Shown: positions 1-64,000 of the stretch, in pieces
Layout: the number at the start of each line of letters is the position of its first letter
How positions within the stretch are numbered: the first letter of the stretch is position 1
NCBI RefSeq assembly: GCF_005405285.1
Contig: NZ_BJDT01000001.1
Span: 406,726 to 470,725 of the forward strand
Length of the DNA: 64,000 nucleotides
Direction of reading: 5' to 3'
From: Weissella sagaensis
Lineage (GTDB): Bacteria > Bacillota > Bacilli > Lactobacillales > Lactobacillaceae
Notes under the pieces: model-generated
Seen by the model: the letters and a program-made list of their open reading frames with translations, nothing else
Database searches by the model: none
What the model was told of the DNA's origin: nothing
Translations under genes and position numbers: made by a program

Positions 1-58
1 TCAAATGGTGCCAGAAATGAATCATCAAACAGCAACCCCTAAATTTTTTTAGCAAAGT

Positions 59-99
59 AAAAAGGACGTTTACACTATGTAGGCGTCCTTTGTTATTTA
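59..99. terminator. Terminator hairpin downstream of the small minus-strand gene
   Basis: An 8-bp stem (AAAGGACG at 61-68 with CGTCCTTT at 84-91) encloses a 15-nt loop. On the minus strand the stem runs into a T-rich stretch, so it can end the gene at 106-396. On the plus strand the tail is weaker and could serve a gene upstream of the window. Confidence 0.6.
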
Positions 100-105
100 T
101 TGTAC

Positions 106-396
106 TTATGATTCTTTATTTTCCGGAATAAAAGTGTCAACAGCAGACCAAAATGTCACTAGTGAAAAGACGATGGTGAAATGCCAAAAAATAGTTGACC
201 AAGCATTTCCATAGACGTTGGTATAGGTATTGATAAAGCGTTGAGCAAAGATAAGCGCAATGACTTCTTCAACTCCAATAACTAACGCCGTTAAAGCAAT
301 TGCAGCAGCTAACACAGCACCAATTAATAAAATAAGTGACGCAAGATGTTGTGCAATCCAGCGCAAAGACCATGCTTTGGCAGCCTTATGATTCAT
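106..396 (-). CDS. Small membrane protein, function unknown
   Basis: A 96-residue protein that I do not recognise. A long hydrophobic stretch covers about residues 12-50, probably one long or two short membrane helices, and a second helix covers about 67-88. The N-terminus is short and basic and the C-terminus is acidic and polar. The start is supported by an ACGGAGGTC ribosome binding site just upstream on the minus strand. It points away from uvrA, with about 200 bp of shared promoter region between them, and ends at a hairpin. The low complexity (Ala/Ile/Leu-rich) gives no catalytic motif. It could be a small stress or envelope protein, but nothing in the sequence decides this. That the gene is real is fairly likely; its function is open. 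Confidence 0.65.
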   Translation of the reverse strand: MNHKAAKAWSLRWIAQHLASLILLIGAVLAAAIALTALVIGVEEVIALIFAQRFINTYTNVYGNAWSTIFWHFTIVFSLVTFWSAVDTFIPENKES

Positions 397-600
397 GAGT
401 TGACGACCTCCGTTGAGTAATATTACAGTCTATTATACGTGAAATTATAAGCGTTGGTTGATAATTATTAAAAAAATTGTAAAAAAACGGGCTATATTTC
501 GTTAAAATTAATGATGGCGTGATGGATTAGGTTTTAGCTAACAAAAAATTGCTAAAAGCGTTATAATATAAGCAGTAGAGCAGAGCAAAGGAGACGTTTT

Positions 601-3450
601 ATGGTCAATGATTGGATAAAGATTCATGGTGCCCGCGCGCATAATTTGAAAAATGTAGATGTTGCAATTCCTAGAGATAAATTTGTTGTCATGACAGGCT
701 TATCTGGGTCAGGAAAAAGTTCATTGGCATTTGATACGTTATATGCTGAAGGACAACGACGATATGTCGAAAGCTTGTCATCGTATGCCCGTCAGTTTTT
801 AGGACAAATGGATAAGCCAGATGTTGATGCTATTGATGGTTTGAGTCCAGCGATTTCAATTGATCAAAAAACAACATCTAAAAATCCCCGTTCGACAGTG
901 GGAACCGTTACAGAAATTAATGATTACTATCGGTTGTTGTTTGCTAGAGTAGGTAAGCCAGATGCAACAACTGATGGTATTATTGTAAAAAAATCAATTG
1001 ATCAAATGTTAAATGATTTGTCAGAGCAACTAAATGAAGGAAGCCGAATGCAGATTTTGGCTCCCATTATTCGGCATAAAAGAGGATCACATGCAACAGC
1101 CTTTGAACGGATTCAAAAAGAAGGGTTTGTTCGTTTCTTAGTGGATGGGGAGATGCATGAGGTGACTGATGAAATTGAATTAAATAAAAATAAATATCAT
1201 GATATCGCGATTGTGGTCGACCGGATTATTTTACGTGACAATTCACGCGCACGTCTGTTTGAATCTTTTGAATCAGCAATGCGGTTAGCTGATGGTCTAG
1301 TAACAGTTGATGTTATTGGTGGCGAACAATTAACCTATTCTGATCATTATACAGGCGCCTTGAAAAAGTTTGCAGTCGGGAAATTAGAACCACAATTATT
1401 TTCTTTTAATGCACCACTTGGCGCTTGTCCAGTTTGTGGGGGCTTGGGTATAACATTAGAGGTTGATATTGATTTGGTGATACCTGATCAAAGTAAAACT
1501 TTAGCAGAGGGTGCTTTGGCAGCATGGAATCCTATTTCATCATCTTATTATCCCGAGATGTTACGTCAATTTGCAGAATCAGTTAATATCCCGATGGATG
1601 TGCCTTTTGAAGACTTAACGGACGAACAGCGTCAGTTGGTATTGTATGGCGATGAAGAAAATACTTTCCATTTTCATTACGAAAATGATTTTGGTGGTGT
1701 ACGTGATGTGGATGTTAATTTTGAAGGGGTTATGAATAACATTAATCGTCGTTATCGTGAATCAAATTCAGACTTTACGCGTGAGCAAATGCGTAGCTAT
1801 ATGAACGAATTAACGTGTAATGCCTGTCATGGTTATCGTTTGAATGAAGGTGCACTTTCGGTTAAAGTTGGTCAGTTAAATATTGGTGAAATTTCAGAAC
1901 AATCAGTTGCTAAAGAATTAGCGTATTTTGAACACTTAACCTTTGGACAACAAGATCAAGAAGTAGCAGCACCCATTGTTAAAGAGATTAAAGATCGTTT
2001 GCGTTTTTTGAAAAACGTTGGACTAGATTATTTGACGTTGTCACGTTCGGCTCGGACGCTATCAGGTGGTGAAGCACAAAGAATTCGGTTAGCAACACAG
2101 ATTGGTTCTAATCTATCAGGCGTGATGTATGTTTTAGATGAACCCTCAATTGGGTTACACCAACGTGATAATGCGCGCTTAATTCAATCACTGAAACAAA
2201 TGCGTGACTTAGGTAATACATTGGTTGTAGTTGAACATGATGAAGATACGATGCGAGCAGCTGACTATCTGATTGACGTGGGTCCTGGTGCTGGTGAGCA
2301 CGGTGGTCAAATTATGGCGGTTGGAACACCAGATGAAATTCAAGCCAATGAAGATTCATTAACGGGACAATATTTATCAGGTAAACGATTTATTCCAGTG
2401 CCAACAACACGTCGTTCAGGTAATGGTCAAAAAATTACGGTGACTGGCGCATCTGAGAATAATTTAAAGAATATTAAAGTAGATTTTCCATTGGGTAAAT
2501 TAACGGTTGTAACAGGTGTTTCCGGATCAGGAAAGTCTACGCTAGTTAATACCATTTTAAAGCGGGCGCTTAAAATGGAAATTAATCGTAATTCTGAAAA
2601 GCCGGGTAAGTATCGTAAATTAACGGGTTATGAAAATATCGATAAAATTGTTGATATTGATCAAAGTCCAATTGGTCGGACGCCACGGTCGAATCCAGCG
2701 ACTTATACAGGAGTATTCGATGATATTCGTGATTTGTTTGCACAAACGAATGAAGCCAAATTACGTGGTTACAAAAAAGGGCGTTTCTCTTTCAATACAA
2801 AAGGTGGTCGCTGTGAAGCATGTAAGGGTGACGGCGTCATTAAGATTGAAATGAACTTTTTGCCTGATGTTTACGTCACTTGTGAAGTTTGTGGTGGAAC
2901 ACGCTATAATTCAGAAACTTTAGAGGTTACGTATCGCAGTAAAACAATTGCTGATGTCTTAGATTTAACAGCCGAACAAGCGGTTGATTTTTTTGCGGCA
3001 ATTCCAAAGATTCGTCGTAAATTACAAGCTATGGTTGATGTTGGGTTAGGTTACGTTAAATTAGGACAAGCAGCTACTACCTTATCTGGTGGGGAAGCAC
3101 AGCGTATGAAATTAGCATCTGAATTACAACGTAAGTCTACTGGTAAAACAGTTTATATCCTTGATGAACCAACAACTGGATTGCACGTGGCTGATATTTC
3201 ACGTTTGTTAGAGGTATTACAACGACTAGTTGATAGTGGTAATACCGTTTTGATTATTGAACATAACTTAGATGTCATTAAGACGGCAGATTGGTTAATT
3301 GATATGGGACCTGAAGGTGGTGAAGGCGGTGGTTATGTACTAGTAGCTGGGACACCAGAAGAAATTGCGGCAACACCTGAGTCGTATACAGGTCGATATT
3401 TAGGTCCAATTATGGCGCGTGATCGTCAACGAGCACGGTCGTTAGGCTGA
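601..3450 (+). CDS. uvrA: UvrABC excinuclease subunit A
   Basis: UvrA is the damage-recognition ATPase of nucleotide excision repair; a dimer loads UvrB at lesions. At 949 residues it has the usual family length. Two ABC modules are visible: Walker A GLSGSGKSS at 33-41 and GVSGSGKST in the second half, each with an LSGGEAQR signature and an LDEPS/LDEPT Walker B. Zinc-binding cysteines appear as CPVCGG and CNACHG in the first half and as CEACKGDG and CEVCGG in the second. The start is an ATG preceded by AAAGGAGACG, with a TATAAT -10 element at 562-567. uvrB, often directly upstream in lactobacilli, is not next to it here. No clear LexA/DinR box was seen. Confidence 0.97.
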   Translation: MVNDWIKIHGARAHNLKNVDVAIPRDKFVVMTGLSGSGKSSLAFDTLYAEGQRRYVESLSSYARQFLGQMDKPDVDAIDGLSPAISIDQKTTSKNPRSTVGTVTEINDYYRLLFARVGKPDATTDGIIVKKSIDQMLNDLSEQLNEGSRMQILAPIIRHKRGSHATAFERIQKEGFVRFLVDGEMHEVTDEIELNKNKYHDIAIVVDRIILRDNSRARLFESFESAMRLADGLVTVDVIGGEQLTYSDHYTGALKKFAVGKLEPQLFSFNAPLGACPVCGGLGITLEVDIDLVIPDQSKTLAEGALAAWNPISSSYYPEMLRQFAESVNIPMDVPFEDLTDEQRQLVLYGDEENTFHFHYENDFGGVRDVDVNFEGVMNNINRRYRESNSDFTREQMRSYMNELTCNACHGYRLNEGALSVKVGQLNIGEISEQSVAKELAYFEHLTFGQQDQEVAAPIVKEIKDRLRFLKNVGLDYLTLSRSARTLSGGEAQRIRLATQIGSNLSGVMYVLDEPSIGLHQRDNARLIQSLKQMRDLGNTLVVVEHDEDTMRAADYLIDVGPGAGEHGGQIMAVGTPDEIQANEDSLTGQYLSGKRFIPVPTTRRSGNGQKITVTGASENNLKNIKVDFPLGKLTVVTGVSGSGKSTLVNTILKRALKMEINRNSEKPGKYRKLTGYENIDKIVDIDQSPIGRTPRSNPATYTGVFDDIRDLFAQTNEAKLRGYKKGRFSFNTKGGRCEACKGDGVIKIEMNFLPDVYVTCEVCGGTRYNSETLEVTYRSKTIADVLDLTAEQAVDFFAAIPKIRRKLQAMVDVGLGYVKLGQAATTLSGGEAQRMKLASELQRKSTGKTVYILDEPTTGLHVADISRLLEVLQRLVDSGNTVLIIEHNLDVIKTADWLIDMGPEGGEGGGYVLVAGTPEEIAATPESYTGRYLGPIMARDRQRARSLG

Positions 3451-3528
3451 ACGTGAATCCTTGCAATTTAATAGCAAACTATTTATACTTATATTTTGTA
3501 AGTTAAAACGCATTGAGAGGTAACTATC

Positions 3529-3648
3529 ATGGCAGAAAAAATGGATACAGCATCAGCTCGACGCAAAATGAAGAGCCCAAATATTAAAACACGTAAGCGT
3601 GCGCTTAAAGCATTGCACGAAGCAAATCGTCAAACAACTAAAAAGTAA
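3529..3648 (+). CDS. Conserved-looking 39-residue basic peptide
   Basis: A short reading frame of 39 codons plus stop begins at an ATG preceded by GAGAGG. The protein starts MAEKMDTASARRKMKSPN and is rich in Lys/Arg, with a KTRKRALKALHEA stretch likely to form a basic amphipathic helix. There is no membrane segment and no cysteine. It resembles in length and style the tiny proteins annotated 'putative metal homeostasis protein' in lactobacilli, but that is recollection, not a search. It lies 78 bp after uvrA and is followed by its own terminator at 3702-3737, which supports it being expressed, perhaps with uvrA. Function is unknown. Confidence 0.65.
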   Translation: MAEKMDTASARRKMKSPNIKTRKRALKALHEANRQTTKK

Positions 3649-3701
3649 ATAAGTGATATCACAAAAAATTATTTTTTAAGATGATCATGAAATAAGTTTA
3701 A

Positions 3702-3737
3702 GGAGCATCAATCTACCATGTTTGATGCTCTTTTTGA
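3702..3737 (+). terminator. Rho-independent terminator after the 39-residue gene
   Basis: GAGCATCAA at 3703-3711 pairs with TTGATGCTC at 3722-3730, followed directly by TTTTTG. It separates the uvrA unit from rapZ. Confidence 0.85.
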
Positions 3738-3849
3738 GTATCACAACTTTTATATTGTCGTGTTGTTTGATAAATGCATGACTAAAACATGCCCGGGTGT
3801 GTCTTAAGATGATACAATGGATAGGATTAAAAGATAGGGGGAGGATTAG

Positions 3850-4743
3850 ATGGGCAAAAAAGAATTAATCATTGTCACTGGTATGAGTGGTGCAGGTAAA
3901 ACTGTTGCTATCCAGGCATTTGAAGATCTTGGCTACTTTACGGTCCAAAATTTACCACCAGCTATGCTACCAAAATTTTGGCAAATGATTTCTGACGAAG
4001 AAAATATTCAACGTGCTGCAGTCATGATTGATTTACGCTCACAACGGTTCTTTGATGATTTAGATGAAGAAATTCATAAATTAAGAAAAAATAGTCACAA
4101 TAAATATGATATGAAAATTATCTATATTGATGCATCTGACGAAGAATTGGTGGCACGATATAAAGAAACACGTCGTTCTCACCCACTTTCTGGTGAAGGT
4201 GGGACATTGTATGGTATCCAATTAGAAAGACAAAAATTAAGCGAAATTCATGATTTGGCAAGCGGTGTTATCCATACTGATGACTTTGCACCAAGACAAC
4301 TACGTAATTATATTCAACAGCATTTTGGGTCAAAAGATGATCAAGCGAATACTTTTATGGTTCAAGTTATGAGTTTTGGTTTTAAATATGGGTTACCATT
4401 AGATGCAGATATGATACTGGATGTCCGCTTTTTAACTAATCCTTATTATGTTGCATCGTTAAGAAATCAAACGGGGTTAGATCGTGCAGTGGCCGATTAC
4501 GTTTGGCATACCGATGACGCTGAAGAATTTTATCAACGGATTAGTAATCAAATTAAATGGTTACTACCAAAGTATAAAGCAGAAGGCAAGAGTAATTTCA
4601 CGATTGCTTTTGGTTGTACAGGGGGGCAACATCGATCAACGGCCTTTGCCCATCGATTAAGTCAAGACTTAGCTACCAATTGGGTTGTGAACGAACATCA
4701 TCGTGATATTGAACGACGAAAGGAGAGTGCGAACCAGTCATGA
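3850..4743 (+). CDS. rapZ: RNase adapter / nucleotide-binding protein RapZ (YvcJ)
   Basis: A 297-residue P-loop protein of the RapZ/YvcJ family. The Walker A motif GMSGAGKT is near the N-terminus, and the family C-terminal signature GCTGGQHRSTAF is present. In Escherichia coli RapZ senses glucosamine-6-phosphate and steers small-RNA decay; in Bacillus YvcJ binds nucleotides and influences competence. The role here is inferred from the family. The start is an ATG after AGGGGGAGG. The last codons overlap the yvcK start by 4 bp (ATGA), so the two are translationally coupled. The gene heads the conserved Firmicute cluster rapZ-yvcK-whiA. Confidence 0.95.
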   Translation: MGKKELIIVTGMSGAGKTVAIQAFEDLGYFTVQNLPPAMLPKFWQMISDEENIQRAAVMIDLRSQRFFDDLDEEIHKLRKNSHNKYDMKIIYIDASDEELVARYKETRRSHPLSGEGGTLYGIQLERQKLSEIHDLASGVIHTDDFAPRQLRNYIQQHFGSKDDQANTFMVQVMSFGFKYGLPLDADMILDVRFLTNPYYVASLRNQTGLDRAVADYVWHTDDAEEFYQRISNQIKWLLPKYKAEGKSNFTIAFGCTGGQHRSTAFAHRLSQDLATNWVVNEHHRDIERRKESANQS

Positions 4744-5738
4744 CTGAAAAATATAGTGTAAAGCGTACTCCAAAAATTGTTGTTATCGGTGGTGGCTCTG
4801 GTCAACCAGTTGTTTTAAATGGTTTGAAAAAATATGAGAATGACTTAACCGCAATTATTACGGTAGCTGATGATGGTGGTTCATCGGGAACCCTACGTGA
4901 TTATCTACAAATGGTACCACCTGGAGATATTCGCAATGTTATGGCAACATTATCACAATTGCCAGCGAGTCTAATTGATATTTTTCAATATCGTTTTAAG
5001 CCAGAAGACGAAATGCTGGCACATCATTCGCTAGGTAATTTGATTATTGCTGCCATGGCTGAAAAAGAACATGATATTTTTGATGGGGTTCAAGTTCTTG
5101 CTAAAATTATGCAAGTTAAAGGACACGTTTATCCAGTGGCAAATGAACCGCTTGTATTGCATGCTGCGTTTACTGACGGCACCTATTTAGCAGGTGAAGC
5201 CGAAATTACAGCTGCACATAAGGTTATTGACCATATCTGGGTAACGCCACAAGCGGCACCAGCTACCCATGATATACAATCACCAAAAAAAGTGGTTAAT
5301 GCAATTCTAGAAGCAGATGTGGTAGTCCTTGGGCCAGGTAGTTTATTTACTAGTATCTTACCTAATTTAATGGTGCCTAATGTTGCTGAAGCACTCCGCG
5401 CAACGCGAGCTAAAATTGTGTATATTGCGAATATCATGACGCAAAAAGGTGAAACCGATAATTTTACAGATGCTGACCATGTAAAAGCGATTAATGAGCA
5501 CGTGGGTGAACGCGTTGTTGATGCTGTTATTATGAATACAGGTAAAGTTCCTGAAGATTATATTGACTGGCAGCGCTGGAACGAGATTTCTTTACAGGTT
5601 GATTCAGATCCAGAATCAGTTAAAGAACAAGGTGCTACCCCAGTTATAGGTGATTTATTAGCATTACGTGATGACGGCGCTTTTCATGATGGGGATGCTG
5701 TTGCACAGTTGATTATGCAAATTGCCGCTGATGAATAA
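4740..5738 (+). CDS. yvcK: Gluconeogenesis factor YvcK/GlmR
   Basis: A 332-residue protein of the CofD/YvcK (UPF0052) family, which binds UDP-sugars such as UDP-GlcNAc and promotes carbon flow into cell-wall precursors (known from Bacillus). The N-terminal glycine-rich GGGSGQPVVLNGLKKY and the DDGGSSGTLRDY motif are typical, as are GDIRNV and HSLGNL further on. It overlaps rapZ by 4 bp and is followed after 26 bp by whiA. The pairing with rapZ, also tied to amino-sugar status in other bacteria, suggests this operon balances cell-wall precursor supply. Confidence 0.95.
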   Translation: MTEKYSVKRTPKIVVIGGGSGQPVVLNGLKKYENDLTAIITVADDGGSSGTLRDYLQMVPPGDIRNVMATLSQLPASLIDIFQYRFKPEDEMLAHHSLGNLIIAAMAEKEHDIFDGVQVLAKIMQVKGHVYPVANEPLVLHAAFTDGTYLAGEAEITAAHKVIDHIWVTPQAAPATHDIQSPKKVVNAILEADVVVLGPGSLFTSILPNLMVPNVAEALRATRAKIVYIANIMTQKGETDNFTDADHVKAINEHVGERVVDAVIMNTGKVPEDYIDWQRWNEISLQVDSDPESVKEQGATPVIGDLLALRDDGAFHDGDAVAQLIMQIAADE

Positions 5739-5764
5739 ATGAAATGAAGTAGGAGGTGGCGCTA

Positions 5765-6727
5765 ATGTCATTTGCAAGTGATGTTAAAAAGGAGTTAACC
5801 ACCTTAGAAATTAGTAATCCAGATAATGCTAAAGCTGAGTTATCAGCATTGTTACGAATGAATGGCTCACTTGGATTAACGAATCAACATTTTACGTTGA
5901 ATGTCCAAACTGAAAATGCAGCTACGGCCCGGCGTATTTTAGGGTTGCTACAGCAATTTTATCGATTGCCTTCTGAAATTTCGGTTCGACGCCAAATGAA
6001 ATTAAAAAAGAATAACTTGTATGTTGTTCGGATTACGCAAGGTGTTAGTAGTTTATTGGATGATTTACACATTTTTGAAAATTTTGAGTTATTGCCAACT
6101 GTTCCAGATGAATGGTTAGTACCAGAAGGTAAGGCTCGCTCATATCTTAGAGGTGCTTTTTTAGCAGCGGGTTCAGTAAATAATCCAGAAACCAGTCGTT
6201 ATCATTTAGAGATATATTCATTATATGAAGAACAAGCAACACAGTTGGCAGGTTTAATGAATCGCTTTGATTTAAATGCGAAAGTTGTTGAACGTCGATC
6301 GGGGTTCATTGTTTATTTGAAAGAAGCCGAAAAAATTGGCGATATGATGAAGGTAATCGGTGCGACTAATGCCATGTTCCGTATGGAAGATGTTCGCATT
6401 ATTCGGGATATGCGTAATTCGGTTAATCGGTTAGTTAATGCAGAAAATGCTAATTTAGATAAGACAGTTAATGCGAGTCAAAAACAAATAGATGATATTT
6501 TGTTCTTAGATGAAGAAATTGGGCTGGGACGGTTGCCTGAAAAACTTAAAGAGATTGCAGAAATTCGTTTATTACATCGTGAAGAGCCATTATCAGCTCT
6601 AGGCCAATATGTGCCCTCTGGTGTTATTTCGAAATCTGGTGTGAATCATCGCTTGCGAAAGTTGACGAAAATGGCTGATGAAATTAGAGATACCGGCCGG
6701 TTGCCCAAGGAATTACAAAGAGGATAA
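5765..6727 (+). CDS. whiA: DNA-binding protein WhiA
   Basis: WhiA combines a LAGLIDADG-like N-terminal fold with a C-terminal helix-turn-helix and influences division and chromosome segregation in Gram-positives. The protein begins [12 protein letters not shown], typical of the family, and shows the [13 protein letters not shown] motif near residue 130. I place the start at the ATG at 5765. The in-frame GTG at 5756 lies inside the AGGAGGTG ribosome binding site (5751-5758) and is unlikely to be used. That gives 320 residues, normal length. It is the third gene of the rapZ-yvcK-whiA operon and precedes clpP, which has its own promoter. Confidence 0.94.
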
Positions 6728-6746
6728 ATGAATTAGTTAAATACAG

Positions 6747-6786
6747 TTTGACCATTCTTGACGAAATGATAGAATGGTAATATGTT
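6747..6786 (+). promoter_or_regulatory. clpP promoter with a CtsR-type operator
   Basis: TTTGACC-ATT-CTTGACG at 6747-6763 is the reverse complement of CGTCAAG-AAT-GGTCAAA and resembles the CtsR heptad direct repeat. One heptad is perfect and the other has two mismatches. The same bases give a -35 TTGACG (6758-6763), 17 bp from a -10-like TATGTT (6781-6786). Confidence 0.7.
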
Positions 6787-6816
6787 TTGACTTTGAATTT
6801 GAGGAGGAAAGTATAA

Positions 6817-7410
6817 ATGACACCAGTTCCATATGTTATTGAGCAATCATCTCATGGTGAACGCTCATATGATATTTTTTCACGCTTGTTAATTGACCGT
6901 ATTATTATGGTTAATGGTGAAATTGAATCACAAATGGCAACGGCTATTATTGCGCAGTTGTTATTCTTAGATGCTCAAGATCCTGATAAGGATATATACA
7001 TGTACATTAACTCACCAGGTGGTGAAGTTAATGCTGGTATGGCAATTTATGACACAATGAATTTCATTAGTGCAGATGTTCAAACCATTACAATTGGCTT
7101 GGCTGCATCAATGGCATCCGTTCTTGCATCTTCCGGTGCCAAGGGCAAGCGCTTTATTTTGCCTAATTCACAGTTTATGATTCACCAACCATCAGGTGGT
7201 GCTCAAGGGCAACAAACTGAAATTGAAATTGCTGCCCAAGAAATTTTGAAGACACGTAAGAAGTTGAATCAAATTTTGGCCAACAATACGGGTAAGCCAT
7301 TTGAAGACGTTCAAAAAGATACAGAACGTGATCACTGGTTAGATGCAGAAGAATCACTTGCTTATGGTCTAGTTGATAAAATTATGACTAGTGCTAAAGA
7401 AAAAGAATAA
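6817..7410 (+). CDS. clpP: ATP-dependent Clp protease proteolytic subunit
   Basis: The 197-residue serine peptidase that forms the tetradecameric ClpP barrel and degrades substrates delivered by Clp ATPases such as the ClpE-type protein at 16089. The catalytic triad is visible: Ser98 in GLAASMAS, His123 in MIHQPSGG and Asp172 in ERDHW. Family length is normal. Translation starts at the ATG after GAGGAGGAAAG. The preceding promoter carries a CtsR-type box, so induction by heat or protein stress is expected. A hairpin at 7455-7505 follows. The position after whiA is common in Firmicutes. Confidence 0.97.
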
Positions 7411-7454
7411 ATTGAATCGTTTTTTTGCTAGTGCAGTAAAAAAGTGATATTGAC

Positions 7455-7505
7455 AAAGATATGTTTTTGTTCATTGGAAAATGATCAGAAATGTATCTTT
7501 TTTTG
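7455..7505 (+). terminator. clpP terminator
   Basis: AAAGATA near 7455 pairs with TATCTTT ending near 7500, with further imperfect pairing inside (TCATT with AATGA), followed by a run of T. Confidence 0.65.
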
Positions 7506-7624
7506 TATTGTTTACAAAAAGAAGGAAATAGTTGATATAACAACAATTATATGGATAATATTAGGTGTAACAATGATTGTTTTTCAATAAATTAATGTGT
7601 TTATTGTGAAAAAATGAACTTTAA

Positions 7625-7638
7625 TGTAAGCGTTTTTA
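7625..7638 (+). promoter_or_regulatory. cre-like site upstream of ldhD
   Basis: TGTAAGCGTTTTTA matches 13 of 14 positions of the catabolite-response consensus TGWNANCGNTNWCA. A second, weaker element, TGTAACCGTTACTA, lies about 30 bp downstream. Both are upstream of the ldhD promoter, a position that in CcpA systems often activates. Confidence 0.5.
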
Positions 7639-7706
7639 ATTTTGAAAATTAAAATTGTAACCGTTACTATCTAACCAATTTGTCCCATATTGAAACGTTG
7701 GAATGA

Positions 7707-8777
<1,071 letters not shown>

Positions 8778-8825
8778 TTAAATAAGTTGTTAGTTACGTC
8801 GTGATGATTGTGGGATTTCATTACG

Positions 8826-8853
8826 TTGACTATGTGATATGTCACATTAGAAA
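8826..8853 (+). promoter_or_regulatory. Palindrome in a possible promoter spacer upstream of the EIIC-like gene
   Basis: A perfect inverted repeat, ATGTGA-N4-TCACAT (8832-8847), sits exactly between a -35-like TTGACT (8826-8831) and a -10-like TAGAAA (8848-8853). The half-site resembles Crp/Fnr-family or Rex half-sites but the spacing is shorter than either standard. If this promoter is used, the leader would be very short. Confidence 0.4.
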
Positions 8854-8867
8854 GGTAATCTAAGATT

Positions 8868-10016
8868 ATGACTAGCGCAGTTTTTGATGGTTCTTACGAA
8901 CTAAAGTTTAAGGATTTTTTCTTTAAGGTATTGAGTGGGTCTGCCCAAGGAATTTTGATAGGTGTTTTACCTTCGGCAGTTCTAAAGTATATTATTCGCC
9001 CGTTTGTACAAAACGGTATGGGATGGGCAATTGATTTGAGCGCAATTTTAACGTTGTTCTCATCGTTTATTCCATTACTAATTGGGTTGGCAATTGCCAT
9101 GCAATTTAACATGAAGGCACTAGATGTTGGTGTTATGGCAATTGCAGTTGGTGCAGCTTGTGGTTCAATCAAGTGGGCATCAGTTCCAGCTGGATTTGAA
9201 AATCCGATTACCCAAGTGAAAACAACGGCACCAAGTACAGTATACATTGCTGCAGGTGCTGGAGATGTGATAAATGCGATGATTGTTGCAGCAATTGGCG
9301 TTTTGGTAATTTGGTTAATTGCTAAATATCTAGGCGGATTTGGATCATTGGCAATTATTTTAAGCCCAATCGTTGTTGGCGGTGGTGTTGGTTTAATCGG
9401 TAAGGAAATTGCACCTTATGTGGGTGAGATTACAACTTGGATTGGTAAGATGGTTCAATTAGCAACGGATCTACAACCATTACCAATGACGATTATCATT
9501 GCCATGGCATTTGCAGTTATCATTGTGACACCTGTTTCAACTGTTGGAATTGCATTGGCAATTACGTTGTCTGGTTTAGGATCAGCAGCAGCTGGAGTTG
9601 GAATTGTCGCAACAACAGTTGTCTTGTTAATTAATTCAATCAAGGTTAATAAGAAGGGAACATCAGTGGCAATCTTTCTAGGTGCGATGAAGGGTATGAT
9701 GCCAGCAGTATTTAGAAAGCCAATTATGTTATTGTCATTTATGGTGGCAGCTGGAATTTCTGCATTGCCAATTAGTATGATGAACGTTCAAGGTACACCA
9801 ACATCTGCTGGATTTGGTTGGATAGGATTTGTTTCACCAATTCAATCTGTTGTTCGTGATGCAGCTGATAAAGCGTTCCAAACAAATGTTATTGGTGTTA
9901 TACCAGCTATCTTGATTTGGGCGATTATTCCAATAATTGCTGGAATTGTGGTTGATTTGTTATTCACTAAGGTATTGAAGTTATATAAGCCAGAAGATTT
10001 TGAACAAGAAATGTAA
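8868..10016 (+). CDS. PTS EIIC-like membrane transporter
   Basis: A 382-residue, strongly hydrophobic protein with roughly nine or ten membrane segments, rich in Gly, Ala, Ile and Val. It resembles the stand-alone 'PTS sugar transporter subunit IIC' family (the EIIC_2 type) found in lactic acid bacteria. That assignment is by overall character and the N-terminal KFKDFFFKVLSGSAQGILIGVLPSAVLKYI region, not by a catalytic residue. No EIIA or EIIB genes are nearby, so it is an orphan or may work without phosphorylation. It follows ldhD by 90 bp with no terminator between, suggesting a link to pyruvate or lactate metabolism (inference). The start is the ATG after AAAGGT. Two hairpins follow. Confidence 0.7.
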   Translation: MTSAVFDGSYELKFKDFFFKVLSGSAQGILIGVLPSAVLKYIIRPFVQNGMGWAIDLSAILTLFSSFIPLLIGLAIAMQFNMKALDVGVMAIAVGAACGSIKWASVPAGFENPITQVKTTAPSTVYIAAGAGDVINAMIVAAIGVLVIWLIAKYLGGFGSLAIILSPIVVGGGVGLIGKEIAPYVGEITTWIGKMVQLATDLQPLPMTIIIAMAFAVIIVTPVSTVGIALAITLSGLGSAAAGVGIVATTVVLLINSIKVNKKGTSVAIFLGAMKGMMPAVFRKPIMLLSFMVAAGISALPISMMNVQGTPTSAGFGWIGFVSPIQSVVRDAADKAFQTNVIGVIPAILIWAIIPIIAGIVVDLLFTKVLKLYKPEDFEQEM

Positions 10017-10023
10017 TAAAATG

Positions 10024-10059
10024 AAAAGAAGCCAGGGTTAAAACCCTGGCTTCTTTTTT
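10024..10059 (+). terminator. Terminator of the EIIC-like gene
   Basis: AAGAAGCCAGGGTT pairs through an AA-rich loop with CCCTGGCTTC, followed by six T. A strong intrinsic terminator. Confidence 0.92.
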
Positions 10060-10075
10060 GATACTATAATAAAAA

Positions 10076-10103
10076 ACAGGGAATGGTCAAAACCATTCCC
10101 TGC
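10076..10103 (-). terminator. rpmF terminator (minus strand)
   Basis: CAGGGAATGGT and ACCATTCCCTG form an 11-bp stem. Read on the minus strand the stem is followed by TTTTTTATTAT, so it ends rpmF transcription. Confidence 0.85.
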
Positions 10104-10159
10104 TTCCATAATCGTTTATTTAATACTATATTTGTGATATAGACTAATAAATAATGAGC

Positions 10160-10333
10160 TTACTTAGGTGAAACAACTTGCTTACCATTGTAAGTGCCAT
10201 CAGCGGCAACGTGGTGGTTACGTACGTAAACACCATTTTCGTTCATGTGAATAGCTGACGTCTTCAATCCGCCTTGACCGCCGCGACGAGTGCGCTTTGC
10301 GTGCTTTGAAACTTTACGTGCAGGAACTGCCAT
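10160..10333 (-). CDS. rpmF: 50S ribosomal protein L32, cysteine-free form
   Basis: A 57-residue large-subunit protein. The N-terminus MAVPARKVSKHAKRTRRG is diagnostic for L32. The C-terminal half (SAIHMNENGVYVRNHH, then DGTYNGKQVVSPK) has no cysteine, so the zinc ribbon of many L32 proteins is absent; it is the zinc-independent type. The start is supported by AGGGAGG upstream on the minus strand. A textbook promoter lies at 10409-10437 and a terminator at 10076-10103, so the gene is monocistronic. The protein continues to the normal C-terminus and is not truncated. Confidence 0.95.
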   Translation of the reverse strand: MAVPARKVSKHAKRTRRGGQGGLKTSAIHMNENGVYVRNHHVAADGTYNGKQVVSPK

Positions 10334-10408
10334 AGTTATATCCTCCCTTATACACCGCCGTGTTAGAAAGAAGGCAGTGCTTGATTATCTAATTTTTTCA
10401 ACTGTTCT

Positions 10409-10437
10409 AAATTACATTATTTTTCGTGATTTGTCAA
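10409..10437 (-). promoter_or_regulatory. rpmF promoter (minus strand)
   Basis: On the minus strand, TTGACA (10432-10437), a 17-bp spacer and TAATTT (10409-10414). A perfect -35 with a good -10, as expected for a ribosomal protein gene. Confidence 0.85.
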
Positions 10438-10717
10438 GCGATATCCCATTTGTGATAGGAATAGCAGTTAAAAACTAAAAACCAACAATAACTTTACTTT
10501 TAGTGCGACTAGTTAGATAATTAGGTGTACCAAAAAATAGGGAGGCATATTTACTGATGTTATTTTTATCAGTAAGGTGTGCATTGCTATTTGTGTGATA
10601 ATCCAAGTTTTGCGGTTTTGGTAGCTAAATACAGGGGTAATCATAAATATAGGGGTAACCTATCATTAAAAGGAATGACAGTAAGTATGCTTGATTACAA
10701 GAGGAGACTACGAGAAT
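10438..10717 (+). other. Gene-free stretch between rpmF and the universal stress protein
   Basis: Together with the rpmF leader this makes about 380 bases without a gene. It contains the direct repeat described next. No convincing small reading frame was seen. Confidence 0.6.
10633..10658 (+). repeat. Direct repeat AGGGGTAA upstream of the stress-protein gene
   Basis: AGGGGTAA occurs at 10633-10640 and again at 10651-10658, 18 bp apart, each preceded by ATA(C/T). The copies lie about 60 bp before the start codon and could be operator half-sites. No known regulator was matched. Confidence 0.45.
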
Positions 10718-11155
10718 ATGGCAATAGGGAAGCAGTTTAAACATATTTTGGCGGCAGTAGATGATTCAGACTTGGGCCAAATGGCCTTAGTTAACGCCAT
10801 TCACCAAGCACGTGAAGATGAGGCTAAATTAACAATCGTATCAATTTTTGAAAAGGGACAATTAAGTGTCTTTGATTTCTTTTCAAAGGAAAAGACGACA
10901 GCAGCTGAAGACGACGTTCGTCGTGCGTTAGATCGTTATCGTAAGACGGCAATAGAAAATGGTGTTACCAATGTAGATATTCGCATTGCTGAAGGAACGC
11001 CGGGAGAAGTTATCGTCAAAGATGTTATTCCATCTGTAAAGCCAGATATGGTTGTGATTGGATCACATTCACAAAAAGGTACTGAGAAGTACTTTGGATC
11101 ACAATCAAGTTATATCGCTAATCATGCGCCTGTAACAGTTATGATTGTTCGATAG
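10718..11155 (+). CDS. Universal stress protein, UspA family
   Basis: A 145-residue protein with the UspA fold. The first strand is HILAAVDDSD; the C-terminal nucleotide-binding loop is GSHSQKGTEKYFGSQSSYI, followed by HAPVTVMIVR, the typical last strand. Such proteins bind ATP and accumulate under starvation, acid or redox stress; their precise action is unknown. I choose the ATG at 10718, with AGAGGAGA at 10700-10707 as ribosome binding site, over the in-frame TTG at 10691. It is monocistronic, with a terminator at 11307-11341, about 150 bp downstream of its stop. The direct repeat upstream may be regulatory. Confidence 0.92.
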   Translation: MAIGKQFKHILAAVDDSDLGQMALVNAIHQAREDEAKLTIVSIFEKGQLSVFDFFSKEKTTAAEDDVRRALDRYRKTAIENGVTNVDIRIAEGTPGEVIVKDVIPSVKPDMVVIGSHSQKGTEKYFGSQSSYIANHAPVTVMIVR

Positions 11156-11306
11156 AATAATGAGTCAGTGTTTATAAAAATGGCATGGCCTCACTTATAA
11201 GACGATTTAGGCGAGGTTCTGGCGAAGTATAGTGCCAAGCAAAATAAGTTTACATAGTGTTATTGATATACTAAGGCTTTATTTTTTGTGGACATGTGTC
11301 ATAAGG

Positions 11307-11341
11307 GGTTAGTACAAAACAACGTACTAATCTTTTTTTTT
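11307..11341 (+). terminator. Terminator between the stress-protein gene and the MarR gene
   Basis: GGTTAGTAC (11307-11315) pairs with GTACTAATC (11324-11332, one wobble) and is followed by nine T. Confidence 0.85.
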
Positions 11342-11416
11342 GAAAAAATTAGTTAATAAAATAGGTAGGAATTCGATAGAATTAATTTATGACAAAAAAC
11401 TTGTGGGGAAGAACTA

Positions 11417-11851
11417 ATGACACTAGTAACGAAATATATTAATGCTTACCTATCAACTTTAAAATATTTGAATGATACAGTGGCTGGGCCGGCAGCAGCA
11501 TATGATTTATCTTTTGAACAATATTTAATTATGCATAGTGTGGCACAACATGATGGCTTGACACTAACTGATATTGTTGCTAAACGCCAAGTCACACGAG
11601 CTGCAGTTTCACGACAAATAAAAATGTTGCTACGTAAACAATATATTTGGCAAGAAGCTGATGTAATGGATCGACGGCGACAATTATTACATCTAACACA
11701 ACGTGGTCAAAAAATAGAGACAATTCTAAGTGAACGTATCGAAATTCGCTTTGAAGGGTGGTTATTAGCGTTAGGTGAAGAACGCTCCGTTGATGTTTTA
11801 CAATTTATGATGCGTTTTGATGAGAAATTTCAAATTAATAGTAAAGGTTAG
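11417..11851 (+). CDS. MarR-family transcriptional regulator
   Basis: A 144-residue winged-helix protein. The MarR pattern is clear: SFEQYLIMHSVAQHDGLTLTDIVAKRQVTRAAVSRQIKMLLRKQYI is the helix-turn-helix, and the wing contains the DRRRQLLHLTQRG signature. MarR dimers usually repress adjacent efflux, stress or catabolic genes and release DNA on binding small ligands or on oxidation. There is no Cys, so a thiol switch is unlikely. The gene stands alone, between the stress-protein terminator and tRNA-Gln; the nearest downstream protein gene is alsS, about 440 bp away. Its target cannot be read from the sequence. Confidence 0.9.
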   Translation: MTLVTKYINAYLSTLKYLNDTVAGPAAAYDLSFEQYLIMHSVAQHDGLTLTDIVAKRQVTRAAVSRQIKMLLRKQYIWQEADVMDRRRQLLHLTQRGQKIETILSERIEIRFEGWLLALGEERSVDVLQFMMRFDEKFQINSKG

Positions 11852-11957
11852 TTGCAGTTTATAAGTGTGATGATTAAAAAATATATTTGATTTATACTTT
11901 TTGTTTATACGGACTTGAATTTATTTAGTGTATGTTGTATGATTGAATAGTTGTTTT

Positions 11958-12029
11958 TGGGCATTAGCCAAGCGGTAAGGCAATGGTTTCTGGTGCCATC
12001 ATGCACTGGTTCGAATCCAGTATGCCCAG
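11958..12029 (+). tRNA. tRNA-Gln (anticodon CUG)
   Basis: A complete cloverleaf: acceptor TGGGCAT with ATGCCCA, D arm GCC-AAGCGGTAA-GGC, anticodon stem ATGGT with GCCAT around loop TTCTGGT (anticodon CTG, reading CAG), and T arm ACTGG-TTCGAAT-CCAGT. Discriminator G; the CCA end is not encoded. The body resembles the standard lactic acid bacterial tRNA-Gln(UUG), so this is the CAG-decoding isoacceptor. Confidence 0.93.
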
Positions 12030-12043
12030 TTTTACAGATGCGG

Positions 12044-12081
12044 GAAGCACTAGTCATATAATATATGATTAGTGCTTTTTG
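12044..12081 (+). terminator. tRNA-Gln terminator
   Basis: AAGCACTAGTCATATA pairs with TATATGATTAGTGCTT with one mismatch, followed by TTTTTG. Confidence 0.9.
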
Positions 12082-12126
12082 TTTTGCACTAATCATCAAA
12101 TAAATAGCATTTAAAATATATTATTT

Positions 12127-12141
12127 TTGTAAGCGTTACAA
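12127..12141 (+). promoter_or_regulatory. cre-like palindrome upstream of alsS
   Basis: TTGTAAGCGTTACAA is symmetric (TTGTAA-GCG-TTACAA) and looks like a catabolite-response element one base short at the centre. A further AAAGCGCT sits directly in front of a -10-like TACAAT (12232-12237). Confidence 0.45.
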
Positions 12142-12290
12142 AAGCTACCATTAACGCTTTATCATAAAAAAGAGTTAGAAGATTTTGTGAATACTAACTG
12201 CATATGGCTACAAAATATCGAAATAAAGCGCTACAATGTATTTAATGACACTTATTGGAAATATAATATATTTTAAAGAGGTAGAAGTAC

Positions 12291-13976
12291 ATGTCTGAAG
12301 AGAAGAAAACAGGTGCTGACTTAGTTGTCGATAGTTTGAACAACCATGGTATTGATTTAGCTTTTGGTATTCCGGGAGCTAAAATTGATCGATTGTTTGA
12401 AAAATTAGATCATCCTAAAGCAGGAGAAAAAGCACCTAAGTTAATTGTGACACGTCATGAACAAAATGCTGTGTTTATGGCGCAAGCTTTTGCACGTATT
12501 ACTGGTAAAACTGGGGTTGTTATCGTGACATCAGGACCAGGTGTAGGAAACTTGGCTTCTGGCTTGATGACGGCAACTGCTGAAAATGATCCAGTATTGG
12601 CAATTGGAGGTCAAGTGCAACGAAAAGATTTGTATCGTTTGACACATCAGAGTACACCATCAGCAACATTGTTTGCACCAATTACTAATTATTCAGTTGA
12701 AATTCAAGACCCTAATAATATCTCAGAATTAATTTCTAATGCTATTGCAGCAGCTAATGGTCCTAAGCCAGGGGCATCATTTGTCTCGTTGCCACAAGAT
12801 GTTGATGAAGCAGAAGTTACGACAGCTGCTTTGCCTGCAGTTAAACCTGCTCGCTATGGTGCAGCAGCTTCAGAGGATATTGCTTGGCTTGCTGAACAAA
12901 TTAAGGCTGCTAAATTGCCAGTATTGTTAGTTGGTGCCCGTGGTTCTGATGACAATACAACAGCAGCATTGCATGCTTTACTAGAACAAACAACTTTGCC
13001 GGTTGTCGAAACATATCAAGGTGCTGGTGTCATTTCTCGTGAATTAGAGGAATCAACGTTCTTTGGTCGTGTTGGGTTCTTCCGTAATCAAGTTGGTGAT
13101 CAATTGTTGGCACAATCAGACTTGGTTATCACAGTTGGTTATGATGCGATTGAATACGAACCACGTAATTGGAATAAGAATGCTGACTTACACATTGTTG
13201 CAATTGACACACAAGCTGTTCAAATTGATAACAACTTTACACCAGCACGTCAGCTTGTGGGAACTTTGGCTGATACGTTGATCGATTTGAAGTCACAAAT
13301 TGCAGGATATGAATTACCAGCAGCATCACAAGCTAAGTTAGCTGAGTTCAAGGAGGCTTTGAAGGAAGCTGCAAAGCCAACCTTTACGCCGGCACAAGAG
13401 AACTTGAATCATCCTTTGAGCATTATTAAGTCATTACAAGCACGTATGACTGATGATATGACTTTGACTTCTGATATTGGTTCACATTACCTATGGCTTG
13501 GACGTTACTTTAAGTCATACGTTCCTCGTCACTTGTTGTTCTCAAATGGTATGCAAACTTTGGGAGTTGGTCTACCTTGGGCGATGGCAGCTGCTTTGGT
13601 TCGTCCAAATGCTAAGGCAGTTTCTGTTTCTGGTGATGGTGGATTCTTCTTCTCAGGAATGGAACTAGCAACAGCAGTGCAACTTAACTTGAATACTGTT
13701 CACATTGTATGGCAAGATAATTACCATTACGATATGGTTAAGTTCCAAGAAGAAGTTAAGTACAATGGTGAATCAGCCGGAGTTAACTTCTCAAAGATTG
13801 ACATTGTAAAGTATGCTGAATCAACAGGGGCTAAGGGATTGCGTGTTGATTCACCAGACCAATTGGATGCGGTCTTGGATGAAGCATTTGCAACTGAAGG
13901 TCCAGTTGTTGTCGAAATCCCAGTAGATTACTCACACAACTATGAATTGATGTCTCAATTGATTGATGCAGAATAA
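12291..13976 (+). CDS. alsS: Catabolic acetolactate synthase
   Basis: A 561-residue thiamine-diphosphate enzyme joining two pyruvates into 2-acetolactate. The N-terminal domain carries the cofactor-activating Glu in VTRHEQNAVFMAQ. The C-terminal ThDP-binding motif is visible as SGDGGFFFSGMEL followed by QDNYHYDMV. The absence of an adjacent ilvN regulatory subunit and the pairing with an acetolactate decarboxylase gene show the catabolic (acetoin) type rather than the branched-chain biosynthetic type. Start: ATG after AAAGAGG. A hairpin at 13981-14011 lies between it and alsD, so part of the transcript may end there. Upstream cre-like sites fit carbon control. Confidence 0.95.
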   Translation: MSEEKKTGADLVVDSLNNHGIDLAFGIPGAKIDRLFEKLDHPKAGEKAPKLIVTRHEQNAVFMAQAFARITGKTGVVIVTSGPGVGNLASGLMTATAENDPVLAIGGQVQRKDLYRLTHQSTPSATLFAPITNYSVEIQDPNNISELISNAIAAANGPKPGASFVSLPQDVDEAEVTTAALPAVKPARYGAAASEDIAWLAEQIKAAKLPVLLVGARGSDDNTTAALHALLEQTTLPVVETYQGAGVISRELEESTFFGRVGFFRNQVGDQLLAQSDLVITVGYDAIEYEPRNWNKNADLHIVAIDTQAVQIDNNFTPARQLVGTLADTLIDLKSQIAGYELPAASQAKLAEFKEALKEAAKPTFTPAQENLNHPLSIIKSLQARMTDDMTLTSDIGSHYLWLGRYFKSYVPRHLLFSNGMQTLGVGLPWAMAAALVRPNAKAVSVSGDGGFFFSGMELATAVQLNLNTVHIVWQDNYHYDMVKFQEEVKYNGESAGVNFSKIDIVKYAESTGAKGLRVDSPDQLDAVLDEAFATEGPVVVEIPVDYSHNYELMSQLIDAE

Positions 13977-13980
13977 ATAG

Positions 13981-14011
13981 AAAAGCGTCCAGGTTTCTGG
14001 GCGCTTTTTAT
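13981..14011 (+). terminator. Intercistronic terminator between alsS and alsD
   Basis: AAGCGTCCAG pairs with CTGGGCGCTT (one G-T wobble) across a GTTT loop and is followed by TTTT. It lies 23 bp before the alsD start, so it probably lowers alsD transcription relative to alsS. Confidence 0.8.
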
Positions 14012-14033
14012 CAAATTAAAGGAGTGTATAAAT

Positions 14034-14750
14034 ATGGCAACAGTATATCAACACAGTACCTTAGCCGCTTTGATGGGAAAAGTTTTAGGCGGGTCGGCAA
14101 CCTTAGCTGAATTAAAGCAACATGGGGATGCTGGTATTGGAACGTTTGATGGTTTAGATGGTGAAATGATTATGGTAGATGGTGAAGTCTACTATATGGA
14201 TGGCGAAGGTCAAATTCATCATGTAACAGATATGGAGAAGACAGTACCATTTGCAACTGTTCATCATACTAGTGATGAAAAACAAAAGGTTTCTTTTAGT
14301 GCTGGTAATATGAAAGAAATGGTTTCTCTAATTAGTGATCGTCAATTAGAAAATACTTTTTCAGGTGTAGTTTTGCGTGGTAGTTTTAATCACATGAAAG
14401 TTCGTTCAGCGCCTAAGTCTGAGCGTCCATTTCCTTCATTATCAGAAATCACACATACACAACGTGAATTTGAAAAAGATGATGTTGATGGTGTGTTGAT
14501 TGGTTACTATTCACCAGAATTGTATCAAGGAACAGTTGCTGCCGGTTGGCACGTTCACTTTTTGAGTGATGATCGTACTTTTGGTGGTCATGTATTGGGC
14601 TTTGATGCCAATGAATTAACAGGGGACTTAACTATTTTTGATAATTATGAATTACATTTACCAATTCATGATAAAGAATTCCGTGAGCACCATGTTGATA
14701 TGGATGGCCTAAAAGAAGGTGTTGCAGCAGCTGAAGGTTCACAAGATTAA
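14034..14750 (+). CDS. alsD: Alpha-acetolactate decarboxylase
   Basis: A 238-residue zinc enzyme converting 2-acetolactate to acetoin, which removes excess pyruvate without acid formation. The metal-binding signature HVHFLSDDRTFGGHV is present near residue 180, with the typical PFATVHH and GVVLRGSFNHMKVRSAP stretches before it. Family length is normal. Start: ATG after AAAGGAG. It follows alsS with an internal hairpin and ends at a strong terminator (14755-14803). Together AlsS and AlsD give neutral C4 products, with effects on acid tolerance and aroma. Confidence 0.95.
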   Translation: MATVYQHSTLAALMGKVLGGSATLAELKQHGDAGIGTFDGLDGEMIMVDGEVYYMDGEGQIHHVTDMEKTVPFATVHHTSDEKQKVSFSAGNMKEMVSLISDRQLENTFSGVVLRGSFNHMKVRSAPKSERPFPSLSEITHTQREFEKDDVDGVLIGYYSPELYQGTVAAGWHVHFLSDDRTFGGHVLGFDANELTGDLTIFDNYELHLPIHDKEFREHHVDMDGLKEGVAAAEGSQD

Positions 14751-14754
14751 TTTT

Positions 14755-14803
14755 AAAAATAGCGATTACAATGATTTAATGGGTTGTAATCGCTATTTTT
14801 TTA
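14755..14803 (+). terminator. alsD terminator
   Basis: AAATAGCGATTACAA pairs with TTGTAATCGCTATTT, a long perfect stem, followed by T residues. Confidence 0.93.
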
Positions 14804-14866
14804 CTACCATAGTATGATATATCTAATGAGTAATTTTGCGTAATTAATATAATAGAGGGATAAGAA

Positions 14867-15874
14867 ATGGGAAAATTAATGAAAGCAGTTGTGACAACTG
14901 CTGATGAGCAAACACCGTTAATTGATAAAGACATTGCACAACCTGATTTGACTGATCATGATGTGTTGGTTAAAGTGGCGGCAACTGCTATGAATCCAGT
15001 AGATATTAAACAATTAGAGGGAGCACAGGCTGCAAAACAAGAACGTGTTCTAGGTTTTGATGCGGTCGGTAAAATTGTTGGTGTTGGAAGTGCTGTTGTT
15101 AATTATCAAATTGGTGATCGCATATTTTTTGCTGGTGAATTAGGTCGCACAGGTTCAAATGCAGAATTTGAGGCGGTTCATGAGGGGTTGATTGCTAAGG
15201 CGCCAACAACGTTGTCAGATATTGAAGCAGCTGCATTACCACTTACGTTTTTAACAGCGTATGAAATGTTAGCTGATAAGTTTGGTATCCAGATGACGGC
15301 TGATAGTGCGCATGGCAAAACTTTGTTAATTATTAATGGTGCCGGGGGTGTGGGCTCAATCATGATTCAGTTAGCAAAATGGTTAGGGATGACAGTTATT
15401 GCAACTGCATCACGTGGCGAAACAATTGCATGGGTTAAAGAAATGGGAGCTGATGAAGTAGTTAACCACCGAGAAGATTACGTGCAAGCAGTTAAAAAGC
15501 TAGGCTACCATGAAATACCTTATATTGCAGTATTACACTCGTTGGATCAACATTTTGAGAAAGTGGCAGATTTGGTGGGGACGTTTGGCCATATAGGTGC
15601 TATTGTACAATCAATGAATCCGTTACCTGTCGGGTTGATTAAAAATAAAGCAGCATCACTTGATTGGGAATTTATGTTTGCTAAGACGAATGCTGGACAA
15701 AATATCGCTAGTCAGGGTGCAGCATTAGCTTTATTATCAAAACTGGTTGATGATGGCTTCGTTAAATCAACGGTAACGCAGACATTGGATGGGCTATCTG
15801 CTCAGACAATTATAAATGCTCAAAAAGAAGTTGCACCAGGAAACATGCTAGGTAAGCTAGTTATTAAATATTAA
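14867..15874 (+). CDS. Medium-chain dehydrogenase/reductase (quinone-oxidoreductase-like)
   Basis: A 335-residue MDR-superfamily protein of the 'zinc-type alcohol dehydrogenase-like' group. The N-terminal GroES-like fold includes VLVKVAATAMNPVDIK and RVLGFDAVGKIVGVG. The NAD(P) fold carries the AGGVGSIMIQLAKWLG motif. The cysteine and histidine ligands of true zinc alcohol dehydrogenases are missing, so it is probably a zinc-free NADPH-dependent quinone or enone reductase (inference from family). Monocistronic: weak spacing upstream, a perfect terminator downstream. The substrate cannot be read from the sequence. Confidence 0.88.
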   Translation: MGKLMKAVVTTADEQTPLIDKDIAQPDLTDHDVLVKVAATAMNPVDIKQLEGAQAAKQERVLGFDAVGKIVGVGSAVVNYQIGDRIFFAGELGRTGSNAEFEAVHEGLIAKAPTTLSDIEAAALPLTFLTAYEMLADKFGIQMTADSAHGKTLLIINGAGGVGSIMIQLAKWLGMTVIATASRGETIAWVKEMGADEVVNHREDYVQAVKKLGYHEIPYIAVLHSLDQHFEKVADLVGTFGHIGAIVQSMNPLPVGLIKNKAASLDWEFMFAKTNAGQNIASQGAALALLSKLVDDGFVKSTVTQTLDGLSAQTIINAQKEVAPGNMLGKLVIKY

Positions 15875-15893
15875 TGTTGCACAAAAGTAATTA

Positions 15894-15938
15894 AAAAGAT
15901 TGGTTTATCAGAGCAATGATGAACCAATCTTTTTTTAG
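15894..15938 (+). terminator. Terminator of the MDR gene
   Basis: AAAGATTGGTT pairs with AACCAATCTTT and is followed by TTTT. Confidence 0.9.
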
Positions 15939-15960
15939 TTTTGAAAAAATAAATATTTTA

Positions 15961-15990
15961 TTTGCACTCTCGACCATAGAGTGCTAATAT
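15961..15990 (+). promoter_or_regulatory. clpE promoter overlapped by a CIRCE element (HrcA operator)
   Basis: TTTGCACTC-N9-GAGTGCTAA (15961-15987) matches the CIRCE inverted repeat except for one base in the left arm. It coincides with a -35 TTGCAC (15962-15967), a 17-bp spacer and a -10 TAATAT (15985-15990), so bound HrcA would block RNA polymerase. Confidence 0.9.
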
Positions 15991-16005
15991 AGAAAATGTA
16001 GATAA

Positions 16006-16022
16006 GGTCAACAAAGGTCAAA
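16006..16022 (+). promoter_or_regulatory. CtsR operator of clpE
   Basis: GGTCAAC-AAA-GGTCAAA is a CtsR heptad direct repeat with one mismatch, about 15 bp downstream of the -10. With CIRCE it gives dual heat-shock repression. Confidence 0.88.
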
Positions 16023-16088
16023 GAGAATTTGGCAGTTGATTTGTATTGGGAGTAATGAATATAAAAAAGAATATAAGGAGGCCGTATT

Positions 16089-18170
16089 ATGGTACAAGAT
16101 CCATTTGGTTTTTCAAGTTTTGATGATATTTTTCGTATGATGAATAATGAAGGCGTGGCACGTGCACAACAGGCGCAACGTGCTCAGCAAGGACAACGTC
16201 CACAAATGAGTCGCGGGGGAGGCAATGATAATGGTCAGGGTAATGGTTTACTAGATCAATACGGTATTAATCTAACTGAGTTAGCACGACAAGGTAAGTT
16301 TGATCCAGTCATTGGACGTGATGATGAGATTGCGCGTGTTATTGAGGTTTTAAACCGTCGTACTAAGAATAATCCTGTTTTAATTGGTGAAGCTGGTGTT
16401 GGTAAAACAGCTGTTGTTGAAGGTTTAGCGCAAGCAATTGTCAACGCCAAGGTGCCAGGAAAGTTGCAGGGTAAAGAAGTTATTCGGTTGGACGTTGTAT
16501 CCTTGGTACAAGGTACAGGGGTTCGTGGTCAATTTGAAGAGCGGATGCAAAAGTTGATGGATGAAGTTTCAAAGCGTGATGATGTTATTTTGTTCATTGA
16601 TGAAATTCATGAGATTATGGGTGCTGGAACAGCTGGTGAAGGATCTATGGATGCTGGTAATATTCTAAAGCCGGCTTTAGCTCGTGGTGAGTTCCAATTA
16701 ATTGGTGCGACAACGTTGAATGAATACCGCCAAATTGAAAAAGATGCTGCGATTGCACGTCGTTTCCAAACGGTTCAAGTTGATGAACCAACTACCGAAG
16801 AAGCCTTACAAATTATCCAAGGAATTCGATCACGTTATGAGGCATACCATAAGGTAAAGTACGCTGATGATGCGTTAGCTGCAGCTGTTAACCTATCAAA
16901 TCGTTATATTGCTGATCGTTTCTTACCCGATAAGGCAATTGATTTGATTGATGAAGCTGGTTCAAAGAAAAATCTATCAGTAAAGATTGCGGATCCTAAG
17001 GAATTAGAAAATAAGATCCATTCAACTGAAGCACAAAAGCAATCGGCAATTGAACGTGAAGATTATGAAAAGGCTAGTCATTTACGTGATCAAATTAATA
17101 ATTTAGAATTACAATTAGAAGCTGTTAAACAACAAGCACCGCAAAATGAAGCCGCTCAAACAGTGACAGTTGCGGATATTCAAAAGATTGTTGAGGAAAA
17201 GACAGGCATTCCAGTTGGTGAATTAGCAGCGTCTGAGCAAGATCAATTACGTCATTTAGGTGATAATCTAGCTGCACATGTTATTGGTCAAGATGAGGCA
17301 ACTCAAAAGATTGCGCGAGCAATTCGTCGTAATCGGGTTGGATTTAATAAAACAGGTCGACCAATTGGTAGCTTTTTGTTTGTTGGTCCAACAGGTGTAG
17401 GAAAGACAGAGACAGCTAAGCAGCTTGCTAAGGAATTGTTTGGTACCACAGATAGTATGATTCGATTCGATATGTCAGAGTATATGGAGAAGCATTCTGT
17501 TTCAAAGTTAATTGGTGCACCAGCTGGTTATGTTGGTTATGAAGAAGCTGGTCAATTGACTGAGGCTGTCCGCCGCCATCCTTACTCATTAATTTTACTA
17601 GATGAGGTTGAAAAGGCACATCCAGATGTTATGAATATGTTCTTACAGATACTAGATGATGGTCGTTTAACCGATGCGCAAGGTCATGTCGTTTCATTTA
17701 AGGATACAATCATCATTATGACTTCAAATGCTGGAACTGGTGTTAAAGGAACAAAGGTTGGCTTTGATCAAGATAATGAACCAACGACGAATAAGTTACT
17801 TGAACGATTAGCACCATACTTTAAGCCAGAATTTTTGAACCGTTTCGATGGTATTATTGAGTTTAACGCTTTGTCAAAGCAAAACTTGTTGCATATTGTT
17901 GATTTGATGATTACTGAAATGAATGAGGCAATTTCTGAGAAGGGGCTACATCTTGCGATGACGGATGATGTTAAGCAAGAGCTTGTTAACTTAGGTTATA
18001 ATCCAGAAATGGGTGCACGACCATTGCGTCGCGTTATTCAAGAGCATTTAGAAGATCAAATAGCTGATTTTTATCTTGATAATCCAGAAGTTAAAAATTT
18101 GTTGGCAAAGATGGACGATGGCCAAATTGTGATAACAGCACAACGTGATTCAGACAAAAATATGAATTAA
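16089..18170 (+). CDS. clpE: ClpE-type AAA+ unfoldase lacking the N-terminal zinc finger
   Basis: A 693-residue Hsp100 ATPase feeding unfolded proteins to ClpP. Two AAA+ modules are clear: Walker A GEAGVGKT and DEIHEI in the first, GPTGVGKTE and LDEVEKAHP in the second. A UVR-like helix pair ([17 protein letters not shown]) lies between them. Signatures such as [25 protein letters not shown] and the UVR motif fit ClpE rather than ClpL. However, the ClpE CxxC zinc finger is absent: the N-terminus is a Gln/Gly/Asn-rich stretch without cysteine, reminiscent of ClpL. The start after AAGGAGG is firm and no upstream in-frame extension encodes the missing finger. The promoter has CIRCE and CtsR sites. 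Confidence 0.9.
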
Positions 18171-18188
18171 AAATATAAATATTAAATG

Positions 18189-18218
18189 AAGCGGCGGTCT
18201 ATACCGTCGCTTTTTTGT
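18189..18218 (+). terminator. clpE terminator
   Basis: GCGGCGGT pairs with ACCGTCGC (one G-T wobble) over a four-base loop, followed by six T. Confidence 0.92.
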
Positions 18219-18461
18219 ATGCTTATGATTGAATTTATAGCTGAATTAATGGTTAATAAATAAAAAAATACGAACGAACCCAAAAAAACAATTATGGAAT
18301 GTAACACAAATGAAATGTTATTTGAACTCTTTTGAAAAGTCTCTAACGTACAATGTAGCATGTAGTAAAAATCAAGAAAATCTTAAGAAATATCAATTTA
18401 GGTGTTTCTTATTTAATATAAGTTTAAGTAACTAATTTTTAAGGACTAAGGAGTACTAAAT
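18219..18461 (+). other. AT-rich region upstream of the LysM-CHAP gene
   Basis: About 240 bases with no gene. TGTAAC (18300-18305) and TGTTAT (18316-18321) lie 10 bases apart and also form the inverted repeat TAACA-N9-TGTTA. This is likely to be the promoter and leader, with no clear consensus. Confidence 0.5.
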
Positions 18462-19838
18462 ATGCACGCATCTGTAAAAAACACGCTATTAGCAACTGCT
18501 GGGGCGGCAGCAGCATTGGCAGGAAGCTCAGTCGTAGCTTCTGCTGATTCTATTACCGTTAAATCTGGAGACACTCTATATGCTTTGGCAGCAGCCAATA
18601 ATGTATCAGTTGATGATTTAGTATCAGCTAACAAAATCGCTGATGCTAATTTGATTCATGTTGGTCAAAAGGTTGAATTGCCTGGTTCATCATCAGCACA
18701 ATCAGCTGCACCAGCAAAAGAAACAGCAACTAAGTCAGTTTCAAACAATGGTTCATATACTGTTAAAGCAGGAGATTCATTGTGGGCAATTGCTAATGCA
18801 AATGGTATGACTTTGTCTGAACTACTAAACGCTAACCCTGATTTACAAGCATCATCAGTTATCTATGTTGGTGATCAAATTAACTTCTCAAAGTCAGCTG
18901 TTGCTGTTAAACCAGCAGCATCACAAGCTGTATCAGAAGTAAACGTTAAGGCAACTGTACAACAATCAGCAGCAACATCAGCTGCAAATGCAAAGGCAAC
19001 TGCAGAGTCAGCCGCTGCACAACAATCAGCAGCAACATCAGCAGCAAATGCGAAGGTAGCTGCAGAGTCAGCCGCTGCACAACAATCAGCAGCAACGTCA
19101 GCAGCAAATGCGAAGGTAGCTGCAGAGTCAGCCGCCGCACAGTCAGCAGCAACATCAGCTGCAAATGCTAAGACAGTAGCAGAGTCAGCCGCTGCAGAAT
19201 CAGCAGCAACGTCAGCAGCAAATGCAAAGGCAGCCGCAGAATCAGCTGCTGCACAACAATCAGCAGCAACGTCAGCAGCAAATGCAAAGGCAGCCGCAGA
19301 ATCAGCTGCTGCACAACAATCAGCAGCAACGTCAGCAGCAAATGCAAAGGCAGCTGCAGAGTCAGCCGCTGCACAACAATCAGCAGCAACATCAGCAGCA
19401 AATGCAAAGGCAGCCGCAGAATCAGCAGCTGCAGCATCACAAGCCGCTGCACAACCACAACAAGTTGCAGCTACTACGACTGCAAAGCCTACATCAGTTG
19501 CATCAACAAATACAGCTGGAAACACATATCCATATGGACAATGCACATGGTTTGTTAAGGGTGATTTGGGCTGGGTTGGTAACTACTGGGGTAATGCTTC
19601 AGCATGGCCAGCATCAGCAGCAGCCGCTGGTCACACTGTAAATGGTACTGCCTCAGTTGGTGCCGTAGCATACTTTGCACCAGGTGTTGGTGGTGCTAGT
19701 GGTTATGGTCACGTTGCTGTTGTAGATTCTGTAAATGGTGATGGTACTATTACTATTTCAGAATCAAATTATGCAGGTAAATTGTACAATACTCGTACAA
19801 TTTCTACTTCATCAGTTTCAGGTTACATTCACCAATAA
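18462..19838 (+). CDS. Secreted LysM-CHAP peptidoglycan hydrolase with Ala-rich repeat linker
   Basis: A 458-residue secreted cell-wall enzyme. A signal peptide covers about residues 1-28 (VVASA cleavage region). Two LysM domains follow (about 32-71 and 95-140), which bind GlcNAc polymers. Residues 167-324 are eight tandem units of 19-20 residues rich in Ala, Ser and Gln. The C-terminal CHAP domain (about 345-458) has the catalytic Cys in YGQCTWFVKG and His in GYGHVAVVDS. CHAP amidases or endopeptidases cleave peptidoglycan peptides and often act in daughter-cell separation. The ATG follows AAGGAGT. An AT-rich region of 240 bp upstream has two TGTWA-type motifs whose spacing is not the standard WalR box. 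A terminator lies at 19859-19884. The related protein at 50184 has the same CHAP domain with one LysM. Confidence 0.93.
   Translation: MHASVKNTLLATAGAAAALAGSSVVASADSITVKSGDTLYALAAANNVSVDDLVSANKIADANLIHVGQKVELPGSSSAQSAAPAKETATKSVSNNGSYTVKAGDSLWAIANANGMTLSELLNANPDLQASSVIYVGDQINFSKSAVAVKPAASQAVSEVNVKATVQQSAATSAANAKATAESAAAQQSAATSAANAKVAAESAAAQQSAATSAANAKVAAESAAAQSAATSAANAKTVAESAAAESAATSAANAKAAAESAAAQQSAATSAANAKAAAESAAAQQSAATSAANAKAAAESAAAQQSAATSAANAKAAAESAAAASQAAAQPQQVAATTTAKPTSVASTNTAGNTYPYGQCTWFVKGDLGWVGNYWGNASAWPASAAAAGHTVNGTASVGAVAYFAPGVGGASGYGHVAVVDSVNGDGTITISESNYAGKLYNTRTISTSSVSGYIHQ
18960..19433 (+). repeat. Eight coding tandem repeats of 57-60 bp
   Basis: Each unit encodes QQSAATSAANAK plus a variable triplet and ESAAA. 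Six units have 20 residues and two have 19 (units 4 and 5). The blocks at 19201-19260 and 19261-19320 are identical over 60 bp, which points to recent unit duplication by slippage or recombination. Confidence 0.95.
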
Positions 19839-19858
19839 TAAAAAAGCTATTATTTAAG

Positions 19859-19884
19859 GAGACTCGCTTTCGAGTCTTTTTTTA
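19859..19884 (+). terminator. Terminator of the LysM-CHAP gene
   Basis: AGACTCG pairs with CGAGTCT across a CTTT loop, then seven T. It ends shortly before the next gene's ribosome binding site. Confidence 0.9.
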
Positions 19885-19910
19885 TATCTTTAATTAAGGA
19901 GAATAAAACA

Positions 19911-20453
19911 ATGCCTTTTAAAATAGAACCAGGACGAGTGATTCATTTTAATGATTATGAAGTTATTGATGCTGAGATATTATTCGAACCACCCTTAGCA
20001 GATAAGCCAGTTGAAATTACTGCTTCAACATTTGCTCGTAAAATGACGGGGGCACGTATACAAAGAACGATGTTGCAGATGATTATGGAAAGTTTGTGTG
20101 TTCCCTTAAGATCGGTGGTTAATGATGTTTTGGGTGTGCCTTATCAAAAAGAAGGTAATAGTCTGGAAAGTGGCTTTGACACAGCTGGCTTAATTCAATA
20201 TATTTTTAATCGCGTAGAAGGAATTGGCTTTCCAAATGAAATCAGTAATCAGATGAAAGCAGTGGCGCAATTGCCTATTAATGAAACACAACCGGGTGAC
20301 TTACTAGTCTGGGGGACTGCAGCTCTACCAACTACAGCTGGTATTTATATTGGTGGTGGTAAGTACATTACTGTTGATATGTTATCTGAAAAAGTTGTTA
20401 TAAAGTATATTTCACGAAAGTGGTTACCGGATTTTGTTGGTGCTATTCGATAG
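19911..20453 (+). CDS. NlpC/P60-like protein without catalytic residues
   Basis: A 180-residue cytoplasmic-looking protein; no signal peptide or membrane helix. Residues about 75-175 follow the NlpC/P60 pattern: VLGVPYQKEG..LESGFDTAGLIQYIF, then QPGDLLVW and AGIYIGGGKYI. In active members the block is FDCSGL and the later strand begins with HVGIYIG. Here the catalytic Cys is Thr (FDTAGL) and the His is replaced (TTAGIYIG), so it should not be a peptidase. The first 35 residues (EPGRVIHFND..VIDAEILFEP) match the start of the GNAT gene next door, in protein and DNA. The protein follows the LysM-CHAP terminator with its own ribosome binding site, AAGGAG. Its role is unknown. Confidence 0.7.
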   Translation: MPFKIEPGRVIHFNDYEVIDAEILFEPPLADKPVEITASTFARKMTGARIQRTMLQMIMESLCVPLRSVVNDVLGVPYQKEGNSLESGFDTAGLIQYIFNRVEGIGFPNEISNQMKAVAQLPINETQPGDLLVWGTAALPTTAGIYIGGGKYITVDMLSEKVVIKYISRKWLPDFVGAIR

Positions 20454-20509
20454 TTATTCTCAGCAATTAACATGAAATATTAGTTATAATAAGTAAGAGG
20501 AGGCTTAAT

Positions 20510-20788
20510 ATGAATTTTACGTATGAACCCGGTCGCCTGTTTCATGAAACAGATGGTATTGTCGATGCTGAGATATTATTCCCAGCTATTTTAGGAGGAA
20601 AGGTATGGTCAATTGATCATACCTATGTTGATCCTAGTTTGCGTGGGCAAGGGATTGCTGGTCAACTATTAGCCGAAGTTGTTAATCGTGCAAAAGAAGC
20701 TGATGTGCAGTTAAAGCCGGTTTGCACTTATGCACGCCAAGCTTTTTTTAGACACGAAGAATATCAAAAATTAGCTTATAAAGATTAA
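20510..20788 (+). CDS. Small GNAT N-acetyltransferase (YjdJ type)
   Basis: A 92-residue protein of the short GCN5-related family. The acetyl-CoA loop is seen in HTYVDPSLRGQGIAGQLLAEVVNRAKE, followed by the LKPVCTYARQAFFRHEEY C-terminal motif. Such proteins are near the minimal size for the fold; their substrates are unknown. It starts FTYEPGRLFHETDGIVDAEILFP, nearly the same as the N-terminus of the preceding gene, including an identical 18-bp DNA stretch. An AGGAGG ribosome binding site lies ahead of the ATG and a terminator follows. It may be co-transcribed with the NlpC-like gene, 57 bp upstream. Confidence 0.88.
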   Translation: MNFTYEPGRLFHETDGIVDAEILFPAILGGKVWSIDHTYVDPSLRGQGIAGQLLAEVVNRAKEADVQLKPVCTYARQAFFRHEEYQKLAYKD

Positions 20789-20796
20789 GTTTATTT

Positions 20797-20829
20797 GAAA
20801 GCACACGTTATTTTGACGAGTGCTTTTTA
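20797..20829 (+). terminator. Terminator after the GNAT gene
   Basis: AAAGCAC...CGT pairs with ACG...GTGCTTT, with one bulged A on each side, followed by TT. Confidence 0.8.
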
Positions 20830-20889
20830 ATTTTCATAAATTTAAGATATACTTATCTGTGAGAACATAGTTGAGAGGAATAGTATAAT

Positions 20890-21432
20890 ATGCAACGAGG
20901 ATTTTCGGTCGTAAAAAAGTATGAACATGATAATTTGAATTTACCGGTGCGCGCAACGCAACGAGCAGCTGGATATGATTTTCAGGCTGCTGAAAATTTT
21001 GTTTTGCCATCAATTTGGCGGTTGCCCTTTTTGAAAATTTTATGGCAAATTAGGCATAATGAAACAATAACAACAGTTGATGATGAAAAAGCAAACCAGG
21101 TTTTAAAACCATTACTTGTACCAACCGGTATTAAGGCATATATGGGTGAAAATGAGTATTTGTTGATTGCTAATCGTTCATCAAACCCGTTAAAGCGGGG
21201 ATTAATTTTGCCAAATGGTGTTGGTATTATTGATGCAGATTATGTCGATAATCCCAAAAATGAAGGAGAAATCTTTATTCAAATGATTAATTGGGGGCTT
21301 AAAGATATCACAATTAAAAAAGGTGAACGGATTGGTCAGGGAATATTTATGCCATTCTTAGTAACGGACAATGATCAACAGCAAGTAAAGCAAACACGTC
21401 AAGGTGGGTTTGGTAGTTCTGGTATTAAATAG
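20890..21432 (+). CDS. dut: dUTP diphosphatase
   Basis: A 180-residue trimeric dUTPase hydrolysing dUTP to dUMP and pyrophosphate, keeping uracil out of DNA. All five motifs are visible: AGYDFQA, ANRSSNPLKRG, GVGIIDADYVDNPKNEGEIFI, GERIGQGIFMPF and the C-terminal RQGGFGSSG that closes over the active site. Compared with the compact enzyme there is an insertion of about 40 residues between motifs one and two, as in some lactic acid bacterial dUTPases. It precedes radA by 13 bp in a DNA-maintenance operon (dut-radA-yacL). The ATG has a GAGAGGAA ribosome binding site. Confidence 0.94.
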   Translation: MQRGFSVVKKYEHDNLNLPVRATQRAAGYDFQAAENFVLPSIWRLPFLKILWQIRHNETITTVDDEKANQVLKPLLVPTGIKAYMGENEYLLIANRSSNPLKRGLILPNGVGIIDADYVDNPKNEGEIFIQMINWGLKDITIKKGERIGQGIFMPFLVTDNDQQQVKQTRQGGFGSSGIK

Positions 21433-21445
21433 AAGGAGGTGAATT

Positions 21446-22819
21446 ATGGCAAAAACAAAAACCCAATTTGTTTGTTCTAATTGTGGTTTTGTATCACAAC
21501 GATATATGGGACGTTGTGCCAACTGTGGTGCTTGGGGAACGTTTGTTGAAGAAGTTATGCAACCAGAAAAAGTTGATCGTAAATCACGTGTCAATTTAGC
21601 AGGTCAAGTTGCAAAGGTGGAACGACTAGACGAAGTTAATATTGAAGAAACGCCACGAATAAAAACAGAGAATGATGAATTTAATCGTGTCCTTGGTGGC
21701 GGGATTGTACCGGGGTCAATGGTATTAATTGGTGGTGATCCGGGTATTGGTAAGTCAACTTTGTTACTACAAATATCTGGTCAATTAGCTAATGCAGGTA
21801 GTAAAATTTTATATGTAGCTGGTGAAGAAAGTGCCTCACAGATTAAGCTACGAGCTGAGCGTTTAGGTGTTAGAGGGGATTCTGATTTTTTGTTATTCCC
21901 AGAAACCGATATGAAACAAATTCGGCAAGCGATTGATGAAAGCAAACCTGATTTTGTCGTGATTGATTCAATTCAAACAATGCAAGAACCAGATGTTAGT
22001 TCGTCTGTTGGATCAGTATCACAAATTCGAGAAACGACAGCAGAATTACTACAGATTGCTAAAACGAACAACATTACAATATTTATTGTTGGCCATGTCA
22101 CCAAAGAGGGGGCCATTGCAGGACCAAAAATATTAGAACATATGGTTGACACCGTCCTTTATTTTGAAGGGGATAATCAACGTAGTTTTCGTTTATTAAG
22201 AGCAGTCAAAAATCGATTTGGGTCAACCAATGAATTGGGTGTCTTTGACATGCAACATGGTGGCTTAATGGAAGTTGCTAACCCATCAGATCTCTTTTTA
22301 GAAGAACGTTTGGCTGATGCAAGTGGGTCAGCTGTTGTTGTTGCTATGGAAGGGACTCGACCAATTTTGGTAGAGGTACAGGCTCTGGTCACACCGACTG
22401 TCTTTGGAAATGCGCAACGAACTGCTGCAGGTATTGATCGTAATCGAGTTTCATTGTTGATGGCAGTCTTAGAAAAACGGGCTAATTTATTATTACAAAA
22501 TCAGGATGCGTATGTTAGAGCAGCTGGTGGCGTAAAGTTAGATGAGCCGGCCATTGATTTGGCGGTGGCAGTAGCGATTGCATCTAGTTATAAAGATGAG
22601 CCAACGCGCGCAACTGATGCGTTTATTGGTGAAATTGGTTTAACAGGTGAAATAAGACGTGTGCCAAATGTTGTTGAACGCGTCAATGAAGCCAAAAAAC
22701 TCGGATTTAAGCGAGTGTTTGTGCCACAACACGTTACGGAACAGTTAACAGCGGTACAAGGAATACAAATTGTTGGTGCAAAAACATTAGCGGAAGCTTT
22801 AAAAATTGCACTTGATTAA
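21446..22819 (+). CDS. radA: DNA repair protein RadA (Sms)
   Basis: A 457-residue helicase-like ATPase that promotes branch migration in recombination and repair. The N-terminal C4 zinc finger is [22 protein letters not shown], the Walker A is [10 protein letters not shown], and the diagnostic [13 protein letters not shown] motif is present. The C-terminal Lon-like domain is complete. The start is supported by GAAGGAGGTG. It sits between dut and yacL and close to gltX, the gene order familiar from Firmicutes. Confidence 0.97.
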
Positions 22820-22838
22820 TAAAAGAAAGGAGTAGGTT

Positions 22839-23951
22839 ATGTTACGGAAACGAATCATTCAAAGTATTTTCATTTTAGCTGGTGGTGCAATTGCACTAAC
22901 GTTAATGCCAGTAATTTGGGATATTTTAGATTTAACGAAATATGTATGGATTAATAACGTTATTTTTGATTTTATTTTTGGTGCTATTATTTTTTATTTG
23001 TTGAGTTTTGTGTTATGGCGTCCAGTTGATCGTACACTTCATCGAATTGAAACCTATTTGAACAAACAATCACCATTGTTATTATTGATTGGCTCATTGT
23101 CAACTTTAATTGGCTTGGTCATTGCCGTTGTTATCACAGTACCTTTGCAAAACATGGATAATTTCTTTTTAAGTGCTGTTGTCCCTGTCATTGTGATGGC
23201 ATTATTGGGGTATCTTGGTTATAAATTGGGAACAACGCGAATTGATGAATGGCGGAAGTTGATTCCAACAGTTTTGACAAGTCGTACAAAGAAAATACGC
23301 CCACAAAATGATGGTGAACAAGGTGATGTTTTAACTGAAACTGAAGCAAATTATCATCATTATAAAATATTAGATACAAATATTTTAATCGATGGTCGAA
23401 TTGTAGATTTAGTAAAGACTGGCTTTGTTGAAGGGACGTTGTTAGTACCAAATTTTGTGTTGTACGAATTGCAATACATTGCTGATGCTGGCGAGTCATT
23501 GAAGCGTGTTCGCGGTCGTCGTGGTTTGGATGTTTTAAATGAACTTCGCGAAAAAAATTATGTGCCTTTAGAAATGTGGGAAGGTGATTATGAAGATATT
23601 AGCGAAGTTGATGAAAAATTAATTCGCTTAGCTGAAGAAACAAATGGGACTTTAGTTACGAATGACTATAATTTGAACAAAGTCACAAAGTTTCAAAATG
23701 TTAAGGTTTTGAATATTAACGAGTTAGCTGGTGCGCTACGTCCACGTGTTGTTGTTGGTGATCATTTATCTGTTTTATTGATTAAAAATGGTACTGAGCG
23801 TCAGCAAGCCGTTGGTTATTTAGATGATGGGACAATGGTTGTTGCCGAAGAAGGTCGGCAGCACTTGCAAGAAACAGTGACAGTAGAAGTGACATCAGCT
23901 CTGCAGACTGATGCTGGTCGCATGATTTTTGGGACTGTTATTGCTAATTAA
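22839..23951 (+). CDS. PIN-TRAM domain membrane protein (YacL family)
   Basis: A 370-residue protein with four N-terminal membrane helices (about residues 8-25, 40-62, 78-105 and 110-135), then a cytoplasmic PIN-like domain (KILDTNILIDGRIVDLV and later NDYNLNKV, with the acidic residues of a nuclease-like site) and a C-terminal TRAM domain (LSVLLIKNGTERQQAVGYLDDGTMVVAEE). YacL-type proteins are probable membrane-tethered RNases of unknown role. It is the third gene after radA (20-bp gap) and runs to the gltX promoter. Length and domain order are normal. Confidence 0.92.
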   Translation: MLRKRIIQSIFILAGGAIALTLMPVIWDILDLTKYVWINNVIFDFIFGAIIFYLLSFVLWRPVDRTLHRIETYLNKQSPLLLLIGSLSTLIGLVIAVVITVPLQNMDNFFLSAVVPVIVMALLGYLGYKLGTTRIDEWRKLIPTVLTSRTKKIRPQNDGEQGDVLTETEANYHHYKILDTNILIDGRIVDLVKTGFVEGTLLVPNFVLYELQYIADAGESLKRVRGRRGLDVLNELREKNYVPLEMWEGDYEDISEVDEKLIRLAEETNGTLVTNDYNLNKVTKFQNVKVLNINELAGALRPRVVVGDHLSVLLIKNGTERQQAVGYLDDGTMVVAEEGRQHLQETVTVEVTSALQTDAGRMIFGTVIAN

Positions 23952-23992
23952 CTGATATTTAAAAAAAATAATGACTTATTCAGAGTAACACA

Positions 23993-24021
23993 TTGAAACA
24001 CACGCCAAAGCGCGGTATATT
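23993..24021 (+). promoter_or_regulatory. gltX promoter
   Basis: TTGAAA (23993-23998), a 17-bp spacer and TATATT (24016-24021). No T-box element lies between it and gltX. Confidence 0.7.
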
Positions 24022-24075
24022 AGTAACCGATGTATTATTATAGAACTATAAGATAAAAGAGGAGTGTCGATTAGC

Positions 24076-25572
24076 ATGGCTGAGACTACCGAAAAGAAAA
24101 TTCGTGTGCGTTACGCACCGTCACCGACTGGACATTTACATATTGGGAATGCCCGTACTGCATTATTTAACTGGTTATTTGCCCGTCATCACAAGGGTGA
24201 ATTTATTATCCGTATTGAAGATACTGATCAAACTCGTAATATTGCCGACGGTGAAAAGTCACAGTTGGACAATCTAGCATGGTTGGGATTGGACTGGGAT
24301 GAGTCACCCGCTAATCCTGGACAATACGGTCCTTATCGACAATCTGAGCGTTTGTCAATTTATAAGCCATTGATTCAAGACTTGTTGGATCGTGGTTTGG
24401 CTTACCGTTCATTTAAAACTTCAGAAGAATTAGCTGCTGAGCGTGAAGCACAAGTTGCTGCTAAGCAAGCACCACATTATGTATATGAATATGCAGATAT
24501 GTCTGAAGAAGAAATTGCAGCCTTCCAAGCAGATGCACTTGCTAAGGGGATGCCTTATGTTGTTCGTTTCCGTGTCCCTGAAAATAAGGATTATGCATGG
24601 GATGATATTGTAAAAGGCCACATCGAAATTAATTCATCAACTGTTGGTGGTGATTGGGTTATTCAAAAAGCTGATGGTATGCCAACGTATAACTTTGCTG
24701 TAGTTGTTGATGACCACATGATGGAAATTTCTCATGTTTTGCGTGGGGATGACCATGTGTCAAACACCCCTAAGCAATTGATGATATATGATGCCTTTGA
24801 TTGGGAAGCACCAATCTTTGGACATATGACTTTGATTATTAACGCTGATACAGGTAAAAAATTATCAAAACGTGATGAAACGGTTTTGCAATTTATCGAA
24901 CAATACCGCGCATTGGGTTACTTACCTGAAGCTTTGTTAAACTTTATTGTTTTGTTGGGATGGTCACCGGTTGGTGAAAAAGAAATCTTTAACAAGAAGC
25001 AATTGGTAAAGCTATTTGATGAAGCACGTCTATCAAAATCACCAGCTAAGTTTGATAATAAAAAGCTAGAATGGGTTAATAACCAATGGATTAAGACAGC
25101 TGACCAAAACATGGTCTTTGATAAATTAATTGAACAATTAGTTTATTCAGATGTTGTTAAGCCAGAAGAATTAACGGCAGAAAAGATGCAATGGTTACGT
25201 TCAGTGATGAACGTTTATATGGACGGTGTATCATTTACTGCCCAAATCGTGCCACTTATAAAGCCAGTATTCTTTGAAATGCCAGCAGCAAGTGATATTC
25301 CTGATTCAGCAAAGGAATGGATGAACGCTGATAATGTTACTGCTATGTTGAACTTGTTTATTGAAAAGATTGAAAAGATGCCAATCTTTACAGCGACAGC
25401 CGTTTTGAAGGCTATCCGTGAAATTCAATCTGAGTTGGATGTTAAGGGTCGTGCCTTATGGAATCCATTGCGTATTGCAACAACACGTGAAGAACAAGGT
25501 CCTAATTTAGGTGAACTACTTGAACTACTTGGACGTGAGCAAACATTAGCAAACATTCGTGAATTCTTGTAA
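24076..25572 (+). CDS. gltX: Glutamyl-tRNA synthetase
   Basis: A class I synthetase charging tRNA-Glu and, in organisms without GlnRS, also tRNA-Gln. The HIGH-type motif is [14 protein letters not shown] and the KMSKS-type motif is [10 protein letters not shown], with the FPEDTDQ-like IEDTDQTR between. I choose the ATG at 24076, giving 498 residues. The GTG at 24064 overlaps the AGGAG ribosome binding site and is unlikely. It is preceded by its own promoter and ends at a strong terminator. cysS and cysE, which often follow gltX in Firmicutes, are absent here. Confidence 0.96.
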
Positions 25573-25579
25573 TAAAAAT

Positions 25580-25627
25580 TAAGAGATGATGCCCTGACGA
25601 TGATGTATGGGCATCGTCTCTTTTATT
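25580..25627 (+). terminator. gltX terminator
   Basis: AGAGATGATGCCC pairs with GGGCATCGTCTCT with one G-T wobble, then TTTATTTTAT. Confidence 0.88.
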
Positions 25628-25644
25628 TTATGTGACTATACCTG

Positions 25645-25672
25645 TTACATATGCCTAGCAGTATGTTAGAAT
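25645..25672 (+). promoter_or_regulatory. secA promoter
   Basis: TTACAT (25645-25650), a 16-bp spacer and TAGAAT (25667-25672). Confidence 0.6.
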
Positions 25673-25730
25673 GATACTTAGTATAATTAGCGTAAAAAGC
25701 TAATAATGACCGATGAGAGGGAAGATATAA

Positions 25731-28100
25731 ATGGCTAATCCATTACGTAAAATTATTGAAAGTGATAAAGGAACATTACGTCGTTTGGGTCATGTGGCCG
25801 ATAAAGTAGAAGCATATGCCGACGAAATGTCAGCTTTATCTGATGAAGAACTACAAGCAAAAACACCATATTTCCGTGAATTATTAAAAAAGGGTAGCAC
25901 CTTAGACGACATTTTACCAGAAGCCTTTGCAGTTGTACGTGAGGGAGCAAAGCGTGTCTTAGGTTTGTATCCGTTCCGGGTACAAATTATGGGATCAACA
26001 GTATTGCATGGTGGTAATATTGCTGAAATGAAAACTGGTGAAGGTAAAACTTTGACGGCAACAATGGCCGTTTATTTAAATGCTTTGCCTCAAAAAGGTG
26101 TTCATGTTGTGACGGTTAATGAATACCTATCACAACGAGATGGTGAAGAAATGGGTCAGTTATATAAATGGTTAGGCTTAACTGTTGGTATTAATTTGAC
26201 TGAATTATCCCCTGACGAAAAGCGCCAAGCTTATTTGGATGATATTACCTATACAACTAATTCAGAAATTGGATTTGATTATTTACGTGATAACATGGTT
26301 GCACGTAAGGAAGACCGTGTACAACGTGGCTTGAATTTTGCGCTAGTTGATGAAACTGATTCAATTCTAATTGATGAGGCACGTACACCATTGATTATTT
26401 CTGGTGCACCTGCTCAAACTAGTACACAGTTGTACATCCGTGCTGATCGATTTGCAAAATCATTAGTTGAGGATGTGGATTTTAAGGTTGATCATGAATC
26501 GAAATCTGTTTTGCTAAACGATAAGGGAATTGCCAAAGGTGAAAAGTACTTTAACTTAGATAACCTTTATGGACCTGGTAATTCAGCTTTGACTCACCAC
26601 ATTGATCAAGCACTGCGTGCAAATTACACCATGTTTAACAACAAAGATTATGTTGTGCGTGATGGAGAAGTAGTATTGGTTGATGCTTTTTCAGGACGTA
26701 TTCAAGAGGGTCGTCGTTTTTCTGATGGTCTTCACCAAGCGCTTGAAGCGAAAGAACAAGTGCAAATTCAAGAAGATAATCGTGCCATGGCTTCAATTAC
26801 GTACCAAAACTTGTTCCGTCAATATAATAAGTTGTCTGGTATGACTGGTACAGCTAAAACTGAAGCTGACGAATTCCGTGAAATTTATAATATGGAAATC
26901 ACGACCATCCCAACTAACAAGCCCATTCAACGTGTTGACGAACCGGATTTGTTGTATCCAAACTTGAAGTCAAAGTTTAACGCAGTATTGCAGCTTGTAA
27001 CGGAATTACATAAAAAAGGACAGCCAATTTTGATTGGTACTGTGGCAGTTGAAACATCTGAATTGCTTGCACAATTGTTAGATAATGCAGGTATTCCGCA
27101 TAATGTGTTGAATGCTAAAAACCACGCTCGGGAAGCTGAAATCATTGCGAATGCTGGTCAACGTGGTGCTGTAACCATTGCAACGAACATGGCTGGTCGT
27201 GGAACCGATATTAAGCTTGGCCCTGGGGTTACTGATCTTGGTGGATTGGCTGTTATTGGTACAGAACGTCATGAGTCACGGCGAATTGATAATCAATTAC
27301 GTGGTCGTGCGGGTCGACAAGGTGATGCCGGTTATTCACAATTCTTCTTATCATTAGAAGATGATTTGATGATTCGTTTTGGTGGTGAACGGATTAAGAC
27401 ATTGATGGAAAGCATGAATATGGGTGATGAAGATGCCGTTATTCGTAATGGCTTGATTACACGGTCAGTAGAATCAGCACAAAAACGTGTTGAAGGGAAT
27501 AACTATGATTCACGTAAACATGTTTTGCAATATGACGATGTGATGTCTCAACAGCGTAATGCCTTTTATAGGGATCGTAACCATGTGATCGATGAAGAAA
27601 AATCATTACGTGATGTGTTGTTGCCAATGGTTGAACGAACGATTAATCGAGTTGTTCAAAATCAAACTAAGGGTAAGCCAAAGGATTGGGACTTAGCAGC
27701 ATTGGTTGATTTTGCACAATCAACGATTGTACCAGTTGACTCAATTTCGGTTGATGATTTGTTAGATAAGAAAACGCCTCAAGCGATTGCAGACGAAATT
27801 TATCGTCGTGCCAAGTTGATGTACGACCAAAAGTTACATGATCTTGGGGATGATGAAGAGCGCTTATTGCAATTTACACGGGTTGTGATTCTACGTGTTG
27901 TTGATGCTCAGTGGACTGATCATATGGAAGCTATGAACCAACTACGTGACTCCATACAACTGCGTGGTTATGGACAATTGAACCCATTGATTGAATATCA
28001 AAATGAAGGCTTTAGAATGTTTAATGATATGATTTCAGGCGTTGAATATGATGTGACGCGTCTATTTATGAAATCGGAAATTCGTCAAAATGTTCGGTAA
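25731..28100 (+). CDS. secA: Preprotein translocase ATPase SecA
   Basis: The 789-residue motor that drives secretory proteins through SecYEG. Walker A is [11 protein letters not shown] and Walker [36 protein letters not shown] and [10 protein letters not shown] complete the helicase motifs. The protein ends at IRQNVR, directly after the helical wing domain, so the C-terminal linker and the Cys-rich SEC-C zinc tail found in many SecA proteins are missing. That gives the short form seen in some lactic acid bacteria. Start: ATG after AGAGGGAAG. Its own promoter and terminator bracket the gene; prfB follows, as in most Firmicutes. Confidence 0.97.
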
Positions 28101-28128
28101 ATAATATATATTATTTAATAATGTATTG

Positions 28129-28165
28129 ATTGAGGTTGGGATAATTATCTCAACCTCAATTTTTA
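28129..28165 (+). terminator. secA terminator
   Basis: ATTGAGGTTG pairs with CAACCTCAAT, extended inward by GATAATTATC, and followed by TTTTT. It lies immediately before the prfB ribosome binding site. Confidence 0.88.
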
Positions 28166-28186
28166 AATATGATTGGAGGAGCAGGC

Positions 28187-29302
28187 ATGGAAATTGCTGA
28201 AGCACGACATAAATTAGCAGAAATGAGCGCAGAAATTGAAAAATTTGGTGAATCACTAGATTTGGATGCTTTAAATGATGAAATTGCGGCTAATGAAGCT
28301 AAAATGATTGCGCCAGATTTTTGGCAAGATAACATTGCAGCACAAAAAATAATTGATGAAAATAATGTCTTAAAAGGACGGCGAGATGATTATTTAAAAT
28401 TAACAGATAGTGTTGAAAATGTTGAGACGGCAATAGAATTGTTGAATGATACTTTTGATGAAGATATGGCTCAAGAAATGGTTGCTGATTTGAATCAGTT
28501 GACAGAAGATTTATTAGCTTATCGATTAGCACAACTGTTAAATGAACCATATGATAAAAATAATGCCATCCTAGAGATTCATCCTGGTTCTGGTGGAACG
28601 GAATCAGCTGACTGGGGTGCCAATTTGCAACGTATGTATACACGTTGGGCAGAACGACACGGCTTTAAAGTTGATATTATGGATTATCACCCAGGCGATG
28701 TGGCGGGAGTGGACTCGGTGACCTTGAAAATTAGTGGTCATAATGCATATGGTTATTTACGTTCAGAACGTGGCGTTCACCGATTTGTTCGTATTTCACC
28801 ATTTGATTCTGCTGGTCGACGACATACATCATTCGTATCAATTGATGTCATGCCGGAATTAGATGATTCAGTTGACATTGATATTAACCCAGCAGATGTC
28901 AAGATGGATGTTTATCGCGCTTCTGGAGCAGGTGGTCAGCATATTAATAAAACTTCTTCAGCAGTGCGCTTAACACACATGCCAACAGGGATTGTTGTCG
29001 CATCACAACAACAACGCTCGCAGTTCCAAAATAAAGATACGGCATATGCCATGTTGCGTGCTAAGCTATATCAGTTAGAAATGGATAAAAAAGAGCAAGA
29101 ACGGGCAGCCATTGCCGGTGATCAATTGGAAAATGGTTGGGGATCACAAATTCGTTCGTATGTTTTCCAACCATACCGAATGGTTAAAGATCATCGTGAT
29201 AATTTTGAATCAGGAAACCCACAAGGTGTGATGGATGGCGATTTAGATCCTTTTATGAATGCGTATTTACGTTGGCGATTAGCTGAACAAAACCCTGAAT
29301 AA
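28187..29302 (+). CDS. prfB: Peptide chain release factor 2, without frameshift site
   Basis: RF2 reads UGA and UAA stop codons. The protein (371 residues from the ATG at 28187) carries the SPF-type anticodon-mimic in RISPFDSAG and the GGQ motif in ASGAGGQHINK. The start is set by GGAGGA at 28175-28180; the ATG at 28169 lies within the terminator-RBS region. Most prfB genes need a +1 frameshift at a UGA around codon 25 (a CTTTGAC slip site). Here the matching spot reads TCACTAGATTTG with no stop and the frame is continuous, so this autoregulation is absent. The gene is monocistronic and meets femX at a shared terminator. Confidence 0.96.
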   Translation: MEIAEARHKLAEMSAEIEKFGESLDLDALNDEIAANEAKMIAPDFWQDNIAAQKIIDENNVLKGRRDDYLKLTDSVENVETAIELLNDTFDEDMAQEMVADLNQLTEDLLAYRLAQLLNEPYDKNNAILEIHPGSGGTESADWGANLQRMYTRWAERHGFKVDIMDYHPGDVAGVDSVTLKISGHNAYGYLRSERGVHRFVRISPFDSAGRRHTSFVSIDVMPELDDSVDIDINPADVKMDVYRASGAGGQHINKTSSAVRLTHMPTGIVVASQQQRSQFQNKDTAYAMLRAKLYQLEMDKKEQERAAIAGDQLENGWGSQIRSYVFQPYRMVKDHRDNFESGNPQGVMDGDLDPFMNAYLRWRLAEQNPE

Positions 29303-29340
29303 AAGCGGCAGTGTTAAGTATTAATCTTTTAGAAATATGT

Positions 29341-29387
29341 TAAAAATAGCACATCACCATAAATTTGGTGATGTGCTATTTTTTTGG
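29341..29387. terminator. Bidirectional terminator between prfB and femX
   Basis: AAATAGCACATCACCA pairs with TGGTGATGTGCTATTT, with T runs on both strands. It serves the converging prfB and femX genes. Confidence 0.93.
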
Positions 29388-29396
29388 TTAAGCGAT

Positions 29397-30416
29397 TTAT
29401 TTACGAACTAATGTTGTATAGGCGCTCTCATCCAATACGAAATCAATTTCGCCAATGTATTCACGTGGATCAGCTTTAATAAAAGTATGTTTAAAGACAT
29501 AAAGACCATCGTCTGTTGATTGTGAGGCAATTCCACCCATGTCATACAAGGCGACACCAGCGTCCAATGCCCATTGAATCATGGCTGTTTGCACGGCATA
29601 AGGTGCGTAATAAGTAGGACCATCATTTGATCCGGCATACATATACCAAATCTTACGACCATATTTAAACCCAATCCCAGTCGAAAGTAGTTCACCTTCA
29701 CGCTCGGCCATGTAGATGCGCATTATACCATTTTCACCACCAAAAGTAGTTAGCATACGTTCAAAATAATCTTTTGGTCGATATGTAATACCATGACGAT
29801 TAGCCATGTTTACATAGGTCTCATAAAAAGCATCTAGTGCAGCCGCATCGCTACCGTAGCGAACGGTTACACCATCACGCATTGGTCGCTTTAGCTTCGA
29901 TTTTGTTTTTGAGGGGTATAAATCAAAGGTTTCTTTTGCATCAGGCTTAGTCGTTAAATCTAACACCATATTTAAGCGGGGTTGAATTGTCGCGTGCATT
30001 CCCTCATCGGCAACATTGCGATTACGAGTTTGAAAACCATGTGTCTGCAGTGCGGCATTTAATTCGTCTGAATAGGCAACTTCTGGATCCATGCGTAGGA
30101 CATAAGCATCGTCATCAGCAAGTGCTTTTTTAGCTTCAACCATTAATTGATCTAATAAGTCTAAGTCAGTAATATCCATAACAGGACCTTTGGCCGCATA
30201 GGCGAATTTTTTACCTAATTTTGTTTGCGTTAACAGCATTGAAATGGCAGCAATAATCTGACCGGTTTCATCGGTCACGTAAGCATAGCGAGGTTCCCAA
30301 TTATTTTTAACTTGTGCCCAACCAAGGTCTTGATTAACCTGTCCGTATGGTGAGTTTTGTACAAATGACTCATATTTTTTGACAGCAGCCGTGTCATTTA
30401 AATCTAAAACTGGCAT
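29397..30416 (-). CDS. femX: FemX alanyltransferase
   Basis: A 339-residue Fem-family transferase. The sequence closely resembles, from memory, the Weissella viridescens FemX of about 335 residues, including MPVLDLND at the start, QSPYGQV-like NSPYGQVNQDLGWAQVKNNWEP, YPSKTKSKLKRP and RKIWYMYAGSNDGPTYYAPYAVQ. FemX moves L-alanine from Ala-tRNA to the lysine side chain of UDP-MurNAc-pentapeptide, the first residue of the interpeptide bridge. It therefore acts in the cytoplasm before lipid linkage. An AGAAAGAAGG ribosome binding site precedes the ATG on the minus strand. The bridge will be Ala-based at its first position (inference from the family). FemA/B-like partners were not seen in the window. 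Confidence 0.95.
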   Translation of the reverse strand: MPVLDLNDTAAVKKYESFVQNSPYGQVNQDLGWAQVKNNWEPRYAYVTDETGQIIAAISMLLTQTKLGKKFAYAAKGPVMDITDLDLLDQLMVEAKKALADDDAYVLRMDPEVAYSDELNAALQTHGFQTRNRNVADEGMHATIQPRLNMVLDLTTKPDAKETFDLYPSKTKSKLKRPMRDGVTVRYGSDAAALDAFYETYVNMANRHGITYRPKDYFERMLTTFGGENGIMRIYMAEREGELLSTGIGFKYGRKIWYMYAGSNDGPTYYAPYAVQTAMIQWALDAGVALYDMGGIASQSTDDGLYVFKHTFIKADPREYIGEIDFVLDESAYTTLVRK

Positions 30417-30498
30417 GTTATCCTTCTTTCTTTAGCAACAAAATGTGATTTAAAACCCACAATAAATTATATCATAAGCAATCGGCTTCGTTTTAGCG

Positions 30499-30504
30499 TA
30501 TAAT
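30499..30504 (+). promoter_or_regulatory. -10 element six bases before the trmH-type start codon
   Basis: TATAAT ends six bases before the ATG at 30511, so transcription should start at or near that A. No Shine-Dalgarno sequence is present between them. A matching -35 is not evident. Confidence 0.55.
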
Positions 30505-30510
30505 GGGTTT

Positions 30511-31281
30511 ATGGAAATTATAAAATCAGTAAAAAATAGCCGTGTTAAAACATGGCAAAAGCTACAAACGAAAAAAGGCCGTCAAGCTAGTCAAACATAT
30601 TTACTTGACGGTTGGCATTTAGTACAAGAAGCAATTAATCATGAGGGTAAATTACATGCACTTATGGGTACAGCTGAACAATTGGCAGAACATCAGGAGG
30701 AATTGCCATTAGGAGTACCTGTATTTGAAATTACCGATGAAATTGCTAAGAAGCTATCTGACTTGGTTACCCCACAAGGTATCTTTGCAGAGGTTTCATT
30801 ACCAACAGCAACACGTGAACCACAGTTTATTCACGATGGTGCTTGGTTATTCTTAGATGGTATTCAAGACCCTGGTAACGTTGGGACAATGGTTAGAACT
30901 GCTGATGCAGCAGGCTTTGCTGGTGTTGTTTTTGGTCAAGGATCAGTTGATCCCTACTCACCTAAAGCGTTACGGGCGATGCAAGGGTCACAATTTCACT
31001 TGGTCACAACGACCGGGGATTTGGCAAAATGGACAGCATCATTTACGCAAAACGGTATGAATGTTTATGGTACACAGTTAGACCCACAAGCTGCAGATGT
31101 CTTTACGATACCTGCGCAAACGCAATTTGCGTTGATTATGGGGAATGAAGGACAGGGGATGCAACCAGAATTAGCTGGTATGACGACGCAAAACCTCTAT
31201 ATTCCAATTACTGGTCAAGCAGAATCTTTGAATGTTGCCGTTGCTGCTGGAGTAGCAATGTTCTCATTAAAGGCTCGTTAA
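30511..31281 (+). CDS. TrmH/SpoU-family RNA 2'-O-methyltransferase
   Basis: A 256-residue SPOUT methyltransferase. The N-terminal RNA-binding domain holds NSRVKTWQKLQTKKGRQASQTYLLDGWHLVQEA. The knotted catalytic domain shows the three SPOUT motifs: LDGIQDPGNVGTMVRTADAAGF (Asn and Arg), MGNEGQGM and PITGQAESLNVAVAAGVAMF. It resembles Bacillus YsgA and RlmB-type enzymes; rRNA is the probable target but the site cannot be told. The ATG at 30511 is the only sensible start, as it gives the full N-terminal domain. It lies six bases after TATAAT with no Shine-Dalgarno, so the mRNA seems leaderless. An HD-domain gene follows by 41 bp. Confidence 0.92.
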   Translation: MEIIKSVKNSRVKTWQKLQTKKGRQASQTYLLDGWHLVQEAINHEGKLHALMGTAEQLAEHQEELPLGVPVFEITDEIAKKLSDLVTPQGIFAEVSLPTATREPQFIHDGAWLFLDGIQDPGNVGTMVRTADAAGFAGVVFGQGSVDPYSPKALRAMQGSQFHLVTTTGDLAKWTASFTQNGMNVYGTQLDPQAADVFTIPAQTQFALIMGNEGQGMQPELAGMTTQNLYIPITGQAESLNVAVAAGVAMFSLKAR

Positions 31282-31322
31282 AGTTTGATTAGGTAATCTA
31301 TACTTATGCGAGGGGGAACGCT

Positions 31323-31805
31323 ATGGTATTAGACTGGGAAAAAGATAAAGTATATAAAGATATCGTAAAAGATTTGTTATCACATCCACAGGTACAAGAA
31401 ATGGCTAACTATACGCAGCATCACCATTCGGATCGATTAACACATTGTATTACGGTGTCTTATGTTAGTTATAAACTAGCATTGCGCTTTGGACTTAATG
31501 CAACAGCGGTTGCTCGTGCGGGTGTCTTACACGATTTGTTTTTCTATGATTGGCGTGAAACCAAGTTTGAGTTGGGTTCACATGCATTTATCCATCCACG
31601 AGTAGCATTGCGTAATGCAGAGAAAATTACGCACCTATCACCAATGGAAAAGGATATCATTTTGAAACATATGTGGGGCGCTACTAGTGAATTACCACAT
31701 TATCGTGAGAGTTTATTAGTTGATTTAGTTGATGATTATTTAGCAGTAGCTGAATTTTTCTCGCCGGCTTCAGCACGCATGAAGCGACTATTTCATACAA
31801 ACTAA
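31323..31805 (+). CDS. HD-domain phosphohydrolase
   Basis: A 160-residue metal-dependent HD protein. The ligands are visible: His in HHHSDRLTHCITV, the HD pair in AGVLHDLFFYDW, and further His in FIHPRVAL plus an Asp near the C-terminus (LVDLVDDY). This group is often found after TrmH-type genes in lactic acid bacteria; the substrate (nucleotide or other phosphate ester) is not known. It lies 41 bp behind the methyltransferase, probably in one transcript, and ends at a perfect terminator. Start: ATG after AGGGGGA. Confidence 0.88.
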   Translation: MVLDWEKDKVYKDIVKDLLSHPQVQEMANYTQHHHSDRLTHCITVSYVSYKLALRFGLNATAVARAGVLHDLFFYDWRETKFELGSHAFIHPRVALRNAEKITHLSPMEKDIILKHMWGATSELPHYRESLLVDLVDDYLAVAEFFSPASARMKRLFHTN

Positions 31806-31811
31806 CAAAAA

Positions 31812-31856
31812 TCGAAGCGAATTGTGTCTTAAATTAGATGCAATTCGTTTTTTTAT
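31812..31856 (+). terminator. Terminator of the trmH-HD unit
   Basis: AAGCGAATTG pairs with CAATTCGTT, with an inner TC/GA pair, followed by TTTTT. Confidence 0.85.
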
Positions 31857-31992
31857 GGCTATAAAATATAAATTTAACAATTGGATTAAATAACGGTGAT
31901 AAAAGATAGCGTTTAAATACTGACGCTGCTGATAATGCTTGATTTACAGCGCTTTTTTGCAGATATCATATGCCAAAATCTAATATTTATAC

Positions 31993-32021
31993 TTGTGCAA
32001 TCGTTTTCAATGTTGTATTCT
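31993..32021 (+). promoter_or_regulatory. glcU promoter overlapping a cre-like site
   Basis: TGCAATCGTTTTCA (31996-32009) matches the cre consensus at 13 of 14 positions. It overlaps a possible -35 TTGTGC (31993-31998) that is 17 bp from TATTCT (32016-32021), so CcpA binding would repress. Confidence 0.55.
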
Positions 32022-32080
32022 CTCTTATGAAAGAATTTTTATATTTTTTGATTATATTTTTGATTGTGGAGGAAAGAAAA

Positions 32081-33034
32081 ATGTCGATTTTAATCGCTTT
32101 AGTTCCTGCTCTGGCCTGGGGGTCGGTTGGTATTGTAACCACCAAAGCTGGTGGAACCGCTGCTCAAGGTATTATGGGAATGACAATTGGTGCCCTAATT
32201 TTAGGATTTGGGACATTATTTGCATTTGTTATTCCAAATGCTGGGGTAGACTACGCTTTTAATTCAAGAATTTGGCTTGTTGGTTTCTTATCAGGATTGG
32301 TTTGGGCTATTGGTCAAGTCGGTCAATTAATTGGATTTAAGAAGTTAGGGGTATCAATTGGTAACCCATTATCAACTTCTGGTCAAATTGTTGGTAATGC
32401 TTTAATGGCTGCAGCTGTTCTTGGTGAATGGCATACAGGTCGGATGTGGTTCTTTGGAATCTTATCAATTGCATTAGTAACGATTGGTGCTTTATTCACA
32501 ACAGTACGTGATACAAATGCACCAAAAGATTTGAATCCAGAACGTGATTTTAAGGGAGGGGTTACAGCTGTAATCGTTTCAACGCTTGGATTCATGGCCT
32601 ACTTTGTTATTCCTAATTTGTTGAACAAGTGGGGCTATATTTCTGATGCCATGCACAACCAAAACAATGGTTTGGACTACATGACAGCAATTGTGGCACC
32701 CCAATCACTTGGTCAAATTTTGGGAGCTATCTTAATTGTCATCTTCTTCTTTAAAGAAACTGGTGATATGTTTAAGTCAGGTACTTGGCGTCAAGTAATT
32801 ACTGGTTTGGTTTGGGCACTTGGAAATGTCTTTATGTTCATTTCAACTGGTAACCCAGATGTTGGTCAAGCAACAGCAACGACCTTATCACAAACAGGTA
32901 TTATTGTTGGAACGTTTGGGGCTATCTTCATCTTGAAAGAGAAGAAAACAAAGCGTCAAATGGGCTTCATTATTGTCGGTGCAATTATGGTTGTTATTGG
33001 AGCTATTTTGATTTCTAAATTAGCAGAACTTTAA
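32081..33034 (+). CDS. GRP-family sugar uptake protein (GlcU/RbsU type)
   Basis: A 317-residue protein with about ten membrane helices. It resembles the glucose/ribose porter family: the start MSILIALVPALAWGSVGIVTTKAGG and the motif GNPLSTSGQIVGNAL are typical. Such proteins import glucose or ribose by proton symport. The start is the ATG at 32081, preceded by GTGGAGGAAAG. An upstream in-frame ATG at 31970 would add 37 residues across the promoter and is rejected. A cre-like site overlaps the promoter, so glucose repression is likely. The partner kinase could be the ROK glucokinase at 48974 (inference). It ends at a bidirectional terminator shared with the MFS gene. Confidence 0.88.
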   Translation: MSILIALVPALAWGSVGIVTTKAGGTAAQGIMGMTIGALILGFGTLFAFVIPNAGVDYAFNSRIWLVGFLSGLVWAIGQVGQLIGFKKLGVSIGNPLSTSGQIVGNALMAAAVLGEWHTGRMWFFGILSIALVTIGALFTTVRDTNAPKDLNPERDFKGGVTAVIVSTLGFMAYFVIPNLLNKWGYISDAMHNQNNGLDYMTAIVAPQSLGQILGAILIVIFFFKETGDMFKSGTWRQVITGLVWALGNVFMFISTGNPDVGQATATTLSQTGIIVGTFGAIFILKEKKTKRQMGFIIVGAIMVVIGAILISKLAEL

Positions 33035-33048
33035 TTTAAGATAAAAAT

Positions 33049-33096
33049 AAATACCAGTCGTTATTGAGATAAATCAATAACGACTGGTATTTTATT
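33049..33096. terminator. Bidirectional terminator between glcU and the MFS gene
   Basis: ATACCAGTCGTTATTGA pairs with TCAATAACGACTGGTAT: a 17-bp perfect stem, with a T-rich tail on the plus strand. Confidence 0.9.
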
Positions 33097-33104
33097 GTAT
33101 AAAA

Positions 33105-34292
33105 TTAAGCTGAAACTTTACGTCCATGAATAAAGTAATAAAGTCCGATACCGATAACAGCAATAATTGCCATCATGATAAATAGATTTTGATAGCCTAA
33201 TATTGGTTGAATAAAGCCTAATGAAAATTCGTAACAGATAAAGTAAGTAGCTGTTGTTTGCGTTAAGCGATCAGCTGGAACCATTTGGGTGGTGGTTGAC
33301 TGAACAGCCGATTGGAAGTTACCAAATCCAAATCCAATAAAGATGGCAGCCAGTAACATCATCCAACCACTTGACATTAGCGCCAAAAATACAAGACCAA
33401 TGGCTAAAATAATCAAAGCGGGATAAACAACATAATTTTCGTTTTTACTATCCATTAAACGACCAACAACTGGTCGTGAAATCAAAACAGCAAAGGCATA
33501 AACCAAAAAGAAATATGAGGCAAATGTGGTTAGGTTCAAATCACTTGCATAAAAATCAAGTTCGGATTGAATCGCAGCATAACCGAAAGTTACAAAACCA
33601 AGAGTTAAAGAAATACCTAATACTTTAGGTTCAATCAAAGTTTGCCAGCTAAATTTTTGGGTTGTAGGGGTTGCTTTAATAACGACCTTTTTGGGATCAA
33701 TTAGAAATGAGGCGATTAAAGCAATAATGCCAATAATAAATTCACTCCAAAATAGTACGGCATATGAAGCGTGTTGCTCAATTAGTAAAGCAAAGAACGG
33801 ACCAAAAGCAGTACCTAGAATTGTTGCTAATGAGAAATAAGCAATTCCTTCAGCACGACGAGTAGTGGGGATAACATTTACGACAGCTGTGTTTGTGACA
33901 GTTCCAGTTAATCCAACAGCAAGTCCTTGAATAAACCGTATCAGTAACAAAACACCAATGCCACCATGATATTGATAGGCTAACAAAGTAGGTACTAAGA
34001 TAATCATGCTTATAATGGTTAAGTTTTTAGCGCTGAATTTGGCAGTCATGATTCCAGCTCCAAAACGCGCTACCATCGTACCAATAATCGTCATACCAGT
34101 AATTAGGCCAGCCATCGTTGTACTAACATGGTATGTGTTGACAGCGTAAGGACCAATAATGACAAAGAGACTATAGAAGGTCATCATACTAAGAATTTGA
34201 ATAATAAATAATTGAATAAAAGTCGCATTTAAAATACGACTGGATTTTTGTGTTAACGTAGGCTGATACCTGTCTTTCCTAAAAAATGTCAT
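33105..34292 (-). CDS. MFS transporter
   Basis: A 395-residue major-facilitator protein with about twelve membrane segments. The loop after the second helix region has MTIIGTMVARFGAGIMTAKFSAKNL, the usual Gly/Arg-rich A motif, and a second GRLMDSKNENYV lies in the middle. It resembles multidrug or arabinose-efflux-type (AraJ-like) carriers; the substrate is unknown. It is divergent from an HxlR regulator with 160 bp between the starts, and a perfect 14-bp palindrome lies there, so control by that regulator is likely. The ribosome binding site (AAGGTG) is rather far from the ATG. Confidence 0.87.
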   Translation of the reverse strand: MTFFRKDRYQPTLTQKSSRILNATFIQLFIIQILSMMTFYSLFVIIGPYAVNTYHVSTTMAGLITGMTIIGTMVARFGAGIMTAKFSAKNLTIISMIILVPTLLAYQYHGGIGVLLLIRFIQGLAVGLTGTVTNTAVVNVIPTTRRAEGIAYFSLATILGTAFGPFFALLIEQHASYAVLFWSEFIIGIIALIASFLIDPKKVVIKATPTTQKFSWQTLIEPKVLGISLTLGFVTFGYAAIQSELDFYASDLNLTTFASYFFLVYAFAVLISRPVVGRLMDSKNENYVVYPALIILAIGLVFLALMSSGWMMLLAAIFIGFGFGNFQSAVQSTTTQMVPADRLTQTTATYFICYEFSLGFIQPILGYQNLFIMMAIIAVIGIGLYYFIHGRKVSA

Positions 34293-34337
34293 AAATAAGT
34301 ATACACCTTATGTCAACTTTAGCTTTCGTTGTGCTGC

Positions 34338-34351
34338 TTATAACGTTATAA
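34338..34351. promoter_or_regulatory. Perfect 14-bp palindrome between the MFS and HxlR genes
   Basis: TTATAACGTTATAA reads the same on both strands. It is 46 bp from the MFS start and 100 bp from the HxlR start, a good candidate operator for the HxlR regulator. Confidence 0.5.
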
Positions 34352-34451
34352 TAAAAGTAATGTACTAAAAGTTATTTCGTGCATTTTTTGTAAGTAAAGC
34401 ATAAAATGGTTATACGATAAAAGAAATTTAGTTAATGAAGGAGAAAAACAT

Positions 34452-34805
34452 ATGACAGTAGCAACTGAAAAAATAGCTGGTGATATGTCTGAGAATAAAT
34501 TGTGTGATAAATTTGTCGCAACTTTTGAAATTTTGGGGTGCAAGTGGAACGGCATGATTATTGAAACGTTATTGGTTAATGGCCCACGACGTTTTAAAGA
34601 TTTAGCAGAATCTGTTTCTAAATGTTCAGATCGTGTTTTGGTTGAACGTCTAAAAGAGTTAGAAGCCGCTGACATTATTGAACGTCGTACATATTCTGAT
34701 TCAGCATTGATTGAATATGCATTGACACCACGTGGTGAATCAATGCGTGACATGATGGCTGCAATCCATGAATGGTCAGATAAGTGGCAAACAATTAATA
34801 AATAG
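34452..34805 (+). CDS. HxlR-family transcriptional regulator
   Basis: A 117-residue winged-helix protein. The HxlR pattern is clear: FEILGCKWNGMIIETLLVNGPRRFKDLAESV, CSDRVLVERLKELEAADIIERRTYSD and the C-terminal LTPRGESMRDMMAAIHEWSDKW. Cysteines at about residues 18, 30 and 57 (KLCDKF, LGCKW, SKCSD) recall the redox-sensing members, such as YodB and HypR, which act through thiol switches. Divergent from the MFS transporter, which is the likely target; the 14-bp palindrome between them may be the operator. The ATG follows AAGGAGAAAA. Confidence 0.9.
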   Translation: MTVATEKIAGDMSENKLCDKFVATFEILGCKWNGMIIETLLVNGPRRFKDLAESVSKCSDRVLVERLKELEAADIIERRTYSDSALIEYALTPRGESMRDMMAAIHEWSDKWQTINK

Positions 34806-34809
34806 AAAC

Positions 34810-34838
34810 TTGAAAATACAAGTTAAAGTTTGTACAAT
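34810..34838 (+). promoter_or_regulatory. pheST promoter
   Basis: TTGAAA (34810-34815), 17-bp spacer and TACAAT (34833-34838), with the TG extension (TGTACAAT). Confidence 0.8.
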
Positions 34839-34844
34839 AGAGCA

Positions 34845-35073
34845 AGAAACAATGAATGACCTAGTATGTGTTTTTCAATGGATTAGCGAGCAGGAGTTGG
34901 TGAAAGCCTGCCTTTGGAAACATAGAATTTCAGTCAGGAGTTCATCAGTTAAACATTGATGCGGTTTATCACCGTTAATAGATAACCGAGGGTAGTCTTT
35001 TGACTACTAAAATTGGGTGGTACCACGTTAATGAGCGTCCCTTCGATAGTAATATCGAAGGGGCTTTTTATTT
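34845..35073 (+). promoter_or_regulatory. Phenylalanine T-box leader
   Basis: The conserved T-box TGGGTGGTACCACG (35014-35027) precedes a terminator hairpin (CCCTTCGATA with its complement, 35038-35062) and a T-run. A specifier loop shows TTC (34929-34931), a Phe codon, matching pheS downstream. Uncharged tRNA-Phe should stabilise the antiterminator. The AGTA stretch near 34863 and the stem III loop near 35000 fit the class. Confidence 0.92.
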
Positions 35074-35104
35074 ATAATAGTTTATAAGTATAAGGAGAAT
35101 GAAT

Positions 35105-36145
35105 ATGAGTTTACAAGATGAGCTCACGACACTACGTGATGAAGCATTAGGTCAAATTAATGATTCAGCAGATGTTAAGACATTAAATCAAGTTCGTGTG
35201 CACTGGTTAGGGAAAAAAGGTCCGCTAACTGAAGTGTTACGCGGTATGAAGAATTTAACACCACAAGAGCGTCCAGTTGTTGGGGCACTTGCTAATGAAG
35301 TTCGTGATGCACTAACAGTAGCTATTGCAGAACGCCAAGAGCATTTGGAAGCAATTGCCTTGGATGCACAATTGGCAGCAGAAACGATTGATGTGACATT
35401 ACCAGGTCGTGCTGTTAAACAAGGACAGCCGCATGTGCTACAACAAATTATTGAAAATCTTGAAGATCAATTTATGGGAATGGGTTTTCAAGTTATTGAA
35501 GGACCTGAAGTTGAAGAAGATCAATATAATTTTGAACGTATGAATTTACCAAAGGATCACCCTGCTCGTGATATGCAAGATACCTTTTATATCACACCTG
35601 ATATTTTGATGCGTACGCAAACGTCACCCGTACAAGCCCGGACTATGGAAGCCCATGATTTTAGCAAAGGCCCATTAAAGATGGTTTCACCAGGTCGGGT
35701 ATACCGTCGTGACACTGATGATGCGACTCATTCACATCAATTCCATCAAATGGAAGGGTTAGTTATTGATAAGCACATTACAATGGGTGATTTAAAGGGT
35801 GTTTTGCTAGCAGTTGCGCATAATTTATTCGGTGAAGCCCATGATATTCGACTAAGGCCTTCATACTTCCCATTTACGGAACCATCAGTTGAGGTTGATA
35901 TTTCATGGAACGCAGTCACACCTGATATGAATCCGGAAGATATTGAATGGATTGAAGTATTAGGGGCCGGTATGGTGCACCCAAATGTATTGCGTAAATC
36001 AGGCATTGACCCTGAAGTCTATGGCGGTTTTGCCTTTGGCTTGGGCCCTGATCGTTTTGCAATGCTTAAGTATGGCGTTGAGGATATTCGTAACTTCTAC
36101 TTAAATGATGTACGTTTCTTAACCCAATTTGATCAGAAAGGATAA
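35105..36145 (+). CDS. pheS: Phenylalanyl-tRNA synthetase alpha subunit
   Basis: The catalytic class II subunit of the alpha2-beta2 enzyme that charges tRNA-Phe. The N-terminal coiled-coil domain covers about residues 1-85. Class II motif 2 appears as [28 protein letters not shown] and motif 3 as [20 protein letters not shown] choose the ATG at 35105, with AAGGAG seven bases upstream; the ATG at 35099 is too close to it. That gives 346 residues. A Phe T-box controls it and pheT follows by six bp, so the two subunits are co-expressed. Confidence 0.96.
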
Positions 36146-36151
36146 GACAAA

Positions 36152-38575
36152 ATGAAAGTTTCAGTAAATTGGTTACGCGATTATTTGCCAATTGAATTGC
36201 CAGCAGCGCAATTATCAGAAAAAATTTCTCGTACGGCTGTAGAAGTGGAAGGGTTATACCAACCAAAAGGCAACATGAAAAAAGTTGTGATTGCTAAAGT
36301 CTTGTCTGTAGTGCCACATCCTGATTCAGATCATATGGTAATTACCCAACTTGATGCTGGTGAAGATGAGCCAATTCAAGTTGTAACGGGGGCACCTAAT
36401 GTTGCTGAAGGTCAAATGGTTGTATTAGCTAAACACGGATCTGTTATTGGTGACAATAAAAAAATTCGTAAAGGTAAGCTACGTGGTGAACAATCTAACG
36501 GTATGTTAGCAGCACTACAAGAAATTGGTTTTGATGATAAGATTGCACCAAAAGATTTTGAAAATGGTATCTGGGTATTTAATGATGTTGATGCAGCACA
36601 ATTACAACCCGGTGAAGATGCTTTAAAGGTTTTGGGCCTTGATGATGACATTTTGGAAACTGGGATTACGCCAAATCGTGCAGATCTATTTTCAATGAAT
36701 GGGACCGCTTTTGAAGTGGCTGCTATTTTATCTGAGGAGCCAACATTACCAACGTTTGACTTGCATGAAGTTGATGAAAAAACTAGTGATGTTATCAGCG
36801 CAACAGCACCAACAGAACTAGCTTCAAAGTATGCTGTCCGCGTTGTTAAGAATGTTGAGGTTAAGGATTCACCATTATGGTTGCAACGTCGTTTGTGGAC
36901 GATGGGGATTCGTCCAATTTCAAATATTGTTGATATCACAAATTACATGTTGTTGATGTATGGTCAACCAATGCATGCCTTTGACTTAAATGCGCTACCA
37001 TCATCAGAAGTGCATGTACGTCATGCCCACGATCAAGAGCAAATTAAAACTTTGGATGGTGTTGAGCGAGAAGCGTCAGCTGAAGATATTGTGATTGCAT
37101 CAGGGGATGAGGCCTTAATGTTTGCTGGTGTTATGGGTGGCGAATCTACTGAAGTAACAGGAAAAACGACAGACATTGTTTTGGAAGGGGCTATTTTTAA
37201 TCCTAAGTCAATTCGCCACACAGCACGTGACCAAAACTTGCACTCAGAGGCGTCAATGCGCTTTGAGCGCGGTGTAAATGTCGAAGATACCTTTATCGCT
37301 TTGGATCATGCAGCTGCTTTAGTGGCTGAACTAGCTGGTGGACAAGTAACAGCTGGTCGTGTTGTTGCGCAAGATTTTGCTTACAAGGCACCAGTTGTTA
37401 GCGTCAGTGTGGACTATGTTAACCATGTGTTGGGAACAACAATTACCAGTGATGAAATTGCAGCCATCTTTGACCGTTTATTCTTTGATTATGAAGTCAA
37501 TGATGGTATCTTTTCAGTAACCATACCAGCCCGTCGTTGGGACATAACGATTGCAGCTGATTTGATCGAGGAAATTGCTCGTTTGTATGGTTATGATAAT
37601 TTACCAACTACCTTACCAACGGGTGAAACAACTCCTGGTAAGTTGACTGCACAACAACGTTTGGTACGTGCTAGCCGTCATACTTTGGAAGGTCTAGGGC
37701 TTAACCAAGCCATTTCATATGTATTGACAACACCACAAAAGGCAAATCGTTTTGCGTTACACGATGGTCAACCAGTGCAATTGGATTATCCAATGTCACA
37801 AGACCGTCAACAAACGCGTAGTAGTTTATTGACTAGTTTGTTAGATGACGTTGCTTATAATAAAGCACGTAAGCAAACGGATGTTGCCTTGTATGAGCAA
37901 GGACGTGTTTTTGTTTCAGATGGTGATTTAACAAAGCAACCAAAAGAAATTGAACATTTAGCTGGTGTTATCACAGGCAATGTGACAAACCGTACTTGGG
38001 CAGAACGAGCACAAGCAGCTGACTTCTATACAATTAAAGGTATCGTGGAACAATTGTTAACAAATTATGGCTTTGCTGATGATGTTGCTTTTGTTGTTAA
38101 TACAGTGCGTGAGGATATGCATCCAGGACGCACCGCAGATATCTATGTTGGTAATGTATTGATTGGCTTTGTTGGTCAGATTCATCCATTAACAGCAAAA
38201 GAGTATCGTATCAATGAAACTTTTGCCTTTGAATTAGATTTGTCAGCGATTATTGATTTGCCTAAAGTCACTGGTCGTTATGAAGCTATTTCACGTTACC
38301 CAGCAGTTTCACGTGATTTGGCCATTTTGGTTAATCGCGATATACCAGCGGCACAAATTGAATTGGCTATTAAACAAGCTGGTGGTAAGCACTTGCATGA
38401 TATTGTCATTTTTGATGTTTATACTGGTGAAAATATGCCAAGTGACATGAAGTCAATTGCTGTTGGATTAACTTTTGTGAATGCAGAGCAAACGATGCTT
38501 GATGATGAAACAAGTCAAAAAGTTGACCACATTGCTAGTGCTTTAGCTGAGCAGTTTGGTGCCGAAATACGTTAA
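36152..38575 (+). CDS. pheT: Phenylalanyl-tRNA synthetase beta subunit
   Basis: The 807-residue beta subunit, including the editing site that hydrolyses mischarged Tyr-tRNA-Phe. Domains in order: N-terminal (MKVSVNWLRDYLP), the tRNA-binding EMAP-like fold (VVIAKVLSVVPHPDSDHMVI), B3/B4 editing region (around 200-390), B5 domain, the inactive class II core and the C-terminal FDX-ACB anticodon-binding fold (ISRYPAVSRDLAILVNRDI). Length is normal. Start: ATG after AGAAAGGAT. It is the last gene under the T-box and ends at a hairpin at 38596-38645. Confidence 0.96.
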   Translation: MKVSVNWLRDYLPIELPAAQLSEKISRTAVEVEGLYQPKGNMKKVVIAKVLSVVPHPDSDHMVITQLDAGEDEPIQVVTGAPNVAEGQMVVLAKHGSVIGDNKKIRKGKLRGEQSNGMLAALQEIGFDDKIAPKDFENGIWVFNDVDAAQLQPGEDALKVLGLDDDILETGITPNRADLFSMNGTAFEVAAILSEEPTLPTFDLHEVDEKTSDVISATAPTELASKYAVRVVKNVEVKDSPLWLQRRLWTMGIRPISNIVDITNYMLLMYGQPMHAFDLNALPSSEVHVRHAHDQEQIKTLDGVEREASAEDIVIASGDEALMFAGVMGGESTEVTGKTTDIVLEGAIFNPKSIRHTARDQNLHSEASMRFERGVNVEDTFIALDHAAALVAELAGGQVTAGRVVAQDFAYKAPVVSVSVDYVNHVLGTTITSDEIAAIFDRLFFDYEVNDGIFSVTIPARRWDITIAADLIEEIARLYGYDNLPTTLPTGETTPGKLTAQQRLVRASRHTLEGLGLNQAISYVLTTPQKANRFALHDGQPVQLDYPMSQDRQQTRSSLLTSLLDDVAYNKARKQTDVALYEQGRVFVSDGDLTKQPKEIEHLAGVITGNVTNRTWAERAQAADFYTIKGIVEQLLTNYGFADDVAFVVNTVREDMHPGRTADIYVGNVLIGFVGQIHPLTAKEYRINETFAFELDLSAIIDLPKVTGRYEAISRYPAVSRDLAILVNRDIPAAQIELAIKQAGGKHLHDIVIFDVYTGENMPSDMKSIAVGLTFVNAEQTMLDDETSQKVDHIASALAEQFGAEIR

Positions 38576-38595
38576 GATATAATTAAGCGCTTTTT

Positions 38596-38645
38596 AAATA
38601 GTCACTATTACTGATATAATTATCGTAATGGCGACTATTTTTGTT
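38596..38645 (+). terminator. pheT terminator
   Basis: AAATAGTC-CTATTAC pairs with GTAATGG-GACTATTT (one bulge, one wobble), followed by TTTG. Confidence 0.85.
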
Positions 38646-38688
38646 GTCGTCATTATTGGTAAAAAAGATATATTTAGGAGAAATTATT

Positions 38689-39840
38689 ATGAATAACGGT
38701 AATCACAGGCGACGTAAAAAGCGTAGCCGTCGTGGTACTAGCCGAGTTATCGTGATTATTACCATTCTATTAGCAATTATTGTTGGTGGCGTGAGTTTTG
38801 TGATCCATTATCAAGATAGCCATGATTATTCTGCATTAAATACACAGGATAAGAAGAGTAAGCAAGTTAAAATTAAAGCGGGTGCCGATACAGACGAAAT
38901 TGCAGATAAATTAGATAAGGCCAAGTTATTGCGCTCAAAGAGTGCTTTTACACATTATGTGTCTGCTAATAATATTTCTAATTTAAAGTCAGGTTATTAC
39001 CTATTTGCACCATCTGACACAGTTGCTGAAATTGTTAAAACTTTGCAAAGTGGTGGTGCTTCGTCGCCATTAAATAATCAAGAGACCGTTACCGTACGTG
39101 AGGGTGAAACGATTGATGACATTGCAACTGAAGTTAACAATAAAACGAAATTTACGAAAGCTGAATTTTTAAAGGCGGTGAATGACAAAGCCTTCTTTAA
39201 CCGTTTAAAGGATGCTTATCCTGGTTTATTAGATTCAGAAGCTTCAAGTGCACAAGCCAAAGACATTCGTTATCGTCTAGAAGGATATCTATACCCAGCC
39301 ACTTATAATTGGAAAGATGCTAACAACGTTCGCGAGTTAGTGAACCAAATGGTTGCGCAATCTTACATTCAGTTAAAGGACCGTTTTAAGAGCATTAAAG
39401 ACTCTGGTTTGACAGTTCACGAAATGTTAACTGTTGCTTCGCTTGTTGAACGTGAAGGTGTTGATCAAACAAGTCGTCAAACAATTGCAGGTGTCTTTTT
39501 GAATCGTATTGATGATAAGATGCCATTACAATCTGATGTCGCAACAAAATATGCGATGAAGACAAAGAAAACAAACTTGACTAATAAGGATGTACAAAGT
39601 AAGAACCCTTACAATTTGTATCGTTATTCAGGATTTGGACCAGGGCCATTTAATAACCCATCATTAGAAGCTATTGATGCTGTTTTGAACCCAATTGATC
39701 GTGATAAGCACTATCTTTACTTCGTTGCTAATTTAAAGACGGGTAAGGTTTATTATTCTGCTAATTATGATGAGCATTTGGGCAAGACTGATGATGTACA
39801 AGATACCAATGATGCCGTTGGTAATGCCGATAATAACTAA
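38689..39840 (+). CDS. mltG: Endolytic murein transglycosylase MltG
   Basis: A membrane-bound transglycosylase (383 residues from the ATG at 38689) that cuts nascent glycan strands and helps release them. The first residues are very basic (RRRKKRSRRG), followed by one membrane helix (about 17-42). The YceG-like domain shows the catalytic Glu region ASLVEREGVDQTSRQTIAGVFLNRI and the YNLYRYSGFGPGPFNNPSLEAI motif. The ORF begins 48 bases earlier, but AGGAGAAATT places translation at 38689. pheT and the gene are separated by a terminator. The gene ends at a hairpin. Confidence 0.93.
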   Translation: MNNGNHRRRKKRSRRGTSRVIVIITILLAIIVGGVSFVIHYQDSHDYSALNTQDKKSKQVKIKAGADTDEIADKLDKAKLLRSKSAFTHYVSANNISNLKSGYYLFAPSDTVAEIVKTLQSGGASSPLNNQETVTVREGETIDDIATEVNNKTKFTKAEFLKAVNDKAFFNRLKDAYPGLLDSEASSAQAKDIRYRLEGYLYPATYNWKDANNVRELVNQMVAQSYIQLKDRFKSIKDSGLTVHEMLTVASLVEREGVDQTSRQTIAGVFLNRIDDKMPLQSDVATKYAMKTKKTNLTNKDVQSKNPYNLYRYSGFGPGPFNNPSLEAIDAVLNPIDRDKHYLYFVANLKTGKVYYSANYDEHLGKTDDVQDTNDAVGNADNN

Positions 39841-39881
39841 AGTAATTGCGGCTAATCGAGCAGTTAATCGTCAAGTCAAAA

Positions 39882-39928
39882 TAAGCAGCAAGATGCCAAT
39901 TATGATATCGGTAGCTTGCTGCTTTTAA
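39882..39928 (+). terminator. mltG terminator
   Basis: AAGCAGCAAG (39883-39892) pairs with CTTGCTGCTT, then TTAAAA. The loop is long. Confidence 0.75.
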
Positions 39929-39991
39929 AATGTAAATTTGATGGTAAAATTCTTTGAATTCATTTTTACTGAATAAGTATATGGAGGAAAT

Positions 39992-41812
39992 ATGCAATCA
40001 GCACTAGAAACATTGCAACAAACTTTTGGTTATGATGCCTTTCGTGAAGGGCAGGAAGAGATCATTGATGCTGTGTTGGCAGGTGAACGCACCTTAGGTA
40101 TTATGCCTACAGGTGGTGGGAAATCACTGACTTATCAAATTCCAGCATTAATGTTACCGGGCATAACAGTTGTGATATCACCTCTGATTTCATTAATGAA
40201 AAATCAAGTTGATGAATTAATTGCTAATGGCATTGATGCCGTTACATTAAATTCAACACAAGATGATGACGCATATCGTCATGCAATGAATCATTTATTA
40301 AATGGCCAGGCAAAATTATTATATTTAGCACCAGAGAGGTTGAAGAGTGAAGGTACTTATGCATTATTAAATCGATTAGATATTTCTTTGGTTGTCATTG
40401 ATGAGGTACATGTGCTGTCGCAATGGGGACATGATTTTCGGCCTAGTTATCTAGAAGCGGTGCATCTGATTAATAATTTAATGTCAGCACCGCGCGTTAT
40501 GGCACTAACTGCAACGGCAACAAAACGTGTGCAGGATGACTTAGAAAAAAGGTTGGCAATTGGGCATAGTGTGCGTACCAGTGTTGTTCGTGATAATTTA
40601 ACAATTCGTCTTGAAACAGGTTTGAAAAAGCGTGATAAAGATGCTTATGTGTATCGCTATTTAAAAAAACATACAGAAGATGCAGGTATTATTTATGTCC
40701 CTACACGGAAACTGGTAACAAGTATTACAGAGGACCTGGTGGGACAAGGGTTATCAGTTGTTGGTTACCATGCAGGGATGTCGGATGAGGAACGTGCCAC
40801 GGCACAAGATGATTTTTTGTTTGATCGTGCAAATGTTGCTGTCGCAACCAATGCCTTTGGAATGGGAATTAACAAATCAAATGTCCGCTTTGTCATTCAT
40901 TATAGTATCCCGGGATCAATTGAAGCGTATTATCAAGAAATTGGGCGTGCTGGTCGTGATGGCTTGCCATCAGAAGCTATTTTATTGTATTCGGCAGCCG
41001 ATTTACAAACGCAACGATTTTTTATTGAAAATAGTGATAATCAAACTGATGAATATCAACGATTACAAAAGAAAAAATTACAAGAAATGGCCAATTATGG
41101 GGCAACTACGGTTTGTTTGCAACAATATATTACGCGTTATTTTGGTGAAGAGACCCTACCTTGTGGCCATTGTACCAATTGTTTAGATACACGAGCAGTA
41201 ACGGATATTACCACAAATGCTCAAAAGGTGTTAAGTCATGTGGTGCGGATGCGTAACTCACGTCAAAATAAAGATGCTTTTGGGAAAATGGTGACAGCTG
41301 AAACGCTGAGAGGACGGGTGCCGGATAAGTTTAACTGGGCACATTTTGAAAAGTTACCAACGTTTGGACTAATGCAAGGCATACCACGAGTACGAATTGC
41401 TGCATTAATTGATTTTTTGCTAGCATCTGGTTATTTACAAGTGACGGGTGAGTATCGGGGACTAACAGTGTCGAAGACAGGGTTGCAAGTTTTGCACGGC
41501 GATATTAAAGTTATGCAACGAGAAGCAACGCTAGTTTCAGATGACCGCATAACTGCTGAATCACCATTAACACAAGAAGACTTAAATGAAGATGAGCAAC
41601 AATTGTTTAAGCGATTACGTGAGTGGCGTTTAGCATTATCAAAAAAGACTGAAGTGCCATCATTTATTATCTTTAATGATCGTACTTTGGTTGCATTGGC
41701 GCGCCAAAAGCCCACAACAATGGCAGAATTGTTAACTGTATCAGGAATTGGTCAAGCAAAAGCTGATAAATATGGGCAAGAAGTTTTGCAAGTGATAACA
41801 AAAGTGAAATAA
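39992..41812 (+). CDS. recQ: ATP-dependent DNA helicase RecQ
   Basis: A 606-residue superfamily 2 helicase that unwinds 3'-tailed DNA in recombination repair. The Walker A is PTGGGKSLTYQ. The usual DEAH box reads DEVH here (VVIDEVHVLSQWGHDFRPSY). The motifs TATATKRVQDDL and YQEIGRAGRDGLPS complete the core. The zinc-binding cluster is CLQQYITRYFGEETLPCGHCTNCLD. The RQC domain follows and a C-terminal HRDC domain (about 530-605) ends in VSGIGQAKADKYG. Length and order are normal. Monocistronic, with GGAGGAAA upstream and a bidirectional terminator before greA. Confidence 0.95.
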   Translation: MQSALETLQQTFGYDAFREGQEEIIDAVLAGERTLGIMPTGGGKSLTYQIPALMLPGITVVISPLISLMKNQVDELIANGIDAVTLNSTQDDDAYRHAMNHLLNGQAKLLYLAPERLKSEGTYALLNRLDISLVVIDEVHVLSQWGHDFRPSYLEAVHLINNLMSAPRVMALTATATKRVQDDLEKRLAIGHSVRTSVVRDNLTIRLETGLKKRDKDAYVYRYLKKHTEDAGIIYVPTRKLVTSITEDLVGQGLSVVGYHAGMSDEERATAQDDFLFDRANVAVATNAFGMGINKSNVRFVIHYSIPGSIEAYYQEIGRAGRDGLPSEAILLYSAADLQTQRFFIENSDNQTDEYQRLQKKKLQEMANYGATTVCLQQYITRYFGEETLPCGHCTNCLDTRAVTDITTNAQKVLSHVVRMRNSRQNKDAFGKMVTAETLRGRVPDKFNWAHFEKLPTFGLMQGIPRVRIAALIDFLLASGYLQVTGEYRGLTVSKTGLQVLHGDIKVMQREATLVSDDRITAESPLTQEDLNEDEQQLFKRLREWRLALSKKTEVPSFIIFNDRTLVALARQKPTTMAELLTVSGIGQAKADKYGQEVLQVITKVK

Positions 41813-41814
41813 TA

Positions 41815-41856
41815 GAAAAAAGCTAGCTACGGATAATATCCGCAGCTAGCTTTTTA
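41815..41856. terminator. Bidirectional terminator between recQ and greA
   Basis: AAAAAGCTAGCT-CGGAT pairs with ATCCG-AGCTAGCTTTTT, with T runs on both strands. Confidence 0.93.
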
Positions 41857-41868
41857 ACTAGGTGTTGA

Positions 41869-42354
41869 TTAAGCCACTTCAACTGAAATAATTTCAACTG
41901 CCATGTCAAAACCATTTGGCAAAGTAACGGTAACGCGTTCGCCAACTTTGTGACCAATTAAGGCAGCAGCAATTGGTGATTCATTTGAAATTTTACCCTC
42001 TGAAGGATTAGCTTCAACAGCACCAACGATACTGTAAGTTTCAGGATCTTCATCAGGTAGTTCCTTAAAAGTAACCTTTTTACCGACAGCAACTTCATCA
42101 ACAGCAATTTCTGATGAATCAATGATTTCAGCATTGTCCAACATATTTTGCAAAGTTTTGATACGTCCTTCAACAAAAGCTTGTTCATCCTTTGCAGACG
42201 CATATTCAGAATTTTCTGATAAATCACCAAAACTACGAGCTAATTGAATACGACCAGTAATTTCAGAACGCGTTTCTGTGATAAGTGTGTTTAATTCCTC
42301 TTCGATTTTGGCTTTTCCTTCGAGAGTCATTGGAAATGTTTTTTCTTCAGCCAT
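41869..42354 (-). CDS. greA: Transcript cleavage factor GreA
   Basis: A 161-residue RNA polymerase cofactor that rescues backtracked complexes. The N-terminal coiled coil carries [14 protein letters not shown] and [23 protein letters not shown], with the acidic tip residues (DLSENSEY). The C-terminal globular half ends in [19 protein letters not shown]. The start has a CAGGAGAAC ribosome binding site on the minus strand. It transcribes away from mltG-recQ and ends at the shared hairpin; the YfhO-like gene lies upstream of it on the same strand. Confidence 0.96.
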
Positions 42355-42467
42355 GACGTGTTCTCCTGTAAATATAATGAATTTTTATTAAGACTAATGG
42401 TTATCCCCAAAGTTTCAAGATTTACATTACCACGCAGAATTGCGGGTGTAAAGTGATTTGAGGTGTT

Positions 42468-45110
42468 TTAAGACAAAGAATGTTTTCTTTTCTTATTTTC
42501 AGACCATGCTATTCCAGTAATCAATAGTATCATACCTAATGAAATAATGGCGCTAATTTTGAAAAAGGGTGTTTTAAATTTAAAAATCACTTCATGATGA
42601 CCAGTTGTTAAGGGCACGCCAATAAAGAAATTACCGATTGTAATCGTCTTAACTTTTTTACCATCAACGATGACTTCCCAACCAGGTGAAGCTGGAATTG
42701 TTGTCATCATGAGATCATCCTTATTTGGAATCGTAATATCACCAATAATTTTAGTTGGTGATTGTTTTGTGATTTCATAAGGGTGCTGTTGTAATTGTTT
42801 TGCTTGTTTTGTGAGTCGCGTAGCATGACCTTGATATAAGGAAACGTTTTGCAACCAAACGTCTTTTTTCTTAAGCGAGAACGTTAATTCTTGCGGTTGT
42901 CCTTTTGTATAAGCAGGCAACGGCAAGATGATTGTATGACGATGACTTGGCACAACAGGTAATGATTGACCATTTAATTGAATGTCGACATTATCACTCG
43001 TAACCGCATTACCTAACGTTAGATAATAAGGATTATTTGACGTTGGTGTATAAGTTAAGGACAAACTAGCACTTGCATTAGTGTTTTGCTTTTTCAAAAA
43101 AGCACCTGTGATCGTTGTCGGTGCAATGACATTATTAGCACTAGATTTAGAAAAGTTTACACTTTCAAAAATAGGTTGCTGTTTGTAACCGTTTAATCCT
43201 TCCCAAAGAACATTTTGATTACGAAGTGGATCATTTTCTTTAAAAGTAATGTTACGTACATTAGAACTTGCAGCAAAACCTAACGGTAAAGCATTCGCAT
43301 TATGCGATAGGATAGTCTGATTAGTTTGTTTGATTGATTTGTAATAACCGTTGGTATCTGAACGTGAATAAGTTTGCATATTTGTTGGTGTACCACTAAC
43401 GTTAGGCTCATTGCCAGTTGGCTGCAAGAGATAACGCATCCCCAATAATGAGTCAGATAATAGTGTGCCACTTGTGTAAGCAATATAATTGTCACCTTCA
43501 GGTTGACCAAGGGCGGCCATGATATCACTTTGTTGATGTTCTAATGCTGAACTGAAAGTAGAAGCCCCGTTATAACCACCTTGAAGCGGATCACCTTTGG
43601 TTCGCTGGAACGACTGAGCAACACGATAAAAATCATGATCGCTTTTGGGTAAATTTTTGGTGATTTGATTTAAACTACGAATATAAGTTTGGTATTCGGT
43701 ATTCGTCAAATAACTAAAATTATTAAGCGTCATAACAGTGCTTAATGTCATTTCTCCAATAACAAGTACAGTGACGAGAGGTAACCATAGACGTGTTTTC
43801 ATCGATGTCAGATGTAATAATAATAAGGCTAAAAAGAACCCGCTGCCCATATAAAGCTGTGTATCGGTCAAAAAATTTAATGCATCCAAACGCGTGGTTA
43901 GATACAAGATGACGCCACCAGCACAAATTAGGAGTGAGAAAAATTGGCGCCAAGAAAGCCGTAATGCAGGTGACCATATTGAACCAACTAACCATAAAAT
44001 CCAGAAACTAAAGACGTATGAAAAACGATAAGGATACCAAACTGGAAATTGGAATCCATGCCACAATAAATTTAAAGGCGCATACATCATAGAAACAACT
44101 AAGATAGTCGTAATCACAAATGCGGTGAGTCGCGTCTGCCACCGAATATATTTATAAGTAAAGAAAAACCACAAGATAATAATTGGGAGACTACCAATAA
44201 AAATATTTGGTAATCCCGTCGGCATTTGATCAAAATTGAAAGTCCCTAAAAATAGTTTACCCAGGATGTCAGCTGGCTGATAATCAAACTTCCAATTCAG
44301 ATTATCAAGCATATGTTGTCCTTTACTATTCATCAACGTAAAGGCAGTGGGTAACCAAACAATTGTTGCCAATCCAATACTAGTGAGGCCACCAGTAATA
44401 AAACGGCGGGTCATGATGAGGCGCTCTTTAAGGGAGTATGCCTGCCAAGTTAAGCGCCAAATGAAATAGAGGATTAGGAAAATGCCAATCATATAAGCCA
44501 TATAATAGTTAACGATAATAATGACAGTTAATGCCAATATAAAGGCCCAGGCTTTTTGATGGGTGAGATAGTATTCTAACCCAACAACGATTAAGGGCAA
44601 TAAAATAGCAGCATCTAACCAAAGAATATTTAAGTCATTAGCGACAAACCAACCCATCATCGCATAGGTGATGGCAAACCAAGGTAAACGCCAACCCGTT
44701 TGCCAATGTGCTTTGCGTAAAGCAAACGCAAAACTCCAGCCGGCTAAGCCATATTTTAAAACAGTTAAGAATAAAATGGCGGCCGGTAAATGCACATTTG
44801 AAAAAGGTAATAATAAAAAGTTGGTCGGACTTAGCAAGTAGTAAGCCCAATCACCATATGTTTCACCACCAAGACCTTTCGCAAAATCATAGAAAATCCG
44901 CAAAGGATCGTGAAGGATAGTTTGACGAAAACCAGCATAAAAATCAATATATTGTTGTCCCAAATCAACAGTTAAAATAGAACTTGGACCAAATGGTGCC
45001 ATGTGGCGACAAGCAAAGTAAATTAACATGATTAACGCAGGTAATAGGAAACTAATCCATAAAGCTTTAGTTGAAGATCGCCATTTAAGGGGATTAAAGG
45101 TTTTAGACAT
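42468..45110 (-). CDS. YfhO-family polytopic membrane protein (GT-C-like)
   Basis: An 880-residue protein with about twelve to fourteen membrane helices over the first 500 residues, then a large extracellular region and a final helix before a basic tail (ENKKRKHSLS). The beginning, FPLLIMLIYFACRHMAPFGPSSILTVDLGQQYIDFYAGFR-like, fits the YfhO family, which is linked to glycosylation of lipoteichoic acid or other envelope polymers in Firmicutes. The N-terminal loop has the acidic pair typical of GT-C transferases (VDLGQQYIDFY). I choose the ATG at 45110, with TTGGAGAAC ahead, over a TTG eight codons... upstream at 45125. A sugar-lipid donor and polymer acceptor are inferred from the family. It is divergent from pbp2b. 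Confidence 0.85.
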   Translation of the reverse strand: MSKTFNPLKWRSSTKALWISFLLPALIMLIYFACRHMAPFGPSSILTVDLGQQYIDFYAGFRQTILHDPLRIFYDFAKGLGGETYGDWAYYLLSPTNFLLLPFSNVHLPAAILFLTVLKYGLAGWSFAFALRKAHWQTGWRLPWFAITYAMMGWFVANDLNILWLDAAILLPLIVVGLEYYLTHQKAWAFILALTVIIIVNYYMAYMIGIFLILYFIWRLTWQAYSLKERLIMTRRFITGGLTSIGLATIVWLPTAFTLMNSKGQHMLDNLNWKFDYQPADILGKLFLGTFNFDQMPTGLPNIFIGSLPIIILWFFFTYKYIRWQTRLTAFVITTILVVSMMYAPLNLLWHGFQFPVWYPYRFSYVFSFWILWLVGSIWSPALRLSWRQFFSLLICAGGVILYLTTRLDALNFLTDTQLYMGSGFFLALLLLHLTSMKTRLWLPLVTVLVIGEMTLSTVMTLNNFSYLTNTEYQTYIRSLNQITKNLPKSDHDFYRVAQSFQRTKGDPLQGGYNGASTFSSALEHQQSDIMAALGQPEGDNYIAYTSGTLLSDSLLGMRYLLQPTGNEPNVSGTPTNMQTYSRSDTNGYYKSIKQTNQTILSHNANALPLGFAASSNVRNITFKENDPLRNQNVLWEGLNGYKQQPIFESVNFSKSSANNVIAPTTITGAFLKKQNTNASASLSLTYTPTSNNPYYLTLGNAVTSDNVDIQLNGQSLPVVPSHRHTIILPLPAYTKGQPQELTFSLKKKDVWLQNVSLYQGHATRLTKQAKQLQQHPYEITKQSPTKIIGDITIPNKDDLMMTTIPASPGWEVIVDGKKVKTITIGNFFIGVPLTTGHHEVIFKFKTPFFKISAIISLGMILLITGIAWSENKKRKHSLS

Positions 45111-45291
45111 AACATTGTTCTCCAAAATAATTTCAATTACCTCTATTAAAACATAAAAATGACAACGGCTCGACTACGATTTATAATAATGTCGTGAGAA
45201 AAATTTATTATCTACATATTTGGTTAAGGTATGATTGTCTTTTTTTATGCTACAATAAGTAGATTAGAGTATGAAGGAAAGGGTTTAGATT

Positions 45292-47343
45292 ATGCGATCT
45301 CCTAAACGCCGTAGTGGCCGGCTAAAGATTAAAAAAGGCTCAATGTCACGAATCCCGGTTCGATTGAATGTTTTGATGGGTATTGTGATTTTGATGCTAG
45401 TGGCATTAGGTTGGCGCTTGGTGAATTTACAAATCACAGATAGTGCTAAATATAAAACAGAGGTTACCAGTTCTGAATCTAGTATTGAAAAAATAAATGT
45501 ACAACGTGGCTTGATTTATGACAGTACAGGTAAGGTACTCGTTACAAATAAAGGTTCACAGGCGATTACCTATACAAAACCGCGTACCATTACAAATAAA
45601 GGGATGTATGATATTGCCAATCAAGTTGGATCATATTTAAAGTTAAACGATGACCAACAAATATCTACAGCAAATTTTGCGATGTATTATATCCAGTCGC
45701 CTAAACGGGCGGCCAAAGTTGTGGCGGCTTCAGGTACCACAGCAGCACCTGGGACCGATCAATATGTTGACGATTTAACAGATTATATTGAAAAACATAA
45801 ATCACAATTCTCATTGAACGATGCCCAGCTTAATAAGGCGAAAATTTTCCAAAAAATGGCTAATGCATATTCACTTTCAACGGTCTATTTGAAGGAAAAC
45901 GATGTTTCTCAAGAGGAAATAGCTAATATTGGGGAACGGCAATCAAAGATGCCTGGTGTGCGTGTTGGTATTTATTACACACGTGATTATCCAGGTGGGC
46001 AAGACATTAAATCATTAATTGGTGCAACGTCAACTTCTAAGAGTGGATTGCCTTCAGATTCAGTCAATGAATTATTAGCGAAGGGTTATGCGCGTGATGA
46101 TATTGTTGGAACGTCCTACCTAGAAAAGCAATACGAAGATACTTTGAAGGGCTCAAAGGGGCGCGTTAAAGTCACGACAAATAAGGATGGTCAAACAACC
46201 GAAGACAAGATTTATGCTGGTCAAGTTGGTGGTGACTTAAATCTAACCATTAATAATAAATTCCAAGATGATGTTGAAAAAATTCTGCGGGATAATATCC
46301 CTGGTGGCAATACAACTGGCGCTTATGCAGTTGTATTAAATCCCAAAACAGGTGGTGTTTATGCTTCTTCAGGAATTAACCGTGATGCAACGACCGGTGC
46401 GTTAACTTCGGATGCTTTATCAACAGTTAATCAAGCAAACGTTGTCGGATCAGTTGTTAAGCCGGCAACGATTACAACTGGTTTTATGAACAATGTCATT
46501 ACACCACAAAATAATGTTTTGACCGATCAGCCAATTAAAGTTGCTGGTACATCACCTAAAACATCATGGTGGAATCAAAATGGTAGTGGTAATATGCCAT
46601 TAACAGCAGATAAAGCACTAATGATGTCATCTAATACGTATGTGATGCAGGTAATGTTGAAACTAGGTGGTTTAAACTATTATGATGGCATGTCATTAGC
46701 TTCATTACCAACAAGTGTCTTCCAAACAATGCGTGATGGCTTTTCACGTTTTGGGTTAGGTGTTAAAACGGGAATTGACTTGCCAGGTGAAATCACGGGA
46801 TTACGTGGTAAGACAACGCGTGAAGATATTGGTAAGGCATTGGATGAATCCTTTGGTCAATACGATACGTACACAACAATGCAATTAGCGCAGTATGTTG
46901 CAACCATTGCAAATGGTGGGTATCGTGTTCGCCCACATATCGTGCAATCAATAACGAATCATAATTCGAAAAATCAGAAAGTGACAACCACAATTCCGAC
47001 TGAAATTATGGGAACGGTTAATTGGAATGCAGATCAACGTCAATTAATTTGGGATGGTATGAATGAAGTTGTACACAGTAGTTCTAGTTATGCAACTGGT
47101 GCTGGCTTAAAGGATATTAAGCCAGCTGTGTCAGCTAAAACAGGTACTGCTGAAACTTTCACAAATGGCCAACCAACATTGACGAGTTCGCTTATTTCAT
47201 TTGTGCCAAATTCTGATGTTGCTTTGGCAGTTGTGGTGCCAGGGGTTGATCAGGCAACTGAAAATGTTAACCAAAAAATTGGTAAAGCCATTTATGCAGC
47301 TTACTGGAAAGATGTTGAACACGCAAGCTCAGCTGATAAATAG
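45292..47343 (+). CDS. pbp2b: Class B penicillin-binding protein (Pbp2b-like transpeptidase)
   Basis: A 683-residue DD-transpeptidase crosslinking peptidoglycan. A cytoplasmic basic tail (residues 1-20) precedes one membrane helix (about 26-50). The dimerisation domain follows. The catalytic motifs are SVVKP (active-site serine), SSN in MMSSNTYVMQ, and KTG in SAKTGTAETF. It resembles the PBP2b group that drives peripheral wall growth. The PASTA domains of PBP2x are absent. The ATG follows GAAAGG, though a later MSRIPV start could be argued. The 47351 hairpin separates it from fthC. No other division gene is nearby. Confidence 0.93.
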   Translation: MRSPKRRSGRLKIKKGSMSRIPVRLNVLMGIVILMLVALGWRLVNLQITDSAKYKTEVTSSESSIEKINVQRGLIYDSTGKVLVTNKGSQAITYTKPRTITNKGMYDIANQVGSYLKLNDDQQISTANFAMYYIQSPKRAAKVVAASGTTAAPGTDQYVDDLTDYIEKHKSQFSLNDAQLNKAKIFQKMANAYSLSTVYLKENDVSQEEIANIGERQSKMPGVRVGIYYTRDYPGGQDIKSLIGATSTSKSGLPSDSVNELLAKGYARDDIVGTSYLEKQYEDTLKGSKGRVKVTTNKDGQTTEDKIYAGQVGGDLNLTINNKFQDDVEKILRDNIPGGNTTGAYAVVLNPKTGGVYASSGINRDATTGALTSDALSTVNQANVVGSVVKPATITTGFMNNVITPQNNVLTDQPIKVAGTSPKTSWWNQNGSGNMPLTADKALMMSSNTYVMQVMLKLGGLNYYDGMSLASLPTSVFQTMRDGFSRFGLGVKTGIDLPGEITGLRGKTTREDIGKALDESFGQYDTYTTMQLAQYVATIANGGYRVRPHIVQSITNHNSKNQKVTTTIPTEIMGTVNWNADQRQLIWDGMNEVVHSSSSYATGAGLKDIKPAVSAKTGTAETFTNGQPTLTSSLISFVPNSDVALAVVVPGVDQATENVNQKIGKAIYAAYWKDVEHASSADK

Positions 47344-47350
47344 TTTATAA

Positions 47351-47406
47351 CGAAAGCACTAGATTCATCCAATAAAATGGAGATGATATTTAGTGCTTTT
47401 ATTTTA
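47351..47406 (+). terminator. Terminator/attenuator between pbp2b and fthC
   Basis: AAAGCACTA (about 47353-47361) pairs with TAGTGCTTT and an inner CATC/GATG pair extends it. The TTTATTTTAT tail ends at the fthC ribosome binding site, so fthC is partly insulated from pbp2b. Confidence 0.75.
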
Positions 47407-47416
47407 TGGAGGGTCT

Positions 47417-47980
47417 ATGGTAACGAAGCAAAATGTACGCCAACAAGCTTTAGCAAATTTAGCAGTTTTTTCAGATGAACAATATGCTTATTTTATGCAA
47501 CAGATTGTTAGTAAAGTAACAGCATTACCAGCTTGGCAATCAGCACAAGTGGTTGCTTTGACAATATCACAAGCAAAAGAATTACCAACGGATTTATTAA
47601 TACAAACCGCATTATTACAACGTAAGGTGGTTGTTTTACCACGAGTATTACCTAATAAACAAATGGTGTTTATGACAATTACACAAAATACCCGCTATGA
47701 ACGTCATAAGTTTGGTATGTTAGAACCAGTTGATGGCCGAGTTGTGACACCGAGTGAAATAGACTTTGTGCTAGTACCGGGTATTGCTTTTACTCAGAAT
47801 GGTCACCGAGTTGGCTTTGGTGGTGGCTATTATGATCGATGGCTACCACAGGTTACTGCGACAAAAATTGCCGTATCAATTACAGCTAACGTCTTTAGTC
47901 AACCAATTTGGCCACTTGAAACAACCGATCAAATGGTTGATCAAGTCATTGTAATAGATGAGGAAATAGATAATGAATAA
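47417..47980 (+). CDS. fthC: 5-formyltetrahydrofolate cyclo-ligase
   Basis: A 187-residue enzyme turning 5-formyl-THF into 5,10-methenyl-THF in one ATP-dependent step. The diagnostic motifs are FVLVPGIAFTQNGHRVGFGGGYYDRWLPQ, and the phosphate-binding basic residues YERHKFGMLEP ahead of them. The start is set by TGGAGGG at 47408-47413; the earlier in-frame ATG would lie in the hairpin. It overlaps the rhomboid gene by 8 bp and is the first gene of the fthC-rhomboid-yqgQ-glk group, a Firmicute arrangement. Confidence 0.93.
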   Translation: MVTKQNVRQQALANLAVFSDEQYAYFMQQIVSKVTALPAWQSAQVVALTISQAKELPTDLLIQTALLQRKVVVLPRVLPNKQMVFMTITQNTRYERHKFGMLEPVDGRVVTPSEIDFVLVPGIAFTQNGHRVGFGGGYYDRWLPQVTATKIAVSITANVFSQPIWPLETTDQMVDQVIVIDEEIDNE

Positions 47981-48644
47981 TTTTAAACATGCGTGGCGGC
48001 AAGCGCCTGTGACGGTAAGTTTAGTTGCAATTATGGTGGTTGTCTTTGGGGTTGAAATCATCATTAGCCAACAAATAAATATCATGGCACCAGTGTTATA
48101 TAAGATGGGGGCGTTATTTACACCAGCAGTTATTTTATTTGGAGAATGGTGGCGGTTATTAACTGCAGGATTTTTGCATGTAACACTGATGCATTTAGTA
48201 TTAAACATGATTACGCTTTACTATTTAGGTCGTTTACTTGAACAATATGTCGGTAGTATTAAATTTATCCTTAGTTATGTGCTTGCACTATTAACGGGTA
48301 GCTTGACCAGTATGGCTTTTGGATCAGCTAATACAATTTCAGCTGGTGCATCAGGGGCTATCTTTGGACTATTTGGTATGATTTTTGTACTTGGTTTGTT
48401 GGACAATGGTGGATATTGGTTATATCAAGCTAAGACCTTAAGTATTTTTGTGATTTTGTCACTATTGCCGGTTTTTTGGGGTAGTAATATTGCTATAACG
48501 GCACATATAGGTGGTTTAGTTTCAGGCTTTTTATTAACGCCTATGTTTTTAAAGGAGCATGCGACTAATAAACAGAGGTTAGTGGGCACGACCGTTTGGT
48601 TTTTTTACATTGTGATATTATTAATGAAAATTTTTAATCGTTAG
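47973..48644 (+). CDS. Rhomboid family intramembrane serine protease
   Basis: A 223-residue membrane protease. Six to seven helices are visible. The catalytic dyad sits in GASGAIFGLFG (Ser) and ITAHIGGLVSGF (His). The HVTLMHLVLNM motif on the second helix is also typical. It is related to Bacillus GluP/YqgP and the rhomboid of other lactic acid bacteria, which cut membrane proteins inside or near the lipid bilayer. The start overlaps fthC by 8 bp, so they are translationally coupled; yqgQ follows after 19 bp. Confidence 0.94.
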   Translation: MNNFKHAWRQAPVTVSLVAIMVVVFGVEIIISQQINIMAPVLYKMGALFTPAVILFGEWWRLLTAGFLHVTLMHLVLNMITLYYLGRLLEQYVGSIKFILSYVLALLTGSLTSMAFGSANTISAGASGAIFGLFGMIFVLGLLDNGGYWLYQAKTLSIFVILSLLPVFWGSNIAITAHIGGLVSGFLLTPMFLKEHATNKQRLVGTTVWFFYIVILLMKIFNR

Positions 48645-48663
48645 TAAAAGAGAGAGTGATAAA

Positions 48664-48876
48664 ATGAAAACTTTTTTAGACGTCTTACAGCTATTAAAAA
48701 AATATGATATTTACATTCATTTGGGGAATCGTTTATGGGATATTGAATTGGCAGCAATTGAAGTTGATAATTTATATAAAGCTGGCTTGTTAGATAACAA
48801 GCGATACGCTCAGGTTAAATTAGTATTAGGACACGAGCATGAAAATGAAGAAAAAAAACAGCGAGATGGTTTGTAA
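48664..48876 (+). CDS. yqgQ: YqgQ-like small protein (DUF910)
   Basis: A 70-residue acidic-helical protein: MKTFLDVLQLLKKYDIYIHLGNRLWDIELAAIEVDNLYKAGLLD fits the YqgQ/DUF910 family, whose fold is a small three-helix bundle of unknown function. It sits between the rhomboid and glk genes as in Bacillus and lactobacilli, which supports the name. Its stop codon overlaps a perfect cre site. The start has an AGAGAGAGT ribosome binding site. Confidence 0.9.
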   Translation: MKTFLDVLQLLKKYDIYIHLGNRLWDIELAAIEVDNLYKAGLLDNKRYAQVKLVLGHEHENEEKKQRDGL

Positions 48877-48885
48877 ACGGTTTCA
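48872..48885 (+). promoter_or_regulatory. cre site ahead of glk
   Basis: TGTAAACGGTTTCA matches TGWNANCGNTNWCA at all 14 positions. It overlaps the yqgQ stop codon and ends 7 bp before the glk -35, a place from which CcpA could activate or repress glk. Confidence 0.8.
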
Positions 48886-48892
48886 CGTTGTG

Positions 48893-48921
48893 TTGTGTAA
48901 TTGGCTATTTGTCGGTATAAT
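48893..48921 (+). promoter_or_regulatory. glk promoter
   Basis: TTGTGT (48893-48898), 17-bp spacer and a perfect TATAAT (48916-48921). Confidence 0.8.
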
Positions 48922-48973
48922 GGTCAAGAAAGCGTTGACTATTTTATAATATTTTAAAAAGAGGTTTGAAGTT

Positions 48974-49942
48974 ATGGCTAAAGATAAATTAATCGGAATT
49001 GATTTAGGTGGTACAACCATTAAGTTTGCAATTATGACGGCTACAGGTGATATCCAACAAAAGTGGTCTATCAAGACAAACATTATGGATGAAGGTAGCC
49101 ATATTGTCCCTGATATTATTACTTCAATTAATTATCATTTAGATCTTTACCAATTAGATAAAGAACGCATTATTGGTGTGGGTATGGGAACACCAGGAAC
49201 TGTCGATGAAAAAACGGGTACAGTACAGGGTGCTTTTAATTTAAATTGGAAAGAACCACAACCTGTTAAAGCTGACTTAGAGGCCGGATTAGGATTTAGT
49301 GTTGCAATTGATAATGATGCTAATGCAGCTGCATTAGGTGAACAATGGCGTGGTGCTGGTAATAATCAACCGGAAGTTGTCTTTGTGACATTAGGTACCG
49401 GTGTTGGTGGTGGAATCGTTGATTCCGGTAAATTAGTTCATGGTGCTAAGGGTGCTGCAGGTGAAATCGGTCATATGATTGTTGAGCCAGGTGGTTACCT
49501 ATGTACTTGTGGTAACTATGGTTGTTTAGAACAGTATACATCAGCAACCGGAATTGTTCGTTTAGCGCATGATTATGCCGATGCATACGCTGGTGATTCA
49601 AAGCTAAAGTCAATGGTTGCCAATGGTGATGAGATCACATCAAAAATTGTCTTTGATTTAGCACAAACAGGTGATTACTTAGCTAATGAAGTTGTTGATA
49701 AGGTTTCATTTTACTTAGGATTGGCAACTGCTAATATTGCCAATATTTTAAATCCTTCAGCAATCGTTATTGGTGGTGGTGTGTCTGCTGCAGGTGATTT
49801 TTTGTTGAACAAGGTTAAGAAAAATTTCCAAGACTTTGCTTTCAAAATGACTCGTGATGTTACTGAAGTAAAGCTGGCTGAGTTGGGGAATGATGCAGGT
49901 GCATATGGTGCTGCTTCATTAGCGCTCCAAGCACAAGTTTAA
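48974..49942 (+). CDS. glk: ROK-family glucokinase
   Basis: A 322-residue ATP-dependent glucose kinase. The phosphate-binding motif DLGGTTIKFAI is at the N-terminus; the ROK signature and zinc cluster is GEIGHMIVEPGGYLCTCGNYGCLEQYTS. The catalytic Asp is in AIDNDANAAALGEQW. It feeds glucose taken up by non-PTS carriers such as the GRP-type protein at 32081 into glycolysis. It has its own promoter with a perfect cre site immediately upstream, and a terminator. Start: ATG after AAAGAGG. It stands behind yqgQ as in many Firmicutes. Confidence 0.95.
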   Translation: MAKDKLIGIDLGGTTIKFAIMTATGDIQQKWSIKTNIMDEGSHIVPDIITSINYHLDLYQLDKERIIGVGMGTPGTVDEKTGTVQGAFNLNWKEPQPVKADLEAGLGFSVAIDNDANAAALGEQWRGAGNNQPEVVFVTLGTGVGGGIVDSGKLVHGAKGAAGEIGHMIVEPGGYLCTCGNYGCLEQYTSATGIVRLAHDYADAYAGDSKLKSMVANGDEITSKIVFDLAQTGDYLANEVVDKVSFYLGLATANIANILNPSAIVIGGGVSAAGDFLLNKVKKNFQDFAFKMTRDVTEVKLAELGNDAGAYGAASLALQAQV

Positions 49943-49952
49943 TTAAAAAACA

Positions 49953-49993
49953 AAAATAATTTGTAACAATATGTTACAAATTATTTTTTTGTT
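49953..49993 (+). terminator. glk terminator
   Basis: AAATAATTTGTAAC pairs with GTTACAAATTATTT and is followed by TTTT. Confidence 0.93.
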
Positions 49994-50106
49994 TTTAATG
50001 ATATTAGGTAAATTAAACGAATAATGCGTTTTATAGTGTGTTTTAAGTGATTAATTAAGAATTCGCATCATAAATCCTAAGTTTTTATTAAAAATTGTTA
50101 TACCAA

Positions 50107-50139
50107 TGTAACTTGTATGTTAAATCCAATTGATATAAT
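50107..50139 (+). promoter_or_regulatory. WalR-type box and promoter of the second LysM-CHAP gene
   Basis: TGTAAC-N5-TGTTAA (50107-50123) matches the WalR direct repeat TGTWAH-N5-TGTWAH. It overlaps the -35 position of an extended -10 TGATATAAT (50131-50139). WalRK controls wall hydrolases in Firmicutes. Confidence 0.75.
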
Positions 50140-50183
50140 TCTTGTATCTTTCAGAGAGTAATTACATTCAAGGGGAATAAATA

Positions 50184-51011
50184 ATGACTTTAAATGCACA
50201 ACGTTCAAACAAAAACTGGCTGGTAGCAGCTGCTACTGTAGCTGCCGCAGCTATTTTACCAATGACACAAACATCAACTGTGTCAGCAGATGACACAAAA
50301 GATAATGGTGATAGCCACACTTCTTGGCGTGCTAAGACTGTTGAGGATGTTAAGTCAGTTTTGTTAACAGCTGGTAAAGAATACCAAGTACAATCAGGTG
50401 ATACACTTTCAACAATTTCAGAAGCAACTGGTGAATCAGTTGATGATATTGCGGCTGCCAATGGTGTGTCAGATATTCACATGATTAGTGTTGGTGAAGT
50501 TTTGAAGTTGGACGTTGATGGTGCTGATAAGGCTATGACATCACAATCAGCTGAAGTTCAAAAACCAGTAGCTCAGGCTACACCTCAAACACAAGCTGTA
50601 GAGACACCACAAGCAACACAACCAGTTGCAGAAAAAACAGTAATGACAACGCAAGCTGTAGCACCAGAAAAGGTGGCAGCACCAACATATAATACAGCAG
50701 GTAACTCTTATCCAGCTGGTCAATGTACATGGTTTGTAAAGAATGCGCTATCATGGGTTGGTAACAACTGGGGAAATGCATCAGGATGGGCTTCATCTGC
50801 TGCTGCTGCTGGTCGTGTTGTTAATGGACAACCTGCAGTAGGTTCTGTTGTTGTATTTGCCCCAGGTGAGCTAGGTGCTGGTGCATTAGGTCACGTTGCT
50901 GTTGTTGATGCAGTTAATGGTAACTCAGTTTCAATTTCAGAAGGTAATTATGCTGGTATGGCATACCACACTCGTACAATCTCAGCTTCTGGTTTGACGT
51001 TTATTCACTAA
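50184..51011 (+). CDS. Secreted LysM-CHAP peptidoglycan hydrolase, short form
   Basis: A 275-residue secreted wall hydrolase. An atypically basic N-terminus (MTLNAQRSNKNW) leads into a signal peptide ending near VSA (about residue 35). One LysM domain follows (about 68-112; YQVQSGDTLSTISEATGESVDDIAAANG). A Thr/Gln/Ala/Pro linker precedes the C-terminal CHAP domain (about 170-275), with Cys in AGQCTWFVKN and His in LGHVAVVDA. The CHAP domain is very similar to that at 18462 while the linker is short and repeat-free. The upstream WalR-type box suggests WalRK control. The ATG follows AGGGG. Confidence 0.93.
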   Translation: MTLNAQRSNKNWLVAAATVAAAAILPMTQTSTVSADDTKDNGDSHTSWRAKTVEDVKSVLLTAGKEYQVQSGDTLSTISEATGESVDDIAAANGVSDIHMISVGEVLKLDVDGADKAMTSQSAEVQKPVAQATPQTQAVETPQATQPVAEKTVMTTQAVAPEKVAAPTYNTAGNSYPAGQCTWFVKNALSWVGNNWGNASGWASSAAAAGRVVNGQPAVGSVVVFAPGELGAGALGHVAVVDAVNGNSVSISEGNYAGMAYHTRTISASGLTFIH

Positions 51012-51030
51012 TTAATAGATGAAAAAGCAT

Positions 51031-51071
51031 TTTCAGAGATTATGACATTATGTCGTAACCTCTGTTTTTTA
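51031..51071 (+). terminator. Terminator of the second LysM-CHAP gene
   Basis: CAGAG-TTA-GACAT pairs with ATGTC-TAA-CTCTG with two small bulges, followed by six T. Confidence 0.85.
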
Positions 51072-51173
51072 ATTTTAAATAAATACGCATGAATTCTTGT
51101 TTTTTCAAAGATTTATGACGTGAATTTTGGTATGATATTAGAAGGATTGTATTAAGAAACGGGGAATTAAAGT

Positions 51174-51563
51174 ATGTGGATAACGTTATTTGTAATTATT
51201 TTGATTTGGTTATTGTGGATGGTCGGTAGTCGTATCTGGACTAATAGATTACTAAAGCAGTCGGCAACAGTATTATCAAGTGAAGATTTTGAAGCACAAA
51301 GTCATGGCCATGATATTGTTGATATTCGAGAACCAGCTAAGTTCAAATCAAAGCACATCTTTGGTGCCCGAAACATTCAATATATGTTATTAAAAGAAAA
51401 CCATGCAGCGTTACGTAAAGACAAGCCAGTCTTTCTTTACGATGAGAATGGCCAATTTGTTGCCCGTATTGCTAAGGTTTTGCACAAAGATGGTTACAAC
51501 CAAGTAAATGTATTGAAAGGTGGTTTCAATACTTACAAGGGGAAAGTAAAGTCAAACCAATAA
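51174..51563 (+). CDS. Membrane-anchored rhodanese-like protein lacking the catalytic Cys
   Basis: A 129-residue protein. One N-terminal membrane helix (about 3-23) is followed by a rhodanese fold (DIVDIREPAKFKSKHIFGARNIQYM, then GYNQVNVLKGGFNTYKG). The catalytic loop, normally CxxGxRS, reads YDENGQFVAR, so Asp replaces the cysteine. It is therefore not a sulfurtransferase and could be a binding or scaffold module (inference). Such genes commonly sit near glk-yqgQ in lactic acid bacteria. It has its own promoter region and a shared hairpin downstream with the DUF3042 gene. Confidence 0.88.
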   Translation: MWITLFVIILIWLLWMVGSRIWTNRLLKQSATVLSSEDFEAQSHGHDIVDIREPAKFKSKHIFGARNIQYMLLKENHAALRKDKPVFLYDENGQFVARIAKVLHKDGYNQVNVLKGGFNTYKGKVKSNQ

Positions 51564-51567
51564 TAAA

Positions 51568-51624
51568 TGAAAACCAGCTAGGTCAGTTAAGCATAATTGC
51601 TTAAACCATCTAGCTGGTTTTTGA
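51568..51624. terminator. Bidirectional terminator between rhodanese and DUF3042 genes
   Basis: AAAACCAGCTAG pairs with CTAGCTGGTTTT across a long, partly paired loop; T tracts occur on both strands. Confidence 0.88.
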
Positions 51625-51641
51625 TATTATGGTAATAACGA

Positions 51642-51824
51642 TTAAAAGCGGTTACCGTGTGATTGCGCAGCTTTACGAGCAGATTTACGTTCTGTTTCTT
51701 CAAACTTTGCTTCTTCTTCCTCAATTGGCTCAACTGCCACTTTGTGAAATGTAAAAGCAGTCGCTGCAGTTGCTGCAATTGTACCGATAACGCCTGTTAG
51801 AAGGCCCGCCCCAAATTTTTTCAT
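51642..51824 (-). CDS. DUF3042-type small membrane protein
   Basis: A 60-residue protein beginning MKKFGAGLLTGVIGTIAATAATAFTFHKVAVEPIEEEEAKFEE, with one Gly/Ala-rich membrane helix and an Arg-rich tail. It looks like the DUF3042 family, found only in Lactobacillales and Firmicutes relatives, with unknown function. The ATG at 51824 is preceded by GGAGGAA; an in-frame TTG at 51839 is inside that site. It lies between the rhodanese gene and the miaA-glnR cluster, on the opposite strand, and ends at the bidirectional hairpin. Confidence 0.85.
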   Translation of the reverse strand: MKKFGAGLLTGVIGTIAATAATAFTFHKVAVEPIEEEEAKFEETERKSARKAAQSHGNRF

Positions 51825-51897
51825 GTTATGTTCCTCCAAATATTTGTTAAAATTATTTTAACATATTTATAACCATTTAATAAATAGAGGTATTAGA

Positions 51898-52527
51898 ATG
51901 CAATTACTAAAAAAATCCGTCATTGCGCACCGTGGTGTGCATGATCATGGTACACCTGAAAATTCATTATTGGCATTTGAACGAGCAATTAATATCGAAG
52001 CAGATGGTCTAGAAATCGATGTACAATTAAGTGATCATCGTTTGGTACTCAAACACGATATTAATGAGGAGACAACTGCGGATTTACCAACATTTAGTGA
52101 TTTTTTGACATTAGTAAAGCAAACAAATTATCAAGGGTTATTACTAATTGAATTAAAGGGTGCCCAAGGTGCGCATCAGTTATACCAAGAATTAAGGGCA
52201 TGCCAATTATCAAATCCTGTGATGTTGCAATCTTTTTGGGAACAACCGTTGCGTGAATGGCGTGCTTTAGATAAGCAAGTTACTATTGGTTATTTACGGC
52301 ATTATCCTAATCGAAAATGTTGGCAACTCGCCAAAGAAAATATTATTCAACAGGTTAATTTGGATTATCGTTATTTACCTTTGCGTATTTTTATGCCATG
52401 GCAATTACCAACTTATTGGTGGACGATTAATCGACCAACTGTTACTTGGTTATTGATGCATTTACCAGTAGCAGGGGTTATTACGGATAATGTCTATCAA
52501 GCAATTAAATATAAAAAAAGGAATTAA
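51898..52527 (+). CDS. Glycerophosphodiester phosphodiesterase, short form
   Basis: A 209-residue GDPD-fold enzyme expected to split glycerophosphodiesters into glycerol-3-phosphate and alcohol. The motifs are HRGVHDHGTPENSLLAFERAI (catalytic His), DGLEIDVQLSDHRLVLKHD and LIELKG, and the C-terminal WWTINRPTVTW..VAGVITD block. It is somewhat shorter than most family members (about 240-250) yet keeps the key residues. No signal peptide, so cytoplasmic. miaA starts 2 bp after its stop, giving an operon with miaA. Confidence 0.9.
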   Translation: MQLLKKSVIAHRGVHDHGTPENSLLAFERAINIEADGLEIDVQLSDHRLVLKHDINEETTADLPTFSDFLTLVKQTNYQGLLLIELKGAQGAHQLYQELRACQLSNPVMLQSFWEQPLREWRALDKQVTIGYLRHYPNRKCWQLAKENIIQQVNLDYRYLPLRIFMPWQLPTYWWTINRPTVTWLLMHLPVAGVITDNVYQAIKYKKRN

Positions 52528-52529
52528 TT

Positions 52530-53453
52530 ATGCAAAAATTGGTTGTCATTGTGGGACCAACGGCTGTAGGCAAAACAGCCTTGTCATTAAAGTTAGCGAA
52601 ACAATTTAATGGTGAAATTGTTTCAGGTGATTCGATGCAAATTTATCGGGGGTTAGACATTGGTACTGCTAAAGCAACACCAGCAGAACAAGCCCAAGTA
52701 CCACATCATTTAATTGATATTGCCAATCCAACTGAAAATTATTCGGCTGCAAAATTTGTGCAAGCTGCTCAAAAAGCGATTACTGATATTGCGTCACGTG
52801 GCAAATTGCCAATTCTAGTTGGTGGGACAGGCTTTTATGTTCAAGCATTGTTAGGAGATCGACCGTTAGCCGTTGTGCCTGATGTTTCAGATCCAGAATT
52901 TGTCGCGCATTGGACACAAATTGCACATGAAGAAGGTGAAATAGCGGTCCGTTCGGCGCTTAAGGTGGTTGATCCAATTAGTGAGACACGGATTTTACCT
53001 GGACAAATACGCCGTTTAATACGTGCTTTATTAGTTAGCACGCATACTGGTCAGCCTTTTTCATCATTGCAACCAGAGCCGAAACGACGCTATGATGCAT
53101 CAATTATTGGGTTAACAACAGAGCGGTCAGTTTTATATGATCGTATTAATCAACGTGTGGATTTAATGATGACGATGGGAATTTTAGATGAAGCAAAATT
53201 TGTGCAAACACTACCAGATGACAGTACGGCTCAACGAGCAATTGGCTATAAAGAATTGTTTGATTATTTATCAGGAATTAGTAGCTATGAAGATGCCGTA
53301 GCAAAACTCAAGCAAAACTCACGACGTTATGCGAAAAGACAAATGACTTGGTTCAATAATCAATTTACTGACATTCAATGGTACGATATCGTACAATCAC
53401 CTGACCAGCTAGACCAAATTTTAGACCAATTAAACGCTTTTATGTTAGAATAG
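52530..53453 (+). CDS. miaA: tRNA dimethylallyltransferase
   Basis: A 307-residue enzyme adding an isopentenyl group to A37 in tRNAs reading UNN codons. The P-loop GPTAVGKT lies at the N-terminus with SGDSMQIYRGLDIGTAK and the downstream QIRRLIRALLV and NSRRYAKRQMTWF motifs all typical. Length normal. It is preceded at 2 bp by the GDPD gene and followed by glnR, as in many lactobacilli. A GlnR box overlaps its stop codon. Start: ATG after AAAGGAA. Confidence 0.96.
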   Translation: MQKLVVIVGPTAVGKTALSLKLAKQFNGEIVSGDSMQIYRGLDIGTAKATPAEQAQVPHHLIDIANPTENYSAAKFVQAAQKAITDIASRGKLPILVGGTGFYVQALLGDRPLAVVPDVSDPEFVAHWTQIAHEEGEIAVRSALKVVDPISETRILPGQIRRLIRALLVSTHTGQPFSSLQPEPKRRYDASIIGLTTERSVLYDRINQRVDLMMTMGILDEAKFVQTLPDDSTAQRAIGYKELFDYLSGISSYEDAVAKLKQNSRRYAKRQMTWFNNQFTDIQWYDIVQSPDQLDQILDQLNAFMLE

Positions 53454-53481
53454 CTGACATCAAAGCACATCTGTGTATTAG
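53443..53481 (+). promoter_or_regulatory. GlnR operator and glnRA promoter
   Basis: TGTTA-N7-TGACA (53443-53459) matches the GlnR/TnrA consensus TGTNAN7TNACA exactly, and overlaps the miaA stop codon. A -35-like CTGACA at its end lies 16 bp from TATTAG (53476-53481), so bound GlnR would block the promoter. Confidence 0.8.
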
Positions 53482-53518
53482 AGAGTGGTATTATGCTAAG
53501 CATAGGGAGGTCGGTAAT

Positions 53519-53866
53519 ATGAGTGGACGAGAATTACGACGTGATTTGGCTGTCTTACCGATGAGTGTCGTACGAGAATTAACGGGGTTAACTGATCGTC
53601 AAGTACGTTATTATGATCAACAAGGTTTGGTTGAACCGCAAAGAGGTGCAGGTAAACAACGTCGTTTTTCTTTAGAAGATGTTGATCGTCTACTCCAAAT
53701 TGCTGAGTATTTAGATGCGGGCTACACTGTAGCAGAAATTCGCGAAGTAGATGCAAAGAAACTTCGCAAGCAAAATAATACAGCACCTTCCGAAGAAAGT
53801 TTACGCCATATGTTAGCAGATGAGTTATTAAATATTGGGCGTTTTAATGGTCAGCAGAAATTTTAA
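53519..53866 (+). CDS. glnR: Nitrogen regulator GlnR (MerR family)
   Basis: A 115-residue MerR-type repressor of nitrogen genes. The DNA-binding domain shows [60 protein letters not shown], as in GlnR. In Firmicutes it binds TGTNAN7TNACA and is activated by feedback-inhibited glutamine synthetase through its C-terminal tail. The C-terminus here is short and hydrophilic. A matching box lies 60 bp upstream (autoregulation), and glnA follows by 34 bp. Start: ATG after AGGGAGGT. Confidence 0.95.
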
Positions 53867-53900
53867 AAGTTGTATACAGTATAAAGGAGACGTGAGTTTA

Positions 53901-55247
53901 ATGGTACGTAGAGCATACACAAAAGATGATATCCGACAGAAAATTGTAGATGAAAATGTTGAGTTTTTACGGTTGCAATTCTCAGATGTTTTTGGCAATA
54001 TCAAAAACGTTGAGGTGCCTGTTTCACAACTAGAAAAGGTGCTATCAAATAATTTGATGTTTGATGGCTCATCAATTGAAGGATTTGTACGCATCGAAGA
54101 ATCAGACATGTATCTATATCCTGATTTGGCAACTTTCATGATTTTTCCATGGGCAACAGATGAACATGGTGGAAAAGTGGCCCGGTTAATTGCTGATATC
54201 TATACAGTAGATCGTGAACCATTTGCAGGTGATCCACGTAGTAACTTGAAGCGTGTGCTTAAGCAGATGACTGCCGATGGCTTTTCAAAGTTTAATCTTG
54301 GTACGGAACCTGAATTCTTCCTTCTTAAACTGGATGAAAAAGGTAAGCCAACAATGAACTTGAATGATAAGGGTGGCTATTTTGATTTGGCACCATTGGA
54401 TATGGGTGAAAACACACGTCGCGAAATCGTTCTTGAGATGGAAAAGATGGGCTTTGAAGTAGAAGCTGCGCACCACGAAGTTGCGCCTGGTCAACACGAA
54501 GTTGATTTTAAGTATGCAGATGCCTTAGATGCTGCTGATAACATTCAAACGTTTAAGCTTATTGTTAAAACCATTGCACGTAAGCATGGCTTGTATGCAA
54601 CATTCTTGCCAAAGCCTATTTCAGGAATCAATGGAAATGGTATGCACGTTAACATGTCATTGTTTAATGATGCAGGTAATGCCTTTTATGATGAAGAGGG
54701 TGAGTTACAGTTATCAGAGACTGCCTATCATTTCTTAGGTGGTGTGTTAGAACACGCCGCTAGCTTTACTGCCATTACAAATCCAACAGTTAACTCATAT
54801 AAGCGTTTAACACCTGGCTACGAAGCACCAGTATATGTTGCTTGGTCAGGTTCAAATCGTTCACCAATGGTTCGTGTTCCAGCTTCTCGTGGTAACTCAA
54901 CACGTTTAGAATTACGTTCTGTTGACCCAACTGCTAATCCTTATTTGACGTTTGCAGCTATTTTGACGGCTGGCCTAGATGGTATTGAGCGCAAGTTAGA
55001 GCCAACGCATGCTGTCGACCGTAACATTTACTTAATGGATGAAAGTGAACGTCGTCGTGCAGGTATCACTGATTTGCCAGATACATTACTTGAAGCTGTA
55101 AGCAAATTGCAGGAAGATGAAGTTATTCAATCAGCTATCGGAAAGCACATGGCACGTACTTTTGTTGATGCTAAACGTCTTGAATATCAATCTTACCGTC
55201 GTGAAGTTTCACAATGGGAAATTGATAATTATCTAGAGCAATACTAA
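53901..55247 (+). CDS. glnA: Glutamine synthetase, type I
   Basis: A 448-residue dodecameric enzyme making glutamine from glutamate, ammonia and ATP. The substrate motif [11 protein letters not shown] and DGSSIEGF lie at the N-terminus, [11 protein letters not shown] in the middle, and the ATP-binding [27 protein letters not shown] further on. It lacks the adenylylation Tyr loop of enteric GSI-beta, so is GSI-alpha, controlled by feedback and GlnR. The ATG at 53901 follows AAAGGAGACG; earlier in-frame Met codons lie in glnR. It ends at a strong terminator. Confidence 0.97.
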
Positions 55248-55264
55248 AATTTCTAAAAAAATTA

Positions 55265-55307
55265 TAAAAACAACGCTAACTTAATCTTAAGTAGCGTTGT
55301 TTTTTGC
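55265..55307 (+). terminator. glnA terminator
   Basis: AACAACGCTA-CTTAA pairs with TTAAG-TAGCGTTGTT with one bulge, followed by TTTT. Confidence 0.88.
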
Positions 55308-55331
55308 ATTATCGTTGTATGATAGTAATAG
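55304..55331 (+). promoter_or_regulatory. Possible promoter of the three-gene unit
   Basis: TTGCAT (55304-55309), 16-bp spacer and TAATAG (55326-55331). It starts in the tail of the glnA terminator, so the following genes have a separate but weak promoter. Confidence 0.4.
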
Positions 55332-55386
55332 GCGGATTTTATTTGCCAGTATTTATAATTTATCAATAAAAATAGGAGGGGTTGAG

Positions 55387-56265
55387 ATGGAAAGTACGCC
55401 ATATATTCAGACAGATTTACCGTCAGATCAATCCGGATTACAACAAAAGTTACAAACCAAGTTAGATTATTTAGCAGATATTCAAACTGCGGTTGTATCG
55501 GGGGATGATCGCAAAATTTATGAACTATTGGACAATCAAAAGTATGATTTAAAGGTACGTCATCAATCAGAAACGGCATCAAATCGGCCATTAGCAACTT
55601 TAGTGGATGATATTCGTGATGAATTAAGTCATCATTTAGGTCAAAAATTAATTAGTTATCTATCAAAAACATTTCCATTTTTTTATTATGAAGAAACACA
55701 ACTGGGTGTTTTTCAATTATACTTCGGTAATTGGTGGGACCGTCGTCATTTTGGTATTTTAGATCCATTGGCTGTTAATTTTATTTTTGACGATGATGAA
55801 TATGAAAAGCTTGATAAGGCGGTTAGTTTAGCTGAACGTGGCCAGCGGTATAACGCACAGGTAATCGAAGACACCACTCGTGCAAATGAAACATTGCAAA
55901 AAATTGTTGACGGTCAAAATCAACGTGATGCAGAACGAACACAATTATTAGCACAATTATCTACCACCGAAGAACGTGGGGGCCTATTTGGTAATCGTGG
56001 TCAGTCTGAGCAACGTGAAGTATTAAAAGAACGATTGAAACATTTAGACGCAGCTGACGCTAAAGCGCAAACAGTACCCGCATTGATTGCAGAGAATAAC
56101 GCACAAATTTTAAGCTATTCAAAGGAAGATACAATCTTAATTTATGAACAACGTGCAATTGTAGACGCATTTGGGACATTTGATAACTTCCAACAAGCAG
56201 TTGTTAATTTGTATGAAAGTTATGTATCAAATTTAAAAGCTACTTCTGAGCAAGGAGGTGTTTAA
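55387..56265 (+). CDS. Unrecognised soluble protein A of a three-gene unit
   Basis: A 292-residue protein that I do not recognise. No signal peptide or membrane helix. A globular N-terminal half includes HHLGQKLISYLSKTFPFFYYEETQLGVF and GNWWDRRHFGILDPLAVNFIFDDDEYE. Residues about 140-220 form a predicted coiled coil (EKLDKAVSLAERGQRYNAQVIEDTTRANETLQKI and EQREVLKERLKHLDAADAKAQ). The start after AGGAGGGG at 55387 is firm. The next gene starts one base after the stop, in a cluster of three co-directional genes of unknown function between glnA and tRNA-Arg. The motifs give no enzymatic clue. Confidence 0.75.
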   Translation: MESTPYIQTDLPSDQSGLQQKLQTKLDYLADIQTAVVSGDDRKIYELLDNQKYDLKVRHQSETASNRPLATLVDDIRDELSHHLGQKLISYLSKTFPFFYYEETQLGVFQLYFGNWWDRRHFGILDPLAVNFIFDDDEYEKLDKAVSLAERGQRYNAQVIEDTTRANETLQKIVDGQNQRDAERTQLLAQLSTTEERGGLFGNRGQSEQREVLKERLKHLDAADAKAQTVPALIAENNAQILSYSKEDTILIYEQRAIVDAFGTFDNFQQAVVNLYESYVSNLKATSEQGGV

Positions 56266-56266
56266 T

Positions 56267-57280
56267 ATGACTAAACATCTACAGCAACGTGTTAACTCAT
56301 ATGTTAATTTACTTGCAAATGATATTGGACGTATTCAAGAATTATTAGCACAGGTTAATGAATTAGCTAGTGCGGATAATCCTAAGAAGGTTCATTTGTT
56401 GGCACAACAATTAACGACATCGTCTTTAGATACAGAATGGGTTGTCGTGCCACGTCAATATTCGCAAGCTGATTGGTATTTATTGGCTTTTGATCGATTT
56501 TTACAATTTGCTAAAGTTACAACATATGATATTTTGACACCAGCAGAGCGAGAAGAATTAACGCTAGTATTCCCTGGTTTAGATGAACCAGCGACTTTTG
56601 AATTTGAAGTTAATCATGATGATAATGGTGGCGCTTATTTTACTGAATTAGGGACACAAAAGCGTTTGTTTTATTGGTCACTAACTCGTCGGCAAATTTA
56701 TTTTAATGCTGATGCAATTACTGATTTGTTGGTGGAAAATTTTCGTAAAAAAACAACAGCGGCACGAATCCGACCAATTGCTAATTTATTAACGACATTT
56801 GGTCGTTACATGGAACAAGAATTTGATTATCAAGTTGATTATAATATTTTAGAAACGCAAGATGATTTTTTGTATCCAATGAAACAAAAGGAATTGCCTG
56901 CGGGCATGTTGGATCGATTGTTTGTCTTGTCAGCTGATTCAAATTACTTTTTACAGGCGATTCCAAATGGTGCCGGATTAGTATTAGATCGTGGTGTCGA
57001 AGTGCGTTTGTTTTATGTGAATGATGCAACTGCTTCAAATGCACAACGCTGGCATTTTCAAGTAATGGATGGTCAGGATGCTATTTCATGGTTAGATGTT
57101 TTGCTAGATTATGATTTTATTGGTGCTTGGTACCTTGTAGAACGACGTTATTTAGCAATCGAAAGCGAACCACTTGTGTTTGAAAAGACGGCAGTAAACG
57201 ATCCCGAAACAAATGATGCCAATGAGCCGGTTATTAAACCAGAGGTGTTGATACCAAAATCAGTTGAGGAGTTAGCGTAG
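56267..57280 (+). CDS. Unrecognised soluble protein B of a three-gene unit
   Basis: A 337-residue soluble-looking protein with no match I can name. Distinct blocks are TEWVVVPRQYSQADWYLLAFDRFLQFAKVTTYDILT, QKRLFYWSLTRRQIYFNADAITDLLVENFRKKT and VRLFYVNDATASNAQRWHFQVMDGQDAISWLDVLLDY. The first 35 residues are helical with an AsN-rich loop. The ATG at 56267 follows AAGGAGGTG; the GTG three codons earlier is inside that site. The start lies one base after the stop of gene A, and gene C begins at the base after its stop, a tightly coupled operon, so the products likely act together (inference). Confidence 0.75.
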   Translation: MTKHLQQRVNSYVNLLANDIGRIQELLAQVNELASADNPKKVHLLAQQLTTSSLDTEWVVVPRQYSQADWYLLAFDRFLQFAKVTTYDILTPAEREELTLVFPGLDEPATFEFEVNHDDNGGAYFTELGTQKRLFYWSLTRRQIYFNADAITDLLVENFRKKTTAARIRPIANLLTTFGRYMEQEFDYQVDYNILETQDDFLYPMKQKELPAGMLDRLFVLSADSNYFLQAIPNGAGLVLDRGVEVRLFYVNDATASNAQRWHFQVMDGQDAISWLDVLLDYDFIGAWYLVERRYLAIESEPLVFEKTAVNDPETNDANEPVIKPEVLIPKSVEELA

Positions 57281-57790
57281 ATGCCAGAACTGGATATTGC
57301 ACAATATTTGCGGCTGACCAAAGACATGTCACATATGATTAGTAATCAGTGGTCAGCCCCAATTGGTCCCAAACAAATTTTGTTAAATGACTATTTGAAT
57401 TTAGATGTTACATTAAGTAAACTAATGATGGCAACACAGTCAATCATGATTAATGTGCCAAGTGAGACGTTGTCAGTAGCTGAAGAAGAAATTATTAATC
57501 TGTATACGCAAGCGTTAGTTCAATTTTTGACAATTAGTTTAAAGCAACAATGGACGCATTTGATGGTGATGACCGATGAGGATATTGACCAGTTTAAAAA
57601 ATTTCCACAACGTCATTTAGCACATCAATATATGGGCATCAAGACTATGTTATTAAATAGTTACCATCAAAAGCGACAAGCTGACTTTGCGCATGCGTGG
57701 CGGTCTTTTTTAAAATTAGGGTTAGTCGAATTAAATCTGACGCAGAAAGCATTGGATGAGACAATTCAAAAAATTTTTAATGAGAAGTAA
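57281..57790 (+). CDS. Unrecognised soluble protein C of a three-gene unit
   Basis: A 169-residue, mostly helical protein that I do not recognise. It begins MPELDIAQYLRLTKDMSHMISNQWSAPIGPKQILLNDYLNLD and is rich in Leu, Gln and Met; no transmembrane segment, no cysteine and no catalytic motif. Its ATG follows the stop of gene B without a gap, with GAGGAG as ribosome binding site. A tRNA-Arg promoter starts three bases after its stop codon, so the operon ends close by, with no hairpin terminator between. Confidence 0.75.
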   Translation: MPELDIAQYLRLTKDMSHMISNQWSAPIGPKQILLNDYLNLDVTLSKLMMATQSIMINVPSETLSVAEEEIINLYTQALVQFLTISLKQQWTHLMVMTDEDIDQFKKFPQRHLAHQYMGIKTMLLNSYHQKRQADFAHAWRSFLKLGLVELNLTQKALDETIQKIFNEK

Positions 57791-57792
57791 GC

Positions 57793-57821
57793 TTGATTCA
57801 TTATGAAAATAAACGTACAAT
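57793..57821 (+). promoter_or_regulatory. tRNA-Arg promoter
   Basis: TTGATT (57793-57798), 17-bp spacer and TACAAT (57816-57821). Confidence 0.75.
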
Positions 57822-57855
57822 AGATGAGGCGGATGCATATTTGTAGCATCTATTG
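57818..57855 (+). repeat. Inverted repeat ahead of tRNA-Arg
   Basis: CAATAGATG (57818-57826) and CATCTATTG (57847-57855) are perfect complements; the left arm covers most of the -10 element. GATGC and GCATC inside can pair alternatively. Confidence 0.7.
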
Positions 57856-57860
57856 TCTAT

Positions 57861-57934
57861 GCAACTGTAGCACAACTGGATAGTGCACTCGGTTTCTACC
57901 CGAGAGGTTGTGGGTTCGAACCCCACCAGTTGCA
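57861..57934 (+). tRNA. tRNA-Arg (anticodon UCU)
   Basis: A full cloverleaf: acceptor GCAACTG with CAGTTGC, D arm GCAC-AACTGGATA-GTGC, anticodon stem CTCGG with CCGAG around TTTCTAC (anticodon TCT, reading AGA/AGG), and T arm GTGGG-TTCGAAC-CCCAC. Discriminator A; CCA is not encoded. Confidence 0.94.
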
Positions 57935-57936
57935 AA

Positions 57937-57993
57937 AAAAATAGTCCTAGCAATGTTGTTAAATCAACATTGCTAGGACTATTTTTAATTTGT
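57937..57993. terminator. tRNA-Arg terminator
   Basis: AAATAGTCCTAGCAATGTTG pairs perfectly with the complementary run ending in GGACTATTT, followed by TTAATTT. T residues on the other strand could also stop the converging membrane-protein gene. Confidence 0.93.
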
Positions 57994-58040
57994 AGTATTT
58001 TTGTAGAAGCGAAAATACTAGGAGCTTAAGGATATAGTAA

Positions 58041-59816
58041 CTATCTATAATTTTTTTGATCCATTTTTTTAGCAAATAATAAAAAGATTACTAATAACAA
58101 CCAGCTTACATCAGATAACACAATGAATAACTTTGATAATGTAGATGACTCATATTGCAAAGTGAGTTCATTATGACCTTTCATACCATGCAATTTTATC
58201 GTACCAATTGCTGTTTTGGTAATGGTTGTGTTTTTTAAAAGACGATGATTTAAATGCACCAGAGTATTTTGATAAACAAAAGCAGGTAATTCAATGTCAT
58301 GACGCCGACTTTGGGTCCAAAAAATATGTAACACACCATGAGGTGAAACACTTTTTTTGAATAAGTTATGTTTTTCAGAAACATGAGCTGTATATAAATT
58401 ATAATAATCTAAATTTTCATCAATTTTATTAATTGGTAAGTAGTCTGGCGTTGTACGGTCGACGGTATTTATGAATTGACTGAGATCTTTGTTATGCCAA
58501 GTTGGCATAAGATCGACAACGGTATTAACAGGGTGACCATCTATTGGATGTAATCTTAGATCCTTTTGATTAATAGCCGCACTTTGGGCAATAGTCGTTG
58601 TGTCTCTTGTATTTGTAATCACATTATTTGATACGGAAACAGTTATACTAATAACGCTGAGTATTGCTAATACGGTTACGATAAAGGGCATAGTAGTATT
58701 GGCATTAAAGGTAGTCGTTATCAATTCTTTAATGGCTAAAGTAGTACCCAATAAAATGAAAATTTCACCAACCAATGTCAATCTAAACGAGAATTGTAAA
58801 AAATGCATGATTTGTGGTAAATGAGTTTGTATTGATGACCAAGGCATCAAATTGCTACCTAAGACAAAGTAGGTTAGTCCAGATAAATTTAATATTTTAG
58901 TGAGCGTATGTAATTGCTTCCAAAATAAAATAAGCATCGTTAAACTTAAAATAGCTAAGACTGCTAAAATATTTTCCACTATTGAAATGTGATTACCTAG
59001 TAAAGGAATGCCATTAGTTGATAAAGCATTGAATGGATTAAAGATGTTTGTTGTCACATCAATACGTGTTGGTGGCACCAATGTGTTGTGGTTTGATATT
59101 TGCAAATAAGGCAAAATAGAATTCAAACATAAAATAATGGCAACAATGACTGCAGTTACTAAATATTTAAGCATGTCACCTTTGTGTTGTGTTTTGATAA
59201 AGCCGATAATAAAGGGTGCGATGAGCACAGGAATTGCAAAAGATGCACTCAACAAATGTCCTTGAACTTGTAAACTAACAGCCAATGCTAGGAAAAGTGC
59301 ATTTTTTAATTTTATGTTATCTTGTAACATGTCCATCATGGGCAGAATGATTAGTGGGAGCAAAGCTAAACCAATCGAACGCCAACCAGAGACAATTAAA
59401 AAAGAAGCGATAGCATTGGAAGATAAATAAATAATACCTAAACCGATGCTTATGGTTTTATTGAAACCAAGTTTTAGTGACACATAATAGGTGGTTAGTC
59501 CTGCTAATAATAAGACTAATATATTGATAATAACTTGGAATTTTAACCAAGAACCCGCTATTAATAATATAATACTTAACAAGTAGGTCAAAAAAGGACT
59601 ATATAGCGCATTAACAATCCGGCCTGATTGTTGAAATGAGTACAGATTAAGCATCGAAAAATTTAAATGCTTAATTTGCATGGCACTTTCATATAAACGT
59701 CCATAATGGAAATAGCCATCAACACCCAAGATTGGAGTTTTGTTTAAAATAATGGGACTGGTAACAAAAATAGCAATTACTAAAAGAATAATTATTGGTT
59801 GAACATGTTTTTTCAT
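58041..59816 (-). CDS. Large polytopic membrane protein (GT-C-like), unknown role
   Basis: A 591-residue protein with a signal-like first helix (about 7-27) and ten or more further helices to about residue 400; an extracellular region (420-560) and a last helix (about 565-585). The first loop GVDGYFHYGRLYESAMQI has an Asp-rich stretch similar to GT-C glycosyltransferases and '6-pyruvoyl tetrahydropterin synthase-related' membrane proteins. This, with the topology, resembles the YfhO-like protein at 42468. Sugar transfer to an envelope polymer is a guess. AT-rich and Ile/Leu-rich, more so than neighbours. The ATG follows AGAGGATT on the minus strand. Convergent with tRNA-Arg. Confidence 0.75.
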   Translation of the reverse strand: MKKHVQPIIILLVIAIFVTSPIILNKTPILGVDGYFHYGRLYESAMQIKHLNFSMLNLYSFQQSGRIVNALYSPFLTYLLSIILLIAGSWLKFQVIINILVLLLAGLTTYYVSLKLGFNKTISIGLGIIYLSSNAIASFLIVSGWRSIGLALLPLIILPMMDMLQDNIKLKNALFLALAVSLQVQGHLLSASFAIPVLIAPFIIGFIKTQHKGDMLKYLVTAVIVAIILCLNSILPYLQISNHNTLVPPTRIDVTTNIFNPFNALSTNGIPLLGNHISIVENILAVLAILSLTMLILFWKQLHTLTKILNLSGLTYFVLGSNLMPWSSIQTHLPQIMHFLQFSFRLTLVGEIFILLGTTLAIKELITTTFNANTTMPFIVTVLAILSVISITVSVSNNVITNTRDTTTIAQSAAINQKDLRLHPIDGHPVNTVVDLMPTWHNKDLSQFINTVDRTTPDYLPINKIDENLDYYNLYTAHVSEKHNLFKKSVSPHGVLHIFWTQSRRHDIELPAFVYQNTLVHLNHRLLKNTTITKTAIGTIKLHGMKGHNELTLQYESSTLSKLFIVLSDVSWLLLVIFLLFAKKMDQKNYR

Positions 59817-59986
59817 ATTAATCCTCTAAAATATTATTTTAATATAATATACCACACAAGATTGAATTATTTCGTTACAGTGTTATTCGTTTTAAACATG
59901 GTTTGGTTAGAGGGAAAATGCAATAGCTTAATTTATTCGTTTCAATTGGTAGGTTTATATTAATGGCGTGAATTAATATCTTATGA

Positions 59987-60015
59987 TTGAATTTCATTAT
60001 GCATTAGGTTATAAT
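59987..60015 (+). promoter_or_regulatory. rplU promoter
   Basis: TTGAAT (59987-59992), 17-bp spacer and perfect TATAAT (60010-60015). Confidence 0.82.
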
Positions 60016-60021
60016 ATTTTA

Positions 60022-60146
60022 TGTTGTGTTTGTGGTATCTCACAAACTGCAACCACTCAATACCTGTATTAAGTGATTAATTTAGTCCGCGGGTATTGGT
60101 GAGTCTAAGTTTTTACAAAAAATTTTTTATGGAGGTCTACAGACTC
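60022..60146 (+). ncRNA. Ribosomal protein L21 leader
   Basis: The leader from about 60022 to the rplU ribosome binding site contains TTGTG...CACAA-type pairing (60025-60046) and a second hairpin with ATACC and GGTAT in the 60060-60100 region. The position, length and layout fit the Firmicute L21 leader, by which L21 represses its own mRNA. Assignment is by context rather than a full covariance match. Confidence 0.65.
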
Positions 60147-60449
60147 ATGGCATCATATGCAATCATTGAGAACGGTGGAAAGCAATACAAAGTTTCTGCC
60201 GGTGACGTAATTTACGTCGAAAAGATGGACGCCGCCGAAGGTGACAAGGTTGTCTTTGACAAAGTTGTCTTCGCTGATGGCAAATTAGGTGCACCTTATG
60301 TTGAAGGTGTTACTGTTTCAGGAACTGTTGAGAAGCAAGGTAAGGAAAAGAAAGTTGTTACTTTCAAGTACAAGCCAAAGAAGCACTCACATGCTAAGCA
60401 AGGTCACCGCCAACCTTATACTAAGGTTGTCATTGACTCAATTGCCTAA
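60147..60449 (+). CDS. rplU: 50S ribosomal protein L21
   Basis: A 100-residue large-subunit protein. [27 protein letters not shown] is diagnostic, as is the RNA-binding [21 protein letters not shown]. The ATG at 60147 follows ATGGAGGTC; an upstream in-frame Met in the leader is not used. Normally a prp (ysxB) gene lies between rplU and rpmA in Firmicutes; here the gap is only 25 bp, so prp is not in place. Preceded by the L21 leader and a strong promoter. Confidence 0.97.
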
Positions 60450-60474
60450 GCCATCGGATAGGAGGATTTAAATC

Positions 60475-60786
60475 ATGCAATTAAATTTGAATAACTTGAC
60501 GATGCTTGCTCACCACAAAGGTGGTGGTTCATCAGCCAACGGTCGTGACTCAGCTGGTCGTCGTCTAGGTACAAAGCGTGCCGACGGACAAGACATCAAA
60601 GCTGGATCAATCATTTACCGCCAACGTGGTACTCACATCTACCCAGGTGTGAACGTTGGACGCGGTAACGATGATACATTGTTTGCTTTGACTGATGGTG
60701 TTGTAAAGTTCGGTCGTATGGGCCGTGACAAGCGCCAAGTATCAGTTGTATCTCGTGAAGAATACAAAGAAATTATTGCTAAGTAA
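60475..60786 (+). CDS. rpmA: 50S ribosomal protein L27 with N-terminal extension
   Basis: A 103-residue protein whose mature part, [28 protein letters not shown], reaches the peptidyl-transferase centre. The first residues [11 protein letters not shown] form the extension that, in Firmicutes, the Prp protease removes after a NLQFFA-like motif. Here the motif is NNLTMLA, so Phe is replaced and the site is divergent. prp is not between rplU and rpmA. AGGAGG precedes the ATG. A strong terminator follows. Confidence 0.95.
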
Positions 60787-60794
60787 TTAGCTGT

Positions 60795-60832
60795 TAAAAA
60801 GACTTACTAATTTAATTAGTAGGTCTTTTTTG
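60795..60832 (+). terminator. rplU-rpmA terminator
   Basis: AAAGAC-TACTAAT pairs with ATTAGTA-GTCTTT with one bulge, then TTTG. Confidence 0.9.
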
Positions 60833-60991
60833 TTTATCGTTACTACATAGGATTTCTTGGTGAAAACGGGTGTATCGTTAAGGCATATTGTATACTATAA
60901 TTATGAAAAAATTTGTAAAAAAGATATGATAAATAATTTGAACAATAAAATAAAAATCGATAAGTAACAGATTAAAAGGAGAGGTCTTATT

Positions 60992-62170
60992 ATGACATTT
61001 GTAACTGAAGAAGCTTTACAGTGGTCATTTGAATTAGCGAATGATGCTGTGTATTTTGCATCCCCTGACGGGCAAACAAAGTACTATGGTTTTGGTAAAC
61101 AAGCTGAGTTAATTGGTGGTTCATTTGAACAAGCACAAATTTGGTTAGCTAAAGTTCAAAAAAATCAGTTACAACCAGTTTTTGGTGGCTTTGCTTTTGA
61201 CGAGCAGCAAATTAATGATTCTCGATTAATGAACGGTTACTTTTTCCAACCAGCTGTTGTTTATGATGTTGTAAAACAACAAGTAATGGGTCAAAAAATC
61301 GACCTTGTACGGCAAACACAATCAAGTGGGACTGATTTTGCAACTATAAAAGACGAAACAGATTGGCATACACGGATTCAAGTCGCAATTGATGACATGC
61401 AACAAAATATGGTGCATGAAAAAGTCGTTTTGGGACGTCAACGAGAAATTCAGTTAACGGCAGCATTAAATGAGCGTCAAATCATTAAAAGTTTACAAAA
61501 GACACAACCAACGAGTTATCATTTTGTATTAAAGCATGGTGGGGAATTATTCGTTTCTGCAACACCAGAGCGGCTGGTGAAAGTTGCTAACGGTCAACTA
61601 GCAACGGCTGCAGTAGCTGGGACGATTAAACGTGGGGAAAATGAGTCTGCTGATGAAGCACTAGCTAATGAGCTATGGCATGATCAAAAAAATCGTCGTG
61701 AACATCAAACGGTTGTCGCGACTATTAAGTCTAATTTAGAGGCTGCCAATATTACACAGTTGAAAATGCCAGAGACACCACAAATTTTAAAAAATCCACA
61801 GGTGCAACATCTATACACCCCAATCACTGGCACTTTGTCTGCTGATAATAGTTTATTGGCAATTATTAAACAATTACATCCGACCCCTGCCTTAGGTGGT
61901 AAGCCAAGCACATGGGCATTAGAGACGATTGCAGCAATTGAAAAATATCCACGGGGCTTATTTAGTGGTCCGATTGGTGTGATAATGCCAGATGGGGATG
62001 GTGAATTTATTGTTGGTATTCGGTCAATGTGGTATCGCAATAAGTTAGTGAACTTATTTGCGGGTGCTGGTATTTTAGCCGATTCTGATGCTGCTATGGA
62101 ATATCAAGAAACGGATTTAAAATTATTACCGATGATGAATGTATTAAAGGAGCAAACATTACATGACTGA
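60992..62170 (+). CDS. menF: Isochorismate synthase MenF
   Basis: A 392-residue chorismate-using enzyme turning chorismate to isochorismate, the first step of menaquinone synthesis. The C-terminal chorismate-binding domain shows KVVLGRQREIQL, HPTPALGGKPSTWALETIAAIEKYPRGLFSGPIGVIMPDGDGEF and LFAGAGILADSDAAMEYQETDLKL, typical of MenF/EntC. The family Glu and Lys catalytic residues lie in these blocks. Start: ATG after AAAAGGAGAGG. The 3' end overlaps menD by 8 bp. Whether menaquinone is made cannot be told from three genes. Confidence 0.93.
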   Translation: MTFVTEEALQWSFELANDAVYFASPDGQTKYYGFGKQAELIGGSFEQAQIWLAKVQKNQLQPVFGGFAFDEQQINDSRLMNGYFFQPAVVYDVVKQQVMGQKIDLVRQTQSSGTDFATIKDETDWHTRIQVAIDDMQQNMVHEKVVLGRQREIQLTAALNERQIIKSLQKTQPTSYHFVLKHGGELFVSATPERLVKVANGQLATAAVAGTIKRGENESADEALANELWHDQKNRREHQTVVATIKSNLEAANITQLKMPETPQILKNPQVQHLYTPITGTLSADNSLLAIIKQLHPTPALGGKPSTWALETIAAIEKYPRGLFSGPIGVIMPDGDGEFIVGIRSMWYRNKLVNLFAGAGILADSDAAMEYQETDLKLLPMMNVLKEQTLHD

Positions 62171-63842
62171 TAGTTTAACCACTAATATTAAACATTTACT
62201 AACTGCTCTTGTTTTGCAAGGAGTCCGTGATTTCGTTGTGTCACCAGGTTCAAGAACAACACCGATTGCGTTGCTATTAGCTGAGATGCAAAAGTTGCGT
62301 GATGATGTCCGTGTTACGGTAGACGTGGATGAGCGTTCTGCAGCATTTTTTGCCCTAGGCATTGCTAAAACAACACATCAACCAGTCGCTTTATTAGCAA
62401 CATCTGGTACAGCAACAGGTAATTATTTACCAGCAATCATGGAAGCAAGTATTTCACATATTCCCTTAATCGCACTAACAACCGACCGTCCACAAGAGTT
62501 ACAGGAAGTAGGAGCGCCACAAACAGTGCATCAAACAAACTTATATGGTGAACATACAAAAGCGTTTACAGCCATTACTGTACAAGATGATCATGAGGAT
62601 GTTACAGACTATATTGATTATCGTGTGCAAGAATTAGTCGGTTTGGCAATAACTAAGCCAGCTGGTCCAATTCAAATTAATTTACCATTACGCAAGCCAC
62701 TGATGCCAATTTTAGGTGAATCTTGGCCAACGGTGGCAGCACAACGTGTTTTAGTTGGTCAACAACAAATGAGTTGGCAGAACGCACAGGCATTAGCAGC
62801 ATTGTTACGAAAACCTAAAGCAATGATGTTGTTAGGACCCGATGAAGTTGGTTGGGATATTGCTAAACTAAAACAATTAGCAGCGCATTATCAATTACCC
62901 GTTCTAGCAGATGTATTAAGTAATTTTAGACCTAGTGAATATGCCATTAATGGTATCGATAGTTTATTGGCAGCAAATATCATAAAGGATGACTTAAAAC
63001 CAGAAATTGTGATACGTTTTGGTGGCACACCGGTTTCAGCTAAAGTAATAGCTTGGTTACGTGATGCTAAAATTCCAGTTGTGCAAATTGGTCAAGAACA
63101 TGCTGGTCATGATCATGCACGTCATGCACAAACAACAGTTGTTGCAGATGTAGATGCAGTAGTAGCCGATTTACTTGCTGAGCCGGGTGTAAGAAAAGCA
63201 ACTTTCTTAGAACAATGGCAAAAAGTATCCGCAACGTTAATGTCACTTATGACGAAAATAGACGAAAAAGGTGTGGAATATCAAATTCCAGCTGCTTTAG
63301 CTGATTTGCCAGAAAACGGACAATTATTTATTGCTAACTCAATGCCAATCCGTGATATGGATAATTATTATGTCCCAAATCATCCGATAAAAATTGCTGC
63401 TAATCGTGGTGCTAATGGCATTGATGGAACCATTTCATCAGCTTTTGGTATGGCGATGACAGGCAAACCCACAACACTACTAACTGGAGATTTGACCTTA
63501 TTCCATGATATGAATGGGTTGATGTTGAGTCATCAGGCCCATGTACCATTGACGATTGTAGTCGTTAACAATCAAGGTGGTGGGATTTTTTCTTTCTTGC
63601 CACAAGCAGCAGCAAAAGCTTATTTTGAACCAATGTTTGGGACACCGTTACCAATTGTAATTGAGCGGATTGCGCGGCTTTATGATGCAGAATATAAGTT
63701 GGTAGATGATTTAGATTTGTTATACGAGTTAGTGCACAAACCGGCAACTCGTTTACGAATTATTGAAGTTAAGAGTAATCGTGAACAAAATGTGGTTGCA
63801 CATCAAAAACTAACGCAAGCTATTAAAGAGGCGCTATTGTGA
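62163..63842 (+). CDS. menD: SEPHCHC synthase MenD
   Basis: A 559-residue ThDP enzyme joining isochorismate and 2-oxoglutarate. The N-terminal GVRDFVVSPGSRTTPIALLLAEM and VDVDERSAAFFALGIAKTTHQP are the MenD signature. The ThDP-binding region is TLLTGDLTLFHDMNGLML followed by VVVNNQGGGIFSFLPQA. Length normal. It overlaps menF by 8 bp and the menH GTG overlaps its stop by 4 bp (GTGA), so the three genes are coupled. Confidence 0.96.
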   Translation: MTDSLTTNIKHLLTALVLQGVRDFVVSPGSRTTPIALLLAEMQKLRDDVRVTVDVDERSAAFFALGIAKTTHQPVALLATSGTATGNYLPAIMEASISHIPLIALTTDRPQELQEVGAPQTVHQTNLYGEHTKAFTAITVQDDHEDVTDYIDYRVQELVGLAITKPAGPIQINLPLRKPLMPILGESWPTVAAQRVLVGQQQMSWQNAQALAALLRKPKAMMLLGPDEVGWDIAKLKQLAAHYQLPVLADVLSNFRPSEYAINGIDSLLAANIIKDDLKPEIVIRFGGTPVSAKVIAWLRDAKIPVVQIGQEHAGHDHARHAQTTVVADVDAVVADLLAEPGVRKATFLEQWQKVSATLMSLMTKIDEKGVEYQIPAALADLPENGQLFIANSMPIRDMDNYYVPNHPIKIAANRGANGIDGTISSAFGMAMTGKPTTLLTGDLTLFHDMNGLMLSHQAHVPLTIVVVNNQGGGIFSFLPQAAAKAYFEPMFGTPLPIVIERIARLYDAEYKLVDDLDLLYELVHKPATRLRIIEVKSNREQNVVAHQKLTQAIKEALL

Positions 63843-64000
63843 ACAAAAAAATTGTCATAAATAATTATGAATATGACGTGATGATTGCAGGAGCAGGTCA
63901 ACCAGTTTGGCTATTTATGCATGGTTTTATGGGGAGCATGGCTGAGTATCAGAATGTTCAACCCAAGGGGACACGAATTTACTTAAATTTGTTAGGATTC
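63839..64000 (+). CDS. menH: MenH-like alpha/beta hydrolase, partial
   Basis: The first 54 codons of a gene cut by the window end. It starts at a GTG that overlaps the menD stop. The sequence MNKKIVINNYEYDVMIAGAG and the oxyanion-hole motif WLFMHGFMGS fit the MenH hydrolase that removes pyruvate from SEPHCHC. Position behind menD supports it. No RBS other than the coding end of menD (AAAGAGG at about 63825). Confidence 0.82.
   Translation, partial: MNKKIVINNYEYDVMIAGAGQPVWLFMHGFMGSMAEYQNVQPKGTRIYLNLLGF

Follow-up and report, generated by a model that had tools for sequence, protein, structure and literature searches.

Among proteins with an NlpC/P60 domain, SagA is an exported, active endopeptidase. 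In RipA the Asp that precedes the catalytic Cys contacts D-Glu, and of all contacts it is the most conserved (PMC6628586), while RipD, a non-catalytic NlpC/P60 protein whose catalytic residues are lost, is reported to be a peptidoglycan binder (PMC12067865). For the small GNAT acetyltransferases, the accessible portion of the one paper retrieved mentions yjdJ only in strain lists (PMC6199490). No paper joining NlpC/P60 with GNAT as fusion, half domain or pseudoenzyme was found in the open-licence PMC literature, and the literature on NlpC proteins of Weissella, judged by title or abstract start, held nothing on the protein described here. This protein is a Weissella chimera of two disabled enzyme parts which is real, old and conserved in most of the genus.

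The chimera was found in W. sagaensis, in a stretch of 64,000 nucleotides that was analyzed as a whole (the window). Its gene (19911-20453, plus strand; 180 aa) is an open reading frame whose homologues span the full length in 23 of 28 genus members, and joins two parts: an N-terminal half-GNAT module (residues 1-64, 19911-20102), comprising strands, a former acetyl-CoA loop and a helix and delimited by hhalign with controls and by AlphaFold2 (AF2), and a putatively dead NlpC/P60-like domain (residues 75-177, 20133-20441), recognized via Pfam NLPC_P60 (E 2.7e-15) and via comparison of the AF2 model with NlpC/P60 structures. On the same strand, positions 20510-20788 encode a complete small GNAT acetyltransferase of the Acetyltransf_CG/YjdJ type (92 aa; Pfam PF14542, E 2e-19; AF2 model compared with 5i0c). 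Both coding sequences thus lie where the original prediction had placed them, and the 18-mer which it had reported, GATGCTGAGATATTATTC (encoding DAEILF), was found exactly at 19968-19985 and 20564-20581 of the plus strand; in shuffles of the window a mean of 0.02 matches to the 18-mer is expected at up to three mismatches. Upstream of the fusion gene is a LysM-CHAP wall hydrolase gene (18462-19838, plus strand; Pfam LysM and CHAP, synteny), and between the two is a terminator-like hairpin (19856-19881, plus strand) detected by consensus scan only. Between its LysM and CHAP domains, this protein has a long repeat region rich in alanine, serine and glutamine (units resembling AAAESAAAQQSAATSAANAK), and a related gene that encodes LysM-like and CHAP-like regions is located at 50184-51011.

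The two neighboring proteins start alike, the NlpC-like one with MPFKIEPGRVIHFNDYEVIDAEILFEP and the GNAT with MNFTYEPGRLFHETDG-IVDAEILFPA. BLASTP of the fusion protein against the GNAT aligned residues 1-59 (20/59 identical, E 9e-7). Moreover, when profiles from separate alignments of 21 NlpC-like homologues and 29 GNAT homologues were compared with hhalign, columns 1-64 fell on columns 1-64 (probability 98.1, E 7e-14). In the controls the real N-terminal half reached E 2e-16, while the best of 100 column-shuffled versions reached E 0.007 and the reversed one E 0.17. The similarity is therefore real homology, as the profile E is far below those of the shuffled controls. The signal was concentrated in columns 1-26 (E 4e-14); columns 27-66 alone gave E 7e-4, in the same register. 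Thus, although the motif noted earlier holds most of the signal, the profile alignment and its controls show that the module reaches beyond it: the proposal of a homologous N-terminal module common to the neighboring NlpC-like and GNAT genes stands, with a module of ~64 residues that is ~2.5 times longer than proposed. Chance resemblance of a short motif, to which the confinement of the strongest signal to 26 columns might point, has a negligible probability: it is contradicted by the distance between the profile E and those of the shuffled and reversed controls, by searches in which each family picked up the other in several genomes, and by a PDB search with the NlpC profile in which YjdJ (5i0c) was the sole acetyltransferase drawn (residues 13-70 in register, E 0.11). 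Nor is the N-terminus of the NlpC-like gene unrelated in most relatives, the module being present in 23 of the 28 genus members.

Structural models located the point at which the GNAT fold is broken off. The downstream GNAT matched PF14542 with 70 bits (gathering score 30), and its AF2 model (mean pLDDT 93.4) superposed on 5i0c YjdJ with a TM of 0.91 and an rmsd of 1.2. In the AF2 model of the fusion protein (mean pLDDT 89.6), the N-terminal half has strands at residues 3-6, 9-13, 19-26 and 35-41 and a helix at 47-62, and the GNAT has strands at 4-6, 9-14, 17-23, 32-35 and 37-40 and a helix at 49-63; the secondary structures agree within a few residues when a one-residue gap is counted. As modeled, the module covers a YjdJ-type GNAT domain from its start to the helix past the acetyl-CoA loop, and is followed by the NlpC/P60 domain. 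The acetyl-CoA loop motif [RQ]GxGxA was present in 28 of 28 GNATs versus none of 23 fusion proteins; at the former loop site (residues 46-51; 20046-20063, plus strand) the fusion protein reads TGARIQ and the GNAT RGQGIA. A Pfam GNAT match was absent from all 21 fusion-family members searched, so that the homology emerges only from comparison with the neighboring GNAT family. With the loop motif in 0/23 and the Pfam GNAT match in 0/21, the module is a derivative of the GNAT family and not a working member of it, while the downstream protein, its motif intact in 28/28, is a predicted acetyltransferase. Genome G017 has a second, diverged GNAT of YjdJ type away from the fusion locus (L058, G017:C33).

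In the NlpC/P60 part, the fold was kept and the catalytic residues were lost. The part scored 56.7 bits against PF00877 (gathering score 23), with a match in 21/21 members, and its AF2 model was closest to 6b8c (Z 18.2 over 114 residues, rmsd 1.9). The (F/Y)D pair was kept in 23/23 copies, while the catalytic Cys that follows it was found in 0/23, being replaced by T, A, V, L or I; in the window the site reads GFDT, the codons of Asp90-Thr91 (20178-20183, plus strand) retaining the conserved Asp and replacing the Cys. The catalytic His expected at positions 141-143, just before the (V/A)-(G/A)-x-Y strand, was found in 0/21; the diverged copy of G018, which like that of G017 is outside these 21, carries a His displaced by one residue towards the N-terminus (letters read by eye). 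To judge by these residues the NlpC part is catalytically dead. In a comparison with phage families (PHROGs) the matches covered residues 68-180 only, i.e., the common NlpC domain, and a phage origin of this part was rejected on that ground. A promoter-like site (TTGACA-17-TATATT, 11/12) is located at 20176-20204, inside the NlpC part and over the former active-site codons; the frequency of such sites in the window was no higher than in shuffles.

The fusion was full-length in 21 of the 28 genus genomes, and two further, strongly diverged full-length copies (G017 and G018) complete the 23. Outside the genus, several searches were made: i) in a collection of 84,980 species, scanned non-exhaustively with two short patterns in the NlpC part, the matches over residues 1-180 were 15 Weissella records and one Lactobacillaceae MAG; ii) in 397 genomes of the family, the genus itself included, among the matches listed, those from other genera started at residue 18 or later, most of them at residue 59 or beyond; iii) in 295 genomes of the order (E 1e-24), of the five matches listed, three were full-length and came from the genus, and two, from outside it, covered the NlpC part only (from residues 63 and 74); iv) of eight regions chosen for small NlpC proteins of other genera, seven yielded such reading frames under the filter used and one (L155) yielded none, and among the proteins obtained none had a GNAT-like start, and most had, by eye, a signal-peptide-like one. 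The one near-full match, in Thomasclavelia (residues 5-180), was discarded, as it belongs to a lengthy repeat-containing protein whose site reads FDCSG (letters read by eye). As far as searched and among the matches listed, the fusion is genus-specific, though a strongly diverged one in other genera could have escaped the family and order lists, which end at an E-value cut-off.

Five genus members (G004, G009, G014, G015 and G022) have no fusion gene, and all five keep the GNAT. The distance from Clp to GNAT was 104-173 bp in these genomes versus 1488-2351 bp in the 16 fusion genomes measured (window included), and in the fusion genomes inspected the longer interval held a LysM-CHAP-type gene and the fusion gene. 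Most of the inspected fusion genomes had such a LysM-CHAP-type gene upstream of the fusion, and the five fusion-free genomes lacked it at the locus; as exceptions, the upstream hydrolase of G021 was not resolved, and the W. cibaria/confusa records have no Clp at the locus. In the fusion-free genomes the GNAT is followed by Dut and RadA where the contig reaches (that of G022 ends earlier). At the loci of G004 and G015 that match window positions 48974-51563 (L136 and L137), the place of the second LysM-CHAP-like gene is taken by a gene whose product combines LysM, repeats and an NlpC/P60 domain, and this domain retains Cys and His in these two fusion-free genomes (LDCSG, HVGIYLG). In G009, RadA is covered by two overlapping reading frames (L131:8806-10185) and matches from residue 84 only, a possible frameshift or sequencing error.

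In a quick tree of RadA, Clp and Dut from 27 genus members and 29 others, built without bootstrap, the five fusion-free genomes formed one clade (99), sister to the fusion-bearing G020 and G021. As they form a single clade beside fusion carriers, one gain followed by one later loss is the shortest account, and one old fusion with one later loss fits best. The GNATs of the W. viridescens group (L054-L057; G016, G027, G026 and G025) stood apart from most other Weissella GNATs in a free tree of full GNATs, and a tree forcing all Weissella GNATs together was not worse than the free one (p-AU 0.68); replacement of the GNAT of this group from another genus is possible.

The direction of the copying was read from other genera. 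EPGR occurred at the same place in 14 of 26 GNATs from other Lactobacillaceae genera (counted by eye), and a Dut gene was present on 22 of the 27 loci; none of the NlpC proteins examined outside the genus begins like the module. Thus the GNAT is the likely donor, as the EPGR start recurs outside the genus in GNATs and not in the NlpC proteins examined there. In a tree of the N-terminal modules, the 23 NlpC and 28 GNAT halves were on opposite sides of one branch (100/98; 200/200 bootstrap trees), a tree which rests on 67 columns and in which long branches meet at the dividing branch. The phylogeny of the 5' ends therefore runs against the expectation that they group with each other: they group with their own gene families. 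Of the duplication first proposed, what stands is that the module arose by duplication; the recent event of ~60 bp falls, given this separation by family. In the scenario that we favor, codons 1 to ~64 of the local YjdJ-type GNAT gene, its 5' half, would have joined an NlpC/P60 domain in an ancestor of the sampled Weissella, yielding a new gene immediately upstream of the intact GNAT gene. A tandem duplication whose breaks fell close to GNAT codon 64 and ahead of an NlpC domain lying upstream could have formed the junction, and both parts would afterwards have lost their enzyme signatures, i.e., the acetyl-CoA loop on one side and the catalytic Cys and His on the other. We regard this origin of the fusion and the double loss of enzyme signatures as very probable.

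The identity of the 18-mer raised gene conversion as a rival, either as one recent ~60 bp event in the W. sagaensis strain or as repeated exchanges of less than 20 bp in several lineages. In its favor are the identity of 18 bases, among whose codons are less common ones (GAG 0.21, ATA 0.08, TTC 0.22), and, in the window pair, the use of the same codon at 13 of 18 shared residues where 9.3 are expected. However, given DAEILF in both proteins, six identical codons have a probability of 0.021 under window codon usage (smaller for these partly rare codons), which makes the exact identity less special. Moreover, at P7, G8 and R9 the two window genes encode the same residue with different codons. 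The 18-mer was exact only in the window, the sister genome G013 having 17/18 (NlpC) and 16/18 (GNAT) and G001 having 16 and 15; as the NlpC copy of G013 already stands at 17/18, the last step in the NlpC copy was one synonymous change from GAA to GAG. A recent 60-bp conversion was rejected by these codon differences, by the module tree and by the 18-mer in every genome.

Exchange of shorter tracts was weighed by codon identity at the shared residues over 23 genomes, which was 166/304 (0.546) within genomes versus 3454/7164 between genomes, the permuted pairings averaging 0.485 and reaching the within-genome value in 10 of 5000 cases; for the six nearest genomes it was 0.604 versus 0.515 permuted (2/720 as high). 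In the codon-bias control on the 3' parts it was 0.446 within versus 0.413 between genomes. The excess was located in the DAEILF columns (63/90; permuted mean 0.54, 0/5000 as high). With these columns removed no excess was left over the 23 genomes (1289/5000), while the six nearest still showed some (13/720). Yet with one genome per near group the DAEILF columns gave 31/45, which 123 of 5000 permutations equaled, and each genome's own codon usage already predicts 53.7/90 against the 63 observed (26.9/45 against 31 for 13 genomes), so that a common codon bias may explain some of the excess. Exchange of tracts shorter than 20 bp around DAEILF is thus a weak possibility on these codon counts, and gene conversion in either form appears distinctly unlikely.

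The fusion protein is under purifying selection. Its dN/dS was 0.00-0.18 for the module (10 pairs) and 0.02-0.17 for the NlpC part (nine pairs with usable dS) in 14 of the 23 genomes, rough values by Nei-Gojobori with several dS above 1 and one saturated, and none of the 23 copies has an internal stop. These values and the intact frames contradict the notion that the gene is a decaying relic without function, which could appeal to the missing catalytic residues and to the loss of the gene in one clade and which we hold to be highly improbable.

The fusion and GNAT genes are close neighbors, with a gap of 1-56 nt in all 22 genomes measured and of at most 21 nt in 15, in which cotranscription is likely. 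All seven longer gaps contain a TATAAT box, so the GNAT may have a separate promoter in those genomes. In the window, the gap (20454-20509) has a GTTATAAT box shared with the six nearest relatives (G000, G001, G010, G013, G019 and G023), and the gap of G003 also has TATAAT. Such proximity would suit a half-GNAT that serves as a docking module for the neighboring full GNAT, by strand exchange or as a mixed dimer, with the dead NlpC protein as an accessory or regulatory subunit. The five genomes in which the GNAT persists without the fusion are what an accessory would predict, the module is under purifying selection, and a truncated GNAT fold would probably leave an open strand edge. However, the distances of the module followed its own NlpC domain (partial r 0.83 with species signal removed; 0/2000 permutations as high) and not the GNAT (partial r -0.04; 1089/2000 as high), while the control Dut gave 0.37 with the module. 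The test against the GNAT is weak: it covers 19 genomes, the module distances approach saturation, and the GNATs of one group may have been replaced. The module and the NlpC domain evolve as one unit, and the earlier idea of a dimerisation element found no support in these correlations. As the possible GNAT promoters in the seven longer gaps also speak against it, we consider docking rather unlikely. A still more elaborate version, in which the dead NlpC/P60 domain would act as a cytosolic sensor of wall-precursor peptides and the half-GNAT, plugged into the intact GNAT, would let precursor status control the acetyltransferase, is quite improbable.

A stand-alone binding protein is favored over docking, as the distance correlation weighs against a tight contact between module and GNAT. 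No export signal was visible by eye in the fusion protein, which probably stays in the cytosol on that account. There it may bind, RipD-like, a D-Glu-containing cell-wall peptide or precursor via the retained pocket, in which Asp90 is kept and the nucleophile is lost; the half-GNAT would cap the N-terminus structurally, without acting as an acetyltransferase. Selection would have favored losing the nucleophile, because wall precursors would be cut by a DL-endopeptidase active in the cytosol. The Asp retained in 23/23 copies hints at binding of peptidoglycan or muropeptides, though folding may be the sole reason why the FD pair persists, and a peptide-binding function, drawn by analogy, is put forward only tentatively. 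Overall, an old fusion of half a GNAT with an NlpC/P60 domain, now a RipD-like non-catalytic binding protein, is the best explanation and, in our judgment, a moderately probable one.

The locus provides a single-origin case in which a new protein was made from half of a neighboring enzyme and a second enzyme domain, lost both activity signatures and was then conserved in most of the genus, and it allows direct comparison of genomes with and without the fusion. If the NlpC part does bind wall peptides in the cytosol, the RipD type of dead NlpC/P60 domain would gain an intracellular role; if the half-GNAT does plug into the GNAT, the product would be a regulator assembled from two inactivated enzyme parts, one of them a partial copy of its own partner.

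Compared with the known systems, the fusion protein resembles each of them in part. The downstream gene is a full member of the YjdJ/At1g77540 small GNATs (PF14542 Acetyltransf_CG; PDB 5i0c and 1xmt), whereas the module corresponds in register to their first two thirds and lacks the acetyl-CoA loop, the region around the conserved Cys and the fold's second part. The NlpC/P60 domain of SagA (6b8c) is the best match of the NlpC part both in structure (the Z of 18.2 given above) and in sequence (E 1e-16), but in the alignment it retains Cys and His, unlike the fusion protein. RipD (Rv1566c of mycobacteria; PDB 4jxb and 4lj1) shares with the fusion protein an NlpC/P60 fold with replaced catalytic residues, 4jxb aligning with the AF2 model at Z 14.8 and rmsd 2.3 over 113 residues. 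RipD, as described, is a secreted protein with a tail of pentapeptide repeats at its C-terminus and apparently no GNAT part, whereas the fusion protein is apparently not secreted. As many active NlpC/P60 domains match the NlpC part as well or better, the likeness to RipD is one of state and not of special kinship.
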